In this document: positions 1 to 64,000 of the stretch, one piece after another
How the letters are laid out: each line of letters starts with the position of its first letter
Numbering within the stretch: the stretch's first letter is position 1
NCBI GenBank assembly: GCA_913055685.1
Contig: CAJXKC010000002.1
Span: 248,001-312,000 of the forward strand
Source of the DNA: an uncultured Flavobacteriales bacterium
GTDB lineage: Bacteria > Bacteroidota > Bacteroidia > Flavobacteriales > Schleiferiaceae
Direction of reading: 5' to 3'
Length of the DNA: 64,000 nt
Translations under genes and position numbers: made by a program
The notes under the pieces: model-generated
What the model saw: only the letters and a program-made list of their open reading frames with translations
Told to the model about the DNA's origin: nothing
Database searches by the model: none

Positions 1-1343
1 CCAATTAAAGCGTCTTGTGAATTTTGATTACGATCTTGAGAATTGTTTCCAAACAAGGGAACATCCATACTCTTAGTGGAACTTACTACTGCGATGTTAC
101 CATCATCAGTAAGTATTACTTCACCTCGGTAATGATCGCCGTAATTGTAGTATATATCTTCATTAAGCCCATCGTTTTTGCTACCACCCCAATAAGTTGA
201 AGCGAGAAGCTGCTGTCCGTTCGTACTTATTTTAGCAATGAACAGATCCGATCCATGGTCGTAATTGTTAAAGGCATAGGACATTGCGAAATCTCCGCCA
301 TTGAAATTACTTTGAAAAGCATTGCTTTTAGTTGGGAAGTCATTCGAGCCCGTATTTCCAAGTACCACCAAATTCCCCTGGTCATCGCTGATTAAAGAGT
401 GAACCACCTCAATATCTCGTCCTCCGAGATAAGTGGCATAAAGCAAGCGACTGCCGTCCGAACTAAATTTACTGATCGTAACATCAACATTAAAAATGCT
501 ATCGCCGGCAAAGCTGGGCTGGAAAACTCCAGTGGTGGTGGGGTAGTTCACGCCGAAATTAACTCCTGCACCATACATGCTACCATTGTCACCATAAGTG
601 GCGGAATTCCCAAAATTGAGGTCGGCCGAGCCAGAAAAGGTGGCGAACTCTAATACGGGGTCAATAAGCAGCGGGTATCCTTCACGATAGCCGTCAACTT
701 TAAAACTTACCGTATCCCCGTTTAACTCGTAATGAGCATGGACCTTTCGTTTCTTGCCGTTTATCAATTGGTAGCTGAAGGGAATACTCTCGCGTACTTC
801 ACCGAAGGCCGTTTCAATTATTAGTTGTTCTTCTCTAATTTTCAATGACTCAATTCCGTGAAAGACCATTTTTAGTTCACGGGGATGGGCATTTTGGTCG
901 AGCTTAATATCGTACTTAAGCTTTTCTTGCTGTTCATAAAAAAGCAAGTCTATTCCAGGATAAATGTCTTTTCTTAAGGCCTGTGTAAATGATCCTAGAC
1001 CGGATTTCCATCGACTGGGGTCATTGCCTAAAAAATAATTACGGGTATAGGCCTCTTCACCTTTGCTTTGCCAAGTCTCTCCCTGCGCCGCGATAAATTC
1101 TACTTGATAGGCTAGTGCCTTTTGAGGTCCATGATGATGACTATGGTCATGATGATGGGCTTCGTCAATTAAAAGCACCCGGTATCCGTCTTGATTAAAG
1201 AATACAGCTCCTTGTTTCAGCTCCAGTTTGGTGCTGAAATCTCCTTCCCACTGGCCTTCATTTTGCACAAAGTAGGCCTGGGCAAAGCTTTGCGCGTTCC
1301 AAAAGACGCAAAGCAATAAGCCATATAAACGTAGTACCCTCAC
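1..1343 (-). CDS. Secreted SBBP/DUF7948-type repeat protein (partial, N-terminal part)
   Basis: This is the 5' part of a gene that runs off the left edge; about 447 codons are visible. I place the start at a GTG (1341-1343) because it gives a clean signal peptide (MRVLRLYGLLLCVFWNAQ, then FAQA) and no ATG lies in frame nearby. The mature N-terminus (YFVQNEGQWEGD) followed by sections such as NYFLGNDPSRW, IYPGIDLLFYEQ and PLLIDPVLEFATF is typical of the N-terminal domain of SBBP-repeat, type IX secreted Bacteroidota proteins. Downstream come blade-like repeats (DVTISKFSSDGSRLLYATYLG, DLFIAKISTNGQQLLASTYWG), which are SBBP beta-propeller repeats. A histidine cluster (HHHDHSHHH) sits near residue 55. 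The protein is probably a large cell-surface or secreted protein; its sorting domain would lie outside the window. Function is unknown. Confidence 0.8.
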   Translation of the reverse strand, partial: MRVLRLYGLLLCVFWNAQSFAQAYFVQNEGQWEGDFSTKLELKQGAVFFNQDGYRVLLIDEAHHHDHSHHHGPQKALAYQVEFIAAQGETWQSKGEEAYTRNYFLGNDPSRWKSGLGSFTQALRKDIYPGIDLLFYEQQEKLKYDIKLDQNAHPRELKMVFHGIESLKIREEQLIIETAFGEVRESIPFSYQLINGKKRKVHAHYELNGDTVSFKVDGYREGYPLLIDPVLEFATFSGSADLNFGNSATYGDNGSMYGAGVNFGVNYPTTTGVFQPSFAGDSIFNVDVTISKFSSDGSRLLYATYLGGRDIEVVHSLISDDQGNLVVLGNTGSNDFPTKSNAFQSNFNGGDFAMSYAFNNYDHGSDLFIAKISTNGQQLLASTYWGGSKNDGLNEDIYYNYGDHYRGEVILTDDGNIAVVSSTKSMDVPLFGNNSQDRNQNSQDALI

Positions 1344-1423
1344 GATTGGGTCTAAAAATAATAAAAAATAAAGGTTCTAAATAGCTATTAACAAGTCATT
1401 TATCTAAAGAGCCGCATCACTTA

Positions 1424-2605
1424 TTAAAGGACTAAGTCGGCCTCTATAAATACGTACTCTTCATTGGCTTGGCATGCAATAAGATGTTGCTTGTGGTGTG
1501 ACTTTTTGATTTTCAGTTTATTAGCAATGAAAGCGCCATCTTCTGGGAAGTTCCTAGATATGATATTATAGGTGCCTTTTCGAAAGTGTGAATGGTAGGG
1601 TTTCAATGTTTGTAAAACCTTGAAAACTCTCCCAGGGTAGTCTGAAATTAAATCTGCACTACTGTATAAATGAGTGTTCGGGGCGAGCTTTCCCAAATTA
1701 AATTCTTTCGCCACATGATCTTGCAAGCCCGCTTTTAAGATGCTAGCATTAGGCAGATAGAGGTAGTGAAGAATGGGACTTGTTTTTACTATCGCTTCCG
1801 ATCCTACTAGATTTTCATAGTACTGATCTTGCTTAGGGTGGAGGTTAATAGTTCTTATTTTAAGCGAACTTGGAACATTAAAATTCCAATAAAAACAAAC
1901 TTCTTTACACTCATTACGCTGACTAATAACCCACACTTCAGAAACGCCCGATAGTTCTTTTAAATAATGCGGAATACTAATCATTGGACTTAACTTCACC
2001 AAAAGACTCTGACTTTTAGCTTTAATTAAGTTAATGACCTCTAGTAAATTAGGTTGATAATTTTCCACCTCAATGAGACTTTGCTCGCCCTCATCTCTGC
2101 GCGATGGATCTAAATAAATCAGGTCTACCTTGGGCATGTCTTTTAAGAACTCCTCGGCTTTCGCCTGATGGAAAACTACTTGGTCTAATCCCAAAACCTT
2201 AAAATTATGTCGGGCTATTTTTAAGAGATCAGGGTTCGGTTCTACATAGATTACTTCATTAAACATAGCAGCCAGAATGCTACAGTCTATGCCTAAGCCT
2301 GCACTTAAATCGGCCATCGACTGAGCCGCTTTTAACCAGTCTCTTTTTACTTGGGCGGTTTCTTCACTACTCGCCTGCGCCAAATTGAGGCTTGGGGGCA
2401 AAATTAAGCGCGGGTTTTGATAGTAACTGGGAAGTTTTTTGCGAATCCTTTGCTTTTGCGCTATTTGTTCAATGAGACTTCTCTTGTCCTCATTATCGCT
2501 GTATTTCAAGAGTAACTTGGTGTAGTCCTTTTGCAGATTTTCTCTAATAAAGGCTACGTTTTCCTCTTCTGCCAATAATTCTTTAAGTGGCTTCCTCATT
2601 TTCAT
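1424..2605 (-). CDS. Class I SAM-dependent methyltransferase, PG1098-like with THUMP-like domain
   Basis: 393-residue cytoplasmic protein. SAM-binding motif I is seen as DLSAGLGID (about residues 99-107), an acidic ribose-binding stretch follows (VIYVEPNPDLL), and a catalytic-type YLDPSRR loop lies at about 164-170. This D-P-x-R loop is the pattern of a small Bacteroidota methyltransferase family whose C-terminal half is a THUMP/ferredoxin-like RNA-binding fold, so an RNA substrate is likely but not shown. I chose the start MKMRKPL rather than the longer frame beginning at 2635, because the shorter version overlaps the upstream permease gene by only about 23 nt. It is the last gene of a minus-strand run from tsaD. 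Confidence 0.78.
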   Translation of the reverse strand: MKMRKPLKELLAEEENVAFIRENLQKDYTKLLLKYSDNEDKRSLIEQIAQKQRIRKKLPSYYQNPRLILPPSLNLAQASSEETAQVKRDWLKAAQSMADLSAGLGIDCSILAAMFNEVIYVEPNPDLLKIARHNFKVLGLDQVVFHQAKAEEFLKDMPKVDLIYLDPSRRDEGEQSLIEVENYQPNLLEVINLIKAKSQSLLVKLSPMISIPHYLKELSGVSEVWVISQRNECKEVCFYWNFNVPSSLKIRTINLHPKQDQYYENLVGSEAIVKTSPILHYLYLPNASILKAGLQDHVAKEFNLGKLAPNTHLYSSADLISDYPGRVFKVLQTLKPYHSHFRKGTYNIISRNFPEDGAFIANKLKIKKSHHKQHLIACQANEEYVFIEADLVL

Positions 2606-3710
2606 TAAGTGAACTTTGGGTAAGCCAGCGCACAAACTTTACTTGCGGGAAAAATTCTGCCGCCAAAAGGCGTAAAACGCTGTAAACAGGCACTGCCACA
2701 ATCATACCGGCTATACCGGCTAAAGATGCGGCGAAAGAAATTACGAGGAAGATTTCTAAAGGGTGAGCTCTAATGGAGGTTGAAAAGATAAGCGGTTGAG
2801 TAATAAAATTGTCGATTAGCTGAACGGATGCAAAAATGATGAAGATGAAGAAAAATGCTGCTCCTAATTCCATTCCAGGATTAGAGATGGCTTGTGCCAT
2901 ACCAATCACTAGGCCAAAGCTAGCACCAATCATGGGTCCTAAGTAGGGAATTACATTAATAAGCCCCGCGAAAAAACCAATAACGATAGTGTTGTGGAAA
3001 CCAGCAAATTTTAATCCTACGGAAACCAAGGTAGTAATGATGGTTATCTGAATAAGTAGCCCGACGAAATACCTTGATAAATTATTCCTTAGACGAGGTG
3101 AAACATGATGCACTCGCTCTTCATATTGATCGGGGATTAAGGCCATGATGATGTTTCGGAACAAAAACTTTTCACGCATAAAAAAGAAGGTGATAAAGAT
3201 GATGCTGAAAATGGCGAAAGCCAAATTACCTAGACTCCCAATAAGGCCAGTAAAGGTATCTGTGACATTTTCTACATTAAAGACTTCACTAATACCGGGG
3301 CGCATGGCACTGGCTTTTTCACCCGCCTGAATCTCAGCAGGGGAGAGTCCAAAAAAGGCCTGTAACTGATCTATTTCTTCGCGAATCTCTGCAAATACTG
3401 AGTCAAAGTTAATTTCTGCCAAGGCACTTAACTCTGTCATTAATGCTGGTACGAAAATGGAGAAGAGTCCGCCGATAATTCCAATAAAAAGCAAAAGGGT
3501 TAAAGCAGCCGCTAGACTGCGGTTTAAATTGATTTTTTTCCAGCGCTGGCCGTTTAGAGCATCTACCACTGGTTTTCCCATCAGGGAAATTACGGCCGAG
3601 ATTAATACATAGATAAGGGTGTACCTAACAATCCATACGGTATAAGCTAACCAAGCAATGAGCACTACGTATAGCAGGCTAATGAGAATCTGACGGGTTA
3701 TAGTATTCAT
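2583..3710 (-). CDS. AI-2E family transporter
   Basis: 375-residue polytopic inner-membrane protein of the AI-2E (PerM/YdiK/TqsA) family. Hydrophobic segments occur at about residues 8-45, 65-90, 155-180, 210-240, 240-275, 280-300 and 310-345, with the soluble loop expected for this family between the second and third groups. The family signature is visible as NVIPYLGPMIG, followed by a late DNFITQPLIF segment and the GMIVAVPVYSVL C-terminal helix. Family members have been linked to efflux of autoinducer-2 or to Na+(Li+)/H+ exchange; which substrate applies here cannot be read from the sequence. The start overlaps the DUF4159 gene stop by 4 nt (ATGA type), so the two are co-transcribed. Confidence 0.88.
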   Translation of the reverse strand: MNTITRQILISLLYVVLIAWLAYTVWIVRYTLIYVLISAVISLMGKPVVDALNGQRWKKINLNRSLAAALTLLLFIGIIGGLFSIFVPALMTELSALAEINFDSVFAEIREEIDQLQAFFGLSPAEIQAGEKASAMRPGISEVFNVENVTDTFTGLIGSLGNLAFAIFSIIFITFFFMREKFLFRNIIMALIPDQYEERVHHVSPRLRNNLSRYFVGLLIQITIITTLVSVGLKFAGFHNTIVIGFFAGLINVIPYLGPMIGASFGLVIGMAQAISNPGMELGAAFFFIFIIFASVQLIDNFITQPLIFSTSIRAHPLEIFLVISFAASLAGIAGMIVAVPVYSVLRLLAAEFFPQVKFVRWLTQSSLNENEEAT

Positions 3711-4366
3711 AAAGCTTGATTAAAGGCGTGGTGTATTATGTTAGCACCCATTTGCAGTGCTTTTAAGCGTAATTCTTCGGGGTCATTATGCACTTCTTGG
3801 TCCTCCCATCCGTCGCCCAAATCTGCTTCATGGGTGTAGAGTAGGGCTAAGCGACCTTCAATAAAGATAGCCCAAGCTTCTGGTGCTTTGGCATCATGCT
3901 CGTGAATCTTAGGTAATCCTTCTGGAAAGGAAAACGGAGCCTGAAATATAGGGTGGTCCTTAGATAAAAGCTGTAACTCTCGATTTTCGAACAATGCTTC
4001 AATTTCGCGTCGAATGTAGGGGTCCATACCATAATTATCATCGATATGGATAAAACCTCCGGCCTCAAGGTAGAGCCTTAAGTTAAGACGCTCCTCTTCA
4101 CTTAACACAATGTTTCCATGCCCGGTTAAATGCAAAAAGGGATAATTAAAAATTTGCGCTGAGTTGAGTTCTAGGTCGACCGGCTCTAGCTGTAGATTAG
4201 TATTAATAGATTCATTGCAGAATTCGGCTAAATTATAGAGGGCCGTGGGGTTAGCATACCAGTCACCACCACCATTGTACTTAACCAAGGCTAATTGCTC
4301 TTTCTGAGCATTTAGGCCTAGGCTTAATAATAGACTTAATGCAAGTTGTACTGAATACCGGGTCAT
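3707..4366 (-). CDS. DUF4159 domain-containing secreted protein
   Basis: 219 residues with an N-terminal signal peptide ending near SLGLNAQ. The mature part has the hallmarks of DUF4159: KYNGGGDWYANPTALYNL near the N-terminus, FPFLHLTGHG-like (here YPFLHLTGHG) after a short strand, GGFIHIDDNYGMDP in the middle, and a late LRLKALQMGANII. The fold resembles the glutamine-amidotransferase-like/ThuA superfamily, although no catalytic cysteine is evident. Function is unknown; in Bacteroidota it is commonly encoded next to the RsmE, TsaD and AI-2E genes, as here. It lies 9 nt after rsmE and overlaps the permease gene by 4 nt, so it belongs to the tsaD operon. Confidence 0.82.
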   Translation of the reverse strand: MTRYSVQLALSLLLSLGLNAQKEQLALVKYNGGGDWYANPTALYNLAEFCNESINTNLQLEPVDLELNSAQIFNYPFLHLTGHGNIVLSEEERLNLRLYLEAGGFIHIDDNYGMDPYIRREIEALFENRELQLLSKDHPIFQAPFSFPEGLPKIHEHDAKAPEAWAIFIEGRLALLYTHEADLGDGWEDQEVHNDPEELRLKALQMGANIIHHAFNQAL

Positions 4367-4375
4367 TTCACAAAT

Positions 4376-5095
4376 TTAGGATTTCTTAGCGCTTCTGAAA
4401 TCTCTTTGGGCATTAGCTAGTGCAGATACTAAGATTGCTGCTGTTTCGGTACGTAGAACTTCACTTCCCAAAGAAATCAACTCAAATCCTGCTTCACGCG
4501 CTAATTCTATTTCCGACTTCGAAAAATCTCCTTCTGGGCCAATTAGTACCAAGCTAGGCTCATATAAATTAAGGCTGGAAATCTTCTTAGAGGGATAATC
4601 ATCACTTAAAGCAGCAATATACTTTTGAGGAAATGATAAACCCAGTTCGAGCAAAGCTTTAAAGCTTAAACATTCCTTTAATTCGGGCATGTAGCCTTTA
4701 TGGCTCTGTTTAAAGGCTGCTTCGAGAACGCGTTTTCCACGTTCTTGTTTGTATACTTTTCGTTCGGAATGATCGCATATGATGGGGAAAATACGGTCAA
4801 CTCCCAATTCGCAGGTTTTTTCCAACGCTATTTCAAAGCGATCGTTGCTTTTTGTAGGGGCGATAGCAAGACTTAATTGAGGTTTTTCCTGTGTCCACCT
4901 TTCTTTTAGAATGCTAAATGATACCGCGTTTTTTTGCTCACTGCTAATCTCGGCTAGGTATACAATCCCATCGCCATAACTTACCGATATTAAATCTCCA
5001 ATCCCCAATCTTAATACTCTTAGGGCATGATGACTATCATCTTTGCTCAGAAAGCCAGATTCTTCATTGCTCTTTTGGGCAAAAAAATGATTCAT
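4376..5095 (-). CDS. rsmE: 16S rRNA (uracil(1498)-N(3))-methyltransferase RsmE
   Basis: 239-residue SPOUT-class methyltransferase that methylates N3 of U1498 in 16S rRNA. Visible motifs are the N-terminal PUA-like part (HHALRVLRLGIGDLISV), a central AIAPTKSNDRFEIALEKTCELG segment (given here in part), and the C-terminal knot with IGPEGDFSKSEIELA and LGSEVLRTETAA, which form the SAM-binding trefoil knot. I set the start at the ATG 5093-5095 (MNHFFAQ); a longer frame starting at 5146 would run into tsaD. The gene follows tsaD by 2 nt, so it is translated from the same message. Length is normal for the family. Confidence 0.93.
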   Translation of the reverse strand: MNHFFAQKSNEESGFLSKDDSHHALRVLRLGIGDLISVSYGDGIVYLAEISSEQKNAVSFSILKERWTQEKPQLSLAIAPTKSNDRFEIALEKTCELGVDRIFPIICDHSERKVYKQERGKRVLEAAFKQSHKGYMPELKECLSFKALLELGLSFPQKYIAALSDDYPSKKISSLNLYEPSLVLIGPEGDFSKSEIELAREAGFELISLGSEVLRTETAAILVSALANAQRDFRSAKKS

Positions 5096-5097
5096 AA

Positions 5098-6117
5098 CTA
5101 TAAACTTAAAGCTTTGCGCGCTTTTGCTACTACCGATAAATCGCAAAAATCTTTTTCCAAGAATTTGTAGTAGGCGTTAATGGCAATCATGGCCCCATTA
5201 TCGGTGGTGAACTCAAATTTTGGAATGTAGCATTGCCAGGCCAAGTTCTGCTCTCTTTCCTTTAAAGCTTGCCGTAGGCCCGAATTTGCAGAAACACCCC
5301 CAGCGATAGCAATTCTTGATATTCCAGTATCCTTGGCCGCCTTTTCCAATTTATCCATGAGGATATCTATGATGGTACGCTGTATACTTGCGCAAAGGTC
5401 ATTCAGGTTTTCTGCAATGAACTCTGGGTTTTCCTTTACCGCTTTTTGTAGGAAGTATAGAATGCTGGTTTTCAAACCACTAAAGCTAAACTCATAATCC
5501 TTCATTCGCGGCTTGGCAAAGTTAAATGCTTGGGGGTTCCCCAATTTTGCCTTTTGATCAATTATTGGTCCGGCCGGATAGGGTAGCCCCATTATTTTAC
5601 CGGCCTTATCAAAGGCTTCTCCTGCCGCATCATCAATCGTTTCCCCCAGCAATTCCATTTCATAAGGGGATTTAACCACAATAATTTGGGTGTGACCGCC
5701 GCTAACAGTTAAGCATAGGAAAGGGAACTCAGGATTAATTTGATCCTCCGTTTCGATCATATGCGCAAGAATATGGGCGCGCATATGATTTACTTCGATT
5801 AGGGGTATATCTAAGGCTAAACTTAAACTTTTGGCAAAGGAAGTACCAACGAGCAATGAACCTAAAAGTCCAGGACCAGAGGTAAAGGCAATGGCATCGA
5901 GGTCTTCGAGTTCCAATTGAGCCTCTTTGAGCGCCTTGTCTAAGCTGGGAATAATATTTTGCTGATGGGCTCTGGAAGCTAATTCTGGTACAACTCCGCC
6001 ATATTCCGCATGTATTTCTTGGTTTGCGGTTACATTTGCAAGAATTTTACGATTTTGGGTAATGGCAATCGAAGTATCATCGCAACTACTTTCAATTCCC
6101 AGAATATTAATTTCCAT
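5098..6117 (-). CDS. tsaD: tRNA N6-adenosine threonylcarbamoyltransferase TsaD
   Basis: 339 residues. TsaD transfers the threonylcarbamoyl group to A37 of ANN-decoding tRNAs, working with TsaB and TsaE. Family signatures are clear: ILGIESSCDDTS at the N-terminus, the metal-binding HMRAH (H-x3-H), FLCLTVSGGHTQI, and the late AGGVSANSGLR and TTDNGAMIA motifs with the third metal ligand. The start at 6115-6117 (MEINILGIES) is preferred to the longer frame from 6132. A perfect TACCTTTG -7 element (6122-6129) ends only 4 nt before this ATG, so the message is probably leaderless. The gene heads the operon tsaD-rsmE-DUF4159-AI-2E-methyltransferase and is divergent from the TamB-like gene. Confidence 0.96.
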   Translation of the reverse strand: MEINILGIESSCDDTSIAITQNRKILANVTANQEIHAEYGGVVPELASRAHQQNIIPSLDKALKEAQLELEDLDAIAFTSGPGLLGSLLVGTSFAKSLSLALDIPLIEVNHMRAHILAHMIETEDQINPEFPFLCLTVSGGHTQIIVVKSPYEMELLGETIDDAAGEAFDKAGKIMGLPYPAGPIIDQKAKLGNPQAFNFAKPRMKDYEFSFSGLKTSILYFLQKAVKENPEFIAENLNDLCASIQRTIIDILMDKLEKAAKDTGISRIAIAGGVSANSGLRQALKEREQNLAWQCYIPKFEFTTDNGAMIAINAYYKFLEKDFCDLSVVAKARKALSL

Positions 6118-6121
6118 AGAA

Positions 6122-6129
6122 CAAAGGTA
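6122..6129 (-). promoter_or_regulatory. Bacteroidota -7 promoter element for tsaD
   Basis: TACCTTTG on the minus strand matches TAnnTTTG exactly. Four bases separate it from the tsaD ATG, which puts the expected transcription start at or next to the A of the start codon. I do not find a convincing -33 TTG at the usual distance. Confidence 0.55.
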
Positions 6130-6194
6130 CAATCAGACGGGCGATTAAAATACTATCCAGGACAATCCTCATATTTATAGGATTTCTACTGCTT

Positions 6195-9100
6195 TTGGCT
6201 CTGGTATTTAGTTTACCAATGGTCCAAAATTATGCGGCAAAGAAAGCCACTACCTATCTTAAAAGCTCAATCGGTCTAGAGATTCAACTGCGTCGTTTTT
6301 CGTATCAATTTCCCAATCGAATACATCTAGAAGGAGCCTTGGTGCCCGACTTTAAAGGGGATACCTTGTTCTATGCCGGTAGCTTGGACGCCGACTTTAA
6401 AGCCTATGGATCTTTTAGTGAAACCTTTCATTTCAATAGGTTAATTGGCGATAGTTTGTATTGTTATATGACCGCCTATCCAGAGGGAGACAATATGATG
6501 AAGTTCGTAGAACTCTTCGAGTCAGACGAGCCATCCGATCCCAATGCGGTATTCAATTTAGTAGTCGACGCCCTTGATTTAAGTAATAGCCGTTATTACT
6601 TGCGGGAATTGCCGGATAGTGGCGATTTAGCTTTTTATTGGGATGATATAAACGGAAGCTTCCAACGCTTTTTTGTGAGCGGTAGGGAAGTAGGGGCAGA
6701 AGTAGAAAGGCTTCGCTTTAGGGATAGTACCGGATTTACGGTGCGAAATTTGTCGAGCTCGGTCATTTATGGCGATAGAGGAATTAGGGCTAAAAACTTG
6801 GATTTAACTACCGACCGCAGTTACCTGAAAGGGGATGTAGACCTAATTTACCAGCAAGCTGATGATTTCCTTGATTTTATAAATGCGGTAAATCTTGAGG
6901 GAGAAATTGAGAACGCATCAGTCCACCCTCTAGATATTCAATACTTCGCTGATGCATATCCTGCTTTTCCCACGGCGCGACTAAAAGGAAAATTTAAAGG
7001 TCCGGTTAATGATCTCGTGTTAACCGATATCGAATTAAGTGCCTGGGATAAACTAAAAGCAGAAGGAGATTTACGATTAAGTGACCTTGACCAAGGAGCT
7101 CAACTTTCGTTTTACACAGACGGATTTAGTGTGCAGGCATTGGGTTCTGAAGTTCAGGGTATTGTTGACCTTTTCAGCGAAAGCGAACTCCCGCGCTTTA
7201 TTGAGGATACGGACCTTTTTAAGTGGGAAGGAAGTTTTCAAGGAACCCTTTACGATTTTAACACTTTTAGCAGGCTTGAGTCCAATTTAGTGGCGGCCGA
7301 CCTACGAATGAAGGTGGCTAATTTGTCGGATTGGGATGCGGTTACCTACAATGGTAACGTACAAGTGGATCGCTGTGCCCTCAATAAGTTCAGCGCTAAT
7401 GCTGATTTTGGGAATTTAAGTGCCCGACTGCAATTGAATGGTCAGGGTCTAGATCCAGCTACCATGAGTAGTGCGGTAAAGGGAAATATCAATACCTTGA
7501 ACTTCAAGGCTTATAATTACCACGGCATTTCAATTAACGGCGACATCGCTGAAGGGCAATTCGACGGAAACTTAAGTGCTCGTGATCCTAATTTGCGCTT
7601 CGATTTTATCGGTAAGGCCAGTTTTATTGCCGATACCTCTCAATTTGACTTTAGGCTTAAAGTAGATTCTGCTAACCTGTTTGCTATCAATTTAGTAGAT
7701 GATAGTTTGGCCCAGTATCGCGGCTTCATTGACATCGATTTCCGGGCATTAAACTTTGACGACTGGGAAGGGCAAATTGCTCTGCGAGAGTCAGAATACC
7801 ACAATGCGCGGAAGGATCATTATATTCAAGATATCGAGATTTTATCCATGAGTCTCGACACGGCTAAGCAATTAGTGATTGCTTCAGACATAATGGAAGG
7901 ACGTATTTATGGAAAGTATACCTTGGCAGGTTTACAAGGAGTCTTTTCCAATACCTACAAGAAGTTTACCTCACCGAATCGCTATCGGTCGCGAGATAGT
8001 CTAAGACAGGCCTTTAATTACGAACTAGAGCTCAAAAACACTAGTCTACTTTCGCAATTGTTAGTGCCAAAATTATTGGTAGAGCCTGGTACCCAAATTA
8101 AAGGGGCTTATCATTACAAAAACGATGAGTTAGACTTAGAGTTAATGTCTCAGGCAATCCGCTTCCAAGAACACACGCTAACCGACATCCAACTTGATTT
8201 CCAGAGCTCTTATCGATATAACACTTTAAACTTCACCACCAATTCCTATCTCTATAAGAATGGACAAATTGAAGTAGATAGCCTGCACTTTCAGAATTCC
8301 TTTGTGGACGATAGCCTGCAATATCGATTAAAATTAATCCTGAGAGATAGCATAGATACCTATGCTGGCTTTAAAGGGCGGGCGGTTTTGATGGATACTA
8401 ATGCTTTTTTGGTGAGCTTCGATTCTAGCGGCTTTAATCTGGGAAAAAAGCATTTTAGTTTAAATCCCGATTCTAAAATGCGGGTAGATAGCAATGGCTT
8501 GTCCTTTGACTGGTTTCAGCTCAATGGTGAAGAGCTAAAGGCAGAAATCAGTGGCTTTGTGAGTAGTGATCCAAACCGAATCTTACAGGCTAATGTCCAA
8601 AATCTAAATCTGGAGTTAATCAATTACTTTTTAGCGAACAAAAAAATTAAAGCTCGCGGGTACCTCAATGCCAATGTGATTGCGACCGAGCTTTTAGGCG
8701 AACCAAAGTTTTTGAGCGATTTAAGCATCGATACCCTAGAGTTTAATGATGTGCTATTAGGTCGACTTAGTTTAAACACCGATTTTGACTATTACAAGCA
8801 GACCGTATTCTTGGATGGTTCCATGAACTTAGGAGATCTCACTACCTTAGATTTAGAAGGCTTTTACGAGACCTCCAAACAGGGGAGCCTCGATGTAAAC
8901 TTCAATTTTAATCGATTCCGCTTGGCAGCTTTAGAGCCCTTTGCTAGTCCAATTGCGGAAAATTTACGCGGTTTAATGAACGGTGATTTACGCCTCTATG
9001 GTAAGGTGGATGACCCTGATATTGATGGTGAATTGTTCTTACCCAAAACAGCGCTCACAGTTTCATTTTTGCAAACAGATTATAATTTGGTTAACAATCC

Positions 9101-10556
9101 CCGTATTCTCATAAATAATCAGCGGATAGCCTTTCCTGACTTGTCATTGCGAGACACCAAATATGGAACTGAGGGAATTTTAAGGGGAGAGGTTCGACAC
9201 CATAATTTCCAGGACTTCTTCATCGATTTATATTTCCTTGCCGATGAATTATTGGTGTTAAATACTACATCCGAATTAGGAGACGCCTATTACGGAACGG
9301 CATATGCTTCAGGAAGAATTGATATTAAAGGTCCACCCAGTAATGTTCAGGTATTGGCGAATGTGAGTTCGGCCCGGAAGACAAACTTCAATATTCCCAT
9401 TGGTGGCGCTACTGAGGTGAAGAATTCAGGATATGTTAACTTCTTACCGCCGCCATCTAAAGAGGACTCCATTAGCATTCTAGATTATAATTTTGATCTT
9501 GATGAAGGGGTTTCCTTAGACTTCGATATTGATGTAAATAATAATGCACGTGTAAGTATCATTCTCAATGAAAGCACTGGTAACAAGCTAAATGCCAGTG
9601 GTGAAGGGCTTATTAAAATGAAGTTAGAGCCCAATAAAGACCTCGAGTTATTCGGAACCTATACCGTTAATAAAGGAGAATATCAATTTAATATCGAAGG
9701 CCTCTTTCGTAAAGACTTTGTCGTTCAACGTGGGGGAACAGTAGTGTGGAATGGTGATCCCTATCAAGCTCGACTAGATTTAACGGCCGTATATTCTACT
9801 AAGGCCAATCCCGCGGTGATAACCGGTGAAAGTAATGGCGTCACCACCCCCGTAGAAGTTTATCTGTATATCAGCGGGGTTTTAACTAACCCTGAGATTT
9901 CATTCGCTGTAGAATTACCGAGAGCAAGTTCTTCTACTCAGTCAATTTTAAGTAATCGCCTTAATACCGAGCAAGCCATTAATCAGCAGGTGTTTAGTCT
10001 ATTGGCCTTTAATAGCTTCACCCCACCAAGCAATTTCTTTGCCGGGGCTCAATCTGGGATCAACCAGTGGGATATCATTGCCAACCAGGCCGCTGCTTTC
10101 TTGAATAAGTTTACCGGAGATTATCGCGTAAGTCTTTCCTATCAGCCGGCTACGGAAGCGGGTGCCGATCCAGCCGCCACAGGAGTTAGTAATGAAGAAT
10201 TAGAGGTGGGCTTGTCTAAGAACTTTTTCGACGAAAGACTTACGGTTAACTCTTCGGTAGAAGTGCCGCTCAATGAAAACAATAACGGAATTGCTGGTGA
10301 TTTTGAACTGATTTATAGTTTAACTGAAGACGGAAGGATTAGAGCTAAAGCCTTCAATCGTTCGGTGGATAACCGTTTCAGTGTTAATATTTCTCAGCAA
10401 CAGCTGTACCAACAGGGTATGGGACTCTCTTTTAAAACTGACTTTAATACCTACTCAGAGATTTGGCAACGAATTTTAGGAAAGGCTAAAGAAGAGGAAA
10501 ACGCGGAAACAACGAAAGAAGAAGCTAAAGCTGATGGCGACCCAAGCTTAGATTAG
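6195..10556 (+). CDS. TamB-like translocation/assembly module protein (DUF490)
   Basis: At least 1453 residues. The protein belongs to the TamB/AsmA-like family that bridges inner and outer membrane and helps deliver lipids or outer-membrane proteins. The body is a very long series of beta-strand repeats; the conserved C-terminal DUF490/TamB domain occupies roughly residues 960-1430, with QAINQQVFSLLAFNSF, LEVGLSKNFFDERLTV and GDFELIYSLTEDGRIRAKAF. The only usual start codon in frame before the first conserved part is the TTG at 6195, but that start cuts the membrane anchor in half. The frame is open back to 6120 and reads IKILSRTILIFIGFLLLALV upstream, so translation probably begins at an ATT (6144) or ATC (6132). 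The gene is divergent from tsaD and overlaps the rnz stop by 4 nt. Confidence 0.9.
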   Translation: MALVFSLPMVQNYAAKKATTYLKSSIGLEIQLRRFSYQFPNRIHLEGALVPDFKGDTLFYAGSLDADFKAYGSFSETFHFNRLIGDSLYCYMTAYPEGDNMMKFVELFESDEPSDPNAVFNLVVDALDLSNSRYYLRELPDSGDLAFYWDDINGSFQRFFVSGREVGAEVERLRFRDSTGFTVRNLSSSVIYGDRGIRAKNLDLTTDRSYLKGDVDLIYQQADDFLDFINAVNLEGEIENASVHPLDIQYFADAYPAFPTARLKGKFKGPVNDLVLTDIELSAWDKLKAEGDLRLSDLDQGAQLSFYTDGFSVQALGSEVQGIVDLFSESELPRFIEDTDLFKWEGSFQGTLYDFNTFSRLESNLVAADLRMKVANLSDWDAVTYNGNVQVDRCALNKFSANADFGNLSARLQLNGQGLDPATMSSAVKGNINTLNFKAYNYHGISINGDIAEGQFDGNLSARDPNLRFDFIGKASFIADTSQFDFRLKVDSANLFAINLVDDSLAQYRGFIDIDFRALNFDDWEGQIALRESEYHNARKDHYIQDIEILSMSLDTAKQLVIASDIMEGRIYGKYTLAGLQGVFSNTYKKFTSPNRYRSRDSLRQAFNYELELKNTSLLSQLLVPKLLVEPGTQIKGAYHYKNDELDLELMSQAIRFQEHTLTDIQLDFQSSYRYNTLNFTTNSYLYKNGQIEVDSLHFQNSFVDDSLQYRLKLILRDSIDTYAGFKGRAVLMDTNAFLVSFDSSGFNLGKKHFSLNPDSKMRVDSNGLSFDWFQLNGEELKAEISGFVSSDPNRILQANVQNLNLELINYFLANKKIKARGYLNANVIATELLGEPKFLSDLSIDTLEFNDVLLGRLSLNTDFDYYKQTVFLDGSMNLGDLTTLDLEGFYETSKQGSLDVNFNFNRFRLAALEPFASPIAENLRGLMNGDLRLYGKVDDPDIDGELFLPKTALTVSFLQTDYNLVNNPRILINNQRIAFPDLSLRDTKYGTEGILRGEVRHHNFQDFFIDLYFLADELLVLNTTSELGDAYYGTAYASGRIDIKGPPSNVQVLANVSSARKTNFNIPIGGATEVKNSGYVNFLPPPSKEDSISILDYNFDLDEGVSLDFDIDVNNNARVSIILNESTGNKLNASGEGLIKMKLEPNKDLELFGTYTVNKGEYQFNIEGLFRKDFVVQRGGTVVWNGDPYQARLDLTAVYSTKANPAVITGESNGVTTPVEVYLYISGVLTNPEISFAVELPRASSSTQSILSNRLNTEQAINQQVFSLLAFNSFTPPSNFFAGAQSGINQWDIIANQAAAFLNKFTGDYRVSLSYQPATEAGADPAATGVSNEELEVGLSKNFFDERLTVNSSVEVPLNENNNGIAGDFELIYSLTEDGRIRAKAFNRSVDNRFSVNISQQQLYQQGMGLSFKTDFNTYSEIWQRILGKAKEEENAETTKEEAKADGDPSLD

Positions 10557-11512
10557 TACTTACTTTCCTTTTCCATTTGTAATGACTCGCGATCGCGATT
10601 TAGGTAAAAACGATAACCTTCTCGGGCCTCATAAGACCGCTTAAAAATAGTTCTAGCCTCTTCGATGATAGGGTCCAAGTTTCTATAGCGAGCCGAGAAA
10701 TGACCTAAAAGGAGGTAGCGAGCGTCGCAGATTTCAGCAATTTCTGCTGCTTGTTCTGCCGTACTGTGGGTAGTTGCCAAGGCTCTTTCACGGTCCTTAT
10801 TGAGAAAGGTTGCTTCGTGATAGAGGAGGTCTACTCCCTTGAAATAGCGGTGTAGGTGTTTTACGGGCAGGGTATCGCTACAATAGGCATAAGAGAAGGC
10901 TGCTGGTGGGTCTAGGGTAAGTTCTTCGTTAGGGTATCGTTTCCCCCTTTTGTCCAGCCAATCTTTACCATTTTTTATCCCTCTAATTTCCGCAACAGGA
11001 ATGTCTAGCTTTTCCAAAAGCTCCTTATTCATTTTTCGCGGTCTCGCTTTTTCCTGAAAATAAAAACCAAAACAATCCACACTATGTCTTAAGGGAAAAG
11101 AGTGAACTTCTAATTGCTCACTTTCGTAGATGAGCGTTTTGCTGTTTTTATTAAGCGGGTGAAATTTTAGGGGGTACTGGATTTTAGCCTGAGTCATTTT
11201 TAGAAAAGTACGCAGCACCTCTTCTAATTCTTGCGGTCCATAAAGGTGCACCGCCTGCTGTCTTTCCAAGAGTTGAAGGCTAGTAAGCAGAGGAATGAGT
11301 CCATAGAAATGGTCGCCGTGCAAATGACTAATTAAAATATGCTTGATTCGCGAGAACCCAATCCGATGCTGGCGTAGCTTTACTTGCGTGCCTTCACCGC
11401 AATCAATTAAGAAGTGCTCATCAGCAATGCTTAGGAACTGGGCACTCGGACTGCGGTTGCTGAGTGGAATTGCAGAAGAAGAGCCAAGTATACTTAAGCT
11501 AATTTGCTCCAT
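10553..11512 (-). CDS. rnz: Ribonuclease Z
   Basis: 319 residues, metallo-beta-lactamase fold, tRNA 3'-end processing endonuclease. Motifs: FLIDCGEGTQ at about residues 34-43, the zinc-binding SHLHGDH at 62-68, the central LRHS, then YCSDTLP, LYHEATF, THSTAEQAAEIA and LLGHFSARY, all in family order. Length is that of the short bacterial form. The stop codon is interlocked with that of the TamB-like gene in the tetramer TTAG (10553-10556). The start overlaps the pyrB stop by 1 nt (TAATG arrangement), so it is co-transcribed with pyrR-pyrB. Confidence 0.94.
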   Translation of the reverse strand: MEQISLSILGSSSAIPLSNRSPSAQFLSIADEHFLIDCGEGTQVKLRQHRIGFSRIKHILISHLHGDHFYGLIPLLTSLQLLERQQAVHLYGPQELEEVLRTFLKMTQAKIQYPLKFHPLNKNSKTLIYESEQLEVHSFPLRHSVDCFGFYFQEKARPRKMNKELLEKLDIPVAEIRGIKNGKDWLDKRGKRYPNEELTLDPPAAFSYAYCSDTLPVKHLHRYFKGVDLLYHEATFLNKDRERALATTHSTAEQAAEIAEICDARYLLLGHFSARYRNLDPIIEEARTIFKRSYEAREGYRFYLNRDRESLQMEKESKY

Positions 11513-12453
11513 TAAGCTTTAAAGTTCATCTCCTTTTTAGCGGCTAGAAGGTACATAACCGCCATGCGAATGGCTACGCCATTTTCGACCTGATTGAGGA
11601 TGATGCTCTGATCACTATCGGCAACATCCGTGCTAATTTCGACCCCTCTATTAATCGGTCCCGGGTGCATGATTACAATCTTTTGACCAAGAGAATCCAG
11701 TAAGGCCTTGTCAATACCATATTGTTGCGTGTATTCACGAATACTTGGGAAGTATTTTAGGTCTTGGCGTTCGTGCTGAACTCTAAGCATATTAGCCACA
11801 TCGCACCACTCCAATGTCTCCCTTAAATTGAAACTTTGTTTTACTCCAAGACTTTCGATATGCTTGGGTATTAAGGTGCTGGGGCCGCATACTCGCACTT
11901 CGGCGCCCATTTTTTGTAGGCACAGGATATTAGATAGGGCTACTCTGGAGTGTAGAATATCTCCTACGATGGCAATTTTTTTCCCTTCTAAGCTTCCTAA
12001 ACGTTCTTGGATGGAAAAGGCATCTAAAAGCGCTTGTGTGGGGTGCTCATGGGCGCCATCTCCAGCATTTACAATGATACTGTCCACGTTTTGCGATAGG
12101 AAGTAGGCGGCTCCCGGTTTGGGATGGCGCATTACAACCATATCGACCTTCATGCTTAAAATGTTATTTACGGTATCGATAAGAGTTTCACCTTTGGAAA
12201 CCGAAGAGCTTGCGGCAGAAAAGTTTATCACATCCGCCGAAAGGCGTTTCTCTGCTAGCTCGAAAGATAAACGGGTACGGGTGCTATTCTCAAAAAATAA
12301 ATTGGCGACGGTAATATCTCGTAAAGAAGGAACCTTTTTTATGGGTCGATTAATAACCTCTTTAAATTGCTTTGCCGTATCGAAGATGAGCTGAATATCG
12401 GAGCTCTGTAGGTATTTTATGCCTAATAGGTGATTTACACTTAATTCACTCAT
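11512..12453 (-). CDS. pyrB: Aspartate carbamoyltransferase catalytic subunit
   Basis: 313 residues. It catalyses carbamoyl phosphate plus aspartate to N-carbamoyl-aspartate in de novo pyrimidine synthesis. The carbamoyl-phosphate loop ENSTRTRLSFE (S57-T58-R59-T60) is intact, as are MRHPKPG, NAGDGAHEHPTQALLD, the IVGDILHSRVA segment and HPGPINRGVEI. No pyrI regulatory subunit is seen next to it, so it is probably a regulatory-subunit-free enzyme. It overlaps pyrR by 8 nt upstream and rnz by 1 nt downstream, which fits a pyrR-pyrB-rnz operon. Confidence 0.96.
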   Translation of the reverse strand: MSELSVNHLLGIKYLQSSDIQLIFDTAKQFKEVINRPIKKVPSLRDITVANLFFENSTRTRLSFELAEKRLSADVINFSAASSSVSKGETLIDTVNNILSMKVDMVVMRHPKPGAAYFLSQNVDSIIVNAGDGAHEHPTQALLDAFSIQERLGSLEGKKIAIVGDILHSRVALSNILCLQKMGAEVRVCGPSTLIPKHIESLGVKQSFNLRETLEWCDVANMLRVQHERQDLKYFPSIREYTQQYGIDKALLDSLGQKIVIMHPGPINRGVEISTDVADSDQSIILNQVENGVAIRMAVMYLLAAKKEMNFKA

Positions 12454-12994
12454 GGATTCCTTTTTCTAGATAAACTGCATCTTCGGAAGCATTGATATCT
12501 TGCCATTCCACCGATACTCTATCGCCCGCCAAGCTATCTACTTGTTCGCCCACATAATCGGGTTGAATAGGTAGTTCGCGGCTAAATCTGCGATCTATGA
12601 GTACCAGTAATTCTATTTCGGAAGGTCGGCCAAAGGATTGCACTGCATCCATAGCCGAGCGCACACTTCTGCCCGTGTATAAAACATCATCAATAAAGAC
12701 TACTTTTTTACCTTCTAGTAAAACGTCAATTTTGGTCATGCTTGGCTCTAGAGGGCTATCTCTGCGTCGGAAATCGTCGCGAAAAAAGGTGATATCCAAG
12801 GTTCCCGAAGCGAGCTTATTGACTCCATTGGCGTTTAAAATCGCCACTAATTTTTCGAGTACATAGATGCCTCTTGTTTGCAGTCCAATTAGCACCGTAT
12901 TTTGAAAATCGCCGTGGTTCTCAATTAATTGCTGAGCTAAACGATTTAGCGTAATTGAGATACTGCGGGCGTCGAGTAATTTCTTTTTATCCAT
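12446..12994 (-). CDS. pyrR: Bifunctional pyr operon regulator/uracil phosphoribosyltransferase PyrR
   Basis: 182 residues of the type I phosphoribosyltransferase fold. The PRPP-binding loop VVFIDDVLYTGRS (about residues 98-110) and the FFRDDFRRRDSPLEP segment are typical of PyrR rather than Upp. In Firmicutes PyrR binds RNA leaders and causes attenuation. Here only 23 nt separate it from mpl and this gap carries a -7 element, so there is no room for an attenuator in front of the operon; the enzyme role, or a different regulatory mode, is more likely. It overlaps pyrB by 8 nt. Confidence 0.92.
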   Translation of the reverse strand: MDKKKLLDARSISITLNRLAQQLIENHGDFQNTVLIGLQTRGIYVLEKLVAILNANGVNKLASGTLDITFFRDDFRRRDSPLEPSMTKIDVLLEGKKVVFIDDVLYTGRSVRSAMDAVQSFGRPSEIELLVLIDRRFSRELPIQPDYVGEQVDSLAGDRVSVEWQDINASEDAVYLEKGIHE

Positions 12995-13005
12995 AATCGG
13001 CGATA

Positions 13006-13013
13006 CAAAAGTA
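13006..13013 (-). promoter_or_regulatory. -7 promoter element for pyrR-pyrB-rnz
   Basis: TACTTTTG on the minus strand, an exact TAnnTTTG match, 11 nt before the pyrR ATG and inside the 23-nt gap after mpl. It would give the pyr genes their own start with a leader of only a few bases. Confidence 0.5.
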
Positions 13014-13017
13014 CTAA

Positions 13018-14373
13018 TTACTGAAAGTGTTTAGACCAATCGATGCCATCAAAATTCCCAGAGCTCATTAATAAGAGCACTTCATGCTGACCAGCGTTGC
13101 TAAGCACATAGTCCTCTAAAGCCTTACTTTCATCGATAACCTTAATAGCCTCGTTACCAAATGCCTTTTGCACAATTTCGGGACTTAAGGGGGCTAATTT
13201 TTTATGGGCTATTACGGATGGATTAAAGTAAACAATAGCCAGATCTGCGGCATCCATGCTGCCCTTGTATTGCTGAATAAACTCGGCGTTTAAGCTGCTA
13301 AAAGTGTGTAATTCCAGCACGGCCATAATTTTACGGTCGGCATAAGCTTCACGCGTTCCATTTAAAGTAGCTTTAACCTTACTTGGTGCATGAGCGAAGT
13401 CGCGAAAGACCTCAAAGTTTGGTCCTTTAAAAAGTGGTTCTAGGCGTTTTGAAGCACCTTCGAACTCTACAATAGCCTCATAGAACTCTTCATCGGTAAG
13501 GCCCATTTGGCTGCAGATCCATCGTGCGCCCTCCAGATTACTCATGTTATGGGCACCAAAGACTTTTAGATCTAAGTCCCCTTCAAAGGTTTCCAGCACA
13601 AACTTTCGGTTCTCTACATGGTATTTGGGCTTGCCGTAGGGGAACTTTTTTATTTCATTCTTACTTTCTTCCACCACACGTACTACCTCGGGATCATCTT
13701 CATTATAAATAATTAAACCACCCGAATCGATGCATTCCATTAGTAGTTCGAACTGATGAAAATAGTCTTGGTAATTAGGGAAGACATTATAATGGTCCCA
13801 GGCAATGCCTGATAACAAAGCAATATTGGGTTTGTAATGTATAAACTTTGGCCGCGGATCTAGAGGTGAAGAAAGATACTCATCTCCCTCAATGAGCATA
13901 AATTCATTCTCGTCAGTGATTTTAACCATAGTGTCAAAACCTTCGAGCTGGGCGCCCACCATATAATCGCAATCGTGACCATGAAAATTTAAAGCGTGCA
14001 GAATCATGGCTGTAATAGAGGTTTTACCATGACTACCGGTAATAACCACCCGGGTTTTATCTTTTGAGGCCTCATAGAGGTATTCGGGGTAGGAGTAGAC
14101 CGGTATTTTAAGCTCCAGGGCTTTTTTAAGCTCAGGGTTATCAGACCGAGCATGCATACCAACGACCACTAGGTCAAGCGAGGAGTCAATTCGGCTGGCA
14201 TCCCAGCCCATAGTATTGGGAAGTAGACCTTTATTGGCTAAGCGACTACGTGAAGGTTCGAAAACTTCATCATCACTACCGCTTACGCTATGTCCCTGCT
14301 CTGCCAAGGCTAGAGCAAGATTATGCATGGCACTGCCGCCTATGGCAATTAGGTGAATTCTTTGTTTGCTCAT
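13018..14373 (-). CDS. mpl: UDP-N-acetylmuramate:L-alanyl-gamma-D-glutamyl-meso-diaminopimelate ligase (Mpl)
   Basis: 451 residues, Mur ligase family. Mpl re-attaches the recycled tripeptide to UDP-MurNAc in peptidoglycan recycling. The N-terminal Rossmann part (IHLIAIGGSAMHNLA) is followed by the ATP-binding GSHGKTS loop (113-119), a LIEGDEYLSS segment typical of Mpl, LLSGIAWDHYNVFP, and FRDFAHAPSKVKATL in the C-terminal domain. These details separate it from MurC. It stands upstream of pyrR on the same strand. A TAGTTTTG element ends 5 nt before its ATG, so its mRNA is probably leaderless. Confidence 0.93.
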   Translation of the reverse strand: MSKQRIHLIAIGGSAMHNLALALAEQGHSVSGSDDEVFEPSRSRLANKGLLPNTMGWDASRIDSSLDLVVVGMHARSDNPELKKALELKIPVYSYPEYLYEASKDKTRVVITGSHGKTSITAMILHALNFHGHDCDYMVGAQLEGFDTMVKITDENEFMLIEGDEYLSSPLDPRPKFIHYKPNIALLSGIAWDHYNVFPNYQDYFHQFELLMECIDSGGLIIYNEDDPEVVRVVEESKNEIKKFPYGKPKYHVENRKFVLETFEGDLDLKVFGAHNMSNLEGARWICSQMGLTDEEFYEAIVEFEGASKRLEPLFKGPNFEVFRDFAHAPSKVKATLNGTREAYADRKIMAVLELHTFSSLNAEFIQQYKGSMDAADLAIVYFNPSVIAHKKLAPLSPEIVQKAFGNEAIKVIDESKALEDYVLSNAGQHEVLLLMSSGNFDGIDWSKHFQ

Positions 14374-14378
14374 AAGAG

Positions 14379-14386
14379 CAAAACTA
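14379..14386 (-). promoter_or_regulatory. -7 promoter element for mpl
   Basis: TAGTTTTG on the minus strand, an exact TAnnTTTG match, ending 5 nt before the mpl ATG (14373). Expected transcription start is at the start codon. Confidence 0.55.
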
Positions 14387-14391
14387 GCTTA

Positions 14392-15171
14392 TTAGCGGAT
14401 TTCTAGCTTAGCTGTAGCGGATAAGTTTTCCATAAAGCGACGTGCAATATCAAAGTCGCCAGGATTTAAGCTATCTCCCACCTCACTATGAGTTTGAGGC
14501 TCATTGCGCATGTCAATACCCTCGCCATGAGAGAAGAGCTCATCTACAAAAACTACTAGTTCTATCTGGTAAGAAGCGCCTTCTGAAACCTGAAGGTTGA
14601 GCGGGTAACTCTTTACCTGATAAAGGCTGTCTAAACCTGGGTGATAGGCATTAAGAATGTCGGTACTATCTCCATTGAGTTGTCCGCTATTGTCTGATCT
14701 TCCTTCCAGAATTGCAAAGCGGTATTTGAGCATAGTCCAATACATTTGATTGTAAGAGGAAAGGGGATGCTCGTCTGGAAAACTTTCTGGATTGGAATTA
14801 TTTTGATCGGCATCCAATCCAAAGCCTAATTCGAGAGTGCGGTAGGTGTCGGCTTCGATGTCAACCATAAATGCACCAGTTTCAGAATCTCCGACATCTG
14901 CCAATAGTATATCTTTAATCTCTACCCTTCCTTTATCCCCAACTAAGGTAATATTAGACAGATATAGCTTAAACTTCTTAAGGTTGAAGTCATAGCCGGT
15001 GTTCATATAAAGAGTATCTCCAATTTGTGCCGTGGTCGCCCCTTGGTCAATAGCCAAAGCAGTGCTAAACTTTAAACTAGCTTGCTTTTCCTCCTCCTTG
15101 CTTTTCCGACAATTGGTGGCGATAAACAGGAGGGAAAGAACGATTAGGACGGTATGAAGATACTTTTTCAT
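14392..15171 (-). CDS. MbnP-like copper-binding-type lipoprotein
   Basis: 259 residues. The start MKKYLHTVLIVLSLLF gives a lipoprotein signal peptide with a cysteine at ATNCRKS; a longer frame up to 15228 overlaps the previous gene and is unlikely. The mature part shows the MbnP pattern: FKKFKLYLSNITL-like text (here NLKKFKLYLSNITLVG), LLADVGDSET, FGLDADQN, HPLSSYNQMYWTMLKYRFAILEGR and a late FVDELFSHGEGID. MbnP was described as the partner of the diheme peroxidase MbnH in methanobactin loci, and relatives are common in Bacteroidota. No MbnH-type cytochrome is next to it here. It follows another lipoprotein gene by 5 nt, so the pair is an operon. Confidence 0.75.
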   Translation of the reverse strand: MKKYLHTVLIVLSLLFIATNCRKSKEEEKQASLKFSTALAIDQGATTAQIGDTLYMNTGYDFNLKKFKLYLSNITLVGDKGRVEIKDILLADVGDSETGAFMVDIEADTYRTLELGFGLDADQNNSNPESFPDEHPLSSYNQMYWTMLKYRFAILEGRSDNSGQLNGDSTDILNAYHPGLDSLYQVKSYPLNLQVSEGASYQIELVVFVDELFSHGEGIDMRNEPQTHSEVGDSLNPGDFDIARRFMENLSATAKLEIR

Positions 15172-15176
15172 CAAAT

Positions 15177-15920
15177 TTAGAATACGCCAATTTGTAGACT
15201 GTCGCGCATAATTTCGGCGATAGTCCAATCTTGATTATCAAAGAAATCACTCTTAACCTCTTGCACTGCGGCAAGATTTACGTGATGAAGAATCGGTTTC
15301 ACATTAGCCAAAAGGAAAATGGCGATGTTTTGAGAATTGTCAACCGAAAAATAACGGGTTTCACTTACGGCCGTATCCGCTAGGAAAAAGGTTCCTAAAG
15401 TGTATTGAACCGGCAGGAATACAGAGTCGGTTGGAGGTTTACTGGGGTCGAAAATACGTCCCTTAATGGTGAAGAAGTTTACGCCCAAACCGTCTCTGCG
15501 CACCAGGGTTGGATCGAGCTTGTTTAGCTCCTGAATATCATCTACTAAAATAGAATCACCACCATAGCGCACTTCAAACTGACCATAATAGCCTCCCGCA
15601 GGAATTAATCCACCTTTACCTCTTGGCCAAGTATTGTCTAAATGTATCCAGTTTTTAGCCGTATCAATCGATTCTTCCGAATCGGCAGGATTAAAGATGA
15701 TATTATCTACAAGTAGTCCCACCGAATCGATGTAGAACTGTACCCCTTGAGAATTGGTGTAAATGGAATCGTATTTAATCGGTTCCTCACCATAATAGGT
15801 CAGAAGCGTGACATCAATATTATCGGTAGGAGGAATATCTTCCACTACTACAAGGTTGTCTTCCTTACAGGCAGCGAATAAAATTAGGGATAATCCGAGT
15901 AAGCCAATCAGCTTTTTCAT
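15177..15920 (-). CDS. Lipoprotein of unknown function, possibly a distant MbnP relative
   Basis: 247 residues. A lipoprotein signal peptide is clear (MKKLIGLLGLSLILFAACKED). I do not recognise the family with confidence. The middle has FYIDSVGLLVDNIIF, WIHLDNTW and a glycine-rich GGYYGQFEVRYGG stretch, and later FFTIKGRIFD and FFLADTAV. The layout (short N-terminal strand, a strand resembling the LYLSNI strand of MbnP, late hydrophobic NIAIFLLANV) and the tandem position make it a candidate divergent paralogue of its neighbour. No cysteine or histidine cluster suggests a metal site. It probably heads the two-gene operon. Confidence 0.6.
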   Translation of the reverse strand: MKKLIGLLGLSLILFAACKEDNLVVVEDIPPTDNIDVTLLTYYGEEPIKYDSIYTNSQGVQFYIDSVGLLVDNIIFNPADSEESIDTAKNWIHLDNTWPRGKGGLIPAGGYYGQFEVRYGGDSILVDDIQELNKLDPTLVRRDGLGVNFFTIKGRIFDPSKPPTDSVFLPVQYTLGTFFLADTAVSETRYFSVDNSQNIAIFLLANVKPILHHVNLAAVQEVKSDFFDNQDWTIAEIMRDSLQIGVF

Positions 15921-15998
15921 GGGGGGAAATTCTTAATAATTCTGTATATAATCAGTGATTTGGGTCGCCTAAGTTAATTAAATAACGAATCGAAATGC

Positions 15999-16775
15999 CT
16001 AAGCGTTGGAAGCCTCAAGATCTTCCTCTATTTTTTTCATGGTATTGTAATCCTCACTTTGCTCGATGCTATCCATTATTTGTTCTAAAATAGCGGCAGA
16101 ATCCTTAGTGTAATCTATGTCTAATGGATCCTTAAAACGAATGGATAAATCCACTCCCTTCTTTTTCAGGAATAGTCCTTTTTTATCAAAAGCTCTCCGG
16201 AAGCCATCTACGACTACGGGAATTACAATCGGTTTAGTCTCTTTTATGATATGTGCAGTGCCCTTACGACCATTCACAAAGGGAGTGGTGGTGCCTTGAG
16301 GGAAGGTAATTACCCAACCGTTTTCAAGGGCGGTGAAGATTTTCTTGATATCTCCTGGATCCACCCCACGGTTGACCATCTTCCCAGCCGATCTCCAAGT
16401 ACGCTTGATAGAAACGGAACCCACATAGGCGAATAATTTGGGTAAGATGCCGGCAGACATCGTTTCTAAGGCAGCGATGAAATAAATATTCATCTTCGGG
16501 TTTAAGACAAAGAAGGGGAAGTTAATACGGTCATAAATTCCCCATTTTGCACAACAGAATACCTGATACATGCCAGTTACATCAGCGAAGTAAGTTTGAT
16601 GATTACTCACGAAGAGGACATTTTTCTTTTGCAGTCCTTTAAGAACATGGCTACCGCTAACCTGGGTTTTATTAGCAATATTAAAGCGGTAATAGGCTAT
16701 TGAGCCAAATACAAAAATTAGCAGGCGCTTAATAAGAAGTGAATTGCCAAAAGCGTCACGAAATCGTATCCTCAT
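15999..16775 (-). CDS. 1-acyl-sn-glycerol-3-phosphate acyltransferase-like protein (PlsC family)
   Basis: 258-residue membrane-associated acyltransferase of the PlsC superfamily, likely acting in phospholipid or aminolipid synthesis. The active-site region reads SNHQTYFADVTG: histidine and aspartate are separated by five residues rather than the canonical four (H-x4-D). The second motif is FPQGTTTPF, with glutamine in place of the usual glutamate of FPEGT. Later PIVIPVVVDGFRRAF matches motif IV. The N-terminus has a hydrophobic stretch near residues 12-28. The start MRIRFRDAF at 16775 is preferred to a TTG at 16796 that lies inside the -7 element. Acceptor substrate is not certain. Confidence 0.8.
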   Translation of the reverse strand: MRIRFRDAFGNSLLIKRLLIFVFGSIAYYRFNIANKTQVSGSHVLKGLQKKNVLFVSNHQTYFADVTGMYQVFCCAKWGIYDRINFPFFVLNPKMNIYFIAALETMSAGILPKLFAYVGSVSIKRTWRSAGKMVNRGVDPGDIKKIFTALENGWVITFPQGTTTPFVNGRKGTAHIIKETKPIVIPVVVDGFRRAFDKKGLFLKKKGVDLSIRFKDPLDIDYTKDSAAILEQIMDSIEQSEDYNTMKKIEEDLEASNA

Positions 16776-16793
16776 AAATGTATACCTGATTTG

Positions 16794-16801
16794 CAAATAT
16801 A
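16794..16801 (-). promoter_or_regulatory. -7 promoter element for the PlsC-like gene
   Basis: TATATTTG on the minus strand, an exact TAnnTTTG match, 18 nt before the chosen ATG at 16775. Confidence 0.5.
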
Positions 16802-16816
16802 CACGGCTTGGAGAAT

Positions 16817-17449
16817 TTAGTGCCGCCGAACTAGGGCCCTAATCTCTGAAATGATCATAGCTGTTGCTCCCCAGACAGTTAGACCTTCTATTAAATAGGC
16901 TTTTGTTTTAATTCGAAAGCCCCCGCTCACTTCAACACTTGTCTCCTGAATATTGCTTTCGTCGAGAAAAGCGGTAAAGGGGATACGATGAATTTTAGCC
17001 ACTTCCTTTTCTTCACGGGTTAAATCGGTAGCATTATCGGCGAAGGCAAGATAGGGGTGTACTAAAAAGTTACTCGGTGGAATGTATAATTGGGTGAGAG
17101 GACTTATAATTTGGTACTCCTCCTGCCTTAAACCAACCTCTTCTTCAGTTTCTCGAATGGCCGTTTCTTTAAAGTCGGAATCTTCTAACTCGTGTTTACC
17201 ACCGGGAAAACTAATCTGACCGCTATGCGCACCAGGATATATGGTTCTTTCGGTAAGCAATAGATAGGGAGTTTGGGCGCGGTTCTCAATTAAGGCCAGC
17301 ACCCCTGCTTTACGCACTTTGGCTAGGTTTAAGTCCATCTGAGACAACCTATTTCTACTGCCTGGAGCAATGCTGTATTGAGCCTCTTCTCCTGGTAGTC
17401 CCTCTTTTAGAGCGCTTTTAATTACTTCTTTTAGTTCGAGATAGTTCAC
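16817..17449 (-). CDS. NUDIX hydrolase, CoA pyrophosphatase type
   Basis: 210 residues. The Nudix box is complete (GGKHELEDSDFKETAI followed by RETEEEVGL) and is preceded by LLTERTIYPGAHSGQISFPG, which is the NuCoA signature (LLTxR...HxGxxxFPGG) of enzymes that cleave the pyrophosphate of coenzyme A and CoA esters. A role in CoA turnover is therefore expected. The start is a GTG (17447-17449). It is divergent from oxyR, with 87 nt between the two starts. Confidence 0.88.
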   Translation of the reverse strand: MNYLELKEVIKSALKEGLPGEEAQYSIAPGSRNRLSQMDLNLAKVRKAGVLALIENRAQTPYLLLTERTIYPGAHSGQISFPGGKHELEDSDFKETAIRETEEEVGLRQEEYQIISPLTQLYIPPSNFLVHPYLAFADNATDLTREEKEVAKIHRIPFTAFLDESNIQETSVEVSGGFRIKTKAYLIEGLTVWGATAMIISEIRALVRRH

Positions 17450-17464
17450 CTTTAATTATATAGA

Positions 17465-17472
17465 CAAAAGTA
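17465..17472 (-). promoter_or_regulatory. -7 promoter element for the Nudix gene
   Basis: TACTTTTG on the minus strand, exact TAnnTTTG, 15 nt before the GTG start of the Nudix gene. It shares the 87-nt divergent region with the oxyR promoter. Confidence 0.45.
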
Positions 17473-17507
17473 GATAAGAGTTACAACATTTAATAGCAAT
17501 TATTTAT

Positions 17508-17515
17508 TAATTTTG
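17508..17515 (+). promoter_or_regulatory. -7 promoter element for oxyR
   Basis: TAATTTTG, exact TAnnTTTG, 21 nt before the oxyR ATG. A Shine-Dalgarno-like AGGAG (17528-17532) lies 4 nt before the ATG, which is unusual among the genes of this window. Confidence 0.5.
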
Positions 17516-17536
17516 TGTAATCATTAAAGGAGAACT

Positions 17537-18478
17537 ATGACACTTACACAGTTAACATATTTAATAGCCGTTGATAATCATCGACATTTTGCAAGAGCTG
17601 CCGAAGCTTGCTTTGTAACTCAGCCCACCTTATCCATGCAAATTCAAAAGCTGGAGGAGGAGCTAGGAGTTTTACTTTTTGATCGAAGCAAGCATCCGGT
17701 GAAACCGACTTCCATTGGTGAGAAGTTAATCGCCCAGGCGCGTACAATACTGCATGAGGCTGAACGCATGCAGCAAATTTTACAGGAATCGAAAAATGTT
17801 TTGGAGGGCCCTTTCAAACTGGGCGTAATACCCACGATTACTTCTTCTTTGGTGCCACGTTTCTTGAATCAGTTTAATGCGAAGTTCCCAAAGATTCAAT
17901 TACAGGTAATTGAACTTACCACAGAAATGATTTTGGAGAAATTGCAAAGAGATGAATTGGATGCAGCCATTCTCGCCACGCCATTAAATGAACGTTCGGT
18001 TATTGAAAAGCCTTTATACTATGAGCCTTTTATGGCTTATATCCCCGAAGATCATCGATTAGGTAAGGAGACTTTTGTAACGAATTCCGAATTAGATATA
18101 GACGAAATTCTTTTGCTTAATGAAGGTCATTGTTTCCGCAACTCGGTGATCAATCTATGTCGTACTAGTCCGAGTATGGGGCAGAAAAACGTTGATTTAG
18201 AGAGTGGTAACTTCGATATTTTAGTCAAGCTAGCGAAGAAAGGCTATGGAATGACTCTTTTACCTTATTTATATGCTATCGACCTTTCTAAAGAGGAGCA
18301 ATCGAGATTGAAACCGATAGCGGACCCAAAGCCTACCCGAGAGATAAGCTTGGTTTATTCTCGAGCCGAATTAAAAATTAAGGTAATCGAAGAATTGGGC
18401 AAAATAATCCAGAATTCAGTTCCAGAAAAGCTATTGGAGTCAAGCGACCAAGTGCTGAGTCCGGTGCACGAGCTTTAA
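17537..18478 (+). CDS. oxyR: LysR-type hydrogen peroxide-inducible transcriptional activator OxyR
   Basis: 313 residues. N-terminal winged helix-turn-helix (residues 1-60; HFARAAEACFVTQPTLSMQ) and a LysR substrate domain. The redox site is intact: GHCFRNSVINLC places cysteines at positions 199 and 208, the same numbers and spacing as the disulfide-forming pair of E. coli OxyR, with the conserved GHC context. Peroxide sensing and activation of catalase/peroxiredoxin-type genes is thus expected; targets are not visible from here, though a glutathione peroxidase gene lies at 42929. Divergent from the Nudix hydrolase gene. An AGGAG ribosome-binding-like sequence precedes the ATG. Confidence 0.92.
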   Translation: MTLTQLTYLIAVDNHRHFARAAEACFVTQPTLSMQIQKLEEELGVLLFDRSKHPVKPTSIGEKLIAQARTILHEAERMQQILQESKNVLEGPFKLGVIPTITSSLVPRFLNQFNAKFPKIQLQVIELTTEMILEKLQRDELDAAILATPLNERSVIEKPLYYEPFMAYIPEDHRLGKETFVTNSELDIDEILLLNEGHCFRNSVINLCRTSPSMGQKNVDLESGNFDILVKLAKKGYGMTLLPYLYAIDLSKEEQSRLKPIADPKPTREISLVYSRAELKIKVIEELGKIIQNSVPEKLLESSDQVLSPVHEL

Positions 18479-18498
18479 ATTAGAAAAACAATGCACTT

Positions 18499-18538
18499 AA
18501 AAGCGGGTTATCTTTTACATGAAGGATTGCCCGCTTTT
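18499..18538 (+). terminator. Hairpin with U-tract spanning the start of the LON-domain gene
   Basis: AAAAGCGGG (18499-18507) pairs perfectly with CCCGCTTTT (18530-18538) over 9 bp, with a 22-nt loop that contains the ATG of the next gene (18519). The 3' arm plus T-run resembles an intrinsic terminator for oxyR, but it is also codons 5-7 of the downstream gene. Confidence 0.5.
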
Positions 18539-19112
18539 TCCGTTAAATATATTTCTGCTGCCGAGTGAATACACCCAGCTTTACATTTTTGAAGCACGTT
18601 ACAAGCAGCTAATAAAAGAGTGCTGGGATCAAAATGAGCCTTTTGGAATCCCATTCTCGAGTAAATTAAATGCCCGTAATTTAGGTACAATAGTGAGGGT
18701 TAAGGAAATTATGAGTGTGACTGAAGATGGAGAAATGGAGATCATCGTCGAAGCACTTGGAAATTTTAAATTGGAAAAGTTTCACTATCAAAAGGAAGGC
18801 AAGCTTTACCCGGCTGGTGATATCGAATTGCTACCTAATGTAATATCTGAAACCTGTAGCGATGCACTATACGAGGCCTTCAGAAATTACCTAATCAAGC
18901 AAGACCATCTTGACACTGAGCTCTTAGCTCGCCGAAGCTTTAACTTTGCCGAAATGGCCAGTTTGTTGCATCTCAATGAGGCAGAGAAAATGGACTTAGT
19001 TTGCATCAAAACTGCTTCCGCATTGGAAAAGTACTTGCAGAACTATCTTCGATATTTAGCTTTGTTGCATGAACAGGAATCAAAGCAATTTCAGAATATC
19101 TATCTCAATTAA
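18519..19112 (+). CDS. LON peptidase substrate-binding (N-terminal) domain protein
   Basis: 197 residues consisting of a stand-alone Lon N-terminal domain: CPLFPLNIFLLPSEYTQLYIFE, ARYKQLIKEC, then the FGIP strand and a helical C-terminal bundle (FAEMASLLHLNEAEKMDLV). There is no ATPase or protease domain. Such proteins occur widely, and the function of the stand-alone form is not established; substrate or adaptor roles have been proposed. The start MKDCPLFPL fits the family N-terminus. The ATG lies in the loop of a 9-bp hairpin. The 3' end overlaps the cyclophilin gene by 44 nt. Confidence 0.82.
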   Translation: MKDCPLFPLNIFLLPSEYTQLYIFEARYKQLIKECWDQNEPFGIPFSSKLNARNLGTIVRVKEIMSVTEDGEMEIIVEALGNFKLEKFHYQKEGKLYPAGDIELLPNVISETCSDALYEAFRNYLIKQDHLDTELLARRSFNFAEMASLLHLNEAEKMDLVCIKTASALEKYLQNYLRYLALLHEQESKQFQNIYLN

Positions 19113-19899
19113 GAGCCTTTTTGTTGGCTTAACTTTTTTCCTCTTTGGTGCTTGTGATTCAGTAAGTGATAAAACTGGGGAAAAAGCCGTACAAACCGAA
19201 AGTTCAAAGTCCGCTAAAGCGGAGCCCGAAGGAGAATCTGTTTCTACGGGTTTTCCCATTTTTAAAAATGACCTTGAAGCGGAATCTTTTTTAAAATCTT
19301 ATCAGCCGAAAGGCAGCTCCAATAAAGTAGTAATTGAATCTGATTATGGTGAAATCGTAATCGAGTTATTCGCCAATACGCCGCTTCACCGGAAAAACTT
19401 CTTGTACCTAGTAGATCGAGCGTACTTCAACGGTACCTGGTTTCATCGCATAAGTGCTGGACATGTTGTGCAGGCGGGAAACAATGATGAACAAGAACTT
19501 GTCCAGTTACGTCGCTCAATTGGTGATTATCGCTTAAAACCAGAGGCCTTGGAGGAGAATTACCACCAATATGGTGCAGTGGCCATGGCCCGCTCTTACT
19601 CGCATAATCCGGAGAAGAAATCGGATCCCTTTGAGTTTTATATCTGCATGGGGAAGAAATATTCTGCGGGTCAACTAAAGGCCATGGAAGAAGAGTATCA
19701 GATCTCGCTTAATTCTGATCAAAAGCGGATTTACCAAGAAATAGGGGGAAGTCCACATTTAGACGGCCAGCATACGGTCTTTGGTAAGGTGATAAAGGGT
19801 ATGGAAGTTTTGGAAGAAATATCTAAAGTGGAAACCGATGAAGGAGAGTGGCCTCTAGAAAACATTGTCATTAAAATCAGAAATTACCAAGATCGGTAA
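19069..19899 (+). CDS. Peptidylprolyl isomerase, cyclophilin type, lipoprotein
   Basis: 276 residues. A lipoprotein signal peptide ends at LFGACDS, so the enzyme is anchored to a membrane in the periplasm. The cyclophilin domain starts around residue 85 (VVIESDYGEIVIELF) and contains the catalytic-type FHRISAGHVVQAGN (FHRxxxxxxxQxG pattern), a long insertion with YGAVAMARS, and the DGQHTVFGKVIKGMEVLEEI end. The insertion of about 60 residues between the QAG and AMAR motifs is common in Bacteroidota homologues. The ATG at 19069 overlaps the previous gene by 44 nt; later starts would cut the signal peptide. Confidence 0.88.
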   Translation: MNRNQSNFRISISIKSLFVGLTFFLFGACDSVSDKTGEKAVQTESSKSAKAEPEGESVSTGFPIFKNDLEAESFLKSYQPKGSSNKVVIESDYGEIVIELFANTPLHRKNFLYLVDRAYFNGTWFHRISAGHVVQAGNNDEQELVQLRRSIGDYRLKPEALEENYHQYGAVAMARSYSHNPEKKSDPFEFYICMGKKYSAGQLKAMEEEYQISLNSDQKRIYQEIGGSPHLDGQHTVFGKVIKGMEVLEEISKVETDEGEWPLENIVIKIRNYQDR

Positions 19900-19917
19900 A
19901 TCGAAAGGAAAAATTTT

Positions 19918-20078
19918 TATCTTCGTAGACCAATGGTGAAACAATTCCATCAATATAATCGCATCAATAAACGCAATTGGATGACAATCCGATCGCGAGG
20001 TGCATTAATGGAATCTGAATAGAACCAATCTAACAGGAACTGTAAAAGCCCTCGCAAGCAATTGCGGGGGCTTTTTTT
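19918..20078 (+). ncRNA. Candidate small RNA or leader with 29-codon ORF
   Basis: The 200-nt gap between the cyclophilin gene and the next gene holds a -7-like element TATCTTCG (19918-19925), a possible small ORF (ATG at 19933, 29 codons, basic peptide beginning MVKQFHQYN), and a good intrinsic terminator ending at 20078. Together these could be an independent transcript of about 145 nt. I cannot assign it to a known RNA family; it may also be a leader of the next gene with an attenuator. Confidence 0.35.
20047..20078 (+). terminator. Intrinsic terminator after the cyclophilin gene/small transcript
   Basis: AGCCCTCGCA pairs with TGCGGGGGCT (one G-U pair) around a 6-nt loop and is followed by seven T residues. 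It lies about 20 nt before the next gene. Confidence 0.8.
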
Positions 20079-20099
20079 ATGCAATAATTGAATTAAAAA

Positions 20100-20471
20100 A
20101 TGAGCGCCTTTATCAATTTACTGGAAAGACAGAAGAAAAGAGAGCTTTACAAGCTGATTGACCTTCCAGCGAGAGGTAAAAATCTTCAATGGATTACTTT
20201 GAAGGGATTGGAAGATCAAGCCCTAGAATTACATGATCAGGTAGCTAGTTTATTGCCGAATAATGTTGGACTTATTCGTACGGGAGTGCAAATGGAGACT
20301 TTTGCGGAGGCACGCCCGGCTACTAAGATTAGGATTATGGCTCAAATTAGTGCAACTAATCACCGCTCTTATATGGTAAAGGTTCATTGTCATGAAGTTA
20401 ACCCGAGAGGGAACTGGCGGAAACTCGCTAAAGCCGAGTATCACTATGCCGAAAAGCGAAGACCGGCCTAA
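20100..20471 (+). CDS. Conserved hypothetical protein, possible hotdog fold
   Basis: 123 residues, no signal peptide, basic C-terminus. I do not recognise it with certainty. The pattern is that of a single-domain hotdog protein: a long helix (LEDQALELHDQVASLLPN), a strand with TGVQMETFAEARPATK resembling the substrate-strand of thioesterase-like proteins, then IRIMAQISATN, YMVKVHCHE and LAKAEYHYAEK as alternating strands. A catalytic aspartate or glutamate after the helix is not evident. It stands alone between a terminator and the S41 peptidase gene. Confidence 0.5.
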   Translation: MSAFINLLERQKKRELYKLIDLPARGKNLQWITLKGLEDQALELHDQVASLLPNNVGLIRTGVQMETFAEARPATKIRIMAQISATNHRSYMVKVHCHEVNPRGNWRKLAKAEYHYAEKRRPA

Positions 20472-20547
20472 ACATTCTTAGCGATCATTGTGTATATTAG
20501 TGGCCCGATACCGATTTCCCATTCAGGAAAACAATTGCACACGATCC

Positions 20548-23500
20548 ATGAAAAAATTACTGATTACCTTTTTAGCGGTAGGCACGCTTGGTACCCTAAC
20601 CGCACAAAATCCCTTTTTAAGAGATTTACGATTGAGTCCCGATGCTCAATCCCTTGCCTTTAGTTACCAAGGCGACATATGGTTTTGGCAAAATTTGGAA
20701 GGAAACCCTTTGCGGATTAGTCTTCATGAGGCCTATGAATCCAATCCGATTTTTAGTCCGGATGGAAAAAGTCTAGCATTCAACTCAACACGATTCGGCA
20801 GTAATGACATTTTCATTAGTGACCTTAAAGGTCAGAGCCTAGAGCGTCTTAGTTATCATTCTGCCAGTGATAACCTTTCGGATTGGCATAAGGCTAAAGG
20901 AATTCTTTTTAGTACCGAAAGGGCTTATAATCGAGTAGAATGGGATCCAGAGATTCATCACTTTCCCAATGCTAGTGGTACTCCACAACGTCTTTTAGGA
21001 GCTTTAGGAGAAATGGCAGTAGTTTCACCAAACGGTCGCTACATTGCCTTTACCAGAGGCGCTTGCCGCGTGAGTAGAGAAAACTACAGTGGTCCGGCCG
21101 ATAATGAAATTTGGATTTACGACAGTGAAAGTCAAAAATACTCAGCGCTTACCGATAATGAAGTAAATGATATTTACCCGCAGTGGATCTCTAATGACGA
21201 ATTAGTATTCCTTTCTGCACGCGAGGGTCGTTATAATTTAAAGAAGAGCAATTTAGCTGGTGAAGCTAGTTGGCTTAGTAATTTTAAGGATGAGGGTATT
21301 CACCATTTTAGCGTGGCTCAGGCTAAGGTGGCTTTTAGCAGGGGCTCGACTGCTTACCTTGGTGACCTAAATGCAATTTCTGAGGCCAAAGCGCTTAATC
21401 CATCATTACCAGGTGACTATCGTTTTTACCCTACCGAGCGTAAAACCTATCGTAATGCCATTAGTGATTATACGATATCTCCCAATGGCAAGCTGGTAGC
21501 ATTAGAGATTCATGGCGAAATTTTCGTGAAGGAGATTGATGAAGATGAGTCACGTACGCGCAATCTATCCAATCACCCTTATTTTGATCGCGAGCCAGCT
21601 TTTATCAATGACAGCGTACTCATCTTTAGTTCTGATCGCAGCGATGATACCTACAATTTTTATGCGGTAAAATCGAGTGACGACAAGAAGAGCGGTTTAT
21701 TTGAAAGTTTAAGACATGAAATAAGCGATTACCGCAGTGGCAAAGCAGACATGCGGTCGGCCAAACTTTCTCCAGATGGTAAGCGCTTAGCTTGGTTGGA
21801 GAATGATCAGCGATTAATGGTAGCCGACCTAAACGATAAGGGTGAAATCTCCAATCCTAAGGCCTTAGTTGAAGCATGGCATGGGGCAGGAGGTATAGCT
21901 TGGAGTCCTGATGCGAAATACCTAGCCTATCATCGCGACGATTTAAACTTTAACACCGAGGTATTTATTCATGAGGTGAAATCGGGCGCTGAACCGGTAA
22001 ATATTTCTATGCACCCAGGTAATGATTATGGTGCAGTCTGGAGTCCGGATGGTTCTAAATTAGCCTTTATGTCAGATCGCAATAATGACGATCAAGATAT
22101 TTGGTTCCTATGGTTAAAACGCGAAGATTGGCTGAAAAGCGAGGAAGAGCGTAAGTATGGCTATTACTTTGATGATAAGTCATCTGAAGATGAGAAAAAG
22201 GATGAAAAGTCGGATAAGGAGGATGTGAAGCCGGTTGAAATTGATTTTGAAAACATTCACATGCGCTTGCAACAGGTTACGTCCTACACTGGAAATGAAT
22301 CGAATGTATTAATCGACAAAGACGGCGAAACTTTCTACTTCACCAAGTACGATGCCCTAAATAAGGGATCGGATCTTTATAAAATAAAATACGATGGCTC
22401 TGATTTAGAGTCTTTAACCAAAGGTGGGGCTAGTCCTTATAACTTACAGTGGGATAGCGATCAGAAAGGGATGTACTACTTAAGTCGCGGTAGTTTAAAA
22501 TACATCAAAACCAGCGGCGGCAAGAGCACTTCCTACAAGCACGAAGCGAAGATGATTATCGATAAAGTGGAAGAGCGTAAGCAAGTTTATGCGGAAGCCA
22601 GTCGATTAATTCGCGACCGATTCTACGATCCCGATTTTCATGGACAAAATTGGGATAAACTAAACCAGTACTACCGCGACTGGGCCATTTCGGCCAGTAC
22701 TGATGAAGACTTTAGATTTGTCTTTAACCTCATGCTAGGCCGCCTTAATGCAAGTCACATGGGCCTATACGGTAGCTCGGAGGCTGATGTGAACCGCGAG
22801 CGTACCGGTCGCCTGGGGATTGAAGTTCGACCCAGTTCAGGCGGAGTTGTGGTTAGTCGGGTGATTCCCAATTCCCCTTCCGATCGCAGCAGCAATAACC
22901 TTAAGGTGGGCGATAAAATTACCGGTGTAAATGGGCAAAGCGTAAATAGTGAAATAAACTTCTATGCGTTGCTAGCCGAAACTTCAGAAGAGGTGCAACT
23001 TCTCGAAGTTGAAAGGGAAAACAGCAAATTGGAAATAGCCATTCTACCTAGTCGCTCAGTTAGCTCGGAGCTTTATGAAGAATGGGTATCCACCCGTAAG
23101 GCATTGGTTGAGCGCTATTCAAAAGGTCGCTTGGGTTACATCCATATTAAAGGGATGGATAAACCTAGTTTTGAGCGATTTGAACGTGAGTTAATGGCCT
23201 CAGGCTATGGTAAAGAAGGTATTGTTATTGACGTACGCTTTAATGGTGGGGGCTGGACTACAGATTATCTCATGGCTGTTCTAAGTGTACGCCAGCACGC
23301 CTATACCATTCCTCGCGGTGCGGCAAAGAGTTTAAAAGATAACAAAGCATTTAGTGATTACTATCCTTACAGTGAGCGCCTGCCCTTGGCTGCTTGGACC
23401 AAACCTTCTGTGGCACTATGTAACGAGAGTTCTTACTCCAACGCCGAAATCTTTAGTCACGCTTATAAATCTTTAGGAATTGGAACCTTAGTAGGAAAGC

Positions 23501-23733
23501 CTACTTTCGGTGCGGTAATTTCTACTGGAGGATCAAGTTTGCTTAATGGCTCTTTTATCCGTTTGCCTTTTAGGGCTTGGTATGTTAAAGAGAGCGGTAT
23601 GAATATGGAGAATGGTCCAGCAGTTCCAGATATTGTTCTCGACAATCCACCTAATGTACGTGAATTAAACGAGGATGCTCAATTGAAAAAAGCGGTAGAA
23701 GTTCTTATTAACCAAATCGATAATAAAAACTAA
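20548..23733 (+). CDS. Tricorn-type S41 family peptidase, exported
   Basis: 1061 residues with a signal peptide (MKKLLITFLAVGTLGTLTAQ); the longer frame back to 20488 is rejected because it buries this peptide. Residues about 25-560 form two WD40/TolB-like beta-propeller regions (repeated LSPDGK, WSPDAKY, WSPDGSKLAFMSDR). A charged linker (about 545-575) leads to a C1-core helix region, a PDZ domain (about 755-830, GIEVRPSSGGVVVSRV) and a tail-specific-protease core with IVIDVRFNGGGWTTDYL and the nucleophile in SSYSNAEIF. This is the tricorn protease architecture. It likely degrades peptides in the periplasm. It is followed 1 nt later by a C1 peptidase gene, so both are co-expressed. Confidence 0.9.
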   Translation: MKKLLITFLAVGTLGTLTAQNPFLRDLRLSPDAQSLAFSYQGDIWFWQNLEGNPLRISLHEAYESNPIFSPDGKSLAFNSTRFGSNDIFISDLKGQSLERLSYHSASDNLSDWHKAKGILFSTERAYNRVEWDPEIHHFPNASGTPQRLLGALGEMAVVSPNGRYIAFTRGACRVSRENYSGPADNEIWIYDSESQKYSALTDNEVNDIYPQWISNDELVFLSAREGRYNLKKSNLAGEASWLSNFKDEGIHHFSVAQAKVAFSRGSTAYLGDLNAISEAKALNPSLPGDYRFYPTERKTYRNAISDYTISPNGKLVALEIHGEIFVKEIDEDESRTRNLSNHPYFDREPAFINDSVLIFSSDRSDDTYNFYAVKSSDDKKSGLFESLRHEISDYRSGKADMRSAKLSPDGKRLAWLENDQRLMVADLNDKGEISNPKALVEAWHGAGGIAWSPDAKYLAYHRDDLNFNTEVFIHEVKSGAEPVNISMHPGNDYGAVWSPDGSKLAFMSDRNNDDQDIWFLWLKREDWLKSEEERKYGYYFDDKSSEDEKKDEKSDKEDVKPVEIDFENIHMRLQQVTSYTGNESNVLIDKDGETFYFTKYDALNKGSDLYKIKYDGSDLESLTKGGASPYNLQWDSDQKGMYYLSRGSLKYIKTSGGKSTSYKHEAKMIIDKVEERKQVYAEASRLIRDRFYDPDFHGQNWDKLNQYYRDWAISASTDEDFRFVFNLMLGRLNASHMGLYGSSEADVNRERTGRLGIEVRPSSGGVVVSRVIPNSPSDRSSNNLKVGDKITGVNGQSVNSEINFYALLAETSEEVQLLEVERENSKLEIAILPSRSVSSELYEEWVSTRKALVERYSKGRLGYIHIKGMDKPSFERFERELMASGYGKEGIVIDVRFNGGGWTTDYLMAVLSVRQHAYTIPRGAAKSLKDNKAFSDYYPYSERLPLAAWTKPSVALCNESSYSNAEIFSHAYKSLGIGTLVGKPTFGAVISTGGSSLLNGSFIRLPFRAWYVKESGMNMENGPAVPDIVLDNPPNVRELNEDAQLKKAVEVLINQIDNKN

Positions 23734-23734
23734 A

Positions 23735-24922
23735 ATGAAGCGAAATTTTAAATTTTTAGCGGCAGCCTTAAGCATTAGTATTGCGGCTAATGCCCAAGAC
23801 GATTTAATAAATAAAGTTAAAAACAACGGAGGCGATAGTAAAGAAGGCTTTCAGTTCGAGACCATTGTTGATCTTGAGGCTACGCCGGTAAAAAATCAGG
23901 GGCGTAGTGGCACCTGTTGGAGTTATGCTACCACCGGATTTATCGAAAGTGAAATGCTTCGTATGGGTAAAGAGCCAGTCGATTTATCGGAGATGTTTAC
24001 CGTGCGCATGGTATACATCGATAAAGCCATAAAATACGTGCGCTTGCACGGGAATTTGAACTTTGCCCAGGGTGGTGCCTTACCGGATGTTTTTTACGTT
24101 TTAAAGCATTATGGTGCAGTTCCTCAAGAAGTGTATGAAGGTTTGGACTATGGTACGGATATCAATAATCACGGTGAGCTAGAAGCAGTTCTTAAAGCTC
24201 AATTGGATGAGGTTATTAAAAACAAGAATGGCAAATTAACCCCATCCTGGAAGAAGGCCTTTATTGCAACTGTGGATGCTTATTTAGGGGAGTACCCTGA
24301 AGAGTTTACCTATAAAGGAAAGAAGTATAGCCCGCGTAGCTTTGCCGATGAATACATTGGTATAGATCCATCCGATTACGTACAGCTAACCTCTTTCAAT
24401 CATCATCCCATGCACGAGGAAGTAATGATTCAGGTTCCAGATAACTGGGCTTGGGGCAAGGCTTATAATGTTTCCTTAGATGAGATGATGGGAGCCTTGA
24501 ATAATGCTTTAGATGAATCTTATCCTGTAGCTTGGGCTACCGATGTTTCCGAGCGTGGATTCTCCCTACGCAATGGGGTAGCCATCGTTCCGGCGAAGGC
24601 CTATTCGGATATGAATGAGGAGGAGCGTAAATCGATGTTTGACGGTCCTAAGCCAGAGTTGGAAGTTAGCGCTGAAATTCGTCAGGAGGCTTATGATAAC
24701 TACGAAACTACCGATGATCACGGCATGCTAATCACCGGTAAGGTTAAAGACCAGGAAGGAAATATTTACTACATCGTTAAAAATAGCTGGGGCGAGAGAA
24801 ATAATGATTTCCGTGCGGGTTACATAAATGCATCCGATGCCTTTGTGCGCTATAAAACCATTGGTATTATGATGCATAAAGAGGCCTTACCTAAAAAATT
24901 GAGAAAGACCTTAGGTTTATAG
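23735..24922 (+). CDS. C1 family peptidase (bleomycin hydrolase/aminopeptidase C type), exported
   Basis: 395 residues with a signal peptide ending AANAQ. Papain-fold catalytic residues are in order: the nucleophile in NQGRSGTCWSYAT (cysteine at about residue 62), histidine in DDHGMLITGK and asparagine in VKNSWGERN. The large insertion between them is typical of the PepC/bleomycin hydrolase branch, though these cytosolic relatives lack a signal peptide. Here the protein should act in the periplasm with the upstream tricorn-type peptidase, from which it is 1 nt apart. The gene ends before a strong bidirectional terminator. Confidence 0.9.
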   Translation: MKRNFKFLAAALSISIAANAQDDLINKVKNNGGDSKEGFQFETIVDLEATPVKNQGRSGTCWSYATTGFIESEMLRMGKEPVDLSEMFTVRMVYIDKAIKYVRLHGNLNFAQGGALPDVFYVLKHYGAVPQEVYEGLDYGTDINNHGELEAVLKAQLDEVIKNKNGKLTPSWKKAFIATVDAYLGEYPEEFTYKGKKYSPRSFADEYIGIDPSDYVQLTSFNHHPMHEEVMIQVPDNWAWGKAYNVSLDEMMGALNNALDESYPVAWATDVSERGFSLRNGVAIVPAKAYSDMNEEERKSMFDGPKPELEVSAEIRQEAYDNYETTDDHGMLITGKVKDQEGNIYYIVKNSWGERNNDFRAGYINASDAFVRYKTIGIMMHKEALPKKLRKTLGL

Positions 24923-24940
24923 AATCAAAAATCGAGTAAA

Positions 24941-24970
24941 AAAAGGCGAGTGTTTCACTCGCCTTTTTTT
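24941..24970. terminator. Bidirectional intrinsic terminator between the C1 peptidase and hutG
   Basis: GGCGAGTG (24945-24952) pairs with CACTCGCC with a 3-nt loop; A-run on one side and T-run on the other make it functional for both converging genes. It overlaps the last codons of hutG. Confidence 0.88.
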
Positions 24971-25994
24971 ATTCACTTAAGGGATAGGATTTTATAAAAT
25001 CGCTTATTAAGTATACCAGCGCTTTTAGACTCATTTCTTTGTCATTGGTATGCGCGGCTAAATTAGGAGCAGCCTCGGCAATATGGAAATATGCAGGTGC
25101 GGCTAGATTGGCAGCCGTTTTTACCATTAGCCTTGCCTGGCGCATTGTAAACCCACTGGCATTTAAGGCACTAGCCGGAAAGCCTTGAATACTGTCGGTG
25201 TCGAGTTCTAAACCGATAGGACCTGGTCCAAGCCACCTTAAAGCATCTTTAAAAAGACGATCGCGCTCATCAGTGCTATAGGATAATAATTCATCGTAAG
25301 ACAAATAATACAAATCAGCGGAAGCGCGGAAATCTTCTAAAATCTGCTGGTTATTATAAGATTCGTGTAAACCAAAAACAGCATAACGATTTAAATATTG
25401 GTCCTTTTTAGCATAGGAAAAACCATTGCCACTGTGGCGACCTTCCAGAGCTCGGTAGTCGGCATGCGGATCTATGTTTAAGACATTAATCGCTTCGCCA
25501 TTAAGCTGAGCGCTGGCTTTAATTAATCCGTAGGAGTTGTTATGCCCGCCTCCAATTACAATGGGAACTTTACCTGCCTTTAAAATTTGAAGCGCTAATT
25601 CACTCACTTCCAAGTCAATTAGACTGCATAATTCTCGCAATCGATTTAATTCAGATTCTTCTTGCGGATTAAGCGAATCGGCCTCTGCTTGCCAATCTGA
25701 AAAATCGAGATAAGGCCCGATAGCGAGCATTTCTGGGTCAAGGAAGCGGTTTACTTGTATATTAAGTAAAGGCTTTAGTATCTGTACAAAAGTATCCTTA
25801 CAAGCAGGTCGACCTAGATTGGCTTTTACGCCTATTTCTTCTCCAATGCCAATCAGAACAAAGGGGGCAGCTTGACTCTTTAGATCTTCAAGACTAGTTA
25901 AAACCTTGATAACTTCACCTAGTTTTTGTTCACCTGGTCGGATACTAACTAGGTCTCGTGCATGTTGCGGCTCAATGTATTTAAGATGCTTCAT
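24969..25994 (-). CDS. hutG: Formimidoylglutamase (arginase/agmatinase family)
   Basis: 341 residues. The manganese-binding motifs of the arginase family are present: VIGGGHNNSYG, NIDPHADYR and LELDTDSIQG, with HSGNGFSYA between them. HutG-type enzymes hydrolyse N-formimidoyl-glutamate to glutamate and formamide in histidine degradation. The neighbour hutI, whose stop overlaps the start by 14 nt, supports this substrate over arginine or agmatine. I use the ATG at 25992-25994 (MKHLKYIEPQ); a longer frame begins inside hutI. hutH and hutU are not in this window. Confidence 0.86.
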   Translation of the reverse strand: MKHLKYIEPQHARDLVSIRPGEQKLGEVIKVLTSLEDLKSQAAPFVLIGIGEEIGVKANLGRPACKDTFVQILKPLLNIQVNRFLDPEMLAIGPYLDFSDWQAEADSLNPQEESELNRLRELCSLIDLEVSELALQILKAGKVPIVIGGGHNNSYGLIKASAQLNGEAINVLNIDPHADYRALEGRHSGNGFSYAKKDQYLNRYAVFGLHESYNNQQILEDFRASADLYYLSYDELLSYSTDERDRLFKDALRWLGPGPIGLELDTDSIQGFPASALNASGFTMRQARLMVKTAANLAAPAYFHIAEAAPNLAAHTNDKEMSLKALVYLISDFIKSYPLSE

Positions 25995-27231
25995 AGCGAA
26001 CTTTTCCACGGATAATATGCTTGGCAATGATGTTATGGCCAAAATGATAGGCAATAGAGGCAGAGCTAAAGCCTGGCTTACAAACTAGGAAATTAGCTTC
26101 TTTCCCGATTTCGATGCTGCCAATTTGCTCCGAAAGTTCTATGGCGGCGGCGGCATTTAGAGTGGCGGCACATATTGACTCATCCACTTTCATTTTCATC
26201 TGGCTGCAGCCTAAAGCAAGCATTAAAGCCATATTGCCACTAGGAGCAGAGCCTGGGTTCATGTCGGTTGCCAATGCTACAATAGCGTTCTTATCGATAA
26301 GCTTTCGAGCAGGTCCATAAGGGATGTCAAGAAATAGCGAGCATCCAGGCAGTAAAGTCGCAATGGTATTACTTTTTGCCAAGACTTTGATATCCTCCGC
26401 GTTCATCACCTCTAAGTGATCCAAAGATAGCGCCCCGCGGTCCACAAAGGCTTTTACCGCTCCCAAACTATTAAACTGGTTTACATGTAATTTAGCTTCT
26501 AGGCCATAAGCTTTAGCGGCTTCAACTATACGCAGACTCTGATCGAGATTAAAATAACCTTCTTCACAGAAGACATCAACATAATCGGCTAAATTTTGCT
26601 CGGCCACCGCCGGCAGCATTTCCTCAATTATTAAAGCAATATAATCCTCATGCCGGTCTTTGTACTCGCTTGGAAATGCATGGGCCCCTAAGAAGGTGGT
26701 TTTAATGGGAAGGTCCATTTCTTCTTTAAGCCGCTTTGCCACCCTTAACATTTTAAGCTCTGCTTCCAGATTTAATCCATAGCCACTCTTTATTTCAATG
26801 GCTCCGGTGCCCAAAGAAATAAGGTCTTCTAAACGCCTTCGAGCCGATTGATATAATTCTTCTTCACTGGTCTCAGATAATCTGCGAGCTGAGTTTAAAA
26901 TACCCCCTCCCGCGGCGGCAATCTCGGCATAGGATTTCCCTTCTAATCGCTTGGCAAATTCATCCTCTCGATTGGCGGCATATACTAAGTGAGTATGACT
27001 GTCTACAAAGCTAGGCAGTACTAATGCTCCTTGGCAATCAATACCTTCTTTGTATGAATCTAATTGGGAAGGATCTCCCTCACCAATATTTACAATTTTG
27101 CCATCAGCTACCTCAATAAAAGCATTCCTAAGACGTGGAATCTGGTTCATTTCAGGACCTCTTAAATAAGGCCGACCCTGACTTTCCACTAAAACTAATT
27201 CACCAATATTGTAATAAAGCTGTTTGGCCAT
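25981..27231 (-). CDS. hutI: Imidazolonepropionase
   Basis: 416 residues of the amidohydrolase superfamily. It converts imidazolone-5-propionate to N-formimidoyl-glutamate. Motifs: PSFVDSHTHLVYAANREDEF (metal-binding HTH), the AAAGGGI loop, IEIKSGYGLN, the HVNQF histidine, SLDHLE and the late ATDMNPGSAPS, all standard for HutI. It is first in the hutI-hutG pair. A -7-like element TATCTTAG (27247-27254, minus) lies 15 nt before the ATG; it deviates from TAnnTTTG at one position. Confidence 0.94.
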   Translation of the reverse strand: MAKQLYYNIGELVLVESQGRPYLRGPEMNQIPRLRNAFIEVADGKIVNIGEGDPSQLDSYKEGIDCQGALVLPSFVDSHTHLVYAANREDEFAKRLEGKSYAEIAAAGGGILNSARRLSETSEEELYQSARRRLEDLISLGTGAIEIKSGYGLNLEAELKMLRVAKRLKEEMDLPIKTTFLGAHAFPSEYKDRHEDYIALIIEEMLPAVAEQNLADYVDVFCEEGYFNLDQSLRIVEAAKAYGLEAKLHVNQFNSLGAVKAFVDRGALSLDHLEVMNAEDIKVLAKSNTIATLLPGCSLFLDIPYGPARKLIDKNAIVALATDMNPGSAPSGNMALMLALGCSQMKMKVDESICAATLNAAAAIELSEQIGSIEIGKEANFLVCKPGFSSASIAYHFGHNIIAKHIIRGKVRYEAS

Positions 27232-27315
27232 CTGCTAATTTTTCGGCTAAGATAGAGAAGGTATACACAAAGACGGCGATAGCTTTGGTTTTGTACCTTG
27301 CAGAAAAATTTCCTA

Positions 27316-29391
27316 TTGAAGAAGTTTACCAGACTCTGCACCATTATGGGCTTCCTCCTTCTTTGTGCTTGCCGGCCGGAGCCACAGGCAGCGCATTGGG
27401 AAGTTGATACCTTAGTTCCCTTGCTACAGACCCGTTTGGATATACAGGATTTAGATAGGGGAGATAGCATTTTACAAAGTCAATCAGACGGAGAGCTAAG
27501 TTTGATTTTTAGCAATAAACTACTTGACCTTAAACCCGGTCAAATCGCCCCACCATTCAATGAAACTTTTAGCAATACTGCCAAGCTTAATAAAATCACT
27601 TTAGGTCAGAGAGTAATTCAAGATCGCATATCCTTGGGTATGATTGCGGCACAAGCGGGATTAAACGGAGCTTTATTAATTGCGGCCAATGGCACCAACC
27701 AGGTGATTCCGCCTCTTACTAATATTGGTCCGTCCAACTTCAATATAGATGCGACCGATTATTTCCAGTCTATTACTTTAAGAGATGGTTGGTTGGTATT
27801 ACGTTTGGAAAATAATTTCCCGATTGATTTAACTAACCTCCAATATGGTATTCAAAATCAAGGGAATGGTAATTACATTTTGCAGAATACCCTTAGTTCT
27901 TTAGCCAGTGGCGCGGTGCATTATGATTCAGTTCACCTGGTAAATAACTTTTTGATTGAAGGAAACCTGGTAGCCTCTTTGATAAATATGGATTCACCTG
28001 GTAGTAATGGCAGTTCTGTACTTATAGATACCTCCGATGCTTTGGAGTTAAGGGTAAGCTTGGATAAAATGGACCCGGTTGCTGCTACGGCTATTTTTCC
28101 CGCTCAGGATCTTTTTAATGATACGGCTGCGGCTAGCATTTATCCGCCTTCAGCGCTATTGCATTCGGTGCATGTTTCTGAAGGAGACATTTTTATGAAT
28201 GCCTTTAGCACCATTGACGATAGTATTAATCTACGCTACGCCTTGCCAGGCGCTTTAAACCCTTCTGGAAATATTCTTCAATTCTTAGAAGTGATACCTG
28301 CGGCGCAGCCTAATTCTGTAGTTAATGCTTACATAGAAGTTCCGGTAAGAGACTATTTATTGGACCTCACTGGTCTACCTGGCTCAAGTGGAGTATTTAA
28401 TACTTTTTATACCATTTTTACTGGTGGTATTGATAGTACCGGGCGCCTAATAAACCTGTCCCTTATCGATAGTGTGTATGTGGAAACAGGAATAAAAAAT
28501 CTCCGAACGGATCGTGGTTATGGATTTATGGGCTATGATACCTTGCAAAGTGAGGAAGTCCTGGCGATTGAGGCTTTCGGCGATATTTTAGGTGGAAGTA
28601 TTGATTTAAAAGAAGCCCAAGTATTTTTAAGTATTGATAATTACATCGGAACCCCCTTTACGGTGCAGATAGATCAGCTTAAGTCGATGGGGATCGACGG
28701 AACCAAGGATTTGGCTTGGAATCAATTGGGCTTTAAGTTTTCTATTCCGCCTGCAAGCGAAAACCAGCCTGGCACAAAGCCTAGTCCAGGCCAATTACAG
28801 ATAAGCTTGAATGAAGGCAATTCGAATATCCAGGACCTTATAGAAATACGTCCCGATAGCTTTGATATTAAGGCCAAAGCCTACATGAACCTAGGGCAAG
28901 CTAATACCGATTTGAGTCAGTTCCTTTATACCGATTATGGTATTCAGGCATCCGTGGACTTGACTATACCCCTGCATTTGGCTTTAAGCGATCTTTTTCT
29001 AGGCGACACATTAGCTTTTAACTATTCTGATTTAGACCCGGGAAATCGGCTTCGCAGAATTGGCTTAAAGTTGTTGGCGGAAAATACATATCCTTTTTCG
29101 GCCGAGGTGGAGCTCTTAATGTTTGATGAGAAGCGCCAGTGCTTGGATACCTTAAGTAGTGCTGACCTCATTAAAGCGGCACCGGTAGATGCCAATGGAC
29201 TTTCGATCGGTGTCGAGTCGAGTGAGGTTTTATACAGCCTAAGTGCTAATCAGGCTGAATTCTTAAAGGATACCAAATACCTTTTTATCCGAACGGTGCT
29301 TAATACGGGCGCAAATGGTGCGGTTAAAATTCATTCGGATAATTATTTAGACCTGCAAATTGTTGGCGACCTAAGTATGAGCACACGATGA
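27316..29391 (+). CDS. Large lipoprotein of unknown function
   Basis: 691 residues. The best start is a TTG at 27316, which gives a classic lipoprotein signal peptide (MKKFTRLCTIMGFLLLCACR); the ATG at 27346 would leave almost no n-region. The mature part is beta-rich with no cysteine-rich or catalytic motif. It begins WEVDTLVPLLQTRLDIQDL and contains ISLNEGNSNIQDLIEIRPDS and IGLKLLAENTYPFSAEVEL. I do not recognise the family with confidence; it resembles Bacteroidota lipoproteins that are often encoded beside a DUF5723 outer-membrane protein. It overlaps that gene by 4 nt. A -7-like TACCTTGC occurs just before (27294-27301). Confidence 0.62.
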   Translation: MKKFTRLCTIMGFLLLCACRPEPQAAHWEVDTLVPLLQTRLDIQDLDRGDSILQSQSDGELSLIFSNKLLDLKPGQIAPPFNETFSNTAKLNKITLGQRVIQDRISLGMIAAQAGLNGALLIAANGTNQVIPPLTNIGPSNFNIDATDYFQSITLRDGWLVLRLENNFPIDLTNLQYGIQNQGNGNYILQNTLSSLASGAVHYDSVHLVNNFLIEGNLVASLINMDSPGSNGSSVLIDTSDALELRVSLDKMDPVAATAIFPAQDLFNDTAAASIYPPSALLHSVHVSEGDIFMNAFSTIDDSINLRYALPGALNPSGNILQFLEVIPAAQPNSVVNAYIEVPVRDYLLDLTGLPGSSGVFNTFYTIFTGGIDSTGRLINLSLIDSVYVETGIKNLRTDRGYGFMGYDTLQSEEVLAIEAFGDILGGSIDLKEAQVFLSIDNYIGTPFTVQIDQLKSMGIDGTKDLAWNQLGFKFSIPPASENQPGTKPSPGQLQISLNEGNSNIQDLIEIRPDSFDIKAKAYMNLGQANTDLSQFLYTDYGIQASVDLTIPLHLALSDLFLGDTLAFNYSDLDPGNRLRRIGLKLLAENTYPFSAEVELLMFDEKRQCLDTLSSADLIKAAPVDANGLSIGVESSEVLYSLSANQAEFLKDTKYLFIRTVLNTGANGAVKIHSDNYLDLQIVGDLSMSTR

Positions 29392-30644
29392 GGTTTTATT
29401 TAAGCAGCTTAATCTTATTGCTATCGCATCTTGCTTGGGCCCAGAATCCTCTTGACTCTGCAAAGGTCAAGTTTGGTGAAGTTCCAGTCATTTTCGGCAA
29501 TTTAGCCAGACCTTATTTGTCTGTAGATTATGAAATTGATGCCGGTAGCCGAGACTGGTCGAGCCAAGAAATGCTTGATTTCTTTTATGGTGGCTTCTTA
29601 AACCATGAATTGAAAAGTGGTCTTTTAAGATCAGTTGACGAAGAGCTTAGCCTAGGTTTCCAAAATTCTTGGCAGCTAAATTTTGTTTACCAAGGACATA
29701 AGAAGGTCAAATTACTACCCATCCCTAAACGCTCCATTTATTTTTACAATCGCTCTTACTCTTCATTAAACCTATCGAGAGATTTGGTAGAATTGGCTTT
29801 GTTTGGGAATAAGCTTAGGGCAGGGGAGCGCTTCAATGACTTAACTATGAACTATGAATCTTGGTTCTACAGTGGTTTAGGTTTTCAATTCGGTCTTTTG
29901 GTTGATACTATTCCAATATCGCTAGGTCTTAGTTTAGTTGGTGTGCATAGCTTTCAGGGTGCTGATGCAAGCATCAATGAGCTCTATACTGCGCTTAATG
30001 GTTCCTCCATTCAATTTGACGGCCGCTATAAATACGACCAAAGCTCAGGAACATCTACTCTAGCTCTAAATGGTCTTGGCTTTGCCTTATCTCTAGCAAC
30101 TGAAGAGCAAAGGGCTAATCATCGGCTGCGGATTTCCCTAGATGACCTTGGTTTAGCTTATTTAAGCGATTTGCAAAGGATTAGCCGTGACTCAAGTTTT
30201 ACTTTTAATGGCTTTGCTATTCCCCGTTTATTAAGCGCGGAAGATCCTTTTATAGAGGAACAGGGTGATAGCATATCTGGCGCCCTTGTTGGTGCTGAGA
30301 AGGCGGAGGAGTGGCGTTTATTACCTTTCCGTCTGGCGCTAGATTATGGCTATACTTTTAGTAAATCCGGAAGGCATGGTATGGGACTTCGCTTTAATTA
30401 CCTCTACTTGCAAGCCTACTTTCCAAAAACCAGTCTTTACTATCAATATCGTGTAAAGGATCTACGCCTTGCGGGCGGTTTGGCCTATGGTGGATTTAGG
30501 GAATGGAGCCTCGACTTAAATCTCGATTGGTCATTTGCCAAGTATTGGCGGCTAAATTTTAATTTGCAGAATGTGGCGGGTCTGTTTTTCCTTCAGGAGT
30601 TCCAAGGTGCAGGAGCCTATGCCGCTATACGTTATTATTTATGA
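29388..30644 (+). CDS. DUF5723 family outer-membrane protein
   Basis: 418 residues with a signal peptide (MRFYLSSLILLLSHLAWAQ). The rest alternates amphipathic strands ending in aromatic residues (FQNSWQLNFVYQG, SIYFYNRSYSSLNLS, YWRLNFNLQNVAGLFF, AAIRYYL at the end), as expected for a beta-barrel, and it fits DUF5723, a porin-like family of Bacteroidota. Function is unknown. Gene overlaps of 4 nt on both sides (with the lipoprotein gene before and the solute-binding protein gene after) indicate tight co-translation. Confidence 0.68.
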   Translation: MRFYLSSLILLLSHLAWAQNPLDSAKVKFGEVPVIFGNLARPYLSVDYEIDAGSRDWSSQEMLDFFYGGFLNHELKSGLLRSVDEELSLGFQNSWQLNFVYQGHKKVKLLPIPKRSIYFYNRSYSSLNLSRDLVELALFGNKLRAGERFNDLTMNYESWFYSGLGFQFGLLVDTIPISLGLSLVGVHSFQGADASINELYTALNGSSIQFDGRYKYDQSSGTSTLALNGLGFALSLATEEQRANHRLRISLDDLGLAYLSDLQRISRDSSFTFNGFAIPRLLSAEDPFIEEQGDSISGALVGAEKAEEWRLLPFRLALDYGYTFSKSGRHGMGLRFNYLYLQAYFPKTSLYYQYRVKDLRLAGGLAYGGFREWSLDLNLDWSFAKYWRLNFNLQNVAGLFFLQEFQGAGAYAAIRYYL

Positions 30645-32254
30645 AAAAGGCATTTATAGTTTTCCTTTTATTACTGGTATTTGGAGCCTGTGAAAATGCC
30701 CCCAAAAGGGATTTAAGTACTGTTTTTCGATATAATGAAAGTGCTGGGGTAAGTAGTTTAGATCCAGCATTTGCTCGTAACCAAGCTAATATCTGGGTTT
30801 GTCACCAATTATTTAGCAATCTGGTTAGGATGAATGACAATCTAGAAGTTGAACCGGATCTCGCAAAATCTTGGTCAATTTTAGATTCAGGAAGAAGCTA
30901 CCGCTTTGTCTTAAGAGATGAGGTTTATTTTCATGATGATCCCTGTTTTCCGAATTCAAAAGGAAGGCAATTAGTAGCCAGCGATGTAAAATGGTCCTTG
31001 GAACGATTAAGAGACCCCGACTTAGCGGCACCCGGAGCCTGGGTTTTGAATAATGTCGAGGAGATTAGCCTAGAATCCGATTCCATTATTGAAATACGCT
31101 TGAAAGAGGCATTTGCACCTTTCTTAGGTATTCTAAGCATGAAATACTGCTCAATTATAGCGCCTGAAGCGGCAGATTACTACGGTTCTAATTTAGGCGA
31201 GCACCCGGTTGGCACTGGTCCTTTTTATTTAAAGCTTTGGCTGACTAATGATCGTATGGTCCTACGTCGTAATCCCCATTATTTTGAAAAAGATGAGCAA
31301 GGTCGGACTATACCTTACTTGGAATCCGTGCTCATTAGCTTTATCAGCGATAAGCAATCTGCTTTCTTGGAGTTTCTAAAGGGAAACCTCGACTTTATTT
31401 CCGGTATTGACGCTTCTTACAAAGATGAACTACTGGATCAAGAAGGTGAACTAAGAGCGAAATACCACCACCGACTAAATCTTTATCGTCAGGCCTTTTT
31501 AAATACGGAATATCTGGCCTTTTATCTAGATTCAAGTGCGAGTCACCCCGATTCGCGTTACTGGGCTAATCCATTAATTCGCCAAGCTTTAAATTACAGT
31601 TTCGATCGTCGAAAAATGCTGCGCTACCTCCGAAATAATATTGGCTCACCAGCCGAGCAAGGAATGGTGCCTAAGGGCTTGCCTACTTATGACTCAGCCG
31701 CACGCTATGGCTATCATTACAATCCACAAAAGGCCGATTCTTTGTTAAGGGAGGCCGGTTATCCAAATGGTAAGGGTTTACCGGAACTAAGTTTACAAAC
31801 CAATTCTAGTTATTTGGACTTATGTGAATACATCCAAGGAGAAGCAGCAAAAGTGGGTATTCGTTTAAAGGTGGAGCTTAATCCACCTTCGACTTTAAGA
31901 CAGGCAATGGCCACCGGTAAATCCCCATTTTTCAGGGCCTCTTGGATAGCCGATTATCCAGATGCGGAAAATTACCTTTCCTTGTTTTATAGCGCCAATC
32001 ATACGCCCGAAGGTCCGAATTATAGTCACTTTTCGAACCAGCAGTTTGATAGCTGGTATGAAGCCGCGCGCACCGAGAGTTCAGATTCAAGGCGTCGGGA
32101 ATTATACCGAAAAATGGATAGTCTGGTAATGAAAGCAGCCCCGGTGGTGCCGCTGTATTACGATCAAGTATTACGATTTTATCCTAAAAGTATTAGTGGC
32201 TTATCGGGTAATGCCCTTAACCTTCTCGATTTAAGAAGGGTTCAAAAACACTAG
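30641..32254 (+). CDS. ABC transporter solute-binding lipoprotein, family 5 (DppA/OppA-like)
   Basis: 537 residues. A lipoprotein signal ends at FGACENA. The body is a family 5 extracellular solute-binding protein: VSSLDPAFARNQANIWV, LFSNLVRMND, LEVEPDLAKSW, GTGPFYLKLW and the typical late segment LPELSLQTNSSYLD and ASWIADYPDAENYL. These bind peptides, nickel or other solutes. No permease or ATPase gene follows; the gene ends interlocked with the antiporter gene in a CTAG tetramer. The protein therefore either works with a transporter elsewhere or serves the upstream outer-membrane protein. Confidence 0.88.
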   Translation: MKKAFIVFLLLLVFGACENAPKRDLSTVFRYNESAGVSSLDPAFARNQANIWVCHQLFSNLVRMNDNLEVEPDLAKSWSILDSGRSYRFVLRDEVYFHDDPCFPNSKGRQLVASDVKWSLERLRDPDLAAPGAWVLNNVEEISLESDSIIEIRLKEAFAPFLGILSMKYCSIIAPEAADYYGSNLGEHPVGTGPFYLKLWLTNDRMVLRRNPHYFEKDEQGRTIPYLESVLISFISDKQSAFLEFLKGNLDFISGIDASYKDELLDQEGELRAKYHHRLNLYRQAFLNTEYLAFYLDSSASHPDSRYWANPLIRQALNYSFDRRKMLRYLRNNIGSPAEQGMVPKGLPTYDSAARYGYHYNPQKADSLLREAGYPNGKGLPELSLQTNSSYLDLCEYIQGEAAKVGIRLKVELNPPSTLRQAMATGKSPFFRASWIADYPDAENYLSLFYSANHTPEGPNYSHFSNQQFDSWYEAARTESSDSRRRELYRKMDSLVMKAAPVVPLYYDQVLRFYPKSISGLSGNALNLLDLRRVQKH

Positions 32255-33693
32255 TCCTTTTTAATCAGCTTTCTAATTTTAATATTGAAGGCCGCGTAAA
32301 TTAGGGTCATAATTGGACTGAGATAGTTAAAGAAGGCATAGGGTAAATAGGCCATAGTATCGACACCCAATACTCCACTTTGATAGGCTCCACAGGTGTT
32401 ATGAGGAACTAGTACCGAAGTAACCGTTCCGCTGTCTTCGAGTGTTCGACTTAGATTTTCTGGGGCTAAATCTTTTTCTTCATAAGCTTCTTTAAACATC
32501 TTACCAGGCACTACTAAAGCCAAGTATTGATCCCCAGCACTCACATTCATAAAAGCGGTCGTCCCAACCGTAGTTGCAATGAGTGAAAATGTTCCCTTTG
32601 CTAAACGCAGAAGAGCCACACTAATACTGTGTAAAAAGCCCGTCGCTTCCATACTTCCTCCAAAGATCATGGCAGCAAGAATAAGCCAAATTGTGCCTAG
32701 CATGCCCGACATGCCGCCAGAGCTTAAGAGTTCTTTCAATACCGGATGCTCTGCCGGATAAGCCATATCTACGGTAAGGCTATTCATTAAAACCCGGTAG
32801 AAGTCCGCTATTTGGCTTCCACCTGATAAGCTGACTAATAATTCGCTTTGGAAAATAAGCGCAAAGACGATTCCTGCTAGGGCGCCAATTAATAGGGCCG
32901 GAATGGCAGGCACGCGCATTATGATCATCGCAATAACCGCCACCGGAACCAGAAACAACCATAGGCTTAAATTAAAACCAGCCGCTAGCTCAGACATAAT
33001 TGCTGATACAGATTGTATTTGTCCTTCCGCTTCTTTGAAAAGGCCTATCATGGCAAATAAAACAAGGGCAATAATAAAGGAGGGTAGGGTGGTATACAGC
33101 ATGTAACGGATATGCGTAAACAGGTCTGTACCCGCTACCGCTGGGGCCAAATTTGTGGTGTCGGACATGGGCGAAAGCTTGTCGCCGAAATAGGCACCAG
33201 AAATTACCGCACCGGCTACGATGGCTTCGTTCATGCCTAAAGCTTGACCAATACCTACTAAAGCAATACCTACTGTGGCTGAAGTACTCCAGCTACTCCC
33301 TGTAGCTAAGGAAACCGTTGCACAGATGATGGCGGTTGCCGGTAGAAAAATTGAAGGGCTTAATAGCATTAAACCGTAATAAACCATCGCCGGAACGATT
33401 CCTGAAATCATCCATGAACCTGCGAGAGCGCCGATTAAAAGAATAATAATAATAGCTCCCGATGTATCGGCAATAGATTTCTCAATACCTTTTAAGATGT
33501 GGCTCCAACTTGTGCCACGATACATACCTAAGGCCACAGTTAAAGAGGCACTAAGGATTAGAATGAATTGGTTTGAACCACTTAAAGCATCATCACCAAA
33601 GACTCCAATTACATTGACGGATAGGAGGCCAATAAGAAACAGTACTGGGATGAGCGCAATTTTTAAGGGTACGCTTTTATTAATTTCTTCCAT
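32251..33693 (-). CDS. Na+/H+ antiporter, NhaC family
   Basis: 480-residue polytopic inner-membrane protein with about 11-12 hydrophobic segments. Family features include ATVSLATGSSWSTSATVGIA, SGAYFGDKLSPMSDTTNLAP (a characteristic NhaC segment) and VPHNTCGAYQSGVLGV. The ISGAYFGDKLSPMSDTT region distinguishes NhaC from NhaA/NhaB. It probably exchanges sodium or malate/lactate against protons, consistent with a marine organism; substrate is not certain. It lies 35 nt downstream of maf and may have its own weak promoter (ATATTTTG at 33710-33717). Confidence 0.88.
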   Translation of the reverse strand: MEEINKSVPLKIALIPVLFLIGLLSVNVIGVFGDDALSGSNQFILILSASLTVALGMYRGTSWSHILKGIEKSIADTSGAIIIILLIGALAGSWMISGIVPAMVYYGLMLLSPSIFLPATAIICATVSLATGSSWSTSATVGIALVGIGQALGMNEAIVAGAVISGAYFGDKLSPMSDTTNLAPAVAGTDLFTHIRYMLYTTLPSFIIALVLFAMIGLFKEAEGQIQSVSAIMSELAAGFNLSLWLFLVPVAVIAMIIMRVPAIPALLIGALAGIVFALIFQSELLVSLSGGSQIADFYRVLMNSLTVDMAYPAEHPVLKELLSSGGMSGMLGTIWLILAAMIFGGSMEATGFLHSISVALLRLAKGTFSLIATTVGTTAFMNVSAGDQYLALVVPGKMFKEAYEEKDLAPENLSRTLEDSGTVTSVLVPHNTCGAYQSGVLGVDTMAYLPYAFFNYLSPIMTLIYAAFNIKIRKLIKKD

Positions 33694-33728
33694 AAGGCCC
33701 GTGATATTACAAAATATTCAGCTAAAGC

Positions 33729-34307
33729 TTACCAAGCTTCCAACTCTTCGGCAATTCTGTGACATGGTAATCCCATCACGGTAAAATAGGAGCCCTTAAT
33801 GGATTCGATGCCTACCATGCCTATCCATTCTTGGATGCCATAGGCACCGGCCTTATCAAAGGGTTGATACTGATCTATATAATAGTCAATCGTTTCAATG
33901 CTAAGACTCTTAAATTTTACCAAAGTCTGATCATGACAAAGCAGGGATTTCTTTTGGTTTCCCATAAATAGGCCACTAATAACCGCATGTTCTTTACCCG
34001 ATAAGGCCAATAGCATTTCTCTAGCCTCGTTCTTACTTTTTGCTTTTTCGAGAGATTTACCCTCCAGCCATACCACGGTATCGGAGCAGATAAGTATTTC
34101 GTCCCCTTCAAGTTTATCCAATAGGGAATTGGCCTTTAATTCGGCCAAAAACTCCGCAATTTGTGCTCCTTTAAGTTCGGAAGGGTAGTGCTCCTCTACT
34201 TTAGAGGCTAGCTGCCTAAAACTTAAGCCCATATCCTTTAATAATTGTGCTCGTCGAGGCGATTGAGAACCTAAGAGAATGGGATGTTTTTGCCAAGCTA
34301 CAGCCAT
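33729..34307 (-). CDS. Maf-like nucleotide pyrophosphatase
   Basis: 192 residues. The Maf signature LGSQSPRRAQLLKDMG is at residues 12-27, ICSDTVVWLEG in the middle, and the late EWIGMVGIESIKGSYFTVMGLP completes the family. Maf proteins hydrolyse modified or canonical nucleoside triphosphates such as dTTP and UTP. The gene overlaps the prenyltransferase gene by 10 nt and is the last of four genes that run from the DUF2520 gene. Confidence 0.9.
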   Translation of the reverse strand: MAVAWQKHPILLGSQSPRRAQLLKDMGLSFRQLASKVEEHYPSELKGAQIAEFLAELKANSLLDKLEGDEILICSDTVVWLEGKSLEKAKSKNEAREMLLALSGKEHAVISGLFMGNQKKSLLCHDQTLVKFKSLSIETIDYYIDQYQPFDKAGAYGIQEWIGMVGIESIKGSYFTVMGLPCHRIAEELEAW

Positions 34308-35227
34308 TGGTAAATGAGCGATAAAGTGAAAAAAGGCATGCTTAAAATTCCCAGGAGCATTAAAAGTTTTAGGGAGGTGCTAAGTTGTTTATAGTGCACA
34401 GATTCTTTGGCTTGCCAGAGCTTAAAGAAGATGTATAGGGAAGGGAGAATGGTAGCTAATATTACGTAGAGACTAGAGGTCTTATCATAGGGCCAAGTTC
34501 TATTCACGTAAAAAGTTAAAGCGCCAATTAGAACCAGGAGTAAAGCGCTTACAATTACTTTGAAAGCTTTTTCGGAAACGATAATTGCCAAAGTTTTATA
34601 TCCAGATAATCGATCGCCTTTGCGGTCCTCAGCATCTTTGATCAGCTCTCGAATTAGAGTAGTCCAAAAAGCAAAAAGAGCGTAAGCAATAATTACCTCA
34701 AAGCTTTGACGTACTTGCTCGGCATTCTCTGCCGTAGCGGCAGGTAAAATGTCGAAGATGGCAATTAGAAAAACGGGCATCGCACTTAAAAAACTAACCA
34801 ATAGGTTTCCCAATACGGCGCGTTTCTTTAAGTCGCTGGCGTATAAATACAAAAGGATAGAAGCTAAGGGGGCGATGAGCCATAGGTTATCCAAACCGGC
34901 AAAGTCACTTAGGAAATAGGCCGAGGCGGTTGCACCTAAAAGACTGATGAAATACAAGTTCCAAGCGACATTTAAAGAAATGCCCTTGCCGATGCTAATG
35001 CGATCTGGTTTATTGTGGGCATCGGTCTCCAAATCATAAATATCATTGACGATATAACCTCCAGCAGCGAGTAGAATAGAGCACAATACTCCCAGGCCAT
35101 AATAAAACTCGTCTAAGGCATGGGGGAGATTAAGCGGGATAATTAGGCTATAGCGGATTAAATACTGAATGAAGGCAATCATCAGTAAGTTTGGCCAGCG
35201 TATTAATTTTAAAAGTGAAGCTACCAT
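34298..35227 (-). CDS. Geranylgeranylglycerol-phosphate geranylgeranyltransferase-like (UbiA family)
   Basis: 309-residue polytopic prenyltransferase. The two aspartate-rich motifs are visible: NDIYDLETDAHNKPDR (about 62-77) and IKDAEDRKGDRLSGYK (about 198-213). UbiA-family enzymes with this second motif and the ISIGKGIS linker are annotated in Bacteroidota as GGGP synthase-like or digeranylgeranylglyceryl phosphate synthases. Substrate is uncertain; menaquinone-type or heme-type prenylation are alternatives. The neighbours (KdsC-type phosphatase, Maf, DUF2520 protein) form a conserved Bacteroidota gene group. Overlaps both neighbours by a few bases. Confidence 0.78.
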   Translation of the reverse strand: MVASLLKLIRWPNLLMIAFIQYLIRYSLIIPLNLPHALDEFYYGLGVLCSILLAAGGYIVNDIYDLETDAHNKPDRISIGKGISLNVAWNLYFISLLGATASAYFLSDFAGLDNLWLIAPLASILLYLYASDLKKRAVLGNLLVSFLSAMPVFLIAIFDILPAATAENAEQVRQSFEVIIAYALFAFWTTLIRELIKDAEDRKGDRLSGYKTLAIIVSEKAFKVIVSALLLVLIGALTFYVNRTWPYDKTSSLYVILATILPSLYIFFKLWQAKESVHYKQLSTSLKLLMLLGILSMPFFTLSLIYQWL

Positions 35228-35754
35228 GCAAAATCTTCTTCTAGCATCCAGTTATCTTGAAGTTTAAGGGTTTGTTCAATCACGTCCCTAACGCAGCCAT
35301 GGCCACCTGGCACAGGCGATACATAATCAGAAATGGACCGGATTTCGGGTGAGGCATTTTGCGGACTGCAGCCTACACCTGCCGCTTCAATTAAATGATA
35401 ATCGGGAATATCATCGCCCATATATAGAATGTTCTTTTCTTCTAGGCCCTGGTGTTCATACACGGCCAGGAAATCTTTCCAAGCATCCATCTTATGACTG
35501 GCGCGCATGTAGATATCGGTGATTCCGAGTTTTTGCAGGACACTTTTAACTCCTTCACAATGTCCGCCGGAAATAATGCCTACGATATAGCCTTTTTTAA
35601 TCGCAAGCTGCATGGCATATCCATCTTTGCTATTGAGATTACGAATGGGCTTTCCATCGGAGCCAACTTGAAAAACGCCTGAAGTTAGCACTCCATCCAT
35701 ATCAAATACAAAGGCCTTGATATCGTGTAAGAGTTCCTTATAATTCTTTTTCAT
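35221..35754 (-). CDS. HAD family hydrolase, KdsC-type (3-deoxy-D-manno-octulosonate 8-phosphate phosphatase)
   Basis: 177 residues, class C0 HAD fold without a cap domain. FDMDGVLTSGVFQV at residues 16-29 carries the nucleophile and acid aspartates; SGGHCEGVKSV is motif II; YMGDDIPDYHLIEAAG is motif III. This is the KdsC pattern and suggests removal of the phosphate from KDO-8-phosphate for lipid A core synthesis. Overlaps the DUF2520 gene by 17 nt and the prenyltransferase gene by 7 nt. Confidence 0.84.
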   Translation of the reverse strand: MKKNYKELLHDIKAFVFDMDGVLTSGVFQVGSDGKPIRNLNSKDGYAMQLAIKKGYIVGIISGGHCEGVKSVLQKLGITDIYMRASHKMDAWKDFLAVYEHQGLEEKNILYMGDDIPDYHLIEAAGVGCSPQNASPEIRSISDYVSPVPGGHGCVRDVIEQTLKLQDNWMLEEDFAW

Positions 35755-36481
35755 GTGTTTTCTGAATAAGTGCGCTTAGGCGCTGGTATAAATCTTTGTA
35801 TTCTGCCGCTTTAATTTGTTCGAGATGCTTTGCTTGGGTTGATACATCACCGCGCACCGCTGGTCCGGTCTGCTTAATAGCCGGGTCAACCTCTCCTAAA
35901 CCTTTCAAATGCTCCATTAGCAAGGGCTTAAGGATATTGAAATCTAAATGCTTTTCCTTTAAAACCTGATAGGCCCAATGAAAAAGGTGATTACTAAAAT
36001 TCTGACTGATCACCGCGGCAAGGTGAATTCTAGCCCTTTCCTTACTATTTAAAAAACGAAAGTCTAAGGCTAGACGATTTCCTAATTCGCTTAAATATTC
36101 AGCTCCTAATGAAGAACTTGCTTCAAAGCAAAAGGGGATGCTAGTTAAGGGGATATCGGCATCAGCCTTAAGGCTCATTAAAGGATAAAAGATAGCCCGC
36201 TCACTATGCTTAGGGTCTATTTGTTCGATTGAAACGGTGCCGGAGCTATGTGCGACAATACCGCTTGATATAGCTAAAGCCCCACTTAGTGAAGCAATGG
36301 CATCGTCGGGGACGCATAATAGACTGAGGTCAAAGTCACCCTGGTACTGCTCCAGACTTTTACTAAGTCCTTTCACCGCCTTTCGGCTGAAGACTTGCAC
36401 CTCTAATCCAGCAGCTTTTAAACGTGGTGCCAGAAAGCTACCCACATTTCCCAAACCTATAATGGCCACTTTCTTAATCAT
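35738..36481 (-). CDS. Rossmann-like and DUF2520 domain protein
   Basis: 247 residues. N-terminal Rossmann domain with VAIIGLGNVGSFLAPRL (residues 5-21), then a helical C-terminal DUF2520 domain from about residue 130 (ARIHLAAVISQNFSNHLF and GPAVRGDVSTQAKHL). The family resembles NADP-dependent dehydrogenases such as ProC or 6-phosphogluconate dehydrogenase, but its reaction is unknown. First gene of the four-gene run. A TAGCTTTG -7 element ends 4 nt before its ATG, so a leaderless message is likely. Confidence 0.85.
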   Translation of the reverse strand: MIKKVAIIGLGNVGSFLAPRLKAAGLEVQVFSRKAVKGLSKSLEQYQGDFDLSLLCVPDDAIASLSGALAISSGIVAHSSGTVSIEQIDPKHSERAIFYPLMSLKADADIPLTSIPFCFEASSSLGAEYLSELGNRLALDFRFLNSKERARIHLAAVISQNFSNHLFHWAYQVLKEKHLDFNILKPLLMEHLKGLGEVDPAIKQTGPAVRGDVSTQAKHLEQIKAAEYKDLYQRLSALIQKTHEKEL

Positions 36482-36485
36482 GCTT

Positions 36486-36493
36486 CAAAGCTA
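36486..36493 (-). promoter_or_regulatory. -7 promoter element for the DUF2520-kdsC-ubiA-maf run
   Basis: TAGCTTTG on the minus strand, exact TAnnTTTG, with 4 nt to the ATG at 36481. Confidence 0.55.
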
Positions 36494-36530
36494 AGAATCA
36501 GCCCGCAATTCATTTGTGCAATTTTCTTTC

Positions 36531-36538
36531 TAAATTCG
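36531..36538 (+). promoter_or_regulatory. -7-like element for the PKD protein gene
   Basis: TAAATTCG, a one-base variant of TAnnTTTG (TTCG instead of TTTG), 16 nt before the ATG of the PKD protein gene. The same TTCG variant is seen before the SurA-like gene and the candidate small transcript. Confidence 0.35.
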
Positions 36539-36554
36539 AGGCAACTCTGTTACT

Positions 36555-38498
36555 ATGAAACCATTTTTCTCTTCCCCCTTTAGATGGCTTTTATTATTGA
36601 TTGTAGTCTTGGCTTGGATTAAGCCATCGCAGGCAGCCCATTTAATTGGTGGTGAAATCACCTATGAGTGTCAAGGAAGCAATCGCTATACCATATCCTT
36701 GCGCATTTACCGCGATTGTCAGGGCGGAGGCGCGGCATTCGACAACAATGCCCGGGTGGCGATTTATGATATCAACAATAACCTTATTCGTACTCTTTTT
36801 ATAGGTCGCGGACCCATCGTAAGTCTGAATAACCTAAGCAGTGATTCTTGTATCACGGTGCCGCCCAATTTATGTGTGGAGTATACCGATTACATCGATA
36901 CCGTCACTTTAGCGCCAATTTTAGGCGGCTACACCCTAGTACATCAGCGTTGTTGTCGAAATGCCATTATAGGAAACGTTACCAACCCCGGTAGCATTGG
37001 CAATACTTATTCTATTAGCATTCCTTCCATGGATACCACTTGTAATAGTTCTCCCAAGATAGATGTACCACCCGATAATGTGATTTGTTTAAATCGCCCC
37101 GCCGTTATTCCTATTTCGGTTAGCGAAAGCGATGGTGACTCTATATCCTATGAGCTTTGTCGCATTTATGCTGGTGGAGGTTCGGCCGGTGCTGGTGGAG
37201 GTAATTGTTTTTCCGTTATTCCTAATCCTCCGTGTCCGCCTCCCTTTAGTCCGGTTGCCTTTACAAGTCCTTATACCTACCAAGATCCAATTCCCAGCAG
37301 TGTTACCTTTCGCATTAATCCGCAAACGGGTGTCCTCACAGGAACGGCTAGTCAACAAGGAATCTATGTAGCGGGGATTTGCATAAGTGAATGGCGTAAT
37401 GGGCAGATAATGAGCACGGTTCGCCTCGATTATCAGTTTGCGGTGAGTAATTGTCAGAAAAAGGTGATTAGTGATATGCGTACGCCCATAGAGGATCCAA
37501 CCATACTCTGTGATGGCCTAACTGTGAAGTTTGAGAACCAAACCGTGGGCGCAAATTCTGTTCTATGGAATTTTGGTGATAGGAATACGGTAGCCGATAC
37601 CTCTCGTGATTGGGATCCGACCTATACTTATCCTGGGCCCGGCACTTATCTAGTAACCCTAATCGCTAATCCAGGTCAGTCTTGTAGCGATACTACTTTC
37701 GCTCCTTTTACCGTGAAGCCACCGGTTGTGCCCACTTTACTTTGGGACGGAGTGCCTTGTTTCGAGGTACAGAACCTCAGTTTTTCTACCGCTGGTAATT
37801 TGCCATCTAATGGTCGCTATCGCTGGGATTTTGGTGCAGATGCCGAAATTCCCTTCGTAAACGGAATTGATGCTTATGGTATTCGTTGGCAGAGTCCCGG
37901 TCGAAAACCAGTAAAATTAACCGTTGCTTGGGATTCATGCTCGGTAGAATTACATGATACCATTGATATTACGGCCAATTCGGTTTTTGTAGATGCTGGT
38001 CCGGATACCAATGTGCCTCGTGGCCAGATCCTCGGTTTAAGGGCCAATTTCGGTTATGATTATTATTGGTACGCCTCTTCGCCTATCGAAATTAATAATC
38101 CATTTGCCCGTGATCCTCGGATTAGATTTAGAGATCAGGACGATACGGTGGTGGTATATTTACGCTTAACCGATCAATACGGTTGCCAAGGTACTGATTC
38201 CTTATTCGTTTATCTCTACGATGATCGAGAACAAGCGGTTTACAATATTATAACCCCCAATGGCGATGGCCTTAATGACTTTTTCGACCTATCCTATTTA
38301 AACCCATCTGGTTCCTGTAAGCTTACTATCCTTAATCGCTGGGGTTCGGAAGTTTACACGGATGATGCCTACGGTAATGATTGGTTTGGAACCGATCAAG
38401 ACGGAAATACGCTACCTGATGGCACCTATTATTATGTGCTACAATGTGGTTTTGAAGTGAAATCTACCGGACCCATAAGTATAGTAGCTTTTCCTTAA
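36555..38498 (+). CDS. PKD domain protein with gliding-motility C-terminal domain (type IX secretion, type B)
   Basis: 647 residues with a signal peptide (WLLLLIVVLAWIKPSQA). The N-terminal half begins AAHLIGGEITYECQ, a start shared by many large Bacteroidota surface proteins. A PKD domain lies around residues 330-390 (VLWNFGDRNTVADT, GTYLVTLIANPG) and a second PKD-like unit follows near 410-470. The last 80 residues (YNIITPNGDGLNDFFDLSYL and LTILNRWGSEVYTDD) are the gliding-motility-associated C-terminal domain used as a type B signal for the type IX system. The protein should be exported to the cell surface or medium. Its stop is interlocked with that of ccmF (TTAA). Confidence 0.88.
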   Translation: MKPFFSSPFRWLLLLIVVLAWIKPSQAAHLIGGEITYECQGSNRYTISLRIYRDCQGGGAAFDNNARVAIYDINNNLIRTLFIGRGPIVSLNNLSSDSCITVPPNLCVEYTDYIDTVTLAPILGGYTLVHQRCCRNAIIGNVTNPGSIGNTYSISIPSMDTTCNSSPKIDVPPDNVICLNRPAVIPISVSESDGDSISYELCRIYAGGGSAGAGGGNCFSVIPNPPCPPPFSPVAFTSPYTYQDPIPSSVTFRINPQTGVLTGTASQQGIYVAGICISEWRNGQIMSTVRLDYQFAVSNCQKKVISDMRTPIEDPTILCDGLTVKFENQTVGANSVLWNFGDRNTVADTSRDWDPTYTYPGPGTYLVTLIANPGQSCSDTTFAPFTVKPPVVPTLLWDGVPCFEVQNLSFSTAGNLPSNGRYRWDFGADAEIPFVNGIDAYGIRWQSPGRKPVKLTVAWDSCSVELHDTIDITANSVFVDAGPDTNVPRGQILGLRANFGYDYYWYASSPIEINNPFARDPRIRFRDQDDTVVVYLRLTDQYGCQGTDSLFVYLYDDREQAVYNIITPNGDGLNDFFDLSYLNPSGSCKLTILNRWGSEVYTDDAYGNDWFGTDQDGNTLPDGTYYYVLQCGFEVKSTGPISIVAFP

Positions 38499-40912
38499 GC
38501 TTGCTTAATCCGTTGCCAAACAGCAATAAAGGATCCAAGGACCATTAGAATACTACCTAACCATAGGATGTTTATCATCGGGAAAACAATTGCCTTCATT
38601 ACAATAAAAGGCTTTTCGTTTTCGTCGAGTTTAGTCCAAGCTTTTATAATTACCTGATTAGTCTCGGTGTCGATATCAGCAAAGCGAAATTTAAAGCCAG
38701 CTTCTTCCAGGTAGGCGTCCTCGTGACTCAATATTTCGCCTTCCAATTGGTAGGTAGGACTAATTTTAAACTCTTGTCCCATGGCATTAATGACCCGACC
38801 TACTCCTGTTAAGGTTAGGCGTTCCATTTCGCCAGTACTATCATTGATACCTGCTCTCACCTTTAGACTATCGAAAACCACAAAGTGACTGCGGTAAATT
38901 GCGGTGTCGCCTTCTCTTAGCTTTACTTCAGCTTCTTTTCCATAGCCATCGCCCGTAGTGGGTTCGAGGTAAGAAGAGTAGGTGACATGGGTGTAAATAT
39001 CCTTGTCCCAAAAGTGTCGGGTATCTGGATTTGGAGTGGGACCCATTTCATCGCTCATTAACAAAAAGGGCTCAAGCTTAAAATTAGCGGAAGACTGACC
39101 AGGTTCATCGAAGTAGTTTACTTCATAAAACTGTTTATTTCCCTCTTGTTTTAAACCTTCAAAAACCGCAGTGTAATTACCTAATGCAATACTGTCACCT
39201 TGCTCCATTAAGGCATTCTCATTAGCAGGTAGGTCTTCACTTAGGAATACTTTACTCTGACTAATAGTCTCCTGTTTTCCATTGGAAATTAAGGCACCCA
39301 CTAAAAGTAAAGCGAAGCCCAAGTGTGCTACAGAAGATCCGGCAAAACTGAATTTACCACGACCCTGAACTAACCAATAGTACAAATTACTGAAGGCCGC
39401 AAAGAAGCCTGTGAATAGGAGGGCCAAATAAAGTCCGTTCGACCAAAAGCTGTAGAGCTGAGCAAAGAGAGCGGTAACTACAATACTAATGGCTAAGCTT
39501 AAGCTGATATTTTTCCAGAAACTTTTGGCTTTGGTTTTGCCATAGCGTAAGAATTGGCCAACTGCTATGAATAGGGCGATTAGAATGGCAAAGGGAAGCT
39601 GAAAGCTATTGTAGTGCTCTATTGCATCCAAGGGCGGAGCCATCTCTTCTTCCATAAGGGCTATCCAACCTTCTGGTCCAAATAGACGGTTTAATACTGG
39701 GATAGAAGTGCTAAAGATGATTTGAAAGGCTGAAATCAAGAGTACTAGACTGCCTATGAATAACCAAAACTCCCTCGAGCTAAGATCATCTTCAGTTTTA
39801 CTTTTAGGTAATTCTTTGTAACGCCAAATTAATAGTCCGAAGGCGATAAGGGTAAAGAAGAGTAGGTAAATCAATAATTGCCCACTAAGACCTAAATCTA
39901 CAAAAGCATGCACCGATGAATCGCCCAATACCCCCGATCGGGTTAAAAAAGTGGAGTAGAGGATTAAAACGAAAGTGAGGATATTCATAAAGAATGCTGC
40001 CCCTAAACCCGATTTCTTATTACGGTAAACTAAGAGTAAGTGAGCGCCCCCAACCATGGTTATCCAAGGTACCAAGGACGAGTTTTCTACCGGGTCCCAA
40101 GCCCAAAATCCACCAAAGCTTAAGGCTTCATAAGCCCATGCTCCTCCCATTAAAATACCCAAGCCTAATATACCAACGCTAAAGAAGGCCCAGGGAAGGG
40201 TAGCCTTCACCCACGATTTCAAGTCGCCTTTTAAAAGTGCGGCAATAGCAAAAGCAAAAGGCACTAAGGTAGAGGCGAAGCCCAAGAATAGAACCGGTGG
40301 GTGGATGGTCATCCAATAGTTTTGCAATAATGGGTTTAAGCCACTACCATCCATAAAGGCAGGGAACTTTTCGAGGTAATCAGGGATCTGAGTCCAAGGT
40401 AGTCCGAGGTTATCCGCTGTTTCACGCATCAAGACAAAAGGACTACTTCCAATGCGGATGCCGCCAGGGAAGACTCCTAAAATCATGGAGGCTAGAAAGG
40501 CTTGTACCGCCGCAAAGACCATCATGGTGTAGTTTTCCCACTTTTTAGCGGTAAATACCAGGATTCCTCCTAAAATAGCCTGCCAGAACAACCAGAGGAT
40601 AAAGCTTCCTTCTTGTCCTTCCCAGAAAGCGGAGAAGACAAACCTTTGCTCGAGGTCAAGCGAAGAGTGTTTCCAAACGTAATCGTACTCGAAATAGTGA
40701 CTAAGTAAAAGGTAGAATAGACTTAAAACTAGACCTAAGACCCCGGTGATATGCGCATAGAATGCGATTCGACCTAATTTTTTAAAACTAGTTGAGTCCT
40801 GTTTTTCCGCTAAGTAGTAAGCAATTACTGAAACTACTGCCGCGGCAAAAGCCAAGGCAACAAAAGTTCTTCCCAATATCCCTGGCAAGAGGTGCTCTCC
40901 AACATACTCCAT
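38495..40912 (-). CDS. ccmF: Cytochrome c-type biogenesis protein CcmF
   Basis: 805-residue polytopic membrane protein that performs the heme ligation step in cytochrome c maturation. The tryptophan-rich heme-handling motif reads GGFWAWDPVENSSLVPW (about residues 270-286); conserved TIHPPVLFLGFAS and ILYSTFLTRSGVLGDSS are also present. The C-terminal part contains a large periplasmic domain (about 560-770) and a final membrane helix. No ccmH or ccmI is seen. It follows ccmE by 10 nt; the order is ccmB-C-D-E-F. Confidence 0.93.
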   Translation of the reverse strand: MEYVGEHLLPGILGRTFVALAFAAAVVSVIAYYLAEKQDSTSFKKLGRIAFYAHITGVLGLVLSLFYLLLSHYFEYDYVWKHSSLDLEQRFVFSAFWEGQEGSFILWLFWQAILGGILVFTAKKWENYTMMVFAAVQAFLASMILGVFPGGIRIGSSPFVLMRETADNLGLPWTQIPDYLEKFPAFMDGSGLNPLLQNYWMTIHPPVLFLGFASTLVPFAFAIAALLKGDLKSWVKATLPWAFFSVGILGLGILMGGAWAYEALSFGGFWAWDPVENSSLVPWITMVGGAHLLLVYRNKKSGLGAAFFMNILTFVLILYSTFLTRSGVLGDSSVHAFVDLGLSGQLLIYLLFFTLIAFGLLIWRYKELPKSKTEDDLSSREFWLFIGSLVLLISAFQIIFSTSIPVLNRLFGPEGWIALMEEEMAPPLDAIEHYNSFQLPFAILIALFIAVGQFLRYGKTKAKSFWKNISLSLAISIVVTALFAQLYSFWSNGLYLALLFTGFFAAFSNLYYWLVQGRGKFSFAGSSVAHLGFALLLVGALISNGKQETISQSKVFLSEDLPANENALMEQGDSIALGNYTAVFEGLKQEGNKQFYEVNYFDEPGQSSANFKLEPFLLMSDEMGPTPNPDTRHFWDKDIYTHVTYSSYLEPTTGDGYGKEAEVKLREGDTAIYRSHFVVFDSLKVRAGINDSTGEMERLTLTGVGRVINAMGQEFKISPTYQLEGEILSHEDAYLEEAGFKFRFADIDTETNQVIIKAWTKLDENEKPFIVMKAIVFPMINILWLGSILMVLGSFIAVWQRIKQA

Positions 40913-40922
40913 AAATCAGCTA

Positions 40923-41321
40923 CTAGTCTTGATAGGTTTCGTATCCCGCAATTTGATTTTCTTCATTGTACTTGCTGGGACACTTCATTAAAATTTCTTC
41001 TGCAACAAAGGCCGAATCAGTGGCAAAACCTTTCATGGTAATTTCTTCGCTGCGTTCAAAGTCTTGGGGCTTTGGTTGATTATAAAAGACTTTCGATTTT
41101 TCACCTTCTTTGTCGATGGCAGTAAAGACAAAGGTGTTGGCTTTGGCATTGTAATCCATAGCCGCTTCCTTATCTAGGTAACCAATAACCGTGTATTTAG
41201 TGCCAGGAACTTCTTGCGCCTTGGCGAAACCGACATAGGTAGAGGCATCGTTAATAGTGGTAATGATGGCACCAATAGCCACTGCGATAACAATGATAAT
41301 AGCAATATGCGTCTTTTTCAT
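40923..41321 (-). CDS. ccmE: Cytochrome c maturation protein CcmE, CXXXY variant
   Basis: 132 residues: one N-terminal membrane helix (6-24), an OB-fold with GYLDKEAAMDYN and FYNQPKPQDF, then the C-terminal motif. In most CcmE proteins heme binds covalently to a histidine in HxxxY. Here the matching position reads CPSKY (C114 to Y118), which is the CXXXY form known from some archaea, deltaproteobacteria and other bacteria, usually with systems that lack CcmH. The gene lies 2 nt after ccmD and 10 nt before ccmF. Confidence 0.9.
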   Translation of the reverse strand: MKKTHIAIIIVIAVAIGAIITTINDASTYVGFAKAQEVPGTKYTVIGYLDKEAAMDYNAKANTFVFTAIDKEGEKSKVFYNQPKPQDFERSEEITMKGFATDSAFVAEEILMKCPSKYNEENQIAGYETYQD

Positions 41322-41323
41322 GC

Positions 41324-41542
41324 TTATTGACCTTTTTCCATTTTGCTGATCTTTCGATCTAAGTTGAACAGGTAGGCAGCCACTCCAATAAAGATTAGGC
41401 TCATGATAATTATTACCACAAATATTTTACCATTCTCACGTAAAGAATCGGCCATTTCAACTTCCGGCATCTGTTGTGCCTTAGCGCTGAAGCTAAATAA
41501 TGCTAAGGCTAAAAGAGTGATATATCTAGATAGTTTTTGCAT
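41324..41542 (-). CDS. CcmD family protein
   Basis: 72 residues with an N-terminal signal-like helix (SRYITLLALALFSFSAKAQQ) and one transmembrane helix (about 39-60, KIFVVIIIMSLIFIGVAAYLF) followed by a short charged tail (LDRKISKME), typical of CcmD, which holds CcmE to the CcmABC exporter. Overlaps ccmC by 17 nt. Identification rests mainly on position and helix pattern. Confidence 0.78.
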   Translation of the reverse strand: MQKLSRYITLLALALFSFSAKAQQMPEVEMADSLRENGKIFVVIIIMSLIFIGVAAYLFNLDRKISKMEKGQ

Positions 41543-42182
41543 CTCGTAATTTTTTATAGCGAATCCGTAATTGACTTATCCATAAGCCGATAAGTATCCA
41601 GCCTAAGACAGCCGCATAGAAGATGGGTCGCATATTAGAATCTAGGTCGTATTGATTGAAACCAGGGTTTCCGCCATTTCCTGGATGTAAGCTATCGGTC
41701 ATCCTAGGTAAAATGCCAATAAAGACAATCATCATTACGAAGGCGAAAATATTGTAGACTCCGGCCAAGCGAGCTCTTTTTTGCGCCTCCTCAACAGATG
41801 AGCGTAACACAAAATAAGCTAGGTAAATAAGCATGGTTACCGCAGTGCCATTCAACTTTGGATCATTTACCCAAAAAGCACCCCAGGTGAAGCGGGCCCA
41901 TACCATTCCAGTAATAAGACCCAATGACGCTAGGAGAAAGCCTGTGCGAGCAAATTCAAAGGCCTTTAAGTCTGCTCCTTCTTTTTCTCCTAAAGCTTGA
42001 ATGCTGAAAATTAAACTGGCCAACATCATCGCGATCATAGAAAACCACATCGGAACATGGTAATATAGAACCCTTATGGTTTCATTTAAGATTGGTAAAC
42101 GAGGTACAGGACCATATAATCCCATGCTTATGGAATAGAGAATGAGTAGGGGTCCGAGAAGTTTCCACCAGATGCCTTTCAT
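41526..42182 (-). CDS. ccmC: Heme exporter/heme-handling protein CcmC (CcsA family)
   Basis: 218 residues with six membrane segments. The heme-handling WWD region reads RFTWGAFWVNDPKLNGTAV (about residues 103-121); the usual tryptophan two before the aspartate is replaced by asparagine. Histidines flank it (YYHVPMWF and the late LHPGNGG). The start MKGIWWKLL at 42182 places the gene 8 nt behind ccmB; the longer frame to 42290 would run back over ccmB. Confidence 0.9.
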   Translation of the reverse strand: MKGIWWKLLGPLLILYSISMGLYGPVPRLPILNETIRVLYYHVPMWFSMIAMMLASLIFSIQALGEKEGADLKAFEFARTGFLLASLGLITGMVWARFTWGAFWVNDPKLNGTAVTMLIYLAYFVLRSSVEEAQKRARLAGVYNIFAFVMMIVFIGILPRMTDSLHPGNGGNPGFNQYDLDSNMRPIFYAAVLGWILIGLWISQLRIRYKKLRDAKTI

Positions 42183-42190
42183 AGGGAATT

Positions 42191-42844
42191 TTAATCGCGC
42201 CAAAGGTAGGGAAATAAGAGGTAGGATAATAGTAATGAAACCAATGCCAATAAGCTTAAAACTATCAGCAACGGAGCATTTACTTCCCAACTAAAACCAC
42301 TTAAACTGCGCAGGCTTAATTTACTAAGAGTTATAATTTGCGGGTAAAGGAGTGGGATGCTAAGAATGGCTGGTAAGGCTGGATTTGCGCCGGCCTTTGC
42401 GGCTATGCCAGAAACTAAGGTTAGGATGGCACTAAATCCTAGCGCGCTCAGGAAAAGAATGAGTAAAAATGCTTCTGGATTAGCCATGGGGAAACCCATT
42501 AAGCCCCCAAAAATGAGCACCGTGAAAAGGCCTAATACGCCTAAATAAAGAAAGTTATAAAGGATTTTACCGAGTATAAGGGATTCGGGGGCTACCAAGC
42601 CAAAATAAAGTAAGAAGCGCCGATCTGCTTCAAAATAGAAACTTCGGTATGCGGCTTGAACAGCTGCGAATAGAAATATAACCCAAAAAAAGGCATTCCA
42701 ACTTTCCAATCCGATCGTTTGTTCGAAAACCAAATTGGAAATGTAAACTGTGGACAGAATATAGATTAGCAGCGAGAAGTAAGATTGCCTTGCAGACCAC
42801 TCTAATCGAAAGTTCAGTTTTATAATTTGAAATACGCCCTGCAT
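42191..42844 (-). CDS. ccmB: Heme exporter protein CcmB
   Basis: 217 residues with six transmembrane helices and the CcmB N-terminus (QIIKLNFRLEWSARQSYFS). It is the membrane subunit of the CcmAB exporter; the ATPase ccmA is not in this window. It is the first gene of the ccmBCDEF run. A TACCTTTG -7 element ends 4 nt before the ATG, so the operon message is probably leaderless. Confidence 0.9.
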   Translation of the reverse strand: MQGVFQIIKLNFRLEWSARQSYFSLLIYILSTVYISNLVFEQTIGLESWNAFFWVIFLFAAVQAAYRSFYFEADRRFLLYFGLVAPESLILGKILYNFLYLGVLGLFTVLIFGGLMGFPMANPEAFLLILFLSALGFSAILTLVSGIAAKAGANPALPAILSIPLLYPQIITLSKLSLRSLSGFSWEVNAPLLIVLSLLALVSLLLSYLLFPYLWRD

Positions 42845-42848
42845 GCAG

Positions 42849-42856
42849 CAAAGGTA
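42849..42856 (-). promoter_or_regulatory. -7 promoter element for ccmBCDEF
   Basis: TACCTTTG on the minus strand, exact TAnnTTTG, 4 nt before the ccmB ATG. It is identical to the tsaD element. Confidence 0.55.
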
Positions 42857-42896
42857 ATACAGCCTTTAGATTAATGGAGTGAAGAGAAACCTTTTC

Positions 42897-42904
42897 TAAA
42901 TTTG
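42897..42904 (+). promoter_or_regulatory. -7 promoter element for the glutathione peroxidase gene
   Basis: TAAATTTG, exact TAnnTTTG, 24 nt before the chosen ATG (42929). It sits back to back with the ccmB element. Confidence 0.5.
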
Positions 42905-42928
42905 TGTGTTTTTAAAAGAAAACAAGAG

Positions 42929-43525
42929 ATGAGAAAAATTCTATTCCTTTTTGCAGTTACAGCTTTTTTAGGTTCCTGCAATCAGTCGGTGCCTAGCACA
43001 ACCGCCAATTCAAATACCTTAGCATTGAATAATTCTATCAATGAAACTTCCTTCCACGATTTTGTAGTGAAGGATATTAATGGTCAGGATTTTGCCTTTA
43101 ACAAGCTCAAAGGGAAAAGGGTGTTAATTGTAAACACGGCTAGTAAGTGCGGTTTTACGCCTCAATATGAAGACTTGCAAAAGCTTTACGAGCAGTATGG
43201 GGGAGAGAACTTTGAAATTATCGGTTTCCCATGTAATCAGTTTATGGGTCAGGAGCCTGGTAGCAACGAAGAAATAAAAGCCTTTTGCCAAAAGAATTAT
43301 GGTGTAAGCTTTCCGATGATGGATAAAATTGATGTGAAGGGAGATGCTCAGCACCCACTGTATACTTGGCTTACCGACGCAAACTTGAACGGTGTGGATG
43401 ACGCTAAGGTAAGTTGGAACTTCAATAAGTTTTTAGTGGATGAGAATGGTAATTGGGTAGCCCATCTAGGTAGCCGGACCAATCCTTTAGATGAGGAAGT
43501 TGTCAATTTTGCTAAAGGTTCATAA
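42929..43525 (+). CDS. Glutathione peroxidase family lipoprotein
   Basis: 198 residues. The start MRKILFLFAVTAF gives a lipoprotein signal peptide with the lipobox at LGSCNQS; the frame from 42902 adds a charged extension and is rejected. The thioredoxin-fold domain has NTASKCGFTPQYEDLQ (peroxidatic cysteine), IGFPCNQFMGQEPGS (glutamine) and VSWNFNKFLVD (tryptophan), the catalytic triad of Cys-type GPx. In bacteria such enzymes usually use thioredoxin. Export as a lipoprotein suggests protection of the periplasm. Ends before a strong terminator. Confidence 0.93.
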   Translation: MRKILFLFAVTAFLGSCNQSVPSTTANSNTLALNNSINETSFHDFVVKDINGQDFAFNKLKGKRVLIVNTASKCGFTPQYEDLQKLYEQYGGENFEIIGFPCNQFMGQEPGSNEEIKAFCQKNYGVSFPMMDKIDVKGDAQHPLYTWLTDANLNGVDDAKVSWNFNKFLVDENGNWVAHLGSRTNPLDEEVVNFAKGS

Positions 43526-43545
43526 TAAAACATAAAGGGGAAGGG

Positions 43546-43573
43546 AAGCGTGGTTTTTGCCACGCTTTTTTTA
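43546..43573 (+). terminator. Intrinsic terminator after the glutathione peroxidase gene
   Basis: AAGCGTGG (43546-43553) pairs with CCACGCTT (43560-43567) around a 6-nt loop and a T-run follows. Confidence 0.87.
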
Positions 43574-43634
43574 TTGCGCTAGTTTTCAATACCATGATTG
43601 ATAGACTTAATGAATTTAAGCCTGCAATATTTAA

Positions 43635-43642
43635 TACTTTTG
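43635..43642 (+). promoter_or_regulatory. -7 promoter element for mtaB
   Basis: TACTTTTG, exact TAnnTTTG, 4 nt before the mtaB ATG (43647), giving an expected leaderless start. Confidence 0.55.
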
Positions 43643-43646
43643 CCGC

Positions 43647-44990
43647 ATGGAAATGAACGGGAAAAAGGTAGCCTTTCACACCTTAGGCTGTAAACTTAAC
43701 TTTTCGGAAACCTCGACCATTGCGCGCGACTTCAAGGAAAACGGGTTTACCCAAACCGATTTTGATAAGGCGGCCGATGTTTATGTGATTAATACCTGCT
43801 CGGTTACCCATAATGCAGATAAGGAGTGTAAGTATTGGGTTCGCAAGGCCCAAGAGGCTAATCCCGAGGGCTTAGTGGTGGTTGTGGGCTGTTATGCGCA
43901 ATTGCAGCCTGAAGAAATTGCCGCATTTGAAGGAGTAGATCTAGTTTTGGGAGCTACCGAAAAATTTAAAATCACCGATTATTTAGATGGCCTCACCAAG
44001 AGCGATAAGGGAGAGGTTCATTCTTGTGAGATTAATGAAGCCGATTTTTACGTTGGTGCTTATTCTATGGGTGACCGCACCCGAGCTTTCTTAAAAGTAC
44101 AAGATGGTTGTGATTACAAGTGTACGTATTGCACCATTCCTTTAGCTCGCGGTATTTCTCGTTCCGATAGTCTTAGTAATGTCCTTGCCAATGCCGAGAA
44201 AATTGTAAAGGAGGGAGCAAAGGAAATTGTCCTCACTGGGGTTAATATTGGTGATTATGGTAAAGGAGAGTTTGGAAATAAGCGGCATGAGCATACCTTC
44301 CTAGAATTGGTCCAGGCTTTAGATGAAGTGGAAGGAATTGATCGCATTCGAATCTCCTCTATTGAGCCAAATTTGCTGAAGGATGAAACAATTGAATTTG
44401 TGGCAAAATCAAAGCGATTTGTGCCCCATTTTCATATCCCGCTGCAAAGTGGCTCCAATAAAATCCTTAAGAAGATGAAACGTCGCTACCTGCGTGAACT
44501 GTATGCAGATAGGGTAGCGAAAATAAAGGCTTTAATGCCACATTGTGCCATCGGTGTCGATGTGATCTGTGGTTTTCCAGGTGAAAGCGAAGCAGATTTT
44601 TTAGAGACTTACAACTTTGTTAACGACTTGGATGTGAGTTATTTACATGTATTTACCTATAGCAGAAGGCCAAACACGGAGGCCGATGGAATGGAGGAGC
44701 AGGTGCCCTATGCTGAGCGAAAACGTCGCAGTAAAATGTTGCGTGTCCTCAGTGCAAAAAAGCGCCGTGCTTTTTATGAATCGCAATTAAACTCTGATCA
44801 GGAAGTACTTTTTGAAGATAACTTTAAGGCCGGCTATATCACTGGCTTTACTCGCAATTACCTGAAAGTTAAAACCACTTGGAACCCCGAGTTGGTGAAT
44901 CAAAGTGCACGCATAAAATTAAGGACTATTGATGAGGATGGTCTAATACGATTTGACTACCTTGAGGCACCTGCCTTACTTAGTCAATAA
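43647..44990 (+). CDS. mtaB: tRNA (N6-L-threonylcarbamoyladenosine(37)-C2)-methylthiotransferase MtaB
   Basis: 447 residues of the methylthiotransferase family. MtaB converts t6A37 to ms2t6A, one step after the TsaD product. N-terminal MTTase domain with FHTLGCKLNFSET and the other two cysteines (NTCSVTHNAD, VVVGCYAQ); the radical SAM domain with CDYKCTYCTIPLARG (CxxxCxxC) follows at about 150; a C-terminal TRAM-like part ends the protein. The start at 43647 is 4 nt after a -7 element; a second ATG two codons on (MNGKKV) is an alternative. The next gene overlaps by 1 nt. Confidence 0.94.
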   Translation: MEMNGKKVAFHTLGCKLNFSETSTIARDFKENGFTQTDFDKAADVYVINTCSVTHNADKECKYWVRKAQEANPEGLVVVVGCYAQLQPEEIAAFEGVDLVLGATEKFKITDYLDGLTKSDKGEVHSCEINEADFYVGAYSMGDRTRAFLKVQDGCDYKCTYCTIPLARGISRSDSLSNVLANAEKIVKEGAKEIVLTGVNIGDYGKGEFGNKRHEHTFLELVQALDEVEGIDRIRISSIEPNLLKDETIEFVAKSKRFVPHFHIPLQSGSNKILKKMKRRYLRELYADRVAKIKALMPHCAIGVDVICGFPGESEADFLETYNFVNDLDVSYLHVFTYSRRPNTEADGMEEQVPYAERKRRSKMLRVLSAKKRRAFYESQLNSDQEVLFEDNFKAGYITGFTRNYLKVKTTWNPELVNQSARIKLRTIDEDGLIRFDYLEAPALLSQ

Positions 44991-45295
44991 TGTTTGCATC
45001 TGTAGTTGAATTTCGTCTAAACCCTATATTCAAGGAGGAATTCGTAGTGCATTGGCAAGACTATGTTTCTTTTTTAAAGAAGCATGAAGCGCTTATAGAA
45101 GCCACTCTGCACCATGAAACGCCAATCAGCCTAATAGCTTATTATAAATGGAGCTCGAGAGATAGCTTTGAAGAATATTCTTTGCATCCTCGTGGTGAAG
45201 CATTGTCTATAAGTCAAGTTTTACAGGGCTATTGTAATGATGTAAAGCTTTTACATCGAATGGATATTATCAGTTTAAAGCACCAAGAGCAATGA
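44990..45295 (+). CDS. Antibiotic biosynthesis monooxygenase-like small protein (dimeric alpha-beta barrel)
   Basis: 101 residues with no signal peptide. The order strand (MFASVVEFRLNP), helix (FVVHWQDYVSFLKKH), strand (ATLHHETPISLIAYYKW), helix with DSFEEYSLHP fits the ferredoxin-like dimeric barrel of the ABM/YgiN family. It is sandwiched between mtaB and an inositol monophosphatase gene with 1- and 4-nt overlaps, so it is co-translated with both. Catalysis is not shown; many relatives are degradative monooxygenases, others only bind ligands. Confidence 0.6.
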   Translation: MFASVVEFRLNPIFKEEFVVHWQDYVSFLKKHEALIEATLHHETPISLIAYYKWSSRDSFEEYSLHPRGEALSISQVLQGYCNDVKLLHRMDIISLKHQEQ

Positions 45296-46086
45296 ATCCT
45301 CAAGACATCTCCATTCAACTTAATTCCCTCTGCAGAGAAACGGGTGAGTTTATTCTTGAAAACCGCAAAAAGGTACGGGGTGAGCAAGTAGAAATTAAGG
45401 GGCTAAATAGTTTGGTGTCCTATGTAGATCAAGAAACAGAAAGGAGGCTGGTTGCAGGCCTAAAGGATATTTTCCCTGAGGCTGGTTTTATTACCGAGGA
45501 GGAGACTGTTGGTCAAGAGCAAAAGGAGTGGAATTGGATTGTAGACCCTTTAGATGGAACCACCAATTTTTTGTTCGATTTACCGGTCTTTGCAATCAGT
45601 GTTGCCCTTTATCATGGTGATCGAGCTGAGGTCGCTGCGGTTTATGAGTTAGGGCAGAAGGAGCTTTTCAGTGCGGTGAGAGGTTCAGGTGCTTATTTAA
45701 ATGAGCAAGCAATCCAGGTTCGTTCGGAATCAGAATTAAGCAAGGCCTTAATTGCCACAGGTTTTCCTTACTATGACTTCGATCGCCTTCGGGAGTTTAA
45801 TGAGCTTTTAAGTCACCTTTACACGCATACACGGGGAGTACGTCGCTTAGGTTCGGCGGCTACCGATTTGGCCTATGTAGCGGCGGGGCGCTTTAATGGC
45901 TTTTTTGAGTATGGCCTACACGCCTGGGATGTTGCAGCAGGTATTCTTTTAGTGCAAGAGGCTGGGGGTCAGGTTTGTGATTTTAGCCTAGGCGATAATT
46001 ATCTATTTGGTAAGGAAATAATTGCCAGTGCAGCTTCAATTCACCCCGATTTCTCGAATTTAATAAAGGATAAAATGAAAGCTTAG
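45292..46086 (+). CDS. Inositol monophosphatase family protein
   Basis: 264 residues. The Mg-binding motifs are intact: ITEEETVGQ (motif A), WIVDPLDGTTNF (about 78-89) and HAWDVAAGILLVQEAGG (about 208-224). Family members hydrolyse inositol phosphates, fructose bisphosphate or 3'-phosphoadenosine phosphate; without a search I leave it at family level. It overlaps the preceding gene by 4 nt and is interlocked with the next minus-strand gene in TTAG. Confidence 0.9.
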   Translation: MNPQDISIQLNSLCRETGEFILENRKKVRGEQVEIKGLNSLVSYVDQETERRLVAGLKDIFPEAGFITEEETVGQEQKEWNWIVDPLDGTTNFLFDLPVFAISVALYHGDRAEVAAVYELGQKELFSAVRGSGAYLNEQAIQVRSESELSKALIATGFPYYDFDRLREFNELLSHLYTHTRGVRRLGSAATDLAYVAAGRFNGFFEYGLHAWDVAAGILLVQEAGGQVCDFSLGDNYLFGKEIIASAASIHPDFSNLIKDKMKA

Positions 46087-46577
46087 GCTACCGGCAGCCA
46101 TTGTTTATGCCAGCTTTCACTAACCGGAGTTTCCCATTTACGTTTTAACTCGGCCTTAGAAGTCACTAGGTTGTTAAAGACTATGGTGTTTTCATCTAAG
46201 TCACCATTGTCTAAAGCAGCCCTAAAGTCCATCATATGCACCGTCTCTATAAGGTCATTATGGTCTCTAAAAGCAATTTGAGTGCGATCCATCAAGGAAA
46301 TGTTTAACTCTTGCTCCAAGGCTTGAATTAAATGGGTGAGTTTATCTATGCTACAACCAGTAGCCTGATAAGAGGCTTCATCGAGTCCTACTACTATGAA
46401 GCGCTCATAAATCACGGTAAAACTTGCTTGTAAATCGTAGCCATGTGCTTTCCAGTCGCTTAGGAAATTCATTAAGCGCGCAGAAATCCTTTCTACTTTT
46501 TCAAATTCCAAATAATGAGTGCTTTGGAAAATCCATACTCTCGCTTGGCTATCTAAATCTTCGAATGGTAAATACAT
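46083..46577 (-). CDS. Conserved hypothetical protein
   Basis: 164 residues, no signal peptide or membrane segment. It begins MYLPFEDLDSQARVWIFQS and includes SFTVIYERFIVVGLDEASYQATGCSIDKL (only partly quoted). Proteins of this kind are encoded beside the Fe-S protein genes in many Bacteroidota and are often labelled ABC transporter ATPase in databases, but there is no Walker motif here, so that label is unsupported. It starts 1 nt after the stop of the Fe-S protein gene, in the same run. Confidence 0.7.
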   Translation of the reverse strand: MYLPFEDLDSQARVWIFQSTHYLEFEKVERISARLMNFLSDWKAHGYDLQASFTVIYERFIVVGLDEASYQATGCSIDKLTHLIQALEQELNISLMDRTQIAFRDHNDLIETVHMMDFRAALDNGDLDENTIVFNNLVTSKAELKRKWETPVSESWHKQWLPVA

Positions 46578-46578
46578 C

Positions 46579-47370
46579 TTACAAATCTTCGGCTTGAATT
46601 ATCATTTCGGCAAGGTCTAAAACAGGCAGACTTCCTTCTCGGTCGCTGTTTTTTACGCCATCAGTCATCATGGTATTACAGAAGGGGCAAGCGGCCGCGA
46701 TGTAATCGGGCTTCGTTTCTAGCGCCTCTTCGGTACGCTCAATATTAATATCCTTATTTCCCGCCTCGGGCTCTTTGAACATTTGTGCACCGCCTGCGCC
46801 ACAACAAAGCGCATTGCTTTTACAACGGCGCATTTCCACTAATTCGCCATCCAATTTCTGGATTAATTCGCGCGGCGCCTCGTAAACACCATTGGCTCTA
46901 CCCAAGTAACATGGGTCATGGTAAGTAATTTTCTTGCCCTTAAAAGCACCGCCCTCAATACTTAGGCGACCGTCTTCTAGCAATTGGTTTATAAACTGAG
47001 TATGATGAAGCACTTCATACTTCCCACCTAATTCGGGGTACTCATTGGCCAGGGTATTAAAACAATGGGGGCAGGTGGTCACGATTTTCTTTACTTCATA
47101 GGCATTCAGAACCTCAATGTTCTGCATGGCCTGCATCATAAAAAGAAATTCATTACCCGCTCTTTTAGCAGGGTCACCGGTACAAGTTTCCTCGGTGCCT
47201 AAAACCCCAAAGTCGACCTTAGCTTTATGCAATATTTTAACAAAAGCCTTGGTAATCTTCTTTGCTCGGTCGTCGAAGCTTCCTGCACATCCTACCCAGA
47301 AAAGAACTTCGGGTAATTTATCGGAGGCAGAAAGTTCTGCCATGGTAGGGACTTTCAATATTTCTTCCAT
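46579..47370 (-). CDS. Fe-S binding CCG-domain protein, HdrB/GlcF-like
   Basis: 263 residues. Two CCG (DUF3400/cysteine-rich) units are visible: VGCAGSFDDRAKKI and TTCPHCFNTLANEY with HTQFI, then ALCCGAGGAQMFKE and AACPFCNTMMTDG. This is the HdrB-type subunit found with an HdrC/DsrK-like membrane partner, which is encoded downstream at 48396-49709. Together they probably form an electron-transfer complex; the electron donor and acceptor are not known. It is followed 1 nt later by a conserved hypothetical gene and overlaps the previous gene by 1 nt. Confidence 0.85.
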   Translation of the reverse strand: MEEILKVPTMAELSASDKLPEVLFWVGCAGSFDDRAKKITKAFVKILHKAKVDFGVLGTEETCTGDPAKRAGNEFLFMMQAMQNIEVLNAYEVKKIVTTCPHCFNTLANEYPELGGKYEVLHHTQFINQLLEDGRLSIEGGAFKGKKITYHDPCYLGRANGVYEAPRELIQKLDGELVEMRRCKSNALCCGAGGAQMFKEPEAGNKDINIERTEEALETKPDYIAAACPFCNTMMTDGVKNSDREGSLPVLDLAEMIIQAEDL

Positions 47371-47972
47371 CAGTTGATACGTTCAAATGCCACATTATCT
47401 CCACTAACAAAACCAACAATACCTTGTTGTCCGGTGAAGTAAAACTGTTTAAAATCTTCAGTGCCGTTCAAGGGACTAAAGACTTCATAATATACTTGGT
47501 TAATCAAATTTAAGGAGTCGTAATAGATCAGCAAATTTGGATCGAGAACAAAGGTCTCACCATTATAACTAATGCTTAAACTCTCCGCTTTTTCTCCATT
47601 TTCATCACTAAAGCTTAGGACCAAATCATCACGCTGGTTTTGGCCGCTAGTACTACTAGGAAAGCAAGAAAATTGGTAGTCAAATCGAAAGAAGGGGCTG
47701 TCGCACTGAGTCTGATACCAGCGCCTTTCGGTCTTAATGAGTTCGTAGTTTAAATTACCGATTAATCCACCTTCATTAATTTCTTCTACGCTTGCTTCGC
47801 TATTGACCAGGCTTAGGCTAATAGTATCGCCCAAGCTTGAGACAAATTGTCGAGCAGTGCTGCTCGGTTGTAAGCTCAGAATTTCGGGATTCAACTGCAA
47901 GTTTAGACTTTGCTCTTGCTCACAAGCGAGAAACATTAGACTTAGCGCTATGACGATTAGTCTATTTTTCAA
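47370..47972 (-). CDS. Lipoprotein of unknown function
   Basis: 200 residues with a lipoprotein signal peptide (MKNRLIVIALSLMFLACEQE). The mature part is acidic and beta-rich with YQFSCFPSSTSGQNQRDDL, LSISYNGETFVL and FYFTGQQGIVGFV. No family recognised. The gene overlaps the HdrB-like gene by 1 nt and the HAD gene by 11 nt, so it is inside the Fe-S operon. Confidence 0.6.
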   Translation of the reverse strand: MKNRLIVIALSLMFLACEQEQSLNLQLNPEILSLQPSSTARQFVSSLGDTISLSLVNSEASVEEINEGGLIGNLNYELIKTERRWYQTQCDSPFFRFDYQFSCFPSSTSGQNQRDDLVLSFSDENGEKAESLSISYNGETFVLDPNLLIYYDSLNLINQVYYEVFSPLNGTEDFKQFYFTGQQGIVGFVSGDNVAFERIN

Positions 47973-48393
47973 AGACTTCGATATTTACTTCACGCTTCAC
48001 TAAGTCGGTGAATTTGCCTTCGTAACGGGTTGCTTTTACCAGATGATTGTCTATCCAGTGGTAGTTTCCTCCCCGAGGTTTACCCATTAACATTCCGTGG
48101 TATTTAAAGCCTTTCTCTTCTAACCATTTTTCGGTAACTCCACGATGTTCCTCGGTGCGAGAGGTGAAAAAGTAAATGATGTGACCTTCTTCGTACCAAC
48201 GATTTAAGGTCTCTAAAGCATCGGGGAAATGCTCGGCAGTTGCCATTCTCTCCGGCTCCTCATTGGGAATATCGTCGCAAATAGTACCGTCGATGTCAAT
48301 TAAATAGTTCTTCATGCCCTCCGGTAGGGTAGGGCTCAGTTTTTTACCGTCGACTTCTAATTCTCGAAGTTCGACCTGCTTGTTGCCTTTCAT
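47962..48393 (-). CDS. HAD-superfamily hydrolase-like protein
   Basis: 143 residues. YLIDIDGTICDDIP (about 31-44) gives the HAD nucleophile and acid aspartates, FFTSRTEEHRGVTEKW is motif II, and the C-terminal YHWIDNHLVKATRYEG replaces a full motif III/IV, so it is a minimal cap-free member. Bacteroidota homologues are often labelled phosphoheptose isomerase, but the sequence does not show that fold. A second ATG about 25 codons in (MKNYLIDIDG) is an alternative start. Confidence 0.72.
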   Translation of the reverse strand: MKGNKQVELRELEVDGKKLSPTLPEGMKNYLIDIDGTICDDIPNEEPERMATAEHFPDALETLNRWYEEGHIIYFFTSRTEEHRGVTEKWLEEKGFKYHGMLMGKPRGGNYHWIDNHLVKATRYEGKFTDLVKREVNIEVFEK

Positions 48394-48395
48394 TG

Positions 48396-49709
48396 CTATT
48401 CATTTATCCAGTTGGCCCGATCGGCTTGAGCATAAGCCCATGGAGCACCGTTGTTTTCAACATTGCTCATCATGGTGTTTAATGATGGATTAGCCGCGGA
48501 TTCTTCCATTACTAAATAGCGGCGCATTTCTACAATAATGGACATCGGGTCGATGTTTACCGGGCAGGCATCAGCGCAAGCGTTACAGGTGGTACAAGCC
48601 CACAGTTCTTCGCGGCTAATGTAATCGTCGAGGAGATTTTTGCCATCCTCTTCGAATTGGCCTTTGGCATCGATAATCGCACTTACTTCTTCAAGGCGAT
48701 CACGGGTGTCCATCATTATTTTTCGAGGTGAGAGTTTCTTACCGGTTTGGTTAGCCGGACAAGCGGCAGTACAGCGCCCACACTCTGTGCAAGAGTATGC
48801 GTTCATGAGTTGTACTTGATGCAAGTCCATTACATCTTTGGCTCCAAAGCGTGAGGGTTCCGTGCTATCACCTTCCGCAGGAGCGGCAAAGGGATCTGCA
48901 TTAGGATCCATCATTAATTCAACTTCTTTTTTAACGCTTTCCATATTGCTGAACTGTCCCGCTGGCTCCAGTTTGCTGTGCCAAACATTGGGGAAGGCCA
49001 TGATAATATGGAAGTGTTTTGAGTAGGGAAGGTAATTTAAAAAGGCTAGGATGCCAAGGATGTGAAACCACCAAGCAATGCGCTCAATTATGTGAAGGCT
49101 AGCCTGATCCATTCCGGCAAAGAGAGGTGCTAACTGTGAGCTTACGACCCATCCCTCAACGCCATTACCTTCAATATTTGCTTCGGCTGCACCTAATAAT
49201 AACAAGGCCGCCATCAATACAATTTCGATGTAAAGAATATTATTACCATCGCGTTTAGCCCAACCCTTTAGGTCTTTGAAGCGATCAACCACTTGTACAT
49301 TACGACGCCACAAGAAAATAATGCAGGCAATAAGCACCAATACCGCTAGGAGTTCAAAAAAGTGAATTGCTGCATCATAAACTGGCCCTAGCAAAGGCAT
49401 AAAAACGCGGTGGGTACCTAAAACTCCATCAATCAATATTTCTGCAACCTCAATATTGATGAGAAGGAAACCAGCATATACGATGATATGAAAAAAACCG
49501 GCTACGGCTTTTCTACGGACCATTTTACCCTGACCCAGAGCTACTTTCGCCATCAATCGCCAACGCTCAGCTTTTCGGTCGCTACGATTTATAGCGCGGC
49601 CTAATCGGATGTTTCGCCATATTTTGGAGAAGTTGCGGGCAAAGAAAAAAGCCGCCACACCTACTGCAAGGAGAAATAGGATATTCTGAATTCCGAAATG
49701 TAGTTCCAT
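48396..49709 (-). CDS. Membrane-bound 4Fe-4S dicluster protein, HdrC/DsrK-like
   Basis: 437 residues. The N-terminal 270 residues carry about five transmembrane helices (NarI/DsrM-like; histidines for heme such as FFHIIVYAGF and FEHL-type spots). Two ferredoxin-type cluster motifs follow: CTECGRCTAACPANQ and CTTCNACADACPV, each CxxCxxCxxxCP. It is the membrane partner of the HdrB-like protein at 46579-47370. The start MELHFGIQN (49709) is used because the frame from 49739 overlaps the MlaD gene. Confidence 0.87.
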   Translation of the reverse strand: MELHFGIQNILFLLAVGVAAFFFARNFSKIWRNIRLGRAINRSDRKAERWRLMAKVALGQGKMVRRKAVAGFFHIIVYAGFLLINIEVAEILIDGVLGTHRVFMPLLGPVYDAAIHFFELLAVLVLIACIIFLWRRNVQVVDRFKDLKGWAKRDGNNILYIEIVLMAALLLLGAAEANIEGNGVEGWVVSSQLAPLFAGMDQASLHIIERIAWWFHILGILAFLNYLPYSKHFHIIMAFPNVWHSKLEPAGQFSNMESVKKEVELMMDPNADPFAAPAEGDSTEPSRFGAKDVMDLHQVQLMNAYSCTECGRCTAACPANQTGKKLSPRKIMMDTRDRLEEVSAIIDAKGQFEEDGKNLLDDYISREELWACTTCNACADACPVNIDPMSIIVEMRRYLVMEESAANPSLNTMMSNVENNGAPWAYAQADRANWINE

Positions 49710-49713
49710 AGAT

Positions 49714-50748
49714 CTATTTTGAATTTGCGGTATCGGCACGTTTGGCCGCCGCTTCCGCCTCTTTCTTCATTATCTCCTCCTCATCGTAATCTTCACCTCC
49801 ACCGAACACAGAAAAGCGGACGTATCGACTTGGATTGTATTTCAAATCTAATAAGATAAGGTTTAATTGCTCAGTTGCTTTTAATAAGTTTTGATAAAGT
49901 TCCTTATCGTTGACCAATTCACCAACCGTTCCATTTCCCTCATTGATTTTTGCCATTACCTCGTTGGTGTTACTTAGAGTAGAATCTAAGTTTTGCAAGG
50001 TCCGCTTGAAATCCACTTTACTTAGGCTATCGCTTAAATTGGCAATATTCTTAAAGGTTCGGTCTAGTTCCTGTCGGTTTTCCTCAATGGTTTCGGTAAT
50101 CTTAGATACATCTTCAATACTGCCAACTAAATTATGATCACCACCAGAAACGGCCCGATCTAAGGCATTAACGGTATTATTGAGTTTTTCGAAGGTATTT
50201 CGCAGATTGGCAAATGTTTCGGTGAAATTGCTCTTTGTGTCCTCATTTAAAAAGCCAGAGGCAAGAACCATAACGGTATCGATCGAGCCAATTAGCTTTT
50301 CCGCTTTTTCTTTAATTGGCTTCACTTGTTCGTTGACCTCGTCTGTTAGGCTAAGCTCTATAGTAGATCTAAGGGTGTCACCGGTTTCGGCCCATTCTTG
50401 AGAATCACCCATTACTAATTCCACCGCCTTAGACCCTATGAGGTCCGAACTGTAAATGCGGGCTACCGTATTTTTTGGAATAGCGATATCATTGGTGATG
50501 TTTAATGATACTACGAGACGACCGCTGCCATCAGGATGAAAATTAATTTCATGCACCTGACCCACACGGTAACCATTGATGTTTACCGGTCTGGCTTTAG
50601 TGAGCTCATCGATTTTAGTGTAAACGGCATAGAAAATCCGTTTATTCTCAAAAAAATCTTGACCTTTTAAAAAGTTTATTCCGTAGTAAAGCCCGAATAG
50701 GGCCAAGAGGGTAATACCCCCGATCTTTATTTCTCGTGATACTTTCAA
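49714..50748 (-). CDS. MlaD family lipid-transport protein
   Basis: 344 residues. A single membrane helix (IGGITLLALFGLYYG, about 8-24) is followed by an MCE domain with ARPVNINGYRVGQV and a long helical C-terminal region (about 140-330) rich in repeated heptads. MlaD proteins carry phospholipids between inner and outer membrane, with MlaE/F that are not in this window. The best start is a TTG (50746-50748, followed by KVSREIKIG); the ORF could be extended to 50853, but that overlaps the amidase gene and adds no family sequence. It follows the amidase gene directly. Confidence 0.85.
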   Translation of the reverse strand: MKVSREIKIGGITLLALFGLYYGINFLKGQDFFENKRIFYAVYTKIDELTKARPVNINGYRVGQVHEINFHPDGSGRLVVSLNITNDIAIPKNTVARIYSSDLIGSKAVELVMGDSQEWAETGDTLRSTIELSLTDEVNEQVKPIKEKAEKLIGSIDTVMVLASGFLNEDTKSNFTETFANLRNTFEKLNNTVNALDRAVSGGDHNLVGSIEDVSKITETIEENRQELDRTFKNIANLSDSLSKVDFKRTLQNLDSTLSNTNEVMAKINEGNGTVGELVNDKELYQNLLKATEQLNLILLDLKYNPSRYVRFSVFGGGEDYDEEEIMKKEAEAAAKRADTANSK

Positions 50749-50782
50749 GCGATCGGCTTTTAGACTAGCAAAGATTAAAAAA

Positions 50783-52015
50783 TTATAGGAGCTTTTTACG
50801 GGCTTCAGAGGCGCTAATCTTGCGACCATTATCCAAACCAATAACGAAGGCACCTTTAAAGCCTAAAGCTCTTAATTCTTGAGCTTTCCCGCTGGCCAAA
50901 GCGTATTTTTTAGTGGGGTAGGCATAATATTTAAAGAGTCCATCTTCTTGGATGACTCCAATTTCATTCACACCTTTAAATACAGGGTCCCCAGCTTGCT
51001 TTCGGCTGCTTAGGGTTAAAATTTGCACGGCAAACTGAATACCTTCTGCTTGCACAAAGCTTGGCTTTGCCTGAGCAGGCTTAGTTTTTCCAGGCTCGTT
51101 TTTAGATGCTACTTTCTTTGTAGTTTCTACCGGCTTCTTTTTGGAGTCTGATTCTGTTTCTTGAGCTTTACTGGGCTTCTTACTTTCTCCTTTTGAATTT
51201 ACCTTTTGGTTTTTTACCGCATCGGCGACCAAAAGGTCTTGCTGCGCTTTAAAATCCCGAATCGCACGAAAAATGGCCGATGCCATGTAAGATTGACCAC
51301 GATCGGAGTTGAGAAAATCTTCTTCAGTAGGATTGGTTAAAAAGCCCAGTTCAATAAGCACGGCAGGCATCGCAGTTCGACTCGTTACATAAAGAGGTTG
51401 CTGCTTTACCCCGCGATCTTTGCGCTGTACTCTTTCCCTAAATTGTTCTTGAACTAAACTCGCAAAAGCAATGCTTTCGTTGAGATAGGTCTGTTGCATT
51501 AAGTTTAAGCCTATTGCCGATTCTGGGTTATTCAAATCGAAACCCTCGTAACGATTTTCGTAGTCGTCCTCTAACAGAATTGCGGCATTTTCTTGCAAGG
51601 CAATGCGGTTTTCATCATCATGATTTCTACCTAAAACAATGCTGGTGCAGCCATTTACCGCGGGATTATCAAATGAGTCACAGTGAATACTTACAAATAG
51701 ATCACCTTTAGCTTCATTCGCAATTTCGGCTCTTTTTTCTAGGGTAACCGAAGTATTATCAGAGCGGGTGTAAACGACCTTCACGTCGGGTAAATTCTCA
51801 CGTATGTACTCCCCTAACTTAAGAGTAACCATCAGGGTAATATCGCGCTCAACCGTCTTATAGCGTCGGGTTCCCAAGTTGCCAGGGTCACGTCCACCGT
51901 GACCTGCATCTAGTATTACCGTCCGTATTCCGCCGAAATCTGTATTTTCCTGTGCATAAATATTACCGCGAAAGCTGCAGAATAAAGCGATGATTAGAAT
52001 CGTTTGTAGCTTCAA
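50783..52015 (-). CDS. N-acetylmuramoyl-L-alanine amidase with C-terminal SPOR-like domain
   Basis: 410 residues. The start is TTG (52013-52015), giving signal peptide MKLQTILIIALFCSF. The zinc amidase domain (Amidase_3) spans about 30-230 with VILDAGHGGRDPGNLG (first zinc histidine), VSIHCDSFD and AVLIELGFLTNPTEED (catalytic glutamate). A lysine-rich linker (about 245-315) leads to a SPOR-like peptidoglycan-binding domain (IQFAVQILTLSSRKQ, then YYAYPTKKYALASGK). It cleaves the peptide stem from glycan strands at division. It is divergent from lptD. Confidence 0.9.
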   Translation of the reverse strand: MKLQTILIIALFCSFRGNIYAQENTDFGGIRTVILDAGHGGRDPGNLGTRRYKTVERDITLMVTLKLGEYIRENLPDVKVVYTRSDNTSVTLEKRAEIANEAKGDLFVSIHCDSFDNPAVNGCTSIVLGRNHDDENRIALQENAAILLEDDYENRYEGFDLNNPESAIGLNLMQQTYLNESIAFASLVQEQFRERVQRKDRGVKQQPLYVTSRTAMPAVLIELGFLTNPTEEDFLNSDRGQSYMASAIFRAIRDFKAQQDLLVADAVKNQKVNSKGESKKPSKAQETESDSKKKPVETTKKVASKNEPGKTKPAQAKPSFVQAEGIQFAVQILTLSSRKQAGDPVFKGVNEIGVIQEDGLFKYYAYPTKKYALASGKAQELRALGFKGAFVIGLDNGRKISASEARKKLL

Positions 52016-52031
52016 TGGTCTGTTTTTTGAT

Positions 52032-52039
52032 TAGTTTTG
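52032..52039 (+). promoter_or_regulatory. -7 promoter element for lptD
   Basis: TAGTTTTG, exact TAnnTTTG, 49 nt before the lptD start at 52089. It is inside the 5' leader region of the divergent amidase gene. Confidence 0.45.
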
Positions 52040-52072
52040 GCGGCAATTTGCAGGTGCCTTTATCATAACAAG

Positions 52073-52080
52073 CAAAGTTA
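52073..52080 (-). promoter_or_regulatory. -7 promoter element for the amidase-mlaD run
   Basis: TAACTTTG on the minus strand, exact TAnnTTTG, 57 nt before the amidase TTG start. Divergent promoters overlap in this 73-nt gap. Confidence 0.45.
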
Positions 52081-52088
52081 AATTCATA

Positions 52089-54737
52089 TTGCGTCGGTCG
52101 ACCTTCCAAATCATCATTTTATTAACGGTCTTTGTTGGCTTAAATCAGTCTGCTCTGGCGCAGACCGATGAAAATACTGCTAAAGCCGATAGCTTGGTTA
52201 AGGATAGCACTGGTGGCGATTTCCCGGATGATTTATTCATTCCTGCCGACAGCATTAAAGGCTCAAAGAGCAAAAGCCAGTCTTTTCTCGATCACGATAT
52301 TGTTTATAATGCCCTTGATTCTATGCCCAGTTCTCTGGAGAACAATAGTATAGAGTTGTACAATCAAGCGGTGATTGAATACGGCGGAATGAAAATCGAA
52401 GCGGGTTATATCCGCATTGAGTTCGATAAATCCGAAATCTTCGCCAGCGGATTAGCGGACTCCACCGGGAAAGTTGGGCAAAAACCAATTTTTACCGAGG
52501 CCGGGAAAACCTATCGAGCCGACGAAATGCGCTATAATTTTGAATCGGGTAAAGCACGAATCAATAAGGTTATTACTCAAGAAGGAGAGGGTTTTTTACA
52601 TGGAGAAAAAGTGAAGAAAACGGATGGCCAGGCTTTTTTCGTTAAAAATGCCTCTTATACTACCTGTAGCCACGAACATCCACATTTCAGCATTCGTACG
52701 CCCAAAGCAAAAGTTATACCCGGCGAAAAGGTGGTTACCCAATTTGCCTTTTTAGAACTTTTTGATATCCCGACGCCATTAATGGTGCCTTTTGGCTTTT
52801 TCCCCACTACCGATAAACGTAAATCGGGAATTATTATCCCCAGTTATGGCTCCTCCCAGTTTCGGGGTTACTTTTTGCAGAATGGAGGTTTTTATTGGGC
52901 AGCGAGCGATTACTTTGATCTAAGTTTAACCGGAGATATATATACCAAGGGGGGCTATGGAGTACAAGCCTCAAGTGCTTATCGAAAACGTTATAAATTT
53001 AATGGAAACCTAAACGTGCGCTACAACTTACTGCGTTATGGTTTACCAGAATTTCAGCCATTTGTGCCCCAAGCTTTTGATAATAAATCTGACTTTAGTA
53101 TTAGATGGAGCCATAATCAGGATCCCAAAGCCAATCCTTTTTACCGCTTTTCGGCTAATGTCAATATTGCCACAACCCAATTCTTTCAAATTACCAGTAT
53201 TAACCCTGACCAGGTATTGCAAAACCGCCTAAACTCCAGTGTTAGTTTTTCACGTCGCTGGCCTAATAAGCCTTATAGTTTAAATGTTGCCCTTAATCAC
53301 TCGCAGAATAATGCCACTCAGGATATTACCTTAACCTTACCTAATGTAAACTTTGCGGTACAAAGGTTTTTCCCCTTTAAAAAGGAAGGAGGAATTAGCG
53401 GTAAGAAAAAGTGGTATGAAGAAATAGGGATTAGTTATACCCTAAATGGAAAAAACCAAATTCAAACGCGGATGGATAAGCCCATCTTTACGGAAACGGT
53501 TTTTAGGGATAGCAGTAGGATGGGGGTGCAACATAATATCCCAATTTCTGCTAACTACAAGGTTTTTAAATATTTTGTTTTCAATCCAAGCGTAAATTTC
53601 ACCGAGAGGTGGTATCCCAATAAGTTGGCATACGATTATGACCCCGACCAAAACAGGGCAGTAGTGGTGGATACCATAAATGGGTTTTTTGCCAACCGCG
53701 ACTTTAACGCTTCTGCTAACCTATCCACGAAAGTTTATGGATTATGGCGTTACAAAGGATTTTTGCGCGCTTTACGTCACGTGGCAACTCCCACTATTGG
53801 CTTAAGTTACCGACCCGATTTTAGCGATCCATTTTGGGGTTATTATGAGGAAGTTCAAAACGACTCCTTGGGCAATACCACCCTGGTTAACCCATTCTCA
53901 AGAGGAGTCTATGGGTCGGCGTCTGCAGGGCGCTCGGGTTCTATAAATTTTGGGGTCCAAAACACTTTAGAAGCGAAGGTTCGCTCCAAAGACGATTCGA
54001 CTGGTCTTAAAAAAATTAAACTACTAGAGCGCCTTTCAATTAATGGTAGTTACAATATGGCGGCCGAGGAATTTAAACTCAGTCAGATAAGGTTAAATGC
54101 ATCATCTACAGTATTTAAGGGTCTATTTAACATTAACTACAATGCCACTTTCGATCCTTACTATTTCGATGAATCATTAAATCAAAGGGTAAATACTTTC
54201 TCCCTAGATCGCGGTGGTCCTTTGGCGCGGGTTACAAGTCAGCGTTTTACCCTCGGAACCAGGCTTGATGCCAAACGCTTTGCGAGTGGAAAGGCCAAGG
54301 ATGAGCCGGAAGAAGACCAGTCACGGCAGGCCGCCCAGCCAGTAATGGGAATCACTGAGGGTGATATTGATTATTATCGCTTACCAGGTTATGTAGACTT
54401 TAATGTGCCCTGGTCGGTGAATTTCAATTACAACTTATCTTATTCTAATCCCGGGGGCCGAGAGCCTGTGGTGCGTCAATCAGTAGATGTTTCAGGCGAT
54501 ATCAATATTAGTGAAGGCTGGAAGTTAGGGTTCCGTACCGGTTATGATATCGAAGCCAAAGACTTTACTTTTACCACATTCGATTTTTACCGGGATTTAC
54601 ATTGTTGGAATTTAAGCTGCACCTGGGTGCCCTTTGGTTTCCAGCAGTCTTATGTGATAACCATCAGAGTGAAGTCCAGTATTCTTCAGGACCTTAAACT
54701 GCAACGTCGCAGAGGTATCGGTGATTTCCAGAGATAA
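52089..54737 (+). CDS. LPS-assembly protein LptD (putative)
   Basis: 882 residues. The start is TTG (52089-52091), which gives a signal peptide (MRRSTFQIIILLTVFVGLNQ, then SALAQ). The N-terminal periplasmic OstA-like domain (about 75-230; YNFESGKARINKV, IRTPKAKVIPGEKVV) precedes the C-terminal barrel (LptD_C). The family end (CTWVPFGFQQSYVITIRVKSS, partly quoted) is intact. It inserts lipopolysaccharide in the outer leaflet with LptE. Ends 1 nt before the cysteine dioxygenase gene on the other strand. Confidence 0.87.
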   Translation: MRRSTFQIIILLTVFVGLNQSALAQTDENTAKADSLVKDSTGGDFPDDLFIPADSIKGSKSKSQSFLDHDIVYNALDSMPSSLENNSIELYNQAVIEYGGMKIEAGYIRIEFDKSEIFASGLADSTGKVGQKPIFTEAGKTYRADEMRYNFESGKARINKVITQEGEGFLHGEKVKKTDGQAFFVKNASYTTCSHEHPHFSIRTPKAKVIPGEKVVTQFAFLELFDIPTPLMVPFGFFPTTDKRKSGIIIPSYGSSQFRGYFLQNGGFYWAASDYFDLSLTGDIYTKGGYGVQASSAYRKRYKFNGNLNVRYNLLRYGLPEFQPFVPQAFDNKSDFSIRWSHNQDPKANPFYRFSANVNIATTQFFQITSINPDQVLQNRLNSSVSFSRRWPNKPYSLNVALNHSQNNATQDITLTLPNVNFAVQRFFPFKKEGGISGKKKWYEEIGISYTLNGKNQIQTRMDKPIFTETVFRDSSRMGVQHNIPISANYKVFKYFVFNPSVNFTERWYPNKLAYDYDPDQNRAVVVDTINGFFANRDFNASANLSTKVYGLWRYKGFLRALRHVATPTIGLSYRPDFSDPFWGYYEEVQNDSLGNTTLVNPFSRGVYGSASAGRSGSINFGVQNTLEAKVRSKDDSTGLKKIKLLERLSINGSYNMAAEEFKLSQIRLNASSTVFKGLFNINYNATFDPYYFDESLNQRVNTFSLDRGGPLARVTSQRFTLGTRLDAKRFASGKAKDEPEEDQSRQAAQPVMGITEGDIDYYRLPGYVDFNVPWSVNFNYNLSYSNPGGREPVVRQSVDVSGDINISEGWKLGFRTGYDIEAKDFTFTTFDFYRDLHCWNLSCTWVPFGFQQSYVITIRVKSSILQDLKLQRRRGIGDFQR

Positions 54738-54738
54738 T

Positions 54739-55275
54739 TTAGGCCTGTACCTTTAAATCAGCTACACTGTCATAGCTTAATTTTTTTCGGATAAACTCCT
54801 GCTTTTCCTCATCAAAGATTCTGCAAGAATCAATTGGATCCATATAAAGATGTAGCGTCATGGCGCGCTCTCCCTGCATATTCTCCAACAAGTGAAAGCC
54901 CATATTATCATTCATATAGGAAATTCCACCATCTTGAAGGATTTCGTTGCTGGTTGCAACTAATTCACCGGAGTCCGGGCTTTTTTCTTCGAAACGTATT
55001 TCCTTAAGTTCTCCCTTAAGGTTTAAGACCCAACACTCCTCGCCATTATGGCAATGTATCGGCGTTTTTTGATGTCCTTCCCAGCAGAGAAGAATTAGTT
55101 CATAGTGATCGTCTTTGCTAATGCAATTTCGGGTGTAGTGTTGCTCTGACCAAGTTGCAAAGCCTTCAAAATCAGAAGCTTTTAAATTTAACCTTTCACT
55201 AATTCCTACAAATTCGTGTGCTTGGCTACGGGCTAAAACCGTGACCAGTTCTTCCACACTATCGATGGACTCCAT
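54739..55275 (-). CDS. Cysteine dioxygenase
   Basis: 178 residues, cupin fold. The iron ligands are TPIHCHNGEECW (H74, H76) and FHLLEN (H128), with LHLYMDPIDSCRIFD at the C-terminus matching the family end; Y144 is the position of the active-site tyrosine. The cysteine at position 81 precedes the tryptophan of the cupin. It oxidises cysteine to cysteine sulfinate, the first step towards (hypo)taurine. It is divergent from a cysteine-sulfinate-decarboxylase-type gene, with a 158-nt AT-rich gap. Confidence 0.86.
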   Translation of the reverse strand: MESIDSVEELVTVLARSQAHEFVGISERLNLKASDFEGFATWSEQHYTRNCISKDDHYELILLCWEGHQKTPIHCHNGEECWVLNLKGELKEIRFEEKSPDSGELVATSNEILQDGGISYMNDNMGFHLLENMQGERAMTLHLYMDPIDSCRIFDEEKQEFIRKKLSYDSVADLKVQA

Positions 55276-55302
55276 TTGAATTTAGATTTATATAAAAATG
55301 CC

Positions 55303-55375
55303 ACGATTTTGAATGAAAATCGACGATTTTTAATTGATTTTGATACAAAATAAGTCAATTTTATTTCAAAAATTG
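55303..55375. promoter_or_regulatory. Three inverted repeats and a 20-nt direct repeat in the CDO/decarboxylase gap
   Basis: IR1 CGATTTT/AAAATCG at 55304-55322; IR2 ATTTTG/CAAAAT at 55337-55351; IR3 CAATTTT/AAAATTG at 55356-55375. The repeat ACGATTTTkAAT occurs at 55303 and 55323, 20 nt apart. A likely operator region for a local regulator; AT-richness makes chance repeats possible. Confidence 0.4.
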
Positions 55376-55401
55376 GTGATTTCTATAAAAAATGAAAAAG
55401 T

Positions 55402-55409
55402 TAACTTTG
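55402..55409 (+). promoter_or_regulatory. -7 promoter element for the decarboxylase-symporter operon
   Basis: TAACTTTG, exact TAnnTTTG, 24 nt before the decarboxylase ATG and just after the inverted-repeat cluster. Confidence 0.5.
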
Positions 55410-55433
55410 CCTGCTTTAGCCTAAAAAAGCACT

Positions 55434-56789
55434 ATGAAAAATGATCTCGATCTGTTTAGATCGATTGCCGACAGCCTCTTCCAAGCCGAAGAAAAAGAAC
55501 CAGTTTTAAAACCAATTGATCCCAAAAAACTCTTTTCGGAATTAGACTTAAGCCTTTCCGAATCAGGTTCAAATGAGGAGGATTTTGAAAAGGCTTTAAG
55601 CGAATTAGTACTCAATACCCCAAGGACCGCGAGCCGGAAGTTTTTTAATCAATTGTTTGGAGGTAGGAACTCCAAAGCCACTTTGGGTGAATTACTTGCC
55701 GTGCTGCTCAATAACAGTATGTATACCTATAAGGTAGCAGGTCCTATGGTCGGGGTAGAGAAGGAAATTCTCCATCGTTCAGCCGAATTATTAGGTTATC
55801 CCGCACAGGCCGATGGAACTTTTGCGCCTGGCGGATCCATGACCAATTTCATGGCTATGTTAATGGCTCGAGATAAAGCACAGGAAAAGGCCCGTACGGA
55901 GGGTCTTAGCGGTAAGTTGTGCATGTACACATCTAAAGAATCGCATTATTCCATTCCCAAGAATGCCGCATTTATGGGTATTGGTCGTAACCAAGTGCGT
56001 TACGTTGCCAGCGATGAAAAAGGAGCCATGGATGTAAACGCTTTAACGGAAACAATTAAGGAAGATAAAGCTGCTGGTCATCATCCTTTTATGGTAATCG
56101 GTACAGCTGGTACTACGGTAATGGGGGCATTCGACCCCATGGGTGAAATAGCAGCCATCGCAGAAGAAAACGATTTATGGTTCCATGTAGATGGTGCTTA
56201 TTGTGGGAGCGTAATTTTTAGTGAAAAGTATAAGCACCTCATAGCAGGAGCGGAGCTAGCAGATAGCTTTAGCTATAATGCCCACAAAATGCTCGGGACA
56301 CCACTATCTTGCTCGCTTATCTTAGTGCGTGAGAAGAAATACTTATACGATAGTTTCGCCAATGATGCGGATTACCTCTACCAAACCGATGGTGATGATT
56401 ATAATTTAGGGAAAACTTCATTGCAATGTGGCCGCCGTAACGATGCCTTAAAGTTTTGGACTTTATGGAAATCGGTTGGCAGCAAGGGTCTGGGCGAAAT
56501 GGTAGACCGACAGTTTGAATTAGCTCAGTACGCCCTTGATTATGTCGAGAAGCACCCTGATTATACCGTTTATTCCTATCCTAATTCATTGGGTATATGC
56601 TTTAATTACAAGGACATAGCAGCTGATGCCCTTTGCAATAGTCTATACGACCAAGGTGAGTTAATGATTGGCTTTGGTAAATTTAATGACGATGAATTTG
56701 TTCGACTCGTAACTGTAAACGCCGGTAATACGGAGGAAGACATAGATGCCTTTTTCTCCGTCCTCGAAAACTTTGCCGCAAAAATGTAG
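55434..56789 (+). CDS. PLP-dependent decarboxylase, cysteine sulfinate/glutamate decarboxylase type
   Basis: 451-residue group II decarboxylase. FFNQLFGGRNS near 70, YTYKVAGPMVGVEKE, FAPGGSMTNFMAM, SHYSIPKNAAF, GTAGTTVMGAFDP and the PLP lysine in SYNAHKMLG (K285, with D253 in HVDGAY) are all present. The pattern matches CSAD/GAD-like enzymes of the eukaryotic type. The adjacent cysteine dioxygenase gene makes cysteine sulfinate to hypotaurine the most likely reaction; aspartate or glutamate decarboxylation cannot be excluded. The next gene follows 3 nt later. Confidence 0.87.
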   Translation: MKNDLDLFRSIADSLFQAEEKEPVLKPIDPKKLFSELDLSLSESGSNEEDFEKALSELVLNTPRTASRKFFNQLFGGRNSKATLGELLAVLLNNSMYTYKVAGPMVGVEKEILHRSAELLGYPAQADGTFAPGGSMTNFMAMLMARDKAQEKARTEGLSGKLCMYTSKESHYSIPKNAAFMGIGRNQVRYVASDEKGAMDVNALTETIKEDKAAGHHPFMVIGTAGTTVMGAFDPMGEIAAIAEENDLWFHVDGAYCGSVIFSEKYKHLIAGAELADSFSYNAHKMLGTPLSCSLILVREKKYLYDSFANDADYLYQTDGDDYNLGKTSLQCGRRNDALKFWTLWKSVGSKGLGEMVDRQFELAQYALDYVEKHPDYTVYSYPNSLGICFNYKDIAADALCNSLYDQGELMIGFGKFNDDEFVRLVTVNAGNTEEDIDAFFSVLENFAAKM

Positions 56790-56792
56790 CCT

Positions 56793-58292
56793 ATGACTCT
56801 CAATTTAGTTGTACTTGGATTTTACTTTTTAATTCTCTTTGGAATCGGAATAGTCGCTTCCCGAAGGATTAAGACCATGGACGACTATTATGTGGGAGGG
56901 AAAACTTTAGGGTATTGGTTGGTCGCATTTTCAGCTCGAGCTACCGGGGAATCGGGTTGGCTTTTACTCGGACTCACGGCAATGGGTGCCATGGCCGGAG
57001 TATCTGCTTATTGGGTAGTGATAGGCGAAGTATTGGGAGTGGCTATATCTTGGTTTTGGATGGCCAAACGCTTTAAAATACTTAGCGATAAGTACCAGTC
57101 TATTACTATTCCCGATTTTTTAGAAAGTCATTTTAAGGCTAAGGGTCATACCCTAAGAAGCATTGCGGCTTTCTGTCTTTCCGCCTTCGTTATCATCTAT
57201 GTTTCGGCGCAGATCGACATTACCGGTAAAGCCTTTGAGACTTTTTTAGGGGTTAATTATTTCACTGGAGCCATTGCGGGATTTCTAATTGTGGTGGCCT
57301 ACATCTTCACCGGTGGATTTTTAGCGGTGGTTTGGAGTGATTTCTTTCAAGGTGCCCTTATGTTTTTGGGACTGGTTTTACTGCCAGTAGTCGCCTATTA
57401 TAGTATTGAACATCAAGGTCCGATTTTAGAAAGCCTCGAGCAGATTGACCCTAAGCTCACTAATATTTGGGGCGGTTTCGATGATCCCTGGATGCAACTC
57501 GCCACAATGGGAGGTTTTGCCTTTATAGGTCTAGGGTTTTTGGGTTCGCCTCAGGTTTATGTGCGATTTATTTCTGTTCGAAATACCAAGGAAATAGATA
57601 AAGGTCGTTGGGTAGCTATACTGTTTACCTTAATTAGCGATGCTGCAGCGGTAAGCATTGGTTTATTGGCGCGTTACTTTTTCACTGAAATCGGTCAGGA
57701 TCCCGAGTCGGTGCTTGGTTTGGCAGGAGAGGATAGTCTTATGGTGCTACTCAAAGCGACCTTCCCGGCAGTAATCATAGCCATCTATATTGCTATTATA
57801 CTGAGCGCAATAATGTCTACTATCGACTCACTATTGGTGGTAGCCTCTAGTGCCATTACTAGAGATTTTTATCAGAAGATTTTAAATCCGAAAATTAGTA
57901 ACGATAAATTAGGCCGACTATCCTCAGTGGTAACCTTAGTAATGGCCTTATTTGCCTTATTGGTGGCAATGATTGTGGCCTTAACCGTTCCTGGTAGAAC
58001 AGTATTCTGGTTTACCATTTTTGGTTGGTCGGGTATTGCAGCAACTTTTTGCCCCATGATAATCCTTTCCTTATTCTGGAAGGGTTTCAAACAAAAAGGT
58101 GCAATTGCGGCAATGTTAGTAGGCTTTTTAGGGGTGCCCTTCTTTAAGTTCTTCGTGCAAAACATAGAGGTGATTGGGCCTTATTTCGAAAAACTAGATG
58201 TAATGGGACCAGCTTTTGCCTTGTCCTTTATCGCAGGTATTCTAGTAAGTAAGTGGAGTAAAGAGAAAAGTCTTGGCGAACTGCACGCTTAG
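56793..58292 (+). CDS. Sodium:solute symporter (SLC5/PutP family)
   Basis: 499 residues with about 13 membrane helices. The N-terminus FGIGIVASRRIKTMDDYYVGG, then ARATGESGWLLLGL and SAIMSTIDSLLVVASSAITRDF match the SSS family, close to PutP-type sodium/proline symporters. The substrate is not readable; beside the dioxygenase and decarboxylase genes a link to taurine, hypotaurine or another osmolyte is plausible. It is 3 nt from the decarboxylase gene and its stop is interlocked with the next minus-strand gene (TTAG). Confidence 0.86.
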   Translation: MTLNLVVLGFYFLILFGIGIVASRRIKTMDDYYVGGKTLGYWLVAFSARATGESGWLLLGLTAMGAMAGVSAYWVVIGEVLGVAISWFWMAKRFKILSDKYQSITIPDFLESHFKAKGHTLRSIAAFCLSAFVIIYVSAQIDITGKAFETFLGVNYFTGAIAGFLIVVAYIFTGGFLAVVWSDFFQGALMFLGLVLLPVVAYYSIEHQGPILESLEQIDPKLTNIWGGFDDPWMQLATMGGFAFIGLGFLGSPQVYVRFISVRNTKEIDKGRWVAILFTLISDAAAVSIGLLARYFFTEIGQDPESVLGLAGEDSLMVLLKATFPAVIIAIYIAIILSAIMSTIDSLLVVASSAITRDFYQKILNPKISNDKLGRLSSVVTLVMALFALLVAMIVALTVPGRTVFWFTIFGWSGIAATFCPMIILSLFWKGFKQKGAIAAMLVGFLGVPFFKFFVQNIEVIGPYFEKLDVMGPAFALSFIAGILVSKWSKEKSLGELHA

Positions 58293-59119
58293 TGGCCAAT
58301 TTCTGGGAAGTGCTGGCTTAACAAGCGCGAGCACAGACCGGTATTGTAATCAAAATTACCTTGATCCATATCCGGTAAAAATTCCTTTGCAAAATCCATC
58401 ACCCGATCTTCCAGTTCGGTCATGTAGTCTTCGTTAGGCTGACCGTTTACGGTACAAGCTACTGAGATACGTTTAAAAGTAATTAAGTAGATTTTATAAC
58501 CATTAAAGTCTACCCAATCGAGGGCCTGAGTCTTGTTACGAACTACCGCGTCTTCTACCATTCGTCGAACCGTGTCTAGCATAAGTGAAGTAACTTCTTG
58601 ATTACTATCACCGCTAAACTTACTGCGCATACCCAAAAGGTTACGCGCCGTGTTTTCCAAGACAAATAAATCACTTAAAGAAACTTTACCTTTAGGAGCC
58701 TTGGCTTTTCCTTCTTCAGGTAAATCAACTTTCTCGCGATATAGGGTAGTGGGGTCTTTTAATTTATTGATGCGACCAAAACCTAGATTATCCCAAAAGC
58801 CCTTGCGCTTGTCACCTGTGTATTGTTCAAACATTTGAACGAATAGGGGATACAGGGCATTCTGAATGCGTTCGGGGTTTTCGTTAATCTCTTTCTCTAA
58901 TGTTTGGTAAAAAAGATGACCGAATTCTTTCGGGAATTCCCTCCGGAAGCGCATAAACCAGTCGGCAAGAATGGGCTCAATATTTTGCTCCATCTTCTCG
59001 CGGACCTTAATCTCATCCTCCAGACGATTAACATCTTTCTCCGTATCTGCCTGTTTCGCTCTTTCTTCACGAAACAAGAGATCCTTCAGAATTTCCAAAC
59101 TATTAGGATTATTACTCAT
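58289..59119 (-). CDS. Coiled-coil protein with a roadblock/longin-like C-terminal domain (uncharacterised)
   Basis: 276 soluble residues. N-terminal helices (ILKDLLFREERAKQ, then VNRLEDEIKVREKMEQNIEP) resemble the LLxxE-type segment seen in certain bacterial OmpA-linked envelope proteins, followed by FGHLFYQTLEKEINENPERI and a conserved ALYPLF. A linker with KAKAPKGK leads to a C-terminal domain (about 150-250; LSDLFVLENTARNLLGM, LDTVRRMVEDAVV, YKIYLITFKRISVACTV) with the strand-helix order of roadblock/longin-like domains. Not assigned to a described family; function unknown. Overlaps the upstream coiled-coil gene by 8 nt. Confidence 0.65.
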   Translation of the reverse strand: MSNNPNSLEILKDLLFREERAKQADTEKDVNRLEDEIKVREKMEQNIEPILADWFMRFRREFPKEFGHLFYQTLEKEINENPERIQNALYPLFVQMFEQYTGDKRKGFWDNLGFGRINKLKDPTTLYREKVDLPEEGKAKAPKGKVSLSDLFVLENTARNLLGMRSKFSGDSNQEVTSLMLDTVRRMVEDAVVRNKTQALDWVDFNGYKIYLITFKRISVACTVNGQPNEDYMTELEDRVMDFAKEFLPDMDQGNFDYNTGLCSRLLSQHFPEIGH

Positions 59120-60101
59120 CGAGTAAGTCGCTTAGTTTTTTAAGGGTATCACGTAAGGCTTTCTTTTTAGGGTCCTCGTAGGAACGTCCCATTTGACGTT
59201 GACTAAGATCCATAAAAGCCTCCATTTTAGCTTCCATACGAATTTGCTGTTCACGAACACTGCGTTCTAAATCAGCTTTCACGCGTTCGATATTGTAACC
59301 TTGAATGCTACCTCCACCTCTTTTGAGGAGTCCGAGAATATCATTTTCTAGAATATCTTGAATAGCGCTCACGCGGTGCTCAAGAGCTTCTCTTTCATTT
59401 TGTGCAAACTCAAAACGTTCATTTACACGGCCAGCTAAGCGCTCCAGTAAATCCTGGGTTTCGTTTTCAAAACGATCTTGGCGATTGCTAAGGCGGTTTT
59501 CCACCTCATCAAGAGCCTGGGGGCTAAGGCGATTAATCTTGGCCTCAAGCTGGGCTAAACGATCTTCCAACAAACTTTTATTATTATCCTGGTGTGCACT
59601 GCTACTAAGTTTTTCACTAAAGTCATTTAGACTGTAGCGCTCACTTATTTCAGGCTGCTGTTTTTCGCTTTCGCGGAAATTACTTTCCATTTTATTGATT
59701 GGTTCCAAGCTTTTTTCTAGTTCAGTTTTACCTTCGAAAGAAGCTAATTTACTTTCTTTCTTGGCTCCAGACAATTTTTGTAGGGCCTTTTCAAGATTGC
59801 TTAAGTTGCTATCTTCAGTAAGCTCGGTAGTCGACGGTGTCTTCTTTTGAGGACTTGCCGTTGCTTTAATGTTTAATTCCGAACGCAAATAGTTTAACTG
59901 TTCTTTCATCTCATTCATGGACTCCAGCATAGTTTCATTACTTTGGTCCACTTTCGTGCTCAAACCTTCAAATCTGCTTTCCAAACGCTCGATTTGATTG
60001 CCAACCAAGATCTTCTTGATCGCCTTCAAACGCTGCTCCTCTTGGAGCTCCTCGCTATTGGGAATGTAATTTGGTTCTAGTCTAATTTGTCGCGCTTCCA
60101 T
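59112..60101 (-). CDS. Coiled-coil protein, uncharacterised, partner of the roadblock-like protein
   Basis: 329 residues, no signal peptide. N-terminal segment EEQRLKAIKKILVGNQIERLE resembles that of the downstream protein. Coiled-coil stretches occur at about 20-75 and 170-275; between them is a low-complexity linker (about 78-165, rich in K, S, E). The end (DPKKKALRDTLKKLSDLLDE) is helical. I do not recognise it. The two genes overlap by 8 nt and clearly act together; a cytoskeletal, scaffolding or GTPase-regulatory role is only a guess. First gene of its run; no clear TAnnTTTG is visible upstream. Confidence 0.6.
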   Translation of the reverse strand: MEARQIRLEPNYIPNSEELQEEQRLKAIKKILVGNQIERLESRFEGLSTKVDQSNETMLESMNEMKEQLNYLRSELNIKATASPQKKTPSTTELTEDSNLSNLEKALQKLSGAKKESKLASFEGKTELEKSLEPINKMESNFRESEKQQPEISERYSLNDFSEKLSSSAHQDNNKSLLEDRLAQLEAKINRLSPQALDEVENRLSNRQDRFENETQDLLERLAGRVNERFEFAQNEREALEHRVSAIQDILENDILGLLKRGGGSIQGYNIERVKADLERSVREQQIRMEAKMEAFMDLSQRQMGRSYEDPKKKALRDTLKKLSDLLDE

Positions 60102-60254
60102 AGGTTTTACCTTTTAGCTTCACCAAAGGACTCTATTATTTAATGGAATCCAATAATCTTTCGATAAGCGGTCGTTTTTTTCAGTTCATTGAAAAAATCG
60201 TGTTTCGCTATAATTCATTAGCCCTATAGATGGGGACTTTTTGCGCAACAATTG

Positions 60255-60262
60255 TATATTCG
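60255..60262 (+). promoter_or_regulatory. -7-like element for the SurA/PpiD-type gene
   Basis: TATATTCG, a one-base variant of TAnnTTTG, 29 nt before the ATG at 60292. A TTG-containing TTTTTG lies upstream, but its spacing is shorter than usual. Confidence 0.35.
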
Positions 60263-60291
60263 CAGCCTTAAAATAAATTGATTTTAATTAG

Positions 60292-62475
60292 ATGGCTACA
60301 CTAGAGCGCATCCGTCAACGTTCAGGATTCCTATTAATCGTTATTGGTTTGGCCATGTTGGCCTTTATTCTAACCGATCTATTTAGCTCCGGAAACTCAA
60401 TGTTTCGTGGAGATATCAATATCGTAGGTGAGGTAAATGGGGTAGAAATCGATGTGCGCGAATTTACGCAGCGCATGGACCAACGTCAGACTTTATTGCA
60501 AAGACAAAACCCACAGCAGTTTAGCGGTATCTCACGTACCGTATTAGCTGATCAAATGTGGCGCGAGTTCCAAGAGGAAGTACTCTTAGAAAGCAATTAC
60601 GATAATTTAGGTCTAGCCGTAAATAACGAGGAGCTATTCCGTCGTATTACCAGTAATCCTCAAGTTCGCAGTCAGGCTGGCTTCCAAGACCAAGTTACTG
60701 GTCAGTTTAGCCCTGCAGCGGTTCGCAATTACATTTCGCAGATTAAGCAAAATGTAAACAATGATCCTCAGGCGGCAGCAGCTTACGAGCAGTGGATTAA
60801 CTTCGAAAATGGAACACGAGAAGATGCCTTACGCAATAAGTATTTATATGCCGTGCGTAAAGGTATTTACATGCCTACTTCATTAGCTCAGGCAGATTAC
60901 AAGCGCCGTAATGAGTTAACCACTTTACAATACATCGGATTAGAATTTAACAGCATTGCAGATTCTACTATTTCTGTAGAGGAATCGGATTTGAAACGCT
61001 ATTACAGCGAGCATAAAAGCGAGTACACTTCCGAAGAAAGCAAAAGCATTGCCTTTGTTAGCTTTAACGTAGAGGCTTCTCAAGGCGATCGCAATGCCCT
61101 TAAAGATGAGTTGAAGTCTTATTTAAGTGAGCAGGTTATTAACACCCGCGGAAAAGTTGATACACTGCCATCTTTCTACAATACCGAAAATGATTCAACT
61201 TATGCAGTTGGCCGTTCTGATTTACCGGTACAGGGAAGTTACTTCACTAAAGAGGAATTAAGTGAGCCTTTGGATTCCATTTTAATGGAAAAAGAAGTTG
61301 GATATATCCATGGTCCTTATGAAGAAAATAGTACCTACGTTCTAGCTAAGATTAGTGATATTATCAATAAGCCTGATTCAGTAAAGGCTCGTCATATCCT
61401 TATTAGTTACCAAGGTGCTGCTAATGGTCAGTCACAAGCAACCCGTGCTCCGCAGGAGGCTAAGGTTTTAGCGGATTCATTATTAGCGATAGTAAAAGAA
61501 GACTCCACTCAGTTCGGCGCTATTGCTCAGGCTAATAGTGATGATCCCGGAAGCGGTGCTAAAGGTGGTGCTTTAGGTTGGTTTAAGCCAGGTGCTATGG
61601 TGCCCGAGTTCAATGACTTCTGTTTCTACAAAGAAAAAGGAACCGTTGGGATGGCTTATTCACAGTTTGGAATTCACATTATCCACATTCAGGATCAAAT
61701 GGGAGCCAATAAAGCCATTAAGTTAACTAAGATTGCTCGAGTTATCGAGGCTTCAGACGCTACCCGTGATAGCATTTATGACTTGGCCAGTAATTTTGCG
61801 GCTAAAGCCAATGATACTACCGACTTTGCTACCAGTGCAATAAACAATGGTTATAATCCACGTCCGGCTGCGGAAATTACTCCTATGCAAGAATCTATTC
61901 TTGGTATTGGTAATAACCGCGAGATTGTGCGCTGGATGTATAATGAGGAAACTGAATTAGGCGATATCCAGTTATTTAATCAAGATAACAATGCATTTGT
62001 TGTTGTTCAAGTTACTGGTGCAGCTCCAGAAGGCATTGCTCCACTAGAAGACGTGAAAGACGATGTACGTGATGCAGTTATTGCAGAGAAGAAAGCCGCT
62101 CAGCTTACTAAAAAGATGGAAGAGGCAATGGCTGCTAACGGCGAAATTGAAGCCGTAGCGGGTGCCTTATCCCTTAGTGTAAAGAACCAAGGAATGAATT
62201 TTGCGACTTCTAATTTGCAGGGCTATGGTTCAGAGCCAGTGGTAATTGGTCGTGCATCTAGCTTAGAAATTGGTCAGACTGCTGGTCCAATCGTTGGTGA
62301 TAGAGGCGTGTACCTAATTAAAGTTTCTGCTCGTAATCCTGCTGCCGAACTTCAGTCTTATGAGTCAGAGCAAATTCGTATCGAAACTAATATTGCGAAT
62401 GAGGCGCCAACCAAAGTATTGGAGTCACTTAAGAATTCTGCTAAGGTGGTAGATAATCGCCGCAAGTTCTTCTAA
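60292..62475 (+). CDS. SurA N-terminal/PpiD-type peptidylprolyl isomerase
   Basis: 727 residues with one N-terminal membrane helix (about 11-31, SGFLLIVIGLAMLAFILTDL). The SurA_N-like region (about 40-230) is helical; a parvulin domain lies at about 355-460 with ARHILISYQG, FGAIAQANSDDPGSGAKGGA, LGWFKPGAMVPEFNDF and FGIHIIHIQD; a second chaperone-like half follows to the C-terminus (VKNQGMNF, GPIVGDRGVYLIKV). This layout is PpiD: an inner-membrane-anchored periplasmic foldase for outer-membrane proteins. It is followed by an intrinsic terminator. Confidence 0.9.
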   Translation: MATLERIRQRSGFLLIVIGLAMLAFILTDLFSSGNSMFRGDINIVGEVNGVEIDVREFTQRMDQRQTLLQRQNPQQFSGISRTVLADQMWREFQEEVLLESNYDNLGLAVNNEELFRRITSNPQVRSQAGFQDQVTGQFSPAAVRNYISQIKQNVNNDPQAAAAYEQWINFENGTREDALRNKYLYAVRKGIYMPTSLAQADYKRRNELTTLQYIGLEFNSIADSTISVEESDLKRYYSEHKSEYTSEESKSIAFVSFNVEASQGDRNALKDELKSYLSEQVINTRGKVDTLPSFYNTENDSTYAVGRSDLPVQGSYFTKEELSEPLDSILMEKEVGYIHGPYEENSTYVLAKISDIINKPDSVKARHILISYQGAANGQSQATRAPQEAKVLADSLLAIVKEDSTQFGAIAQANSDDPGSGAKGGALGWFKPGAMVPEFNDFCFYKEKGTVGMAYSQFGIHIIHIQDQMGANKAIKLTKIARVIEASDATRDSIYDLASNFAAKANDTTDFATSAINNGYNPRPAAEITPMQESILGIGNNREIVRWMYNEETELGDIQLFNQDNNAFVVVQVTGAAPEGIAPLEDVKDDVRDAVIAEKKAAQLTKKMEEAMAANGEIEAVAGALSLSVKNQGMNFATSNLQGYGSEPVVIGRASSLEIGQTAGPIVGDRGVYLIKVSARNPAAELQSYESEQIRIETNIANEAPTKVLESLKNSAKVVDNRRKFF

Positions 62476-62495
62476 TATAGATCGAAAAGATTAAG

Positions 62496-62528
62496 AAAAG
62501 GCTGTCCTTAGGGCAGCCTTTTTTGTTT
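62496..62528 (+). terminator. Intrinsic terminator after the PpiD-type gene
   Basis: AAAAGGCTG pairs with CAGCCTTTT around a short loop (TCCTTAGGG, also partly paired), followed by a T-rich tract. It separates the foldase from the S46 peptidase gene. Confidence 0.85.
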
Positions 62529-62557
62529 TTGGTCCTTTCACTATACCAGGTAGATAT

Positions 62558-62565
62558 TACATTTG
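62558..62565 (+). promoter_or_regulatory. -7 promoter element for the S46 peptidase gene
   Basis: TACATTTG, exact TAnnTTTG, 22 nt before the ATG at 62588 and 30 nt after the terminator. Confidence 0.55.
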
Positions 62566-62587
62566 TGGACCTTAGAAAATTAGACTG

Positions 62588-64000
62588 ATGAAAAAGTATG
62601 TTGTTTTAATCCTAAGCGTTGGATTGAGCCTGGGCGCTATCGCCAAAGAAGGCATGTGGTTACCCCAATTAATTGCGCAACTCAATTACGATGAGATGCA
62701 AAGAATGGGATTACAGATTAGTGCCGAAGATATTTACAGTGTAAATCAGAGCTCCTTGAAAGATGCTATAGTGCATTTTAACGGTGGCTGTACGGCCGAG
62801 CTAATCAGTAATAAGGGTTTATTACTTACCAATCATCACTGTGGCTATAGCCAGATTCAGAAGCATTCAAGTTTAGAGCATAATTACCTTAAAGATGGTT
62901 TTTGGGCGCAAACCTTGGCAGAAGAAAAACCCAACCCTGGTCTATATGCGGCGATTATAGATCGTTTAGAAGATGTAAGTAACCAAGTATTAGCAGGAAC
63001 TAATCAGAGTCAGGTTACCGAAAAGAGAGATTCAATTATCAATGCAAATATTAAGGGCTTACTAGCTAAGCTCAAAGAAGAGAATCCCGCTTTAAGCTAT
63101 GAGGTGAAGGATTTCTTTTACGGGAATCAATACATCCTTATTGCAAAGAAAATTTTTAATGACGTTCGCTTAGTAGGGGCACCTCCTAGCAGTATTGGCA
63201 AGTATGGAGCAGATACCGACAACTGGGTCTGGCCCCGTCATACAGGCGACTTTTCAGTTTTCAGAGTCTATGCGAACCCCGATAATCAGCCGGCAAACTA
63301 TTCTGAGGAGAATGTTCCTTATCAGCCAGCCCAACATTTAAAAGTGAACATTGCGGGAGTAGAAGAGGGTGATTTTACCATGGTATATGGTTTCCCAGGA
63401 AGTACGCAACAATATTTGCCGGCTGCCGAAGTGGAAAATATTATTGAGGTTTATAATCCTGCTCGCATTGCGGTTCGAGACGAAATCTTGAGCATTCTCG
63501 ATGCAAAAATGCGGGTCGATGAAGCTACTCGATTACGTTATGCAAGCAAATATGCGCGTATCAGCAACAGCTGGAAACGTTGGAAGGGTGAAATTTTAGG
63601 GATTGCCAGAACCGATGCTATCGCTAAGCTTAAGGAGGAAGAAGCGGCTTTCAAAATGGCCTCTAAGTCAAATCCTAAGCTTAAGGGTAAGGAAAGTTTA
63701 GTTACTGAATTGGCTGACTTGTACAAGAAAAGAATGCCCTTAAGCCTGGAGCGTTTCCATTATATTGAAGTAGGTTATTTCGGAATCGAATCGTTCCGAT
63801 ATGCCTTGGGTTTTGGCGCTCTTATAGCTGCTGCTGAGGAGGGAGATGAAGCGGCCTTAACTAAGGCGGCGGAGCAAGCGGCTAAAAGGTATCAGTCCTT
63901 TATGAAGGATTATGAGTATCAGCTAGATCTGCAGGTTGCACAAGCCATACTTCCCATGTATTTAGACGCGGTGAGTACCGATTTACCTGATATTATTGCC
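62588..64000 (+). CDS. S46 family peptidase (dipeptidyl-peptidase 7/11 type), partial at the right edge
   Basis: The first 471 residues are visible; the C-terminus with the catalytic serine is outside. A signal peptide (MKKYVVLILSVGLSLGAIA) is followed by EGMWLPQLIAQLNYDEMQ. The chymotrypsin-like catalytic histidine is in NKGLLLTNHHCGYSQI (H84), the aspartate region reads GKYGADTDNWVWPRHTGDFS (about 205-224) and GFPGSTQQYLP follows, all S46 features. S46 enzymes release dipeptides from extracellular or periplasmic peptides. DPP7 and DPP11 cannot be separated, since the residue that distinguishes them lies beyond the window edge. Confidence 0.92.
   Translation, partial: MKKYVVLILSVGLSLGAIAKEGMWLPQLIAQLNYDEMQRMGLQISAEDIYSVNQSSLKDAIVHFNGGCTAELISNKGLLLTNHHCGYSQIQKHSSLEHNYLKDGFWAQTLAEEKPNPGLYAAIIDRLEDVSNQVLAGTNQSQVTEKRDSIINANIKGLLAKLKEENPALSYEVKDFFYGNQYILIAKKIFNDVRLVGAPPSSIGKYGADTDNWVWPRHTGDFSVFRVYANPDNQPANYSEENVPYQPAQHLKVNIAGVEEGDFTMVYGFPGSTQQYLPAAEVENIIEVYNPARIAVRDEILSILDAKMRVDEATRLRYASKYARISNSWKRWKGEILGIARTDAIAKLKEEEAAFKMASKSNPKLKGKESLVTELADLYKKRMPLSLERFHYIEVGYFGIESFRYALGFGALIAAAEEGDEAALTKAAEQAAKRYQSFMKDYEYQLDLQVAQAILPMYLDAVSTDLPDIIA

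Follow-up and report, generated by a model that had tools for sequence, protein, structure and literature searches.

Three genes lie at positions 54739 to 58292 of the window, i.e., the whole stretch of 64,000 nucleotides analyzed here, whose host bacterium is probably marine. The reverse strand encodes a predicted cysteine dioxygenase (CDO) of the Arg type (54739..55275, 178 aa), identified from its ORF, a Pfam match, and alignment with the solved mammalian CDO. On the forward strand follow a group II PLP decarboxylase of presumed CSAD type (55434..56789, 451 aa; ORF, Pfam, solved relatives, and motif) and a Na+/solute symporter of the SSF superfamily (56793..58292, 499 aa; ORF, Pfam/NCBIfam, and alignment), which forms a clade of its own. 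The initial annotation had read these ORFs as a cysteine-to-(hypo)taurine module, and we recovered all three with the residues named for them.

The CDO and decarboxylase genes are divergent and, as proposed earlier, have one control region in common, the 158-nt gap at 55276..55433, to which no strand is assigned. The symporter ATG is located 3 nt past the decarboxylase stop codon, again as described, and this spacing makes co-transcription of the two genes probable. In an AT-rich stretch of the control region, a candidate for what we take to be the Bacteroidetes-type -7 element, TAnnTTTG, starts some 32 nt upstream of the decarboxylase ATG. It lies between -32 and -38 both in the window and in the relatives L036, L087-L090, and L038, where L036 and L087-L090 belong to the same genus as the window and L036 and L089 are nearly identical. 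Among the control regions of further relatives, it is absent in L091, the cultured Salibacter halophilus, which carries the complete gene trio, and appears only at -155 in L099; on the CDO side of the window's control region, no such element was found. An inverted repeat spotted by eye was dropped, since it was not found in eight relatives.

The CDO scores 88.8 bits against Pfam CDO_I (cut-off 23), and its PDB match to mammalian cysteine dioxygenase type 1 (2.7e-23) is far stronger than that to the putative CDO 3eqe (2.7e-7). As annotated, H74, H76, and H128 are present; they align with the iron ligands of the solved mammalian enzyme (6bgf, 2ic1) and are kept in 59, 59, and 58 of 59 linked relatives, respectively. 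R49, kept in 59/59, aligns with the carboxylate-binding Arg60, a substrate-contacting residue of mammalian CDO according to a part of PMC8050391, and marks the protein as an Arg-type CDO. Cys81 and Tyr144, likewise found in all 59 linked relatives, occupy the positions that form the Cys93-Tyr157 cross-link in eukaryotes, Cys81 being the cysteine of the pair termed prototypical for eukaryotic CDOs. Within the Ser-His-Tyr network, H142 and Y144 are invariant in these relatives, and the serine is replaced by Thr140 in the window CDO. A second CDO-family gene is encoded elsewhere in the genome, adjoining what appear by eye to be genes for a Crp/FNR-like regulator and a rhodanese-like protein.

The decarboxylase matches Pfam Pyridoxal_deC with 260 bits (cut-off 27). 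K285 and D253, both named in the initial annotation, are invariant among the 76 aligned decarboxylases and provide the catalytic lysine and aspartate of a group II PLP fold at sequence level. Its closest solved relatives are CSAD (6zek, 8.5e-82; 2jis, 2.5e-80) and GADL1, ahead of GAD, and in the tree it falls outside the animal CSAD/GADL1/GAD group, as sister to that group. Partial genes (G084, G184, G239) were left out of the tree as well as of the PanD, PanC, and CDO counts given below. Three positions decide the substrate selectivity of these decarboxylases, as stated in a part of PMC8153620. Here, the window enzyme carries F75-x19-S95-x-Y97, which corresponds to the F/S/Y of animal CSAD (2jis), while the same alignment reveals Y/S/Y in GADL1 and S/N/F in GAD. 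Glutamate decarboxylase (GAD65/67) was ruled out by the missing S/N/F motif, and the scores for the PanP aspartate decarboxylase (TIGR03799, 153.1 bits against a cut-off of 606.1) and for L-2,4-diaminobutyrate decarboxylase (NF052646, 209.7 against 900) led us to discard these families, too.

The genome encodes PanD elsewhere, beside PanC, so that beta-alanine supply is not the need. PanD was found in 15/16 genomes with the F/S/Y motif, and the remaining genome is 67% complete. Another family of the same order provides a built-in contrast, yet essentially a single evolutionary event: CDO and PanD are each found in 0/38 of its genomes, and Ala or Ser replaces the motif Tyr of the same decarboxylase in 37/38. 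These variants look like aspartate decarboxylases. Because the motif change and the absence of CDO fall together in what is essentially a single event, a test by independent contrasts lacks power here. The variants, together with the naming of GADL1, a close solved relative, as acidic amino acid decarboxylase, would speak for an aspartate 1-decarboxylase (ADC/PanP-like) in the window as well, one that makes beta-alanine, with a cysteine-disposing CDO as its neighbor by chance. We consider this quite improbable, given the CSAD motif, the PanP equivalog score, the PanD gene beside PanC, and a linkage to CDO that is retained across different flanking genes. Motif, CDO linkage, and PanD point instead to a CSAD-type enzyme decarboxylating cysteine sulfinate, and the pairing of CDO and decarboxylase in a cysteine-sulfinate/hypotaurine module, as originally suggested, finds support in the motif, the adjacency of the genes, and PanD.

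We studied the recurrence of the pair in a sample of the order, not selected by motif, and in a named collection that shares part of its genomes with this sample. CDO adjoins the decarboxylase in 14/14 order-sample genomes carrying this CDO (identity at least 40%); two of 16 F/S/Y genomes in the sample (G178, G163) have no CDO. Ten further order-sample genomes encode a more distant CDO (22-36% identity) without a decarboxylase of this clade. In the named collection, CDO lies beside the decarboxylase in 50/80 loci (the best 80 of 488 relatives). The F/S/Y motif is present in 78 of these best 80 loci, the window not counted, a number biased by scan peptides (FFNQLFGG and NNSMYTYK) that both contain motif residues; 28 of the 78 have no adjacent CDO gene, with contig ends accounting for a few of these. 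Since CDO and decarboxylase are neighbors in numerous genomes whose flanking genes differ, the arrangement is more than chance. The earlier remark that bacterial examples are few is thus not borne out by the 50 pairs among the best 80 of 488 loci and a pathway reportedly published in 2013, yet the decarboxylase occurs in only 8/395 genomes of a general phylum sample. A comparison of flanks at 110 loci, from which the duplicates L033, L034, L035, and L037 had been removed and other near-identical pairs (e.g., L036/L089) kept, yielded further recurring clusters, read by eye as NQR subunits, ApaG-like and PurF-like proteins, and an aldehyde dehydrogenase. They were rejected as module parts, being seemingly lineage-bound and housekeeping-like.

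The symporter scores 228.4 bits against the SSF superfamily (PF00474, cut-off 22.8) and 208.3 bits against TIGR00813 (cut-off 184), and its clade is characterized by the TM1 signature ATGESGW; another eight genomes, with matches at 32-34% identity, were left out of the tally of clade carriers. Its initial label as a PutP-family protein holds at the superfamily level but not for PutP itself: the sodium/proline symporter PutP (TIGR02121) is its best NCBIfam match, but at 326.6 bits remains below the cut-off of 515.5. Sequence identity to E. coli PutP is 31.5%. The PutP residues W59 and the Na2-site pair S340/T341 are kept in 50/50 clade members and Y140 in 47/50, as might be expected if the protein imported proline or the precursor cysteine/cystine rather than the product. 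We find such a substrate doubtful: D55, M56, W244, and Y248 are replaced by Gly, Glu, Ile, and Phe, respectively, in all 50 members, and PutP depends critically on D55 and Y248 according to a part of PMC7918813. Moreover, a 57% relative in G605, one of six decarboxylase-free carriers inspected, heads a likely pyrimidine-to-beta-alanine degradation cluster. A substrate of the (hypo)taurine or beta-alanine kind is our tentative inference. The symporter adjoins the CDO-decarboxylase pair in 11/14 order-sample genomes and the decarboxylase in 33/80 named-collection loci (best 80 of 488); CDO is also present in 30 of the 33, and in the remaining three the contig breaks off on the side where CDO would lie. 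That the symporter recurs in two different gene orders supports its membership in the module, of which it appears to be a new part in an otherwise known route. In the phylum sample of 395 genomes, 7/12 carriers have the symporter without this decarboxylase.

Taken together, we read the three genes as a cysteine-to-hypotaurine module that resembles the animal route and includes a Na+ symporter, at a probability of roughly 0.77. CDO, judged by its family, iron ligands, and carboxylate-binding Arg, would convert cysteine to cysteine sulfinate, from which the decarboxylase would release hypotaurine and CO2. The symporter might take up a related small beta-amino compound, with hypotaurine/taurine or beta-alanine as the likeliest candidates, and could then feed the same pool by salvage or re-uptake. 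Conversion of hypotaurine to taurine would be non-enzymatic or require some further enzyme. An FMO-type hypotaurine oxidase was found neither in the window's genome nor in five genus mates; hence, among these six genomes, hypotaurine is the supported product, and taurine, the end product once envisaged, is not. Taurine dissimilation by Xsc is not supported: 15/17 genomes have some match, but the strongest, at 308 bits, falls short of the cut-off of 676. The product would probably act as compatible solute and/or antioxidant under saline conditions, and the route would also dispose of excess cysteine. That CDO and decarboxylase only detoxify surplus cysteine, turning it into something inert or exported that has no osmolyte role, strikes us as rather unlikely. 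The distant CDOs in ten genomes without this decarboxylase do indicate other uses of CDO, and the second CDO-family gene fits with this, but a separate CDO linked to the decarboxylase and a symporter of importer type would favor making or holding a product over only draining cysteine.

If the module recurs as described in numerous Bacteroidota lineages, whose names mostly point to the sea, it would add a bacterial source of marine taurine. Animals are held to supply most of this taurine, by release from zooplankton (PMC5724677), and its synthesis by bacteria and microalgae is termed sporadic in a part of PMC10356861. The paired symporter would make the Na+-coupled import of (hypo)taurine by bacteria accessible to study, and in the decarboxylase clade one could test cleanly how small a number of residues may suffice to turn an enzyme from cysteine sulfinate to aspartate or back. 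Only tentatively do we put forward the full combination, namely a self-contained (hypo)taurine synthesis-and-salvage module in mostly marine Bacteroidota, with a eukaryote-type, cross-link-capable CDO, CSAD, and a previously unrecognized Na+ symporter for (hypo)taurine/beta-alanine-like solutes, and, jointly, a decarboxylase retuned in the PanD-less family by Tyr-to-Ala/Ser exchange to make beta-alanine from aspartate.

The individual proteins resemble known systems to different degrees. With mammalian cysteine dioxygenase type 1, the window CDO shares the 3-His iron site, the counterpart of Arg60, and the positions of Cys93 and Tyr157, but it is bacterial, has Thr for the network Ser, and its cross-link is putative. 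The decarboxylase shares the F/S/Y motif, PLP lysine, and aspartate with animal CSAD (2jis, 6zek), and the symporter shares the SSF family and Na2-site Ser/Thr with E. coli PutP. The set of genes is found again in numerous relatives. Bacteria are already known to possess the route: Agnello et al. (2013) reportedly described a bacterial taurine pathway of CDO and CSAD in Synechococcus sp. PCC 7335. Its CSAD presumably has the same selectivity motif as the window enzyme, going by motif letters matched to the solved chains. This CSAD was expressed, as a part of PMC8153620 states. CDO-type and CSAD-type enzymes are thus common to both systems, but the host here belongs to the Bacteroidota instead of the cyanobacteria, its cluster includes a Na+ symporter, and its CDO and decarboxylase genes are divergent.

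The CDO, decarboxylase and symporter reading frames of the initial annotation are located exactly at its coordinates, 54739-55275 (reverse strand), 55434-56789 and 56793-58292 (both forward strand), and were assigned to the Pfam families CDO_I, Pyridoxal_deC and SSF, respectively, each far over the cut-off. The CDO gene runs leftward, with its stop codon 1 nt past the end of an upstream 882-aa ORF that resembles LptD by eye. Both the decarboxylase gene and the symporter gene run rightward, separated by 3 nt. Upstream of the decarboxylase (55314-55410), alignment of relatives reveals the recurrent runs TCAATTTT and CAAAA besides a TAnnTTTG element, and these runs, in low-complexity sequence, are a possible regulator site. 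Two neighbouring ORFs of 276 and 329 aa (58289-60101) have no Pfam match at E 0.001. The genome comprises eight contigs (2.96 Mb). Its closest named relatives among the matches listed in the named collection scan are Flavobacteriales/Bacteroidetes MAGs and Salibacter halophilus, names that suggest a marine habitat.

The central idea of a hypotaurine route by CDO and a CSAD-type decarboxylase holds. Co-occurrence was counted in genomes of the order that were not selected by motif. Members of the decarboxylase clade (identity at least 45%) occur in 58 of 296 genomes, and for 55 of these 58 family searches also covered CDO, PanD (the aspartate decarboxylase supplying beta-alanine for pantothenate) and PanC. 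The selectivity motif F/S/Y, represented in the window by F75, S95 and Y97 according to alignment with solved references, is found in 16 of these 55 carriers. CDO is present in 14 of the 16, in all 14 with a copy directly adjoining the decarboxylase, and in none of the 39 remaining tested carriers. PanD occurs in 15 of the 16 F/S/Y genomes, the exception being 67% complete, and likewise in G095, a genome with motif Y/S/Y; in the window's lineage it adjoins PanC. The linked CDO subfamily (at least 40% identity) is tied to the decarboxylase in 14/14 cases. Ten further genomes of the order encode a more distant CDO (22-36% identity) and no member of the decarboxylase clade; thus, the CDO family overall is not tied to the decarboxylase.

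A contrast is given by f11, another family of the same order, with 38 tested genomes of 0.8-2 Mb and 55-99% completeness (loci L019, L021-L032, L048, L050-L066, and L201-L216). Family searches identified neither CDO nor PanD in any of the 38, 16 of which are at least 90% complete, while PanC is present in 34. In 37 of the 38 genomes, the third motif residue is Ala or Ser rather than Tyr. Most simply, the f11 enzyme, a predicted PLP aspartate 1-decarboxylase replacing PanD, would have taken over aspartate decarboxylation for pantothenate, and in the window's lineage, with PanD present beside PanC, the decarboxylase would serve cysteine sulfinate. The f11 motif change is essentially one event, so that independent pairs provide no statistical power. 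When the motif columns were left out of the tree, computed by a quick method that gave long-branch warnings, f11 was nested with support 93 within the F/S/Y clade. In the named collection, the Saprospiraceae loci L114 and L138 carry F/A/H and have no adjoining CDO.

On a broader scale, 488 relatives passed tblastn at E 1e-3 or better in the named collection scan, of which the best 80 loci were kept; some of these loci come from genomes that are also in the order sample. Among these 80, CDO adjoins the decarboxylase in 50 and the symporter is adjacent in 33: 24 loci have a divergent CDO and a downstream symporter, six have CDO and decarboxylase in tandem with a divergent symporter, 20 have CDO only, three (L086, L134, L143, at contig ends) the symporter only, and 27 neither. 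One common island, in 20 loci with mostly Flavobacteriaceae titles (L092-L096, L098, L100-L103, L109-L112, L133, L136, L145, L151, L153, L157), keeps the F/S/Y decarboxylase and lacks CDO at the locus; seven loci with the same upstream neighbour retain CDO, which has thus been lost or gained in place. In the phylum sample, only 8 of 395 genomes, all within the window's order, reveal the decarboxylase at E 1e-90. The module is recurrent in many lineages, yet sparse. A MAG titled Verrucomicrobia (L120) holds CDO (41%), decarboxylase (60%) and symporter (69%), owing to either transfer or mis-binning.

The symporter scores under the PutP equivalog cut-off. Across 50 clade members, including that of the window, PutP residues D55, M56, W244, and Y248 are replaced by Gly, Glu, Ile, and Phe, and S340/T341, which we take to be the Na2-site hydroxyl residues of PutP, are retained. 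Two hydroxyl residues at this site are described in section 10 of PMC7918813. Relatives of at least 59% identity occur in 18 of the 296 order genomes, 17 of which also carry the decarboxylase clade: 13 of the 14 CDO genomes, with the symporter adjacent in 11 and elsewhere in two (G039 lacks it), three f11 genomes, and G178, which has no CDO. The eighteenth, G100, in which no clade member was found, is 59% complete. In the phylum sample, 7 of 12 symporter carriers have no decarboxylase at the threshold used, so that the symporter is not exclusive to it. Six of these seven surroundings were inspected. In G605 (57% identity), the symporter lies upstream of amidase, NCS1 permease, aminotransferase, dihydropyrimidinase, and methylmalonate-semialdehyde-type dehydrogenase genes (L190:6334-14798), likely a reductive pyrimidine-to-beta-alanine degradation set. 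The neighbours scanned around the remaining copies (MFS and PH-domain proteins, sulfatase, threonylcarbamoyl-AMP synthase, desaturase) include nothing resembling pyrimidine/beta-alanine degradation. Beta-alanine and taurine are close analogues, and a beta-amino substrate, suggested by the single case of G605, would therefore unite both contexts. In a module-bearing genome (L192:5904-9023), an unlinked symporter copy and a gene of the beta-Ala-His dipeptidase family are divergent neighbours.

With respect to the end product, the window's genome and five genus mates contain no match (0/6) to PF00743, the FMO-like family of the animal hypotaurine oxidase. This leaves hypotaurine as the product supported by genes in this lineage; the taurine end of the proposed cysteine-to-(hypo)taurine route did not find such support. 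Conversion to taurine would need some other enzyme or a non-enzymatic step. PF00743 matches, mostly partial and in proteins of 353-503 aa, occur in 8 of 27 genomes searched (six over the cut-off), among the 14 module genomes in G206, G236, and G039 over the cut-off and weakly in G082. Xsc-type taurine dissimilation is not supported, with 0/17 genomes reaching the cut-off.

In CDO, Arg49 (mammalian Arg60) and the three His are conserved; of the Ser-His-Tyr network H142 and Y144 are kept, with Thr140 at the Ser position in the window. All 59 linked relatives (59/59) share Cys81 and Tyr144, which occupy the positions of the Cys93-Tyr157 cross-link. PMC4019311 describes this cysteine as prototypical for eukaryotic CDOs and absent from many bacterial ones, and PMC8050391 describes bacterial forms as using an unmodified Tyr. 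By these putative cross-link residues, the linked CDO resembles the eukaryotic type; as the source says "many" rather than "all", bacterial CDOs with this cysteine may already have been noted. A second, divergent CDO-family protein encoded outside the window in the same genome (L002:1426-1953, on G000:C1) has Gly at the Cys93 place, as does its best PDB match, the CDO entry 4ubg, and its second iron-ligand His is out of register. Its gene neighbours read as a Crp/FNR-like regulator and a rhodanese-like protein.

Among the matches listed, titles and abstract beginnings of the open-access literature name no CDO-CSAD-symporter cluster in Bacteroidota, which is weak evidence of absence, subscription journals being mostly outside this scope. 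The selectivity motif letters were reportedly given in a 2013 paper on the CSAD of Synechococcus PCC 7335. Among solved structures, the decarboxylase is closest to cysteine sulfinic acid decarboxylase and GADL1, followed by GAD, and among the rows used in the quick tree with its long-branch warnings the animal CSAD/GADL1/GAD group is sister to the whole decarboxylase clade. PMC8153620 ascribes GAD/CSAD selectivity to three positions and reports expression of the Synechococcus enzyme. The pathway type is already known; added here are its breadth, the recurring symporter, a CDO of eukaryote-like type, and the comparison with a family that lacks PanD. At the three positions, the window's F/S/Y is identical to human CSAD, whereas GADL1 has Y/S/Y and both human GADs have S/N/F.
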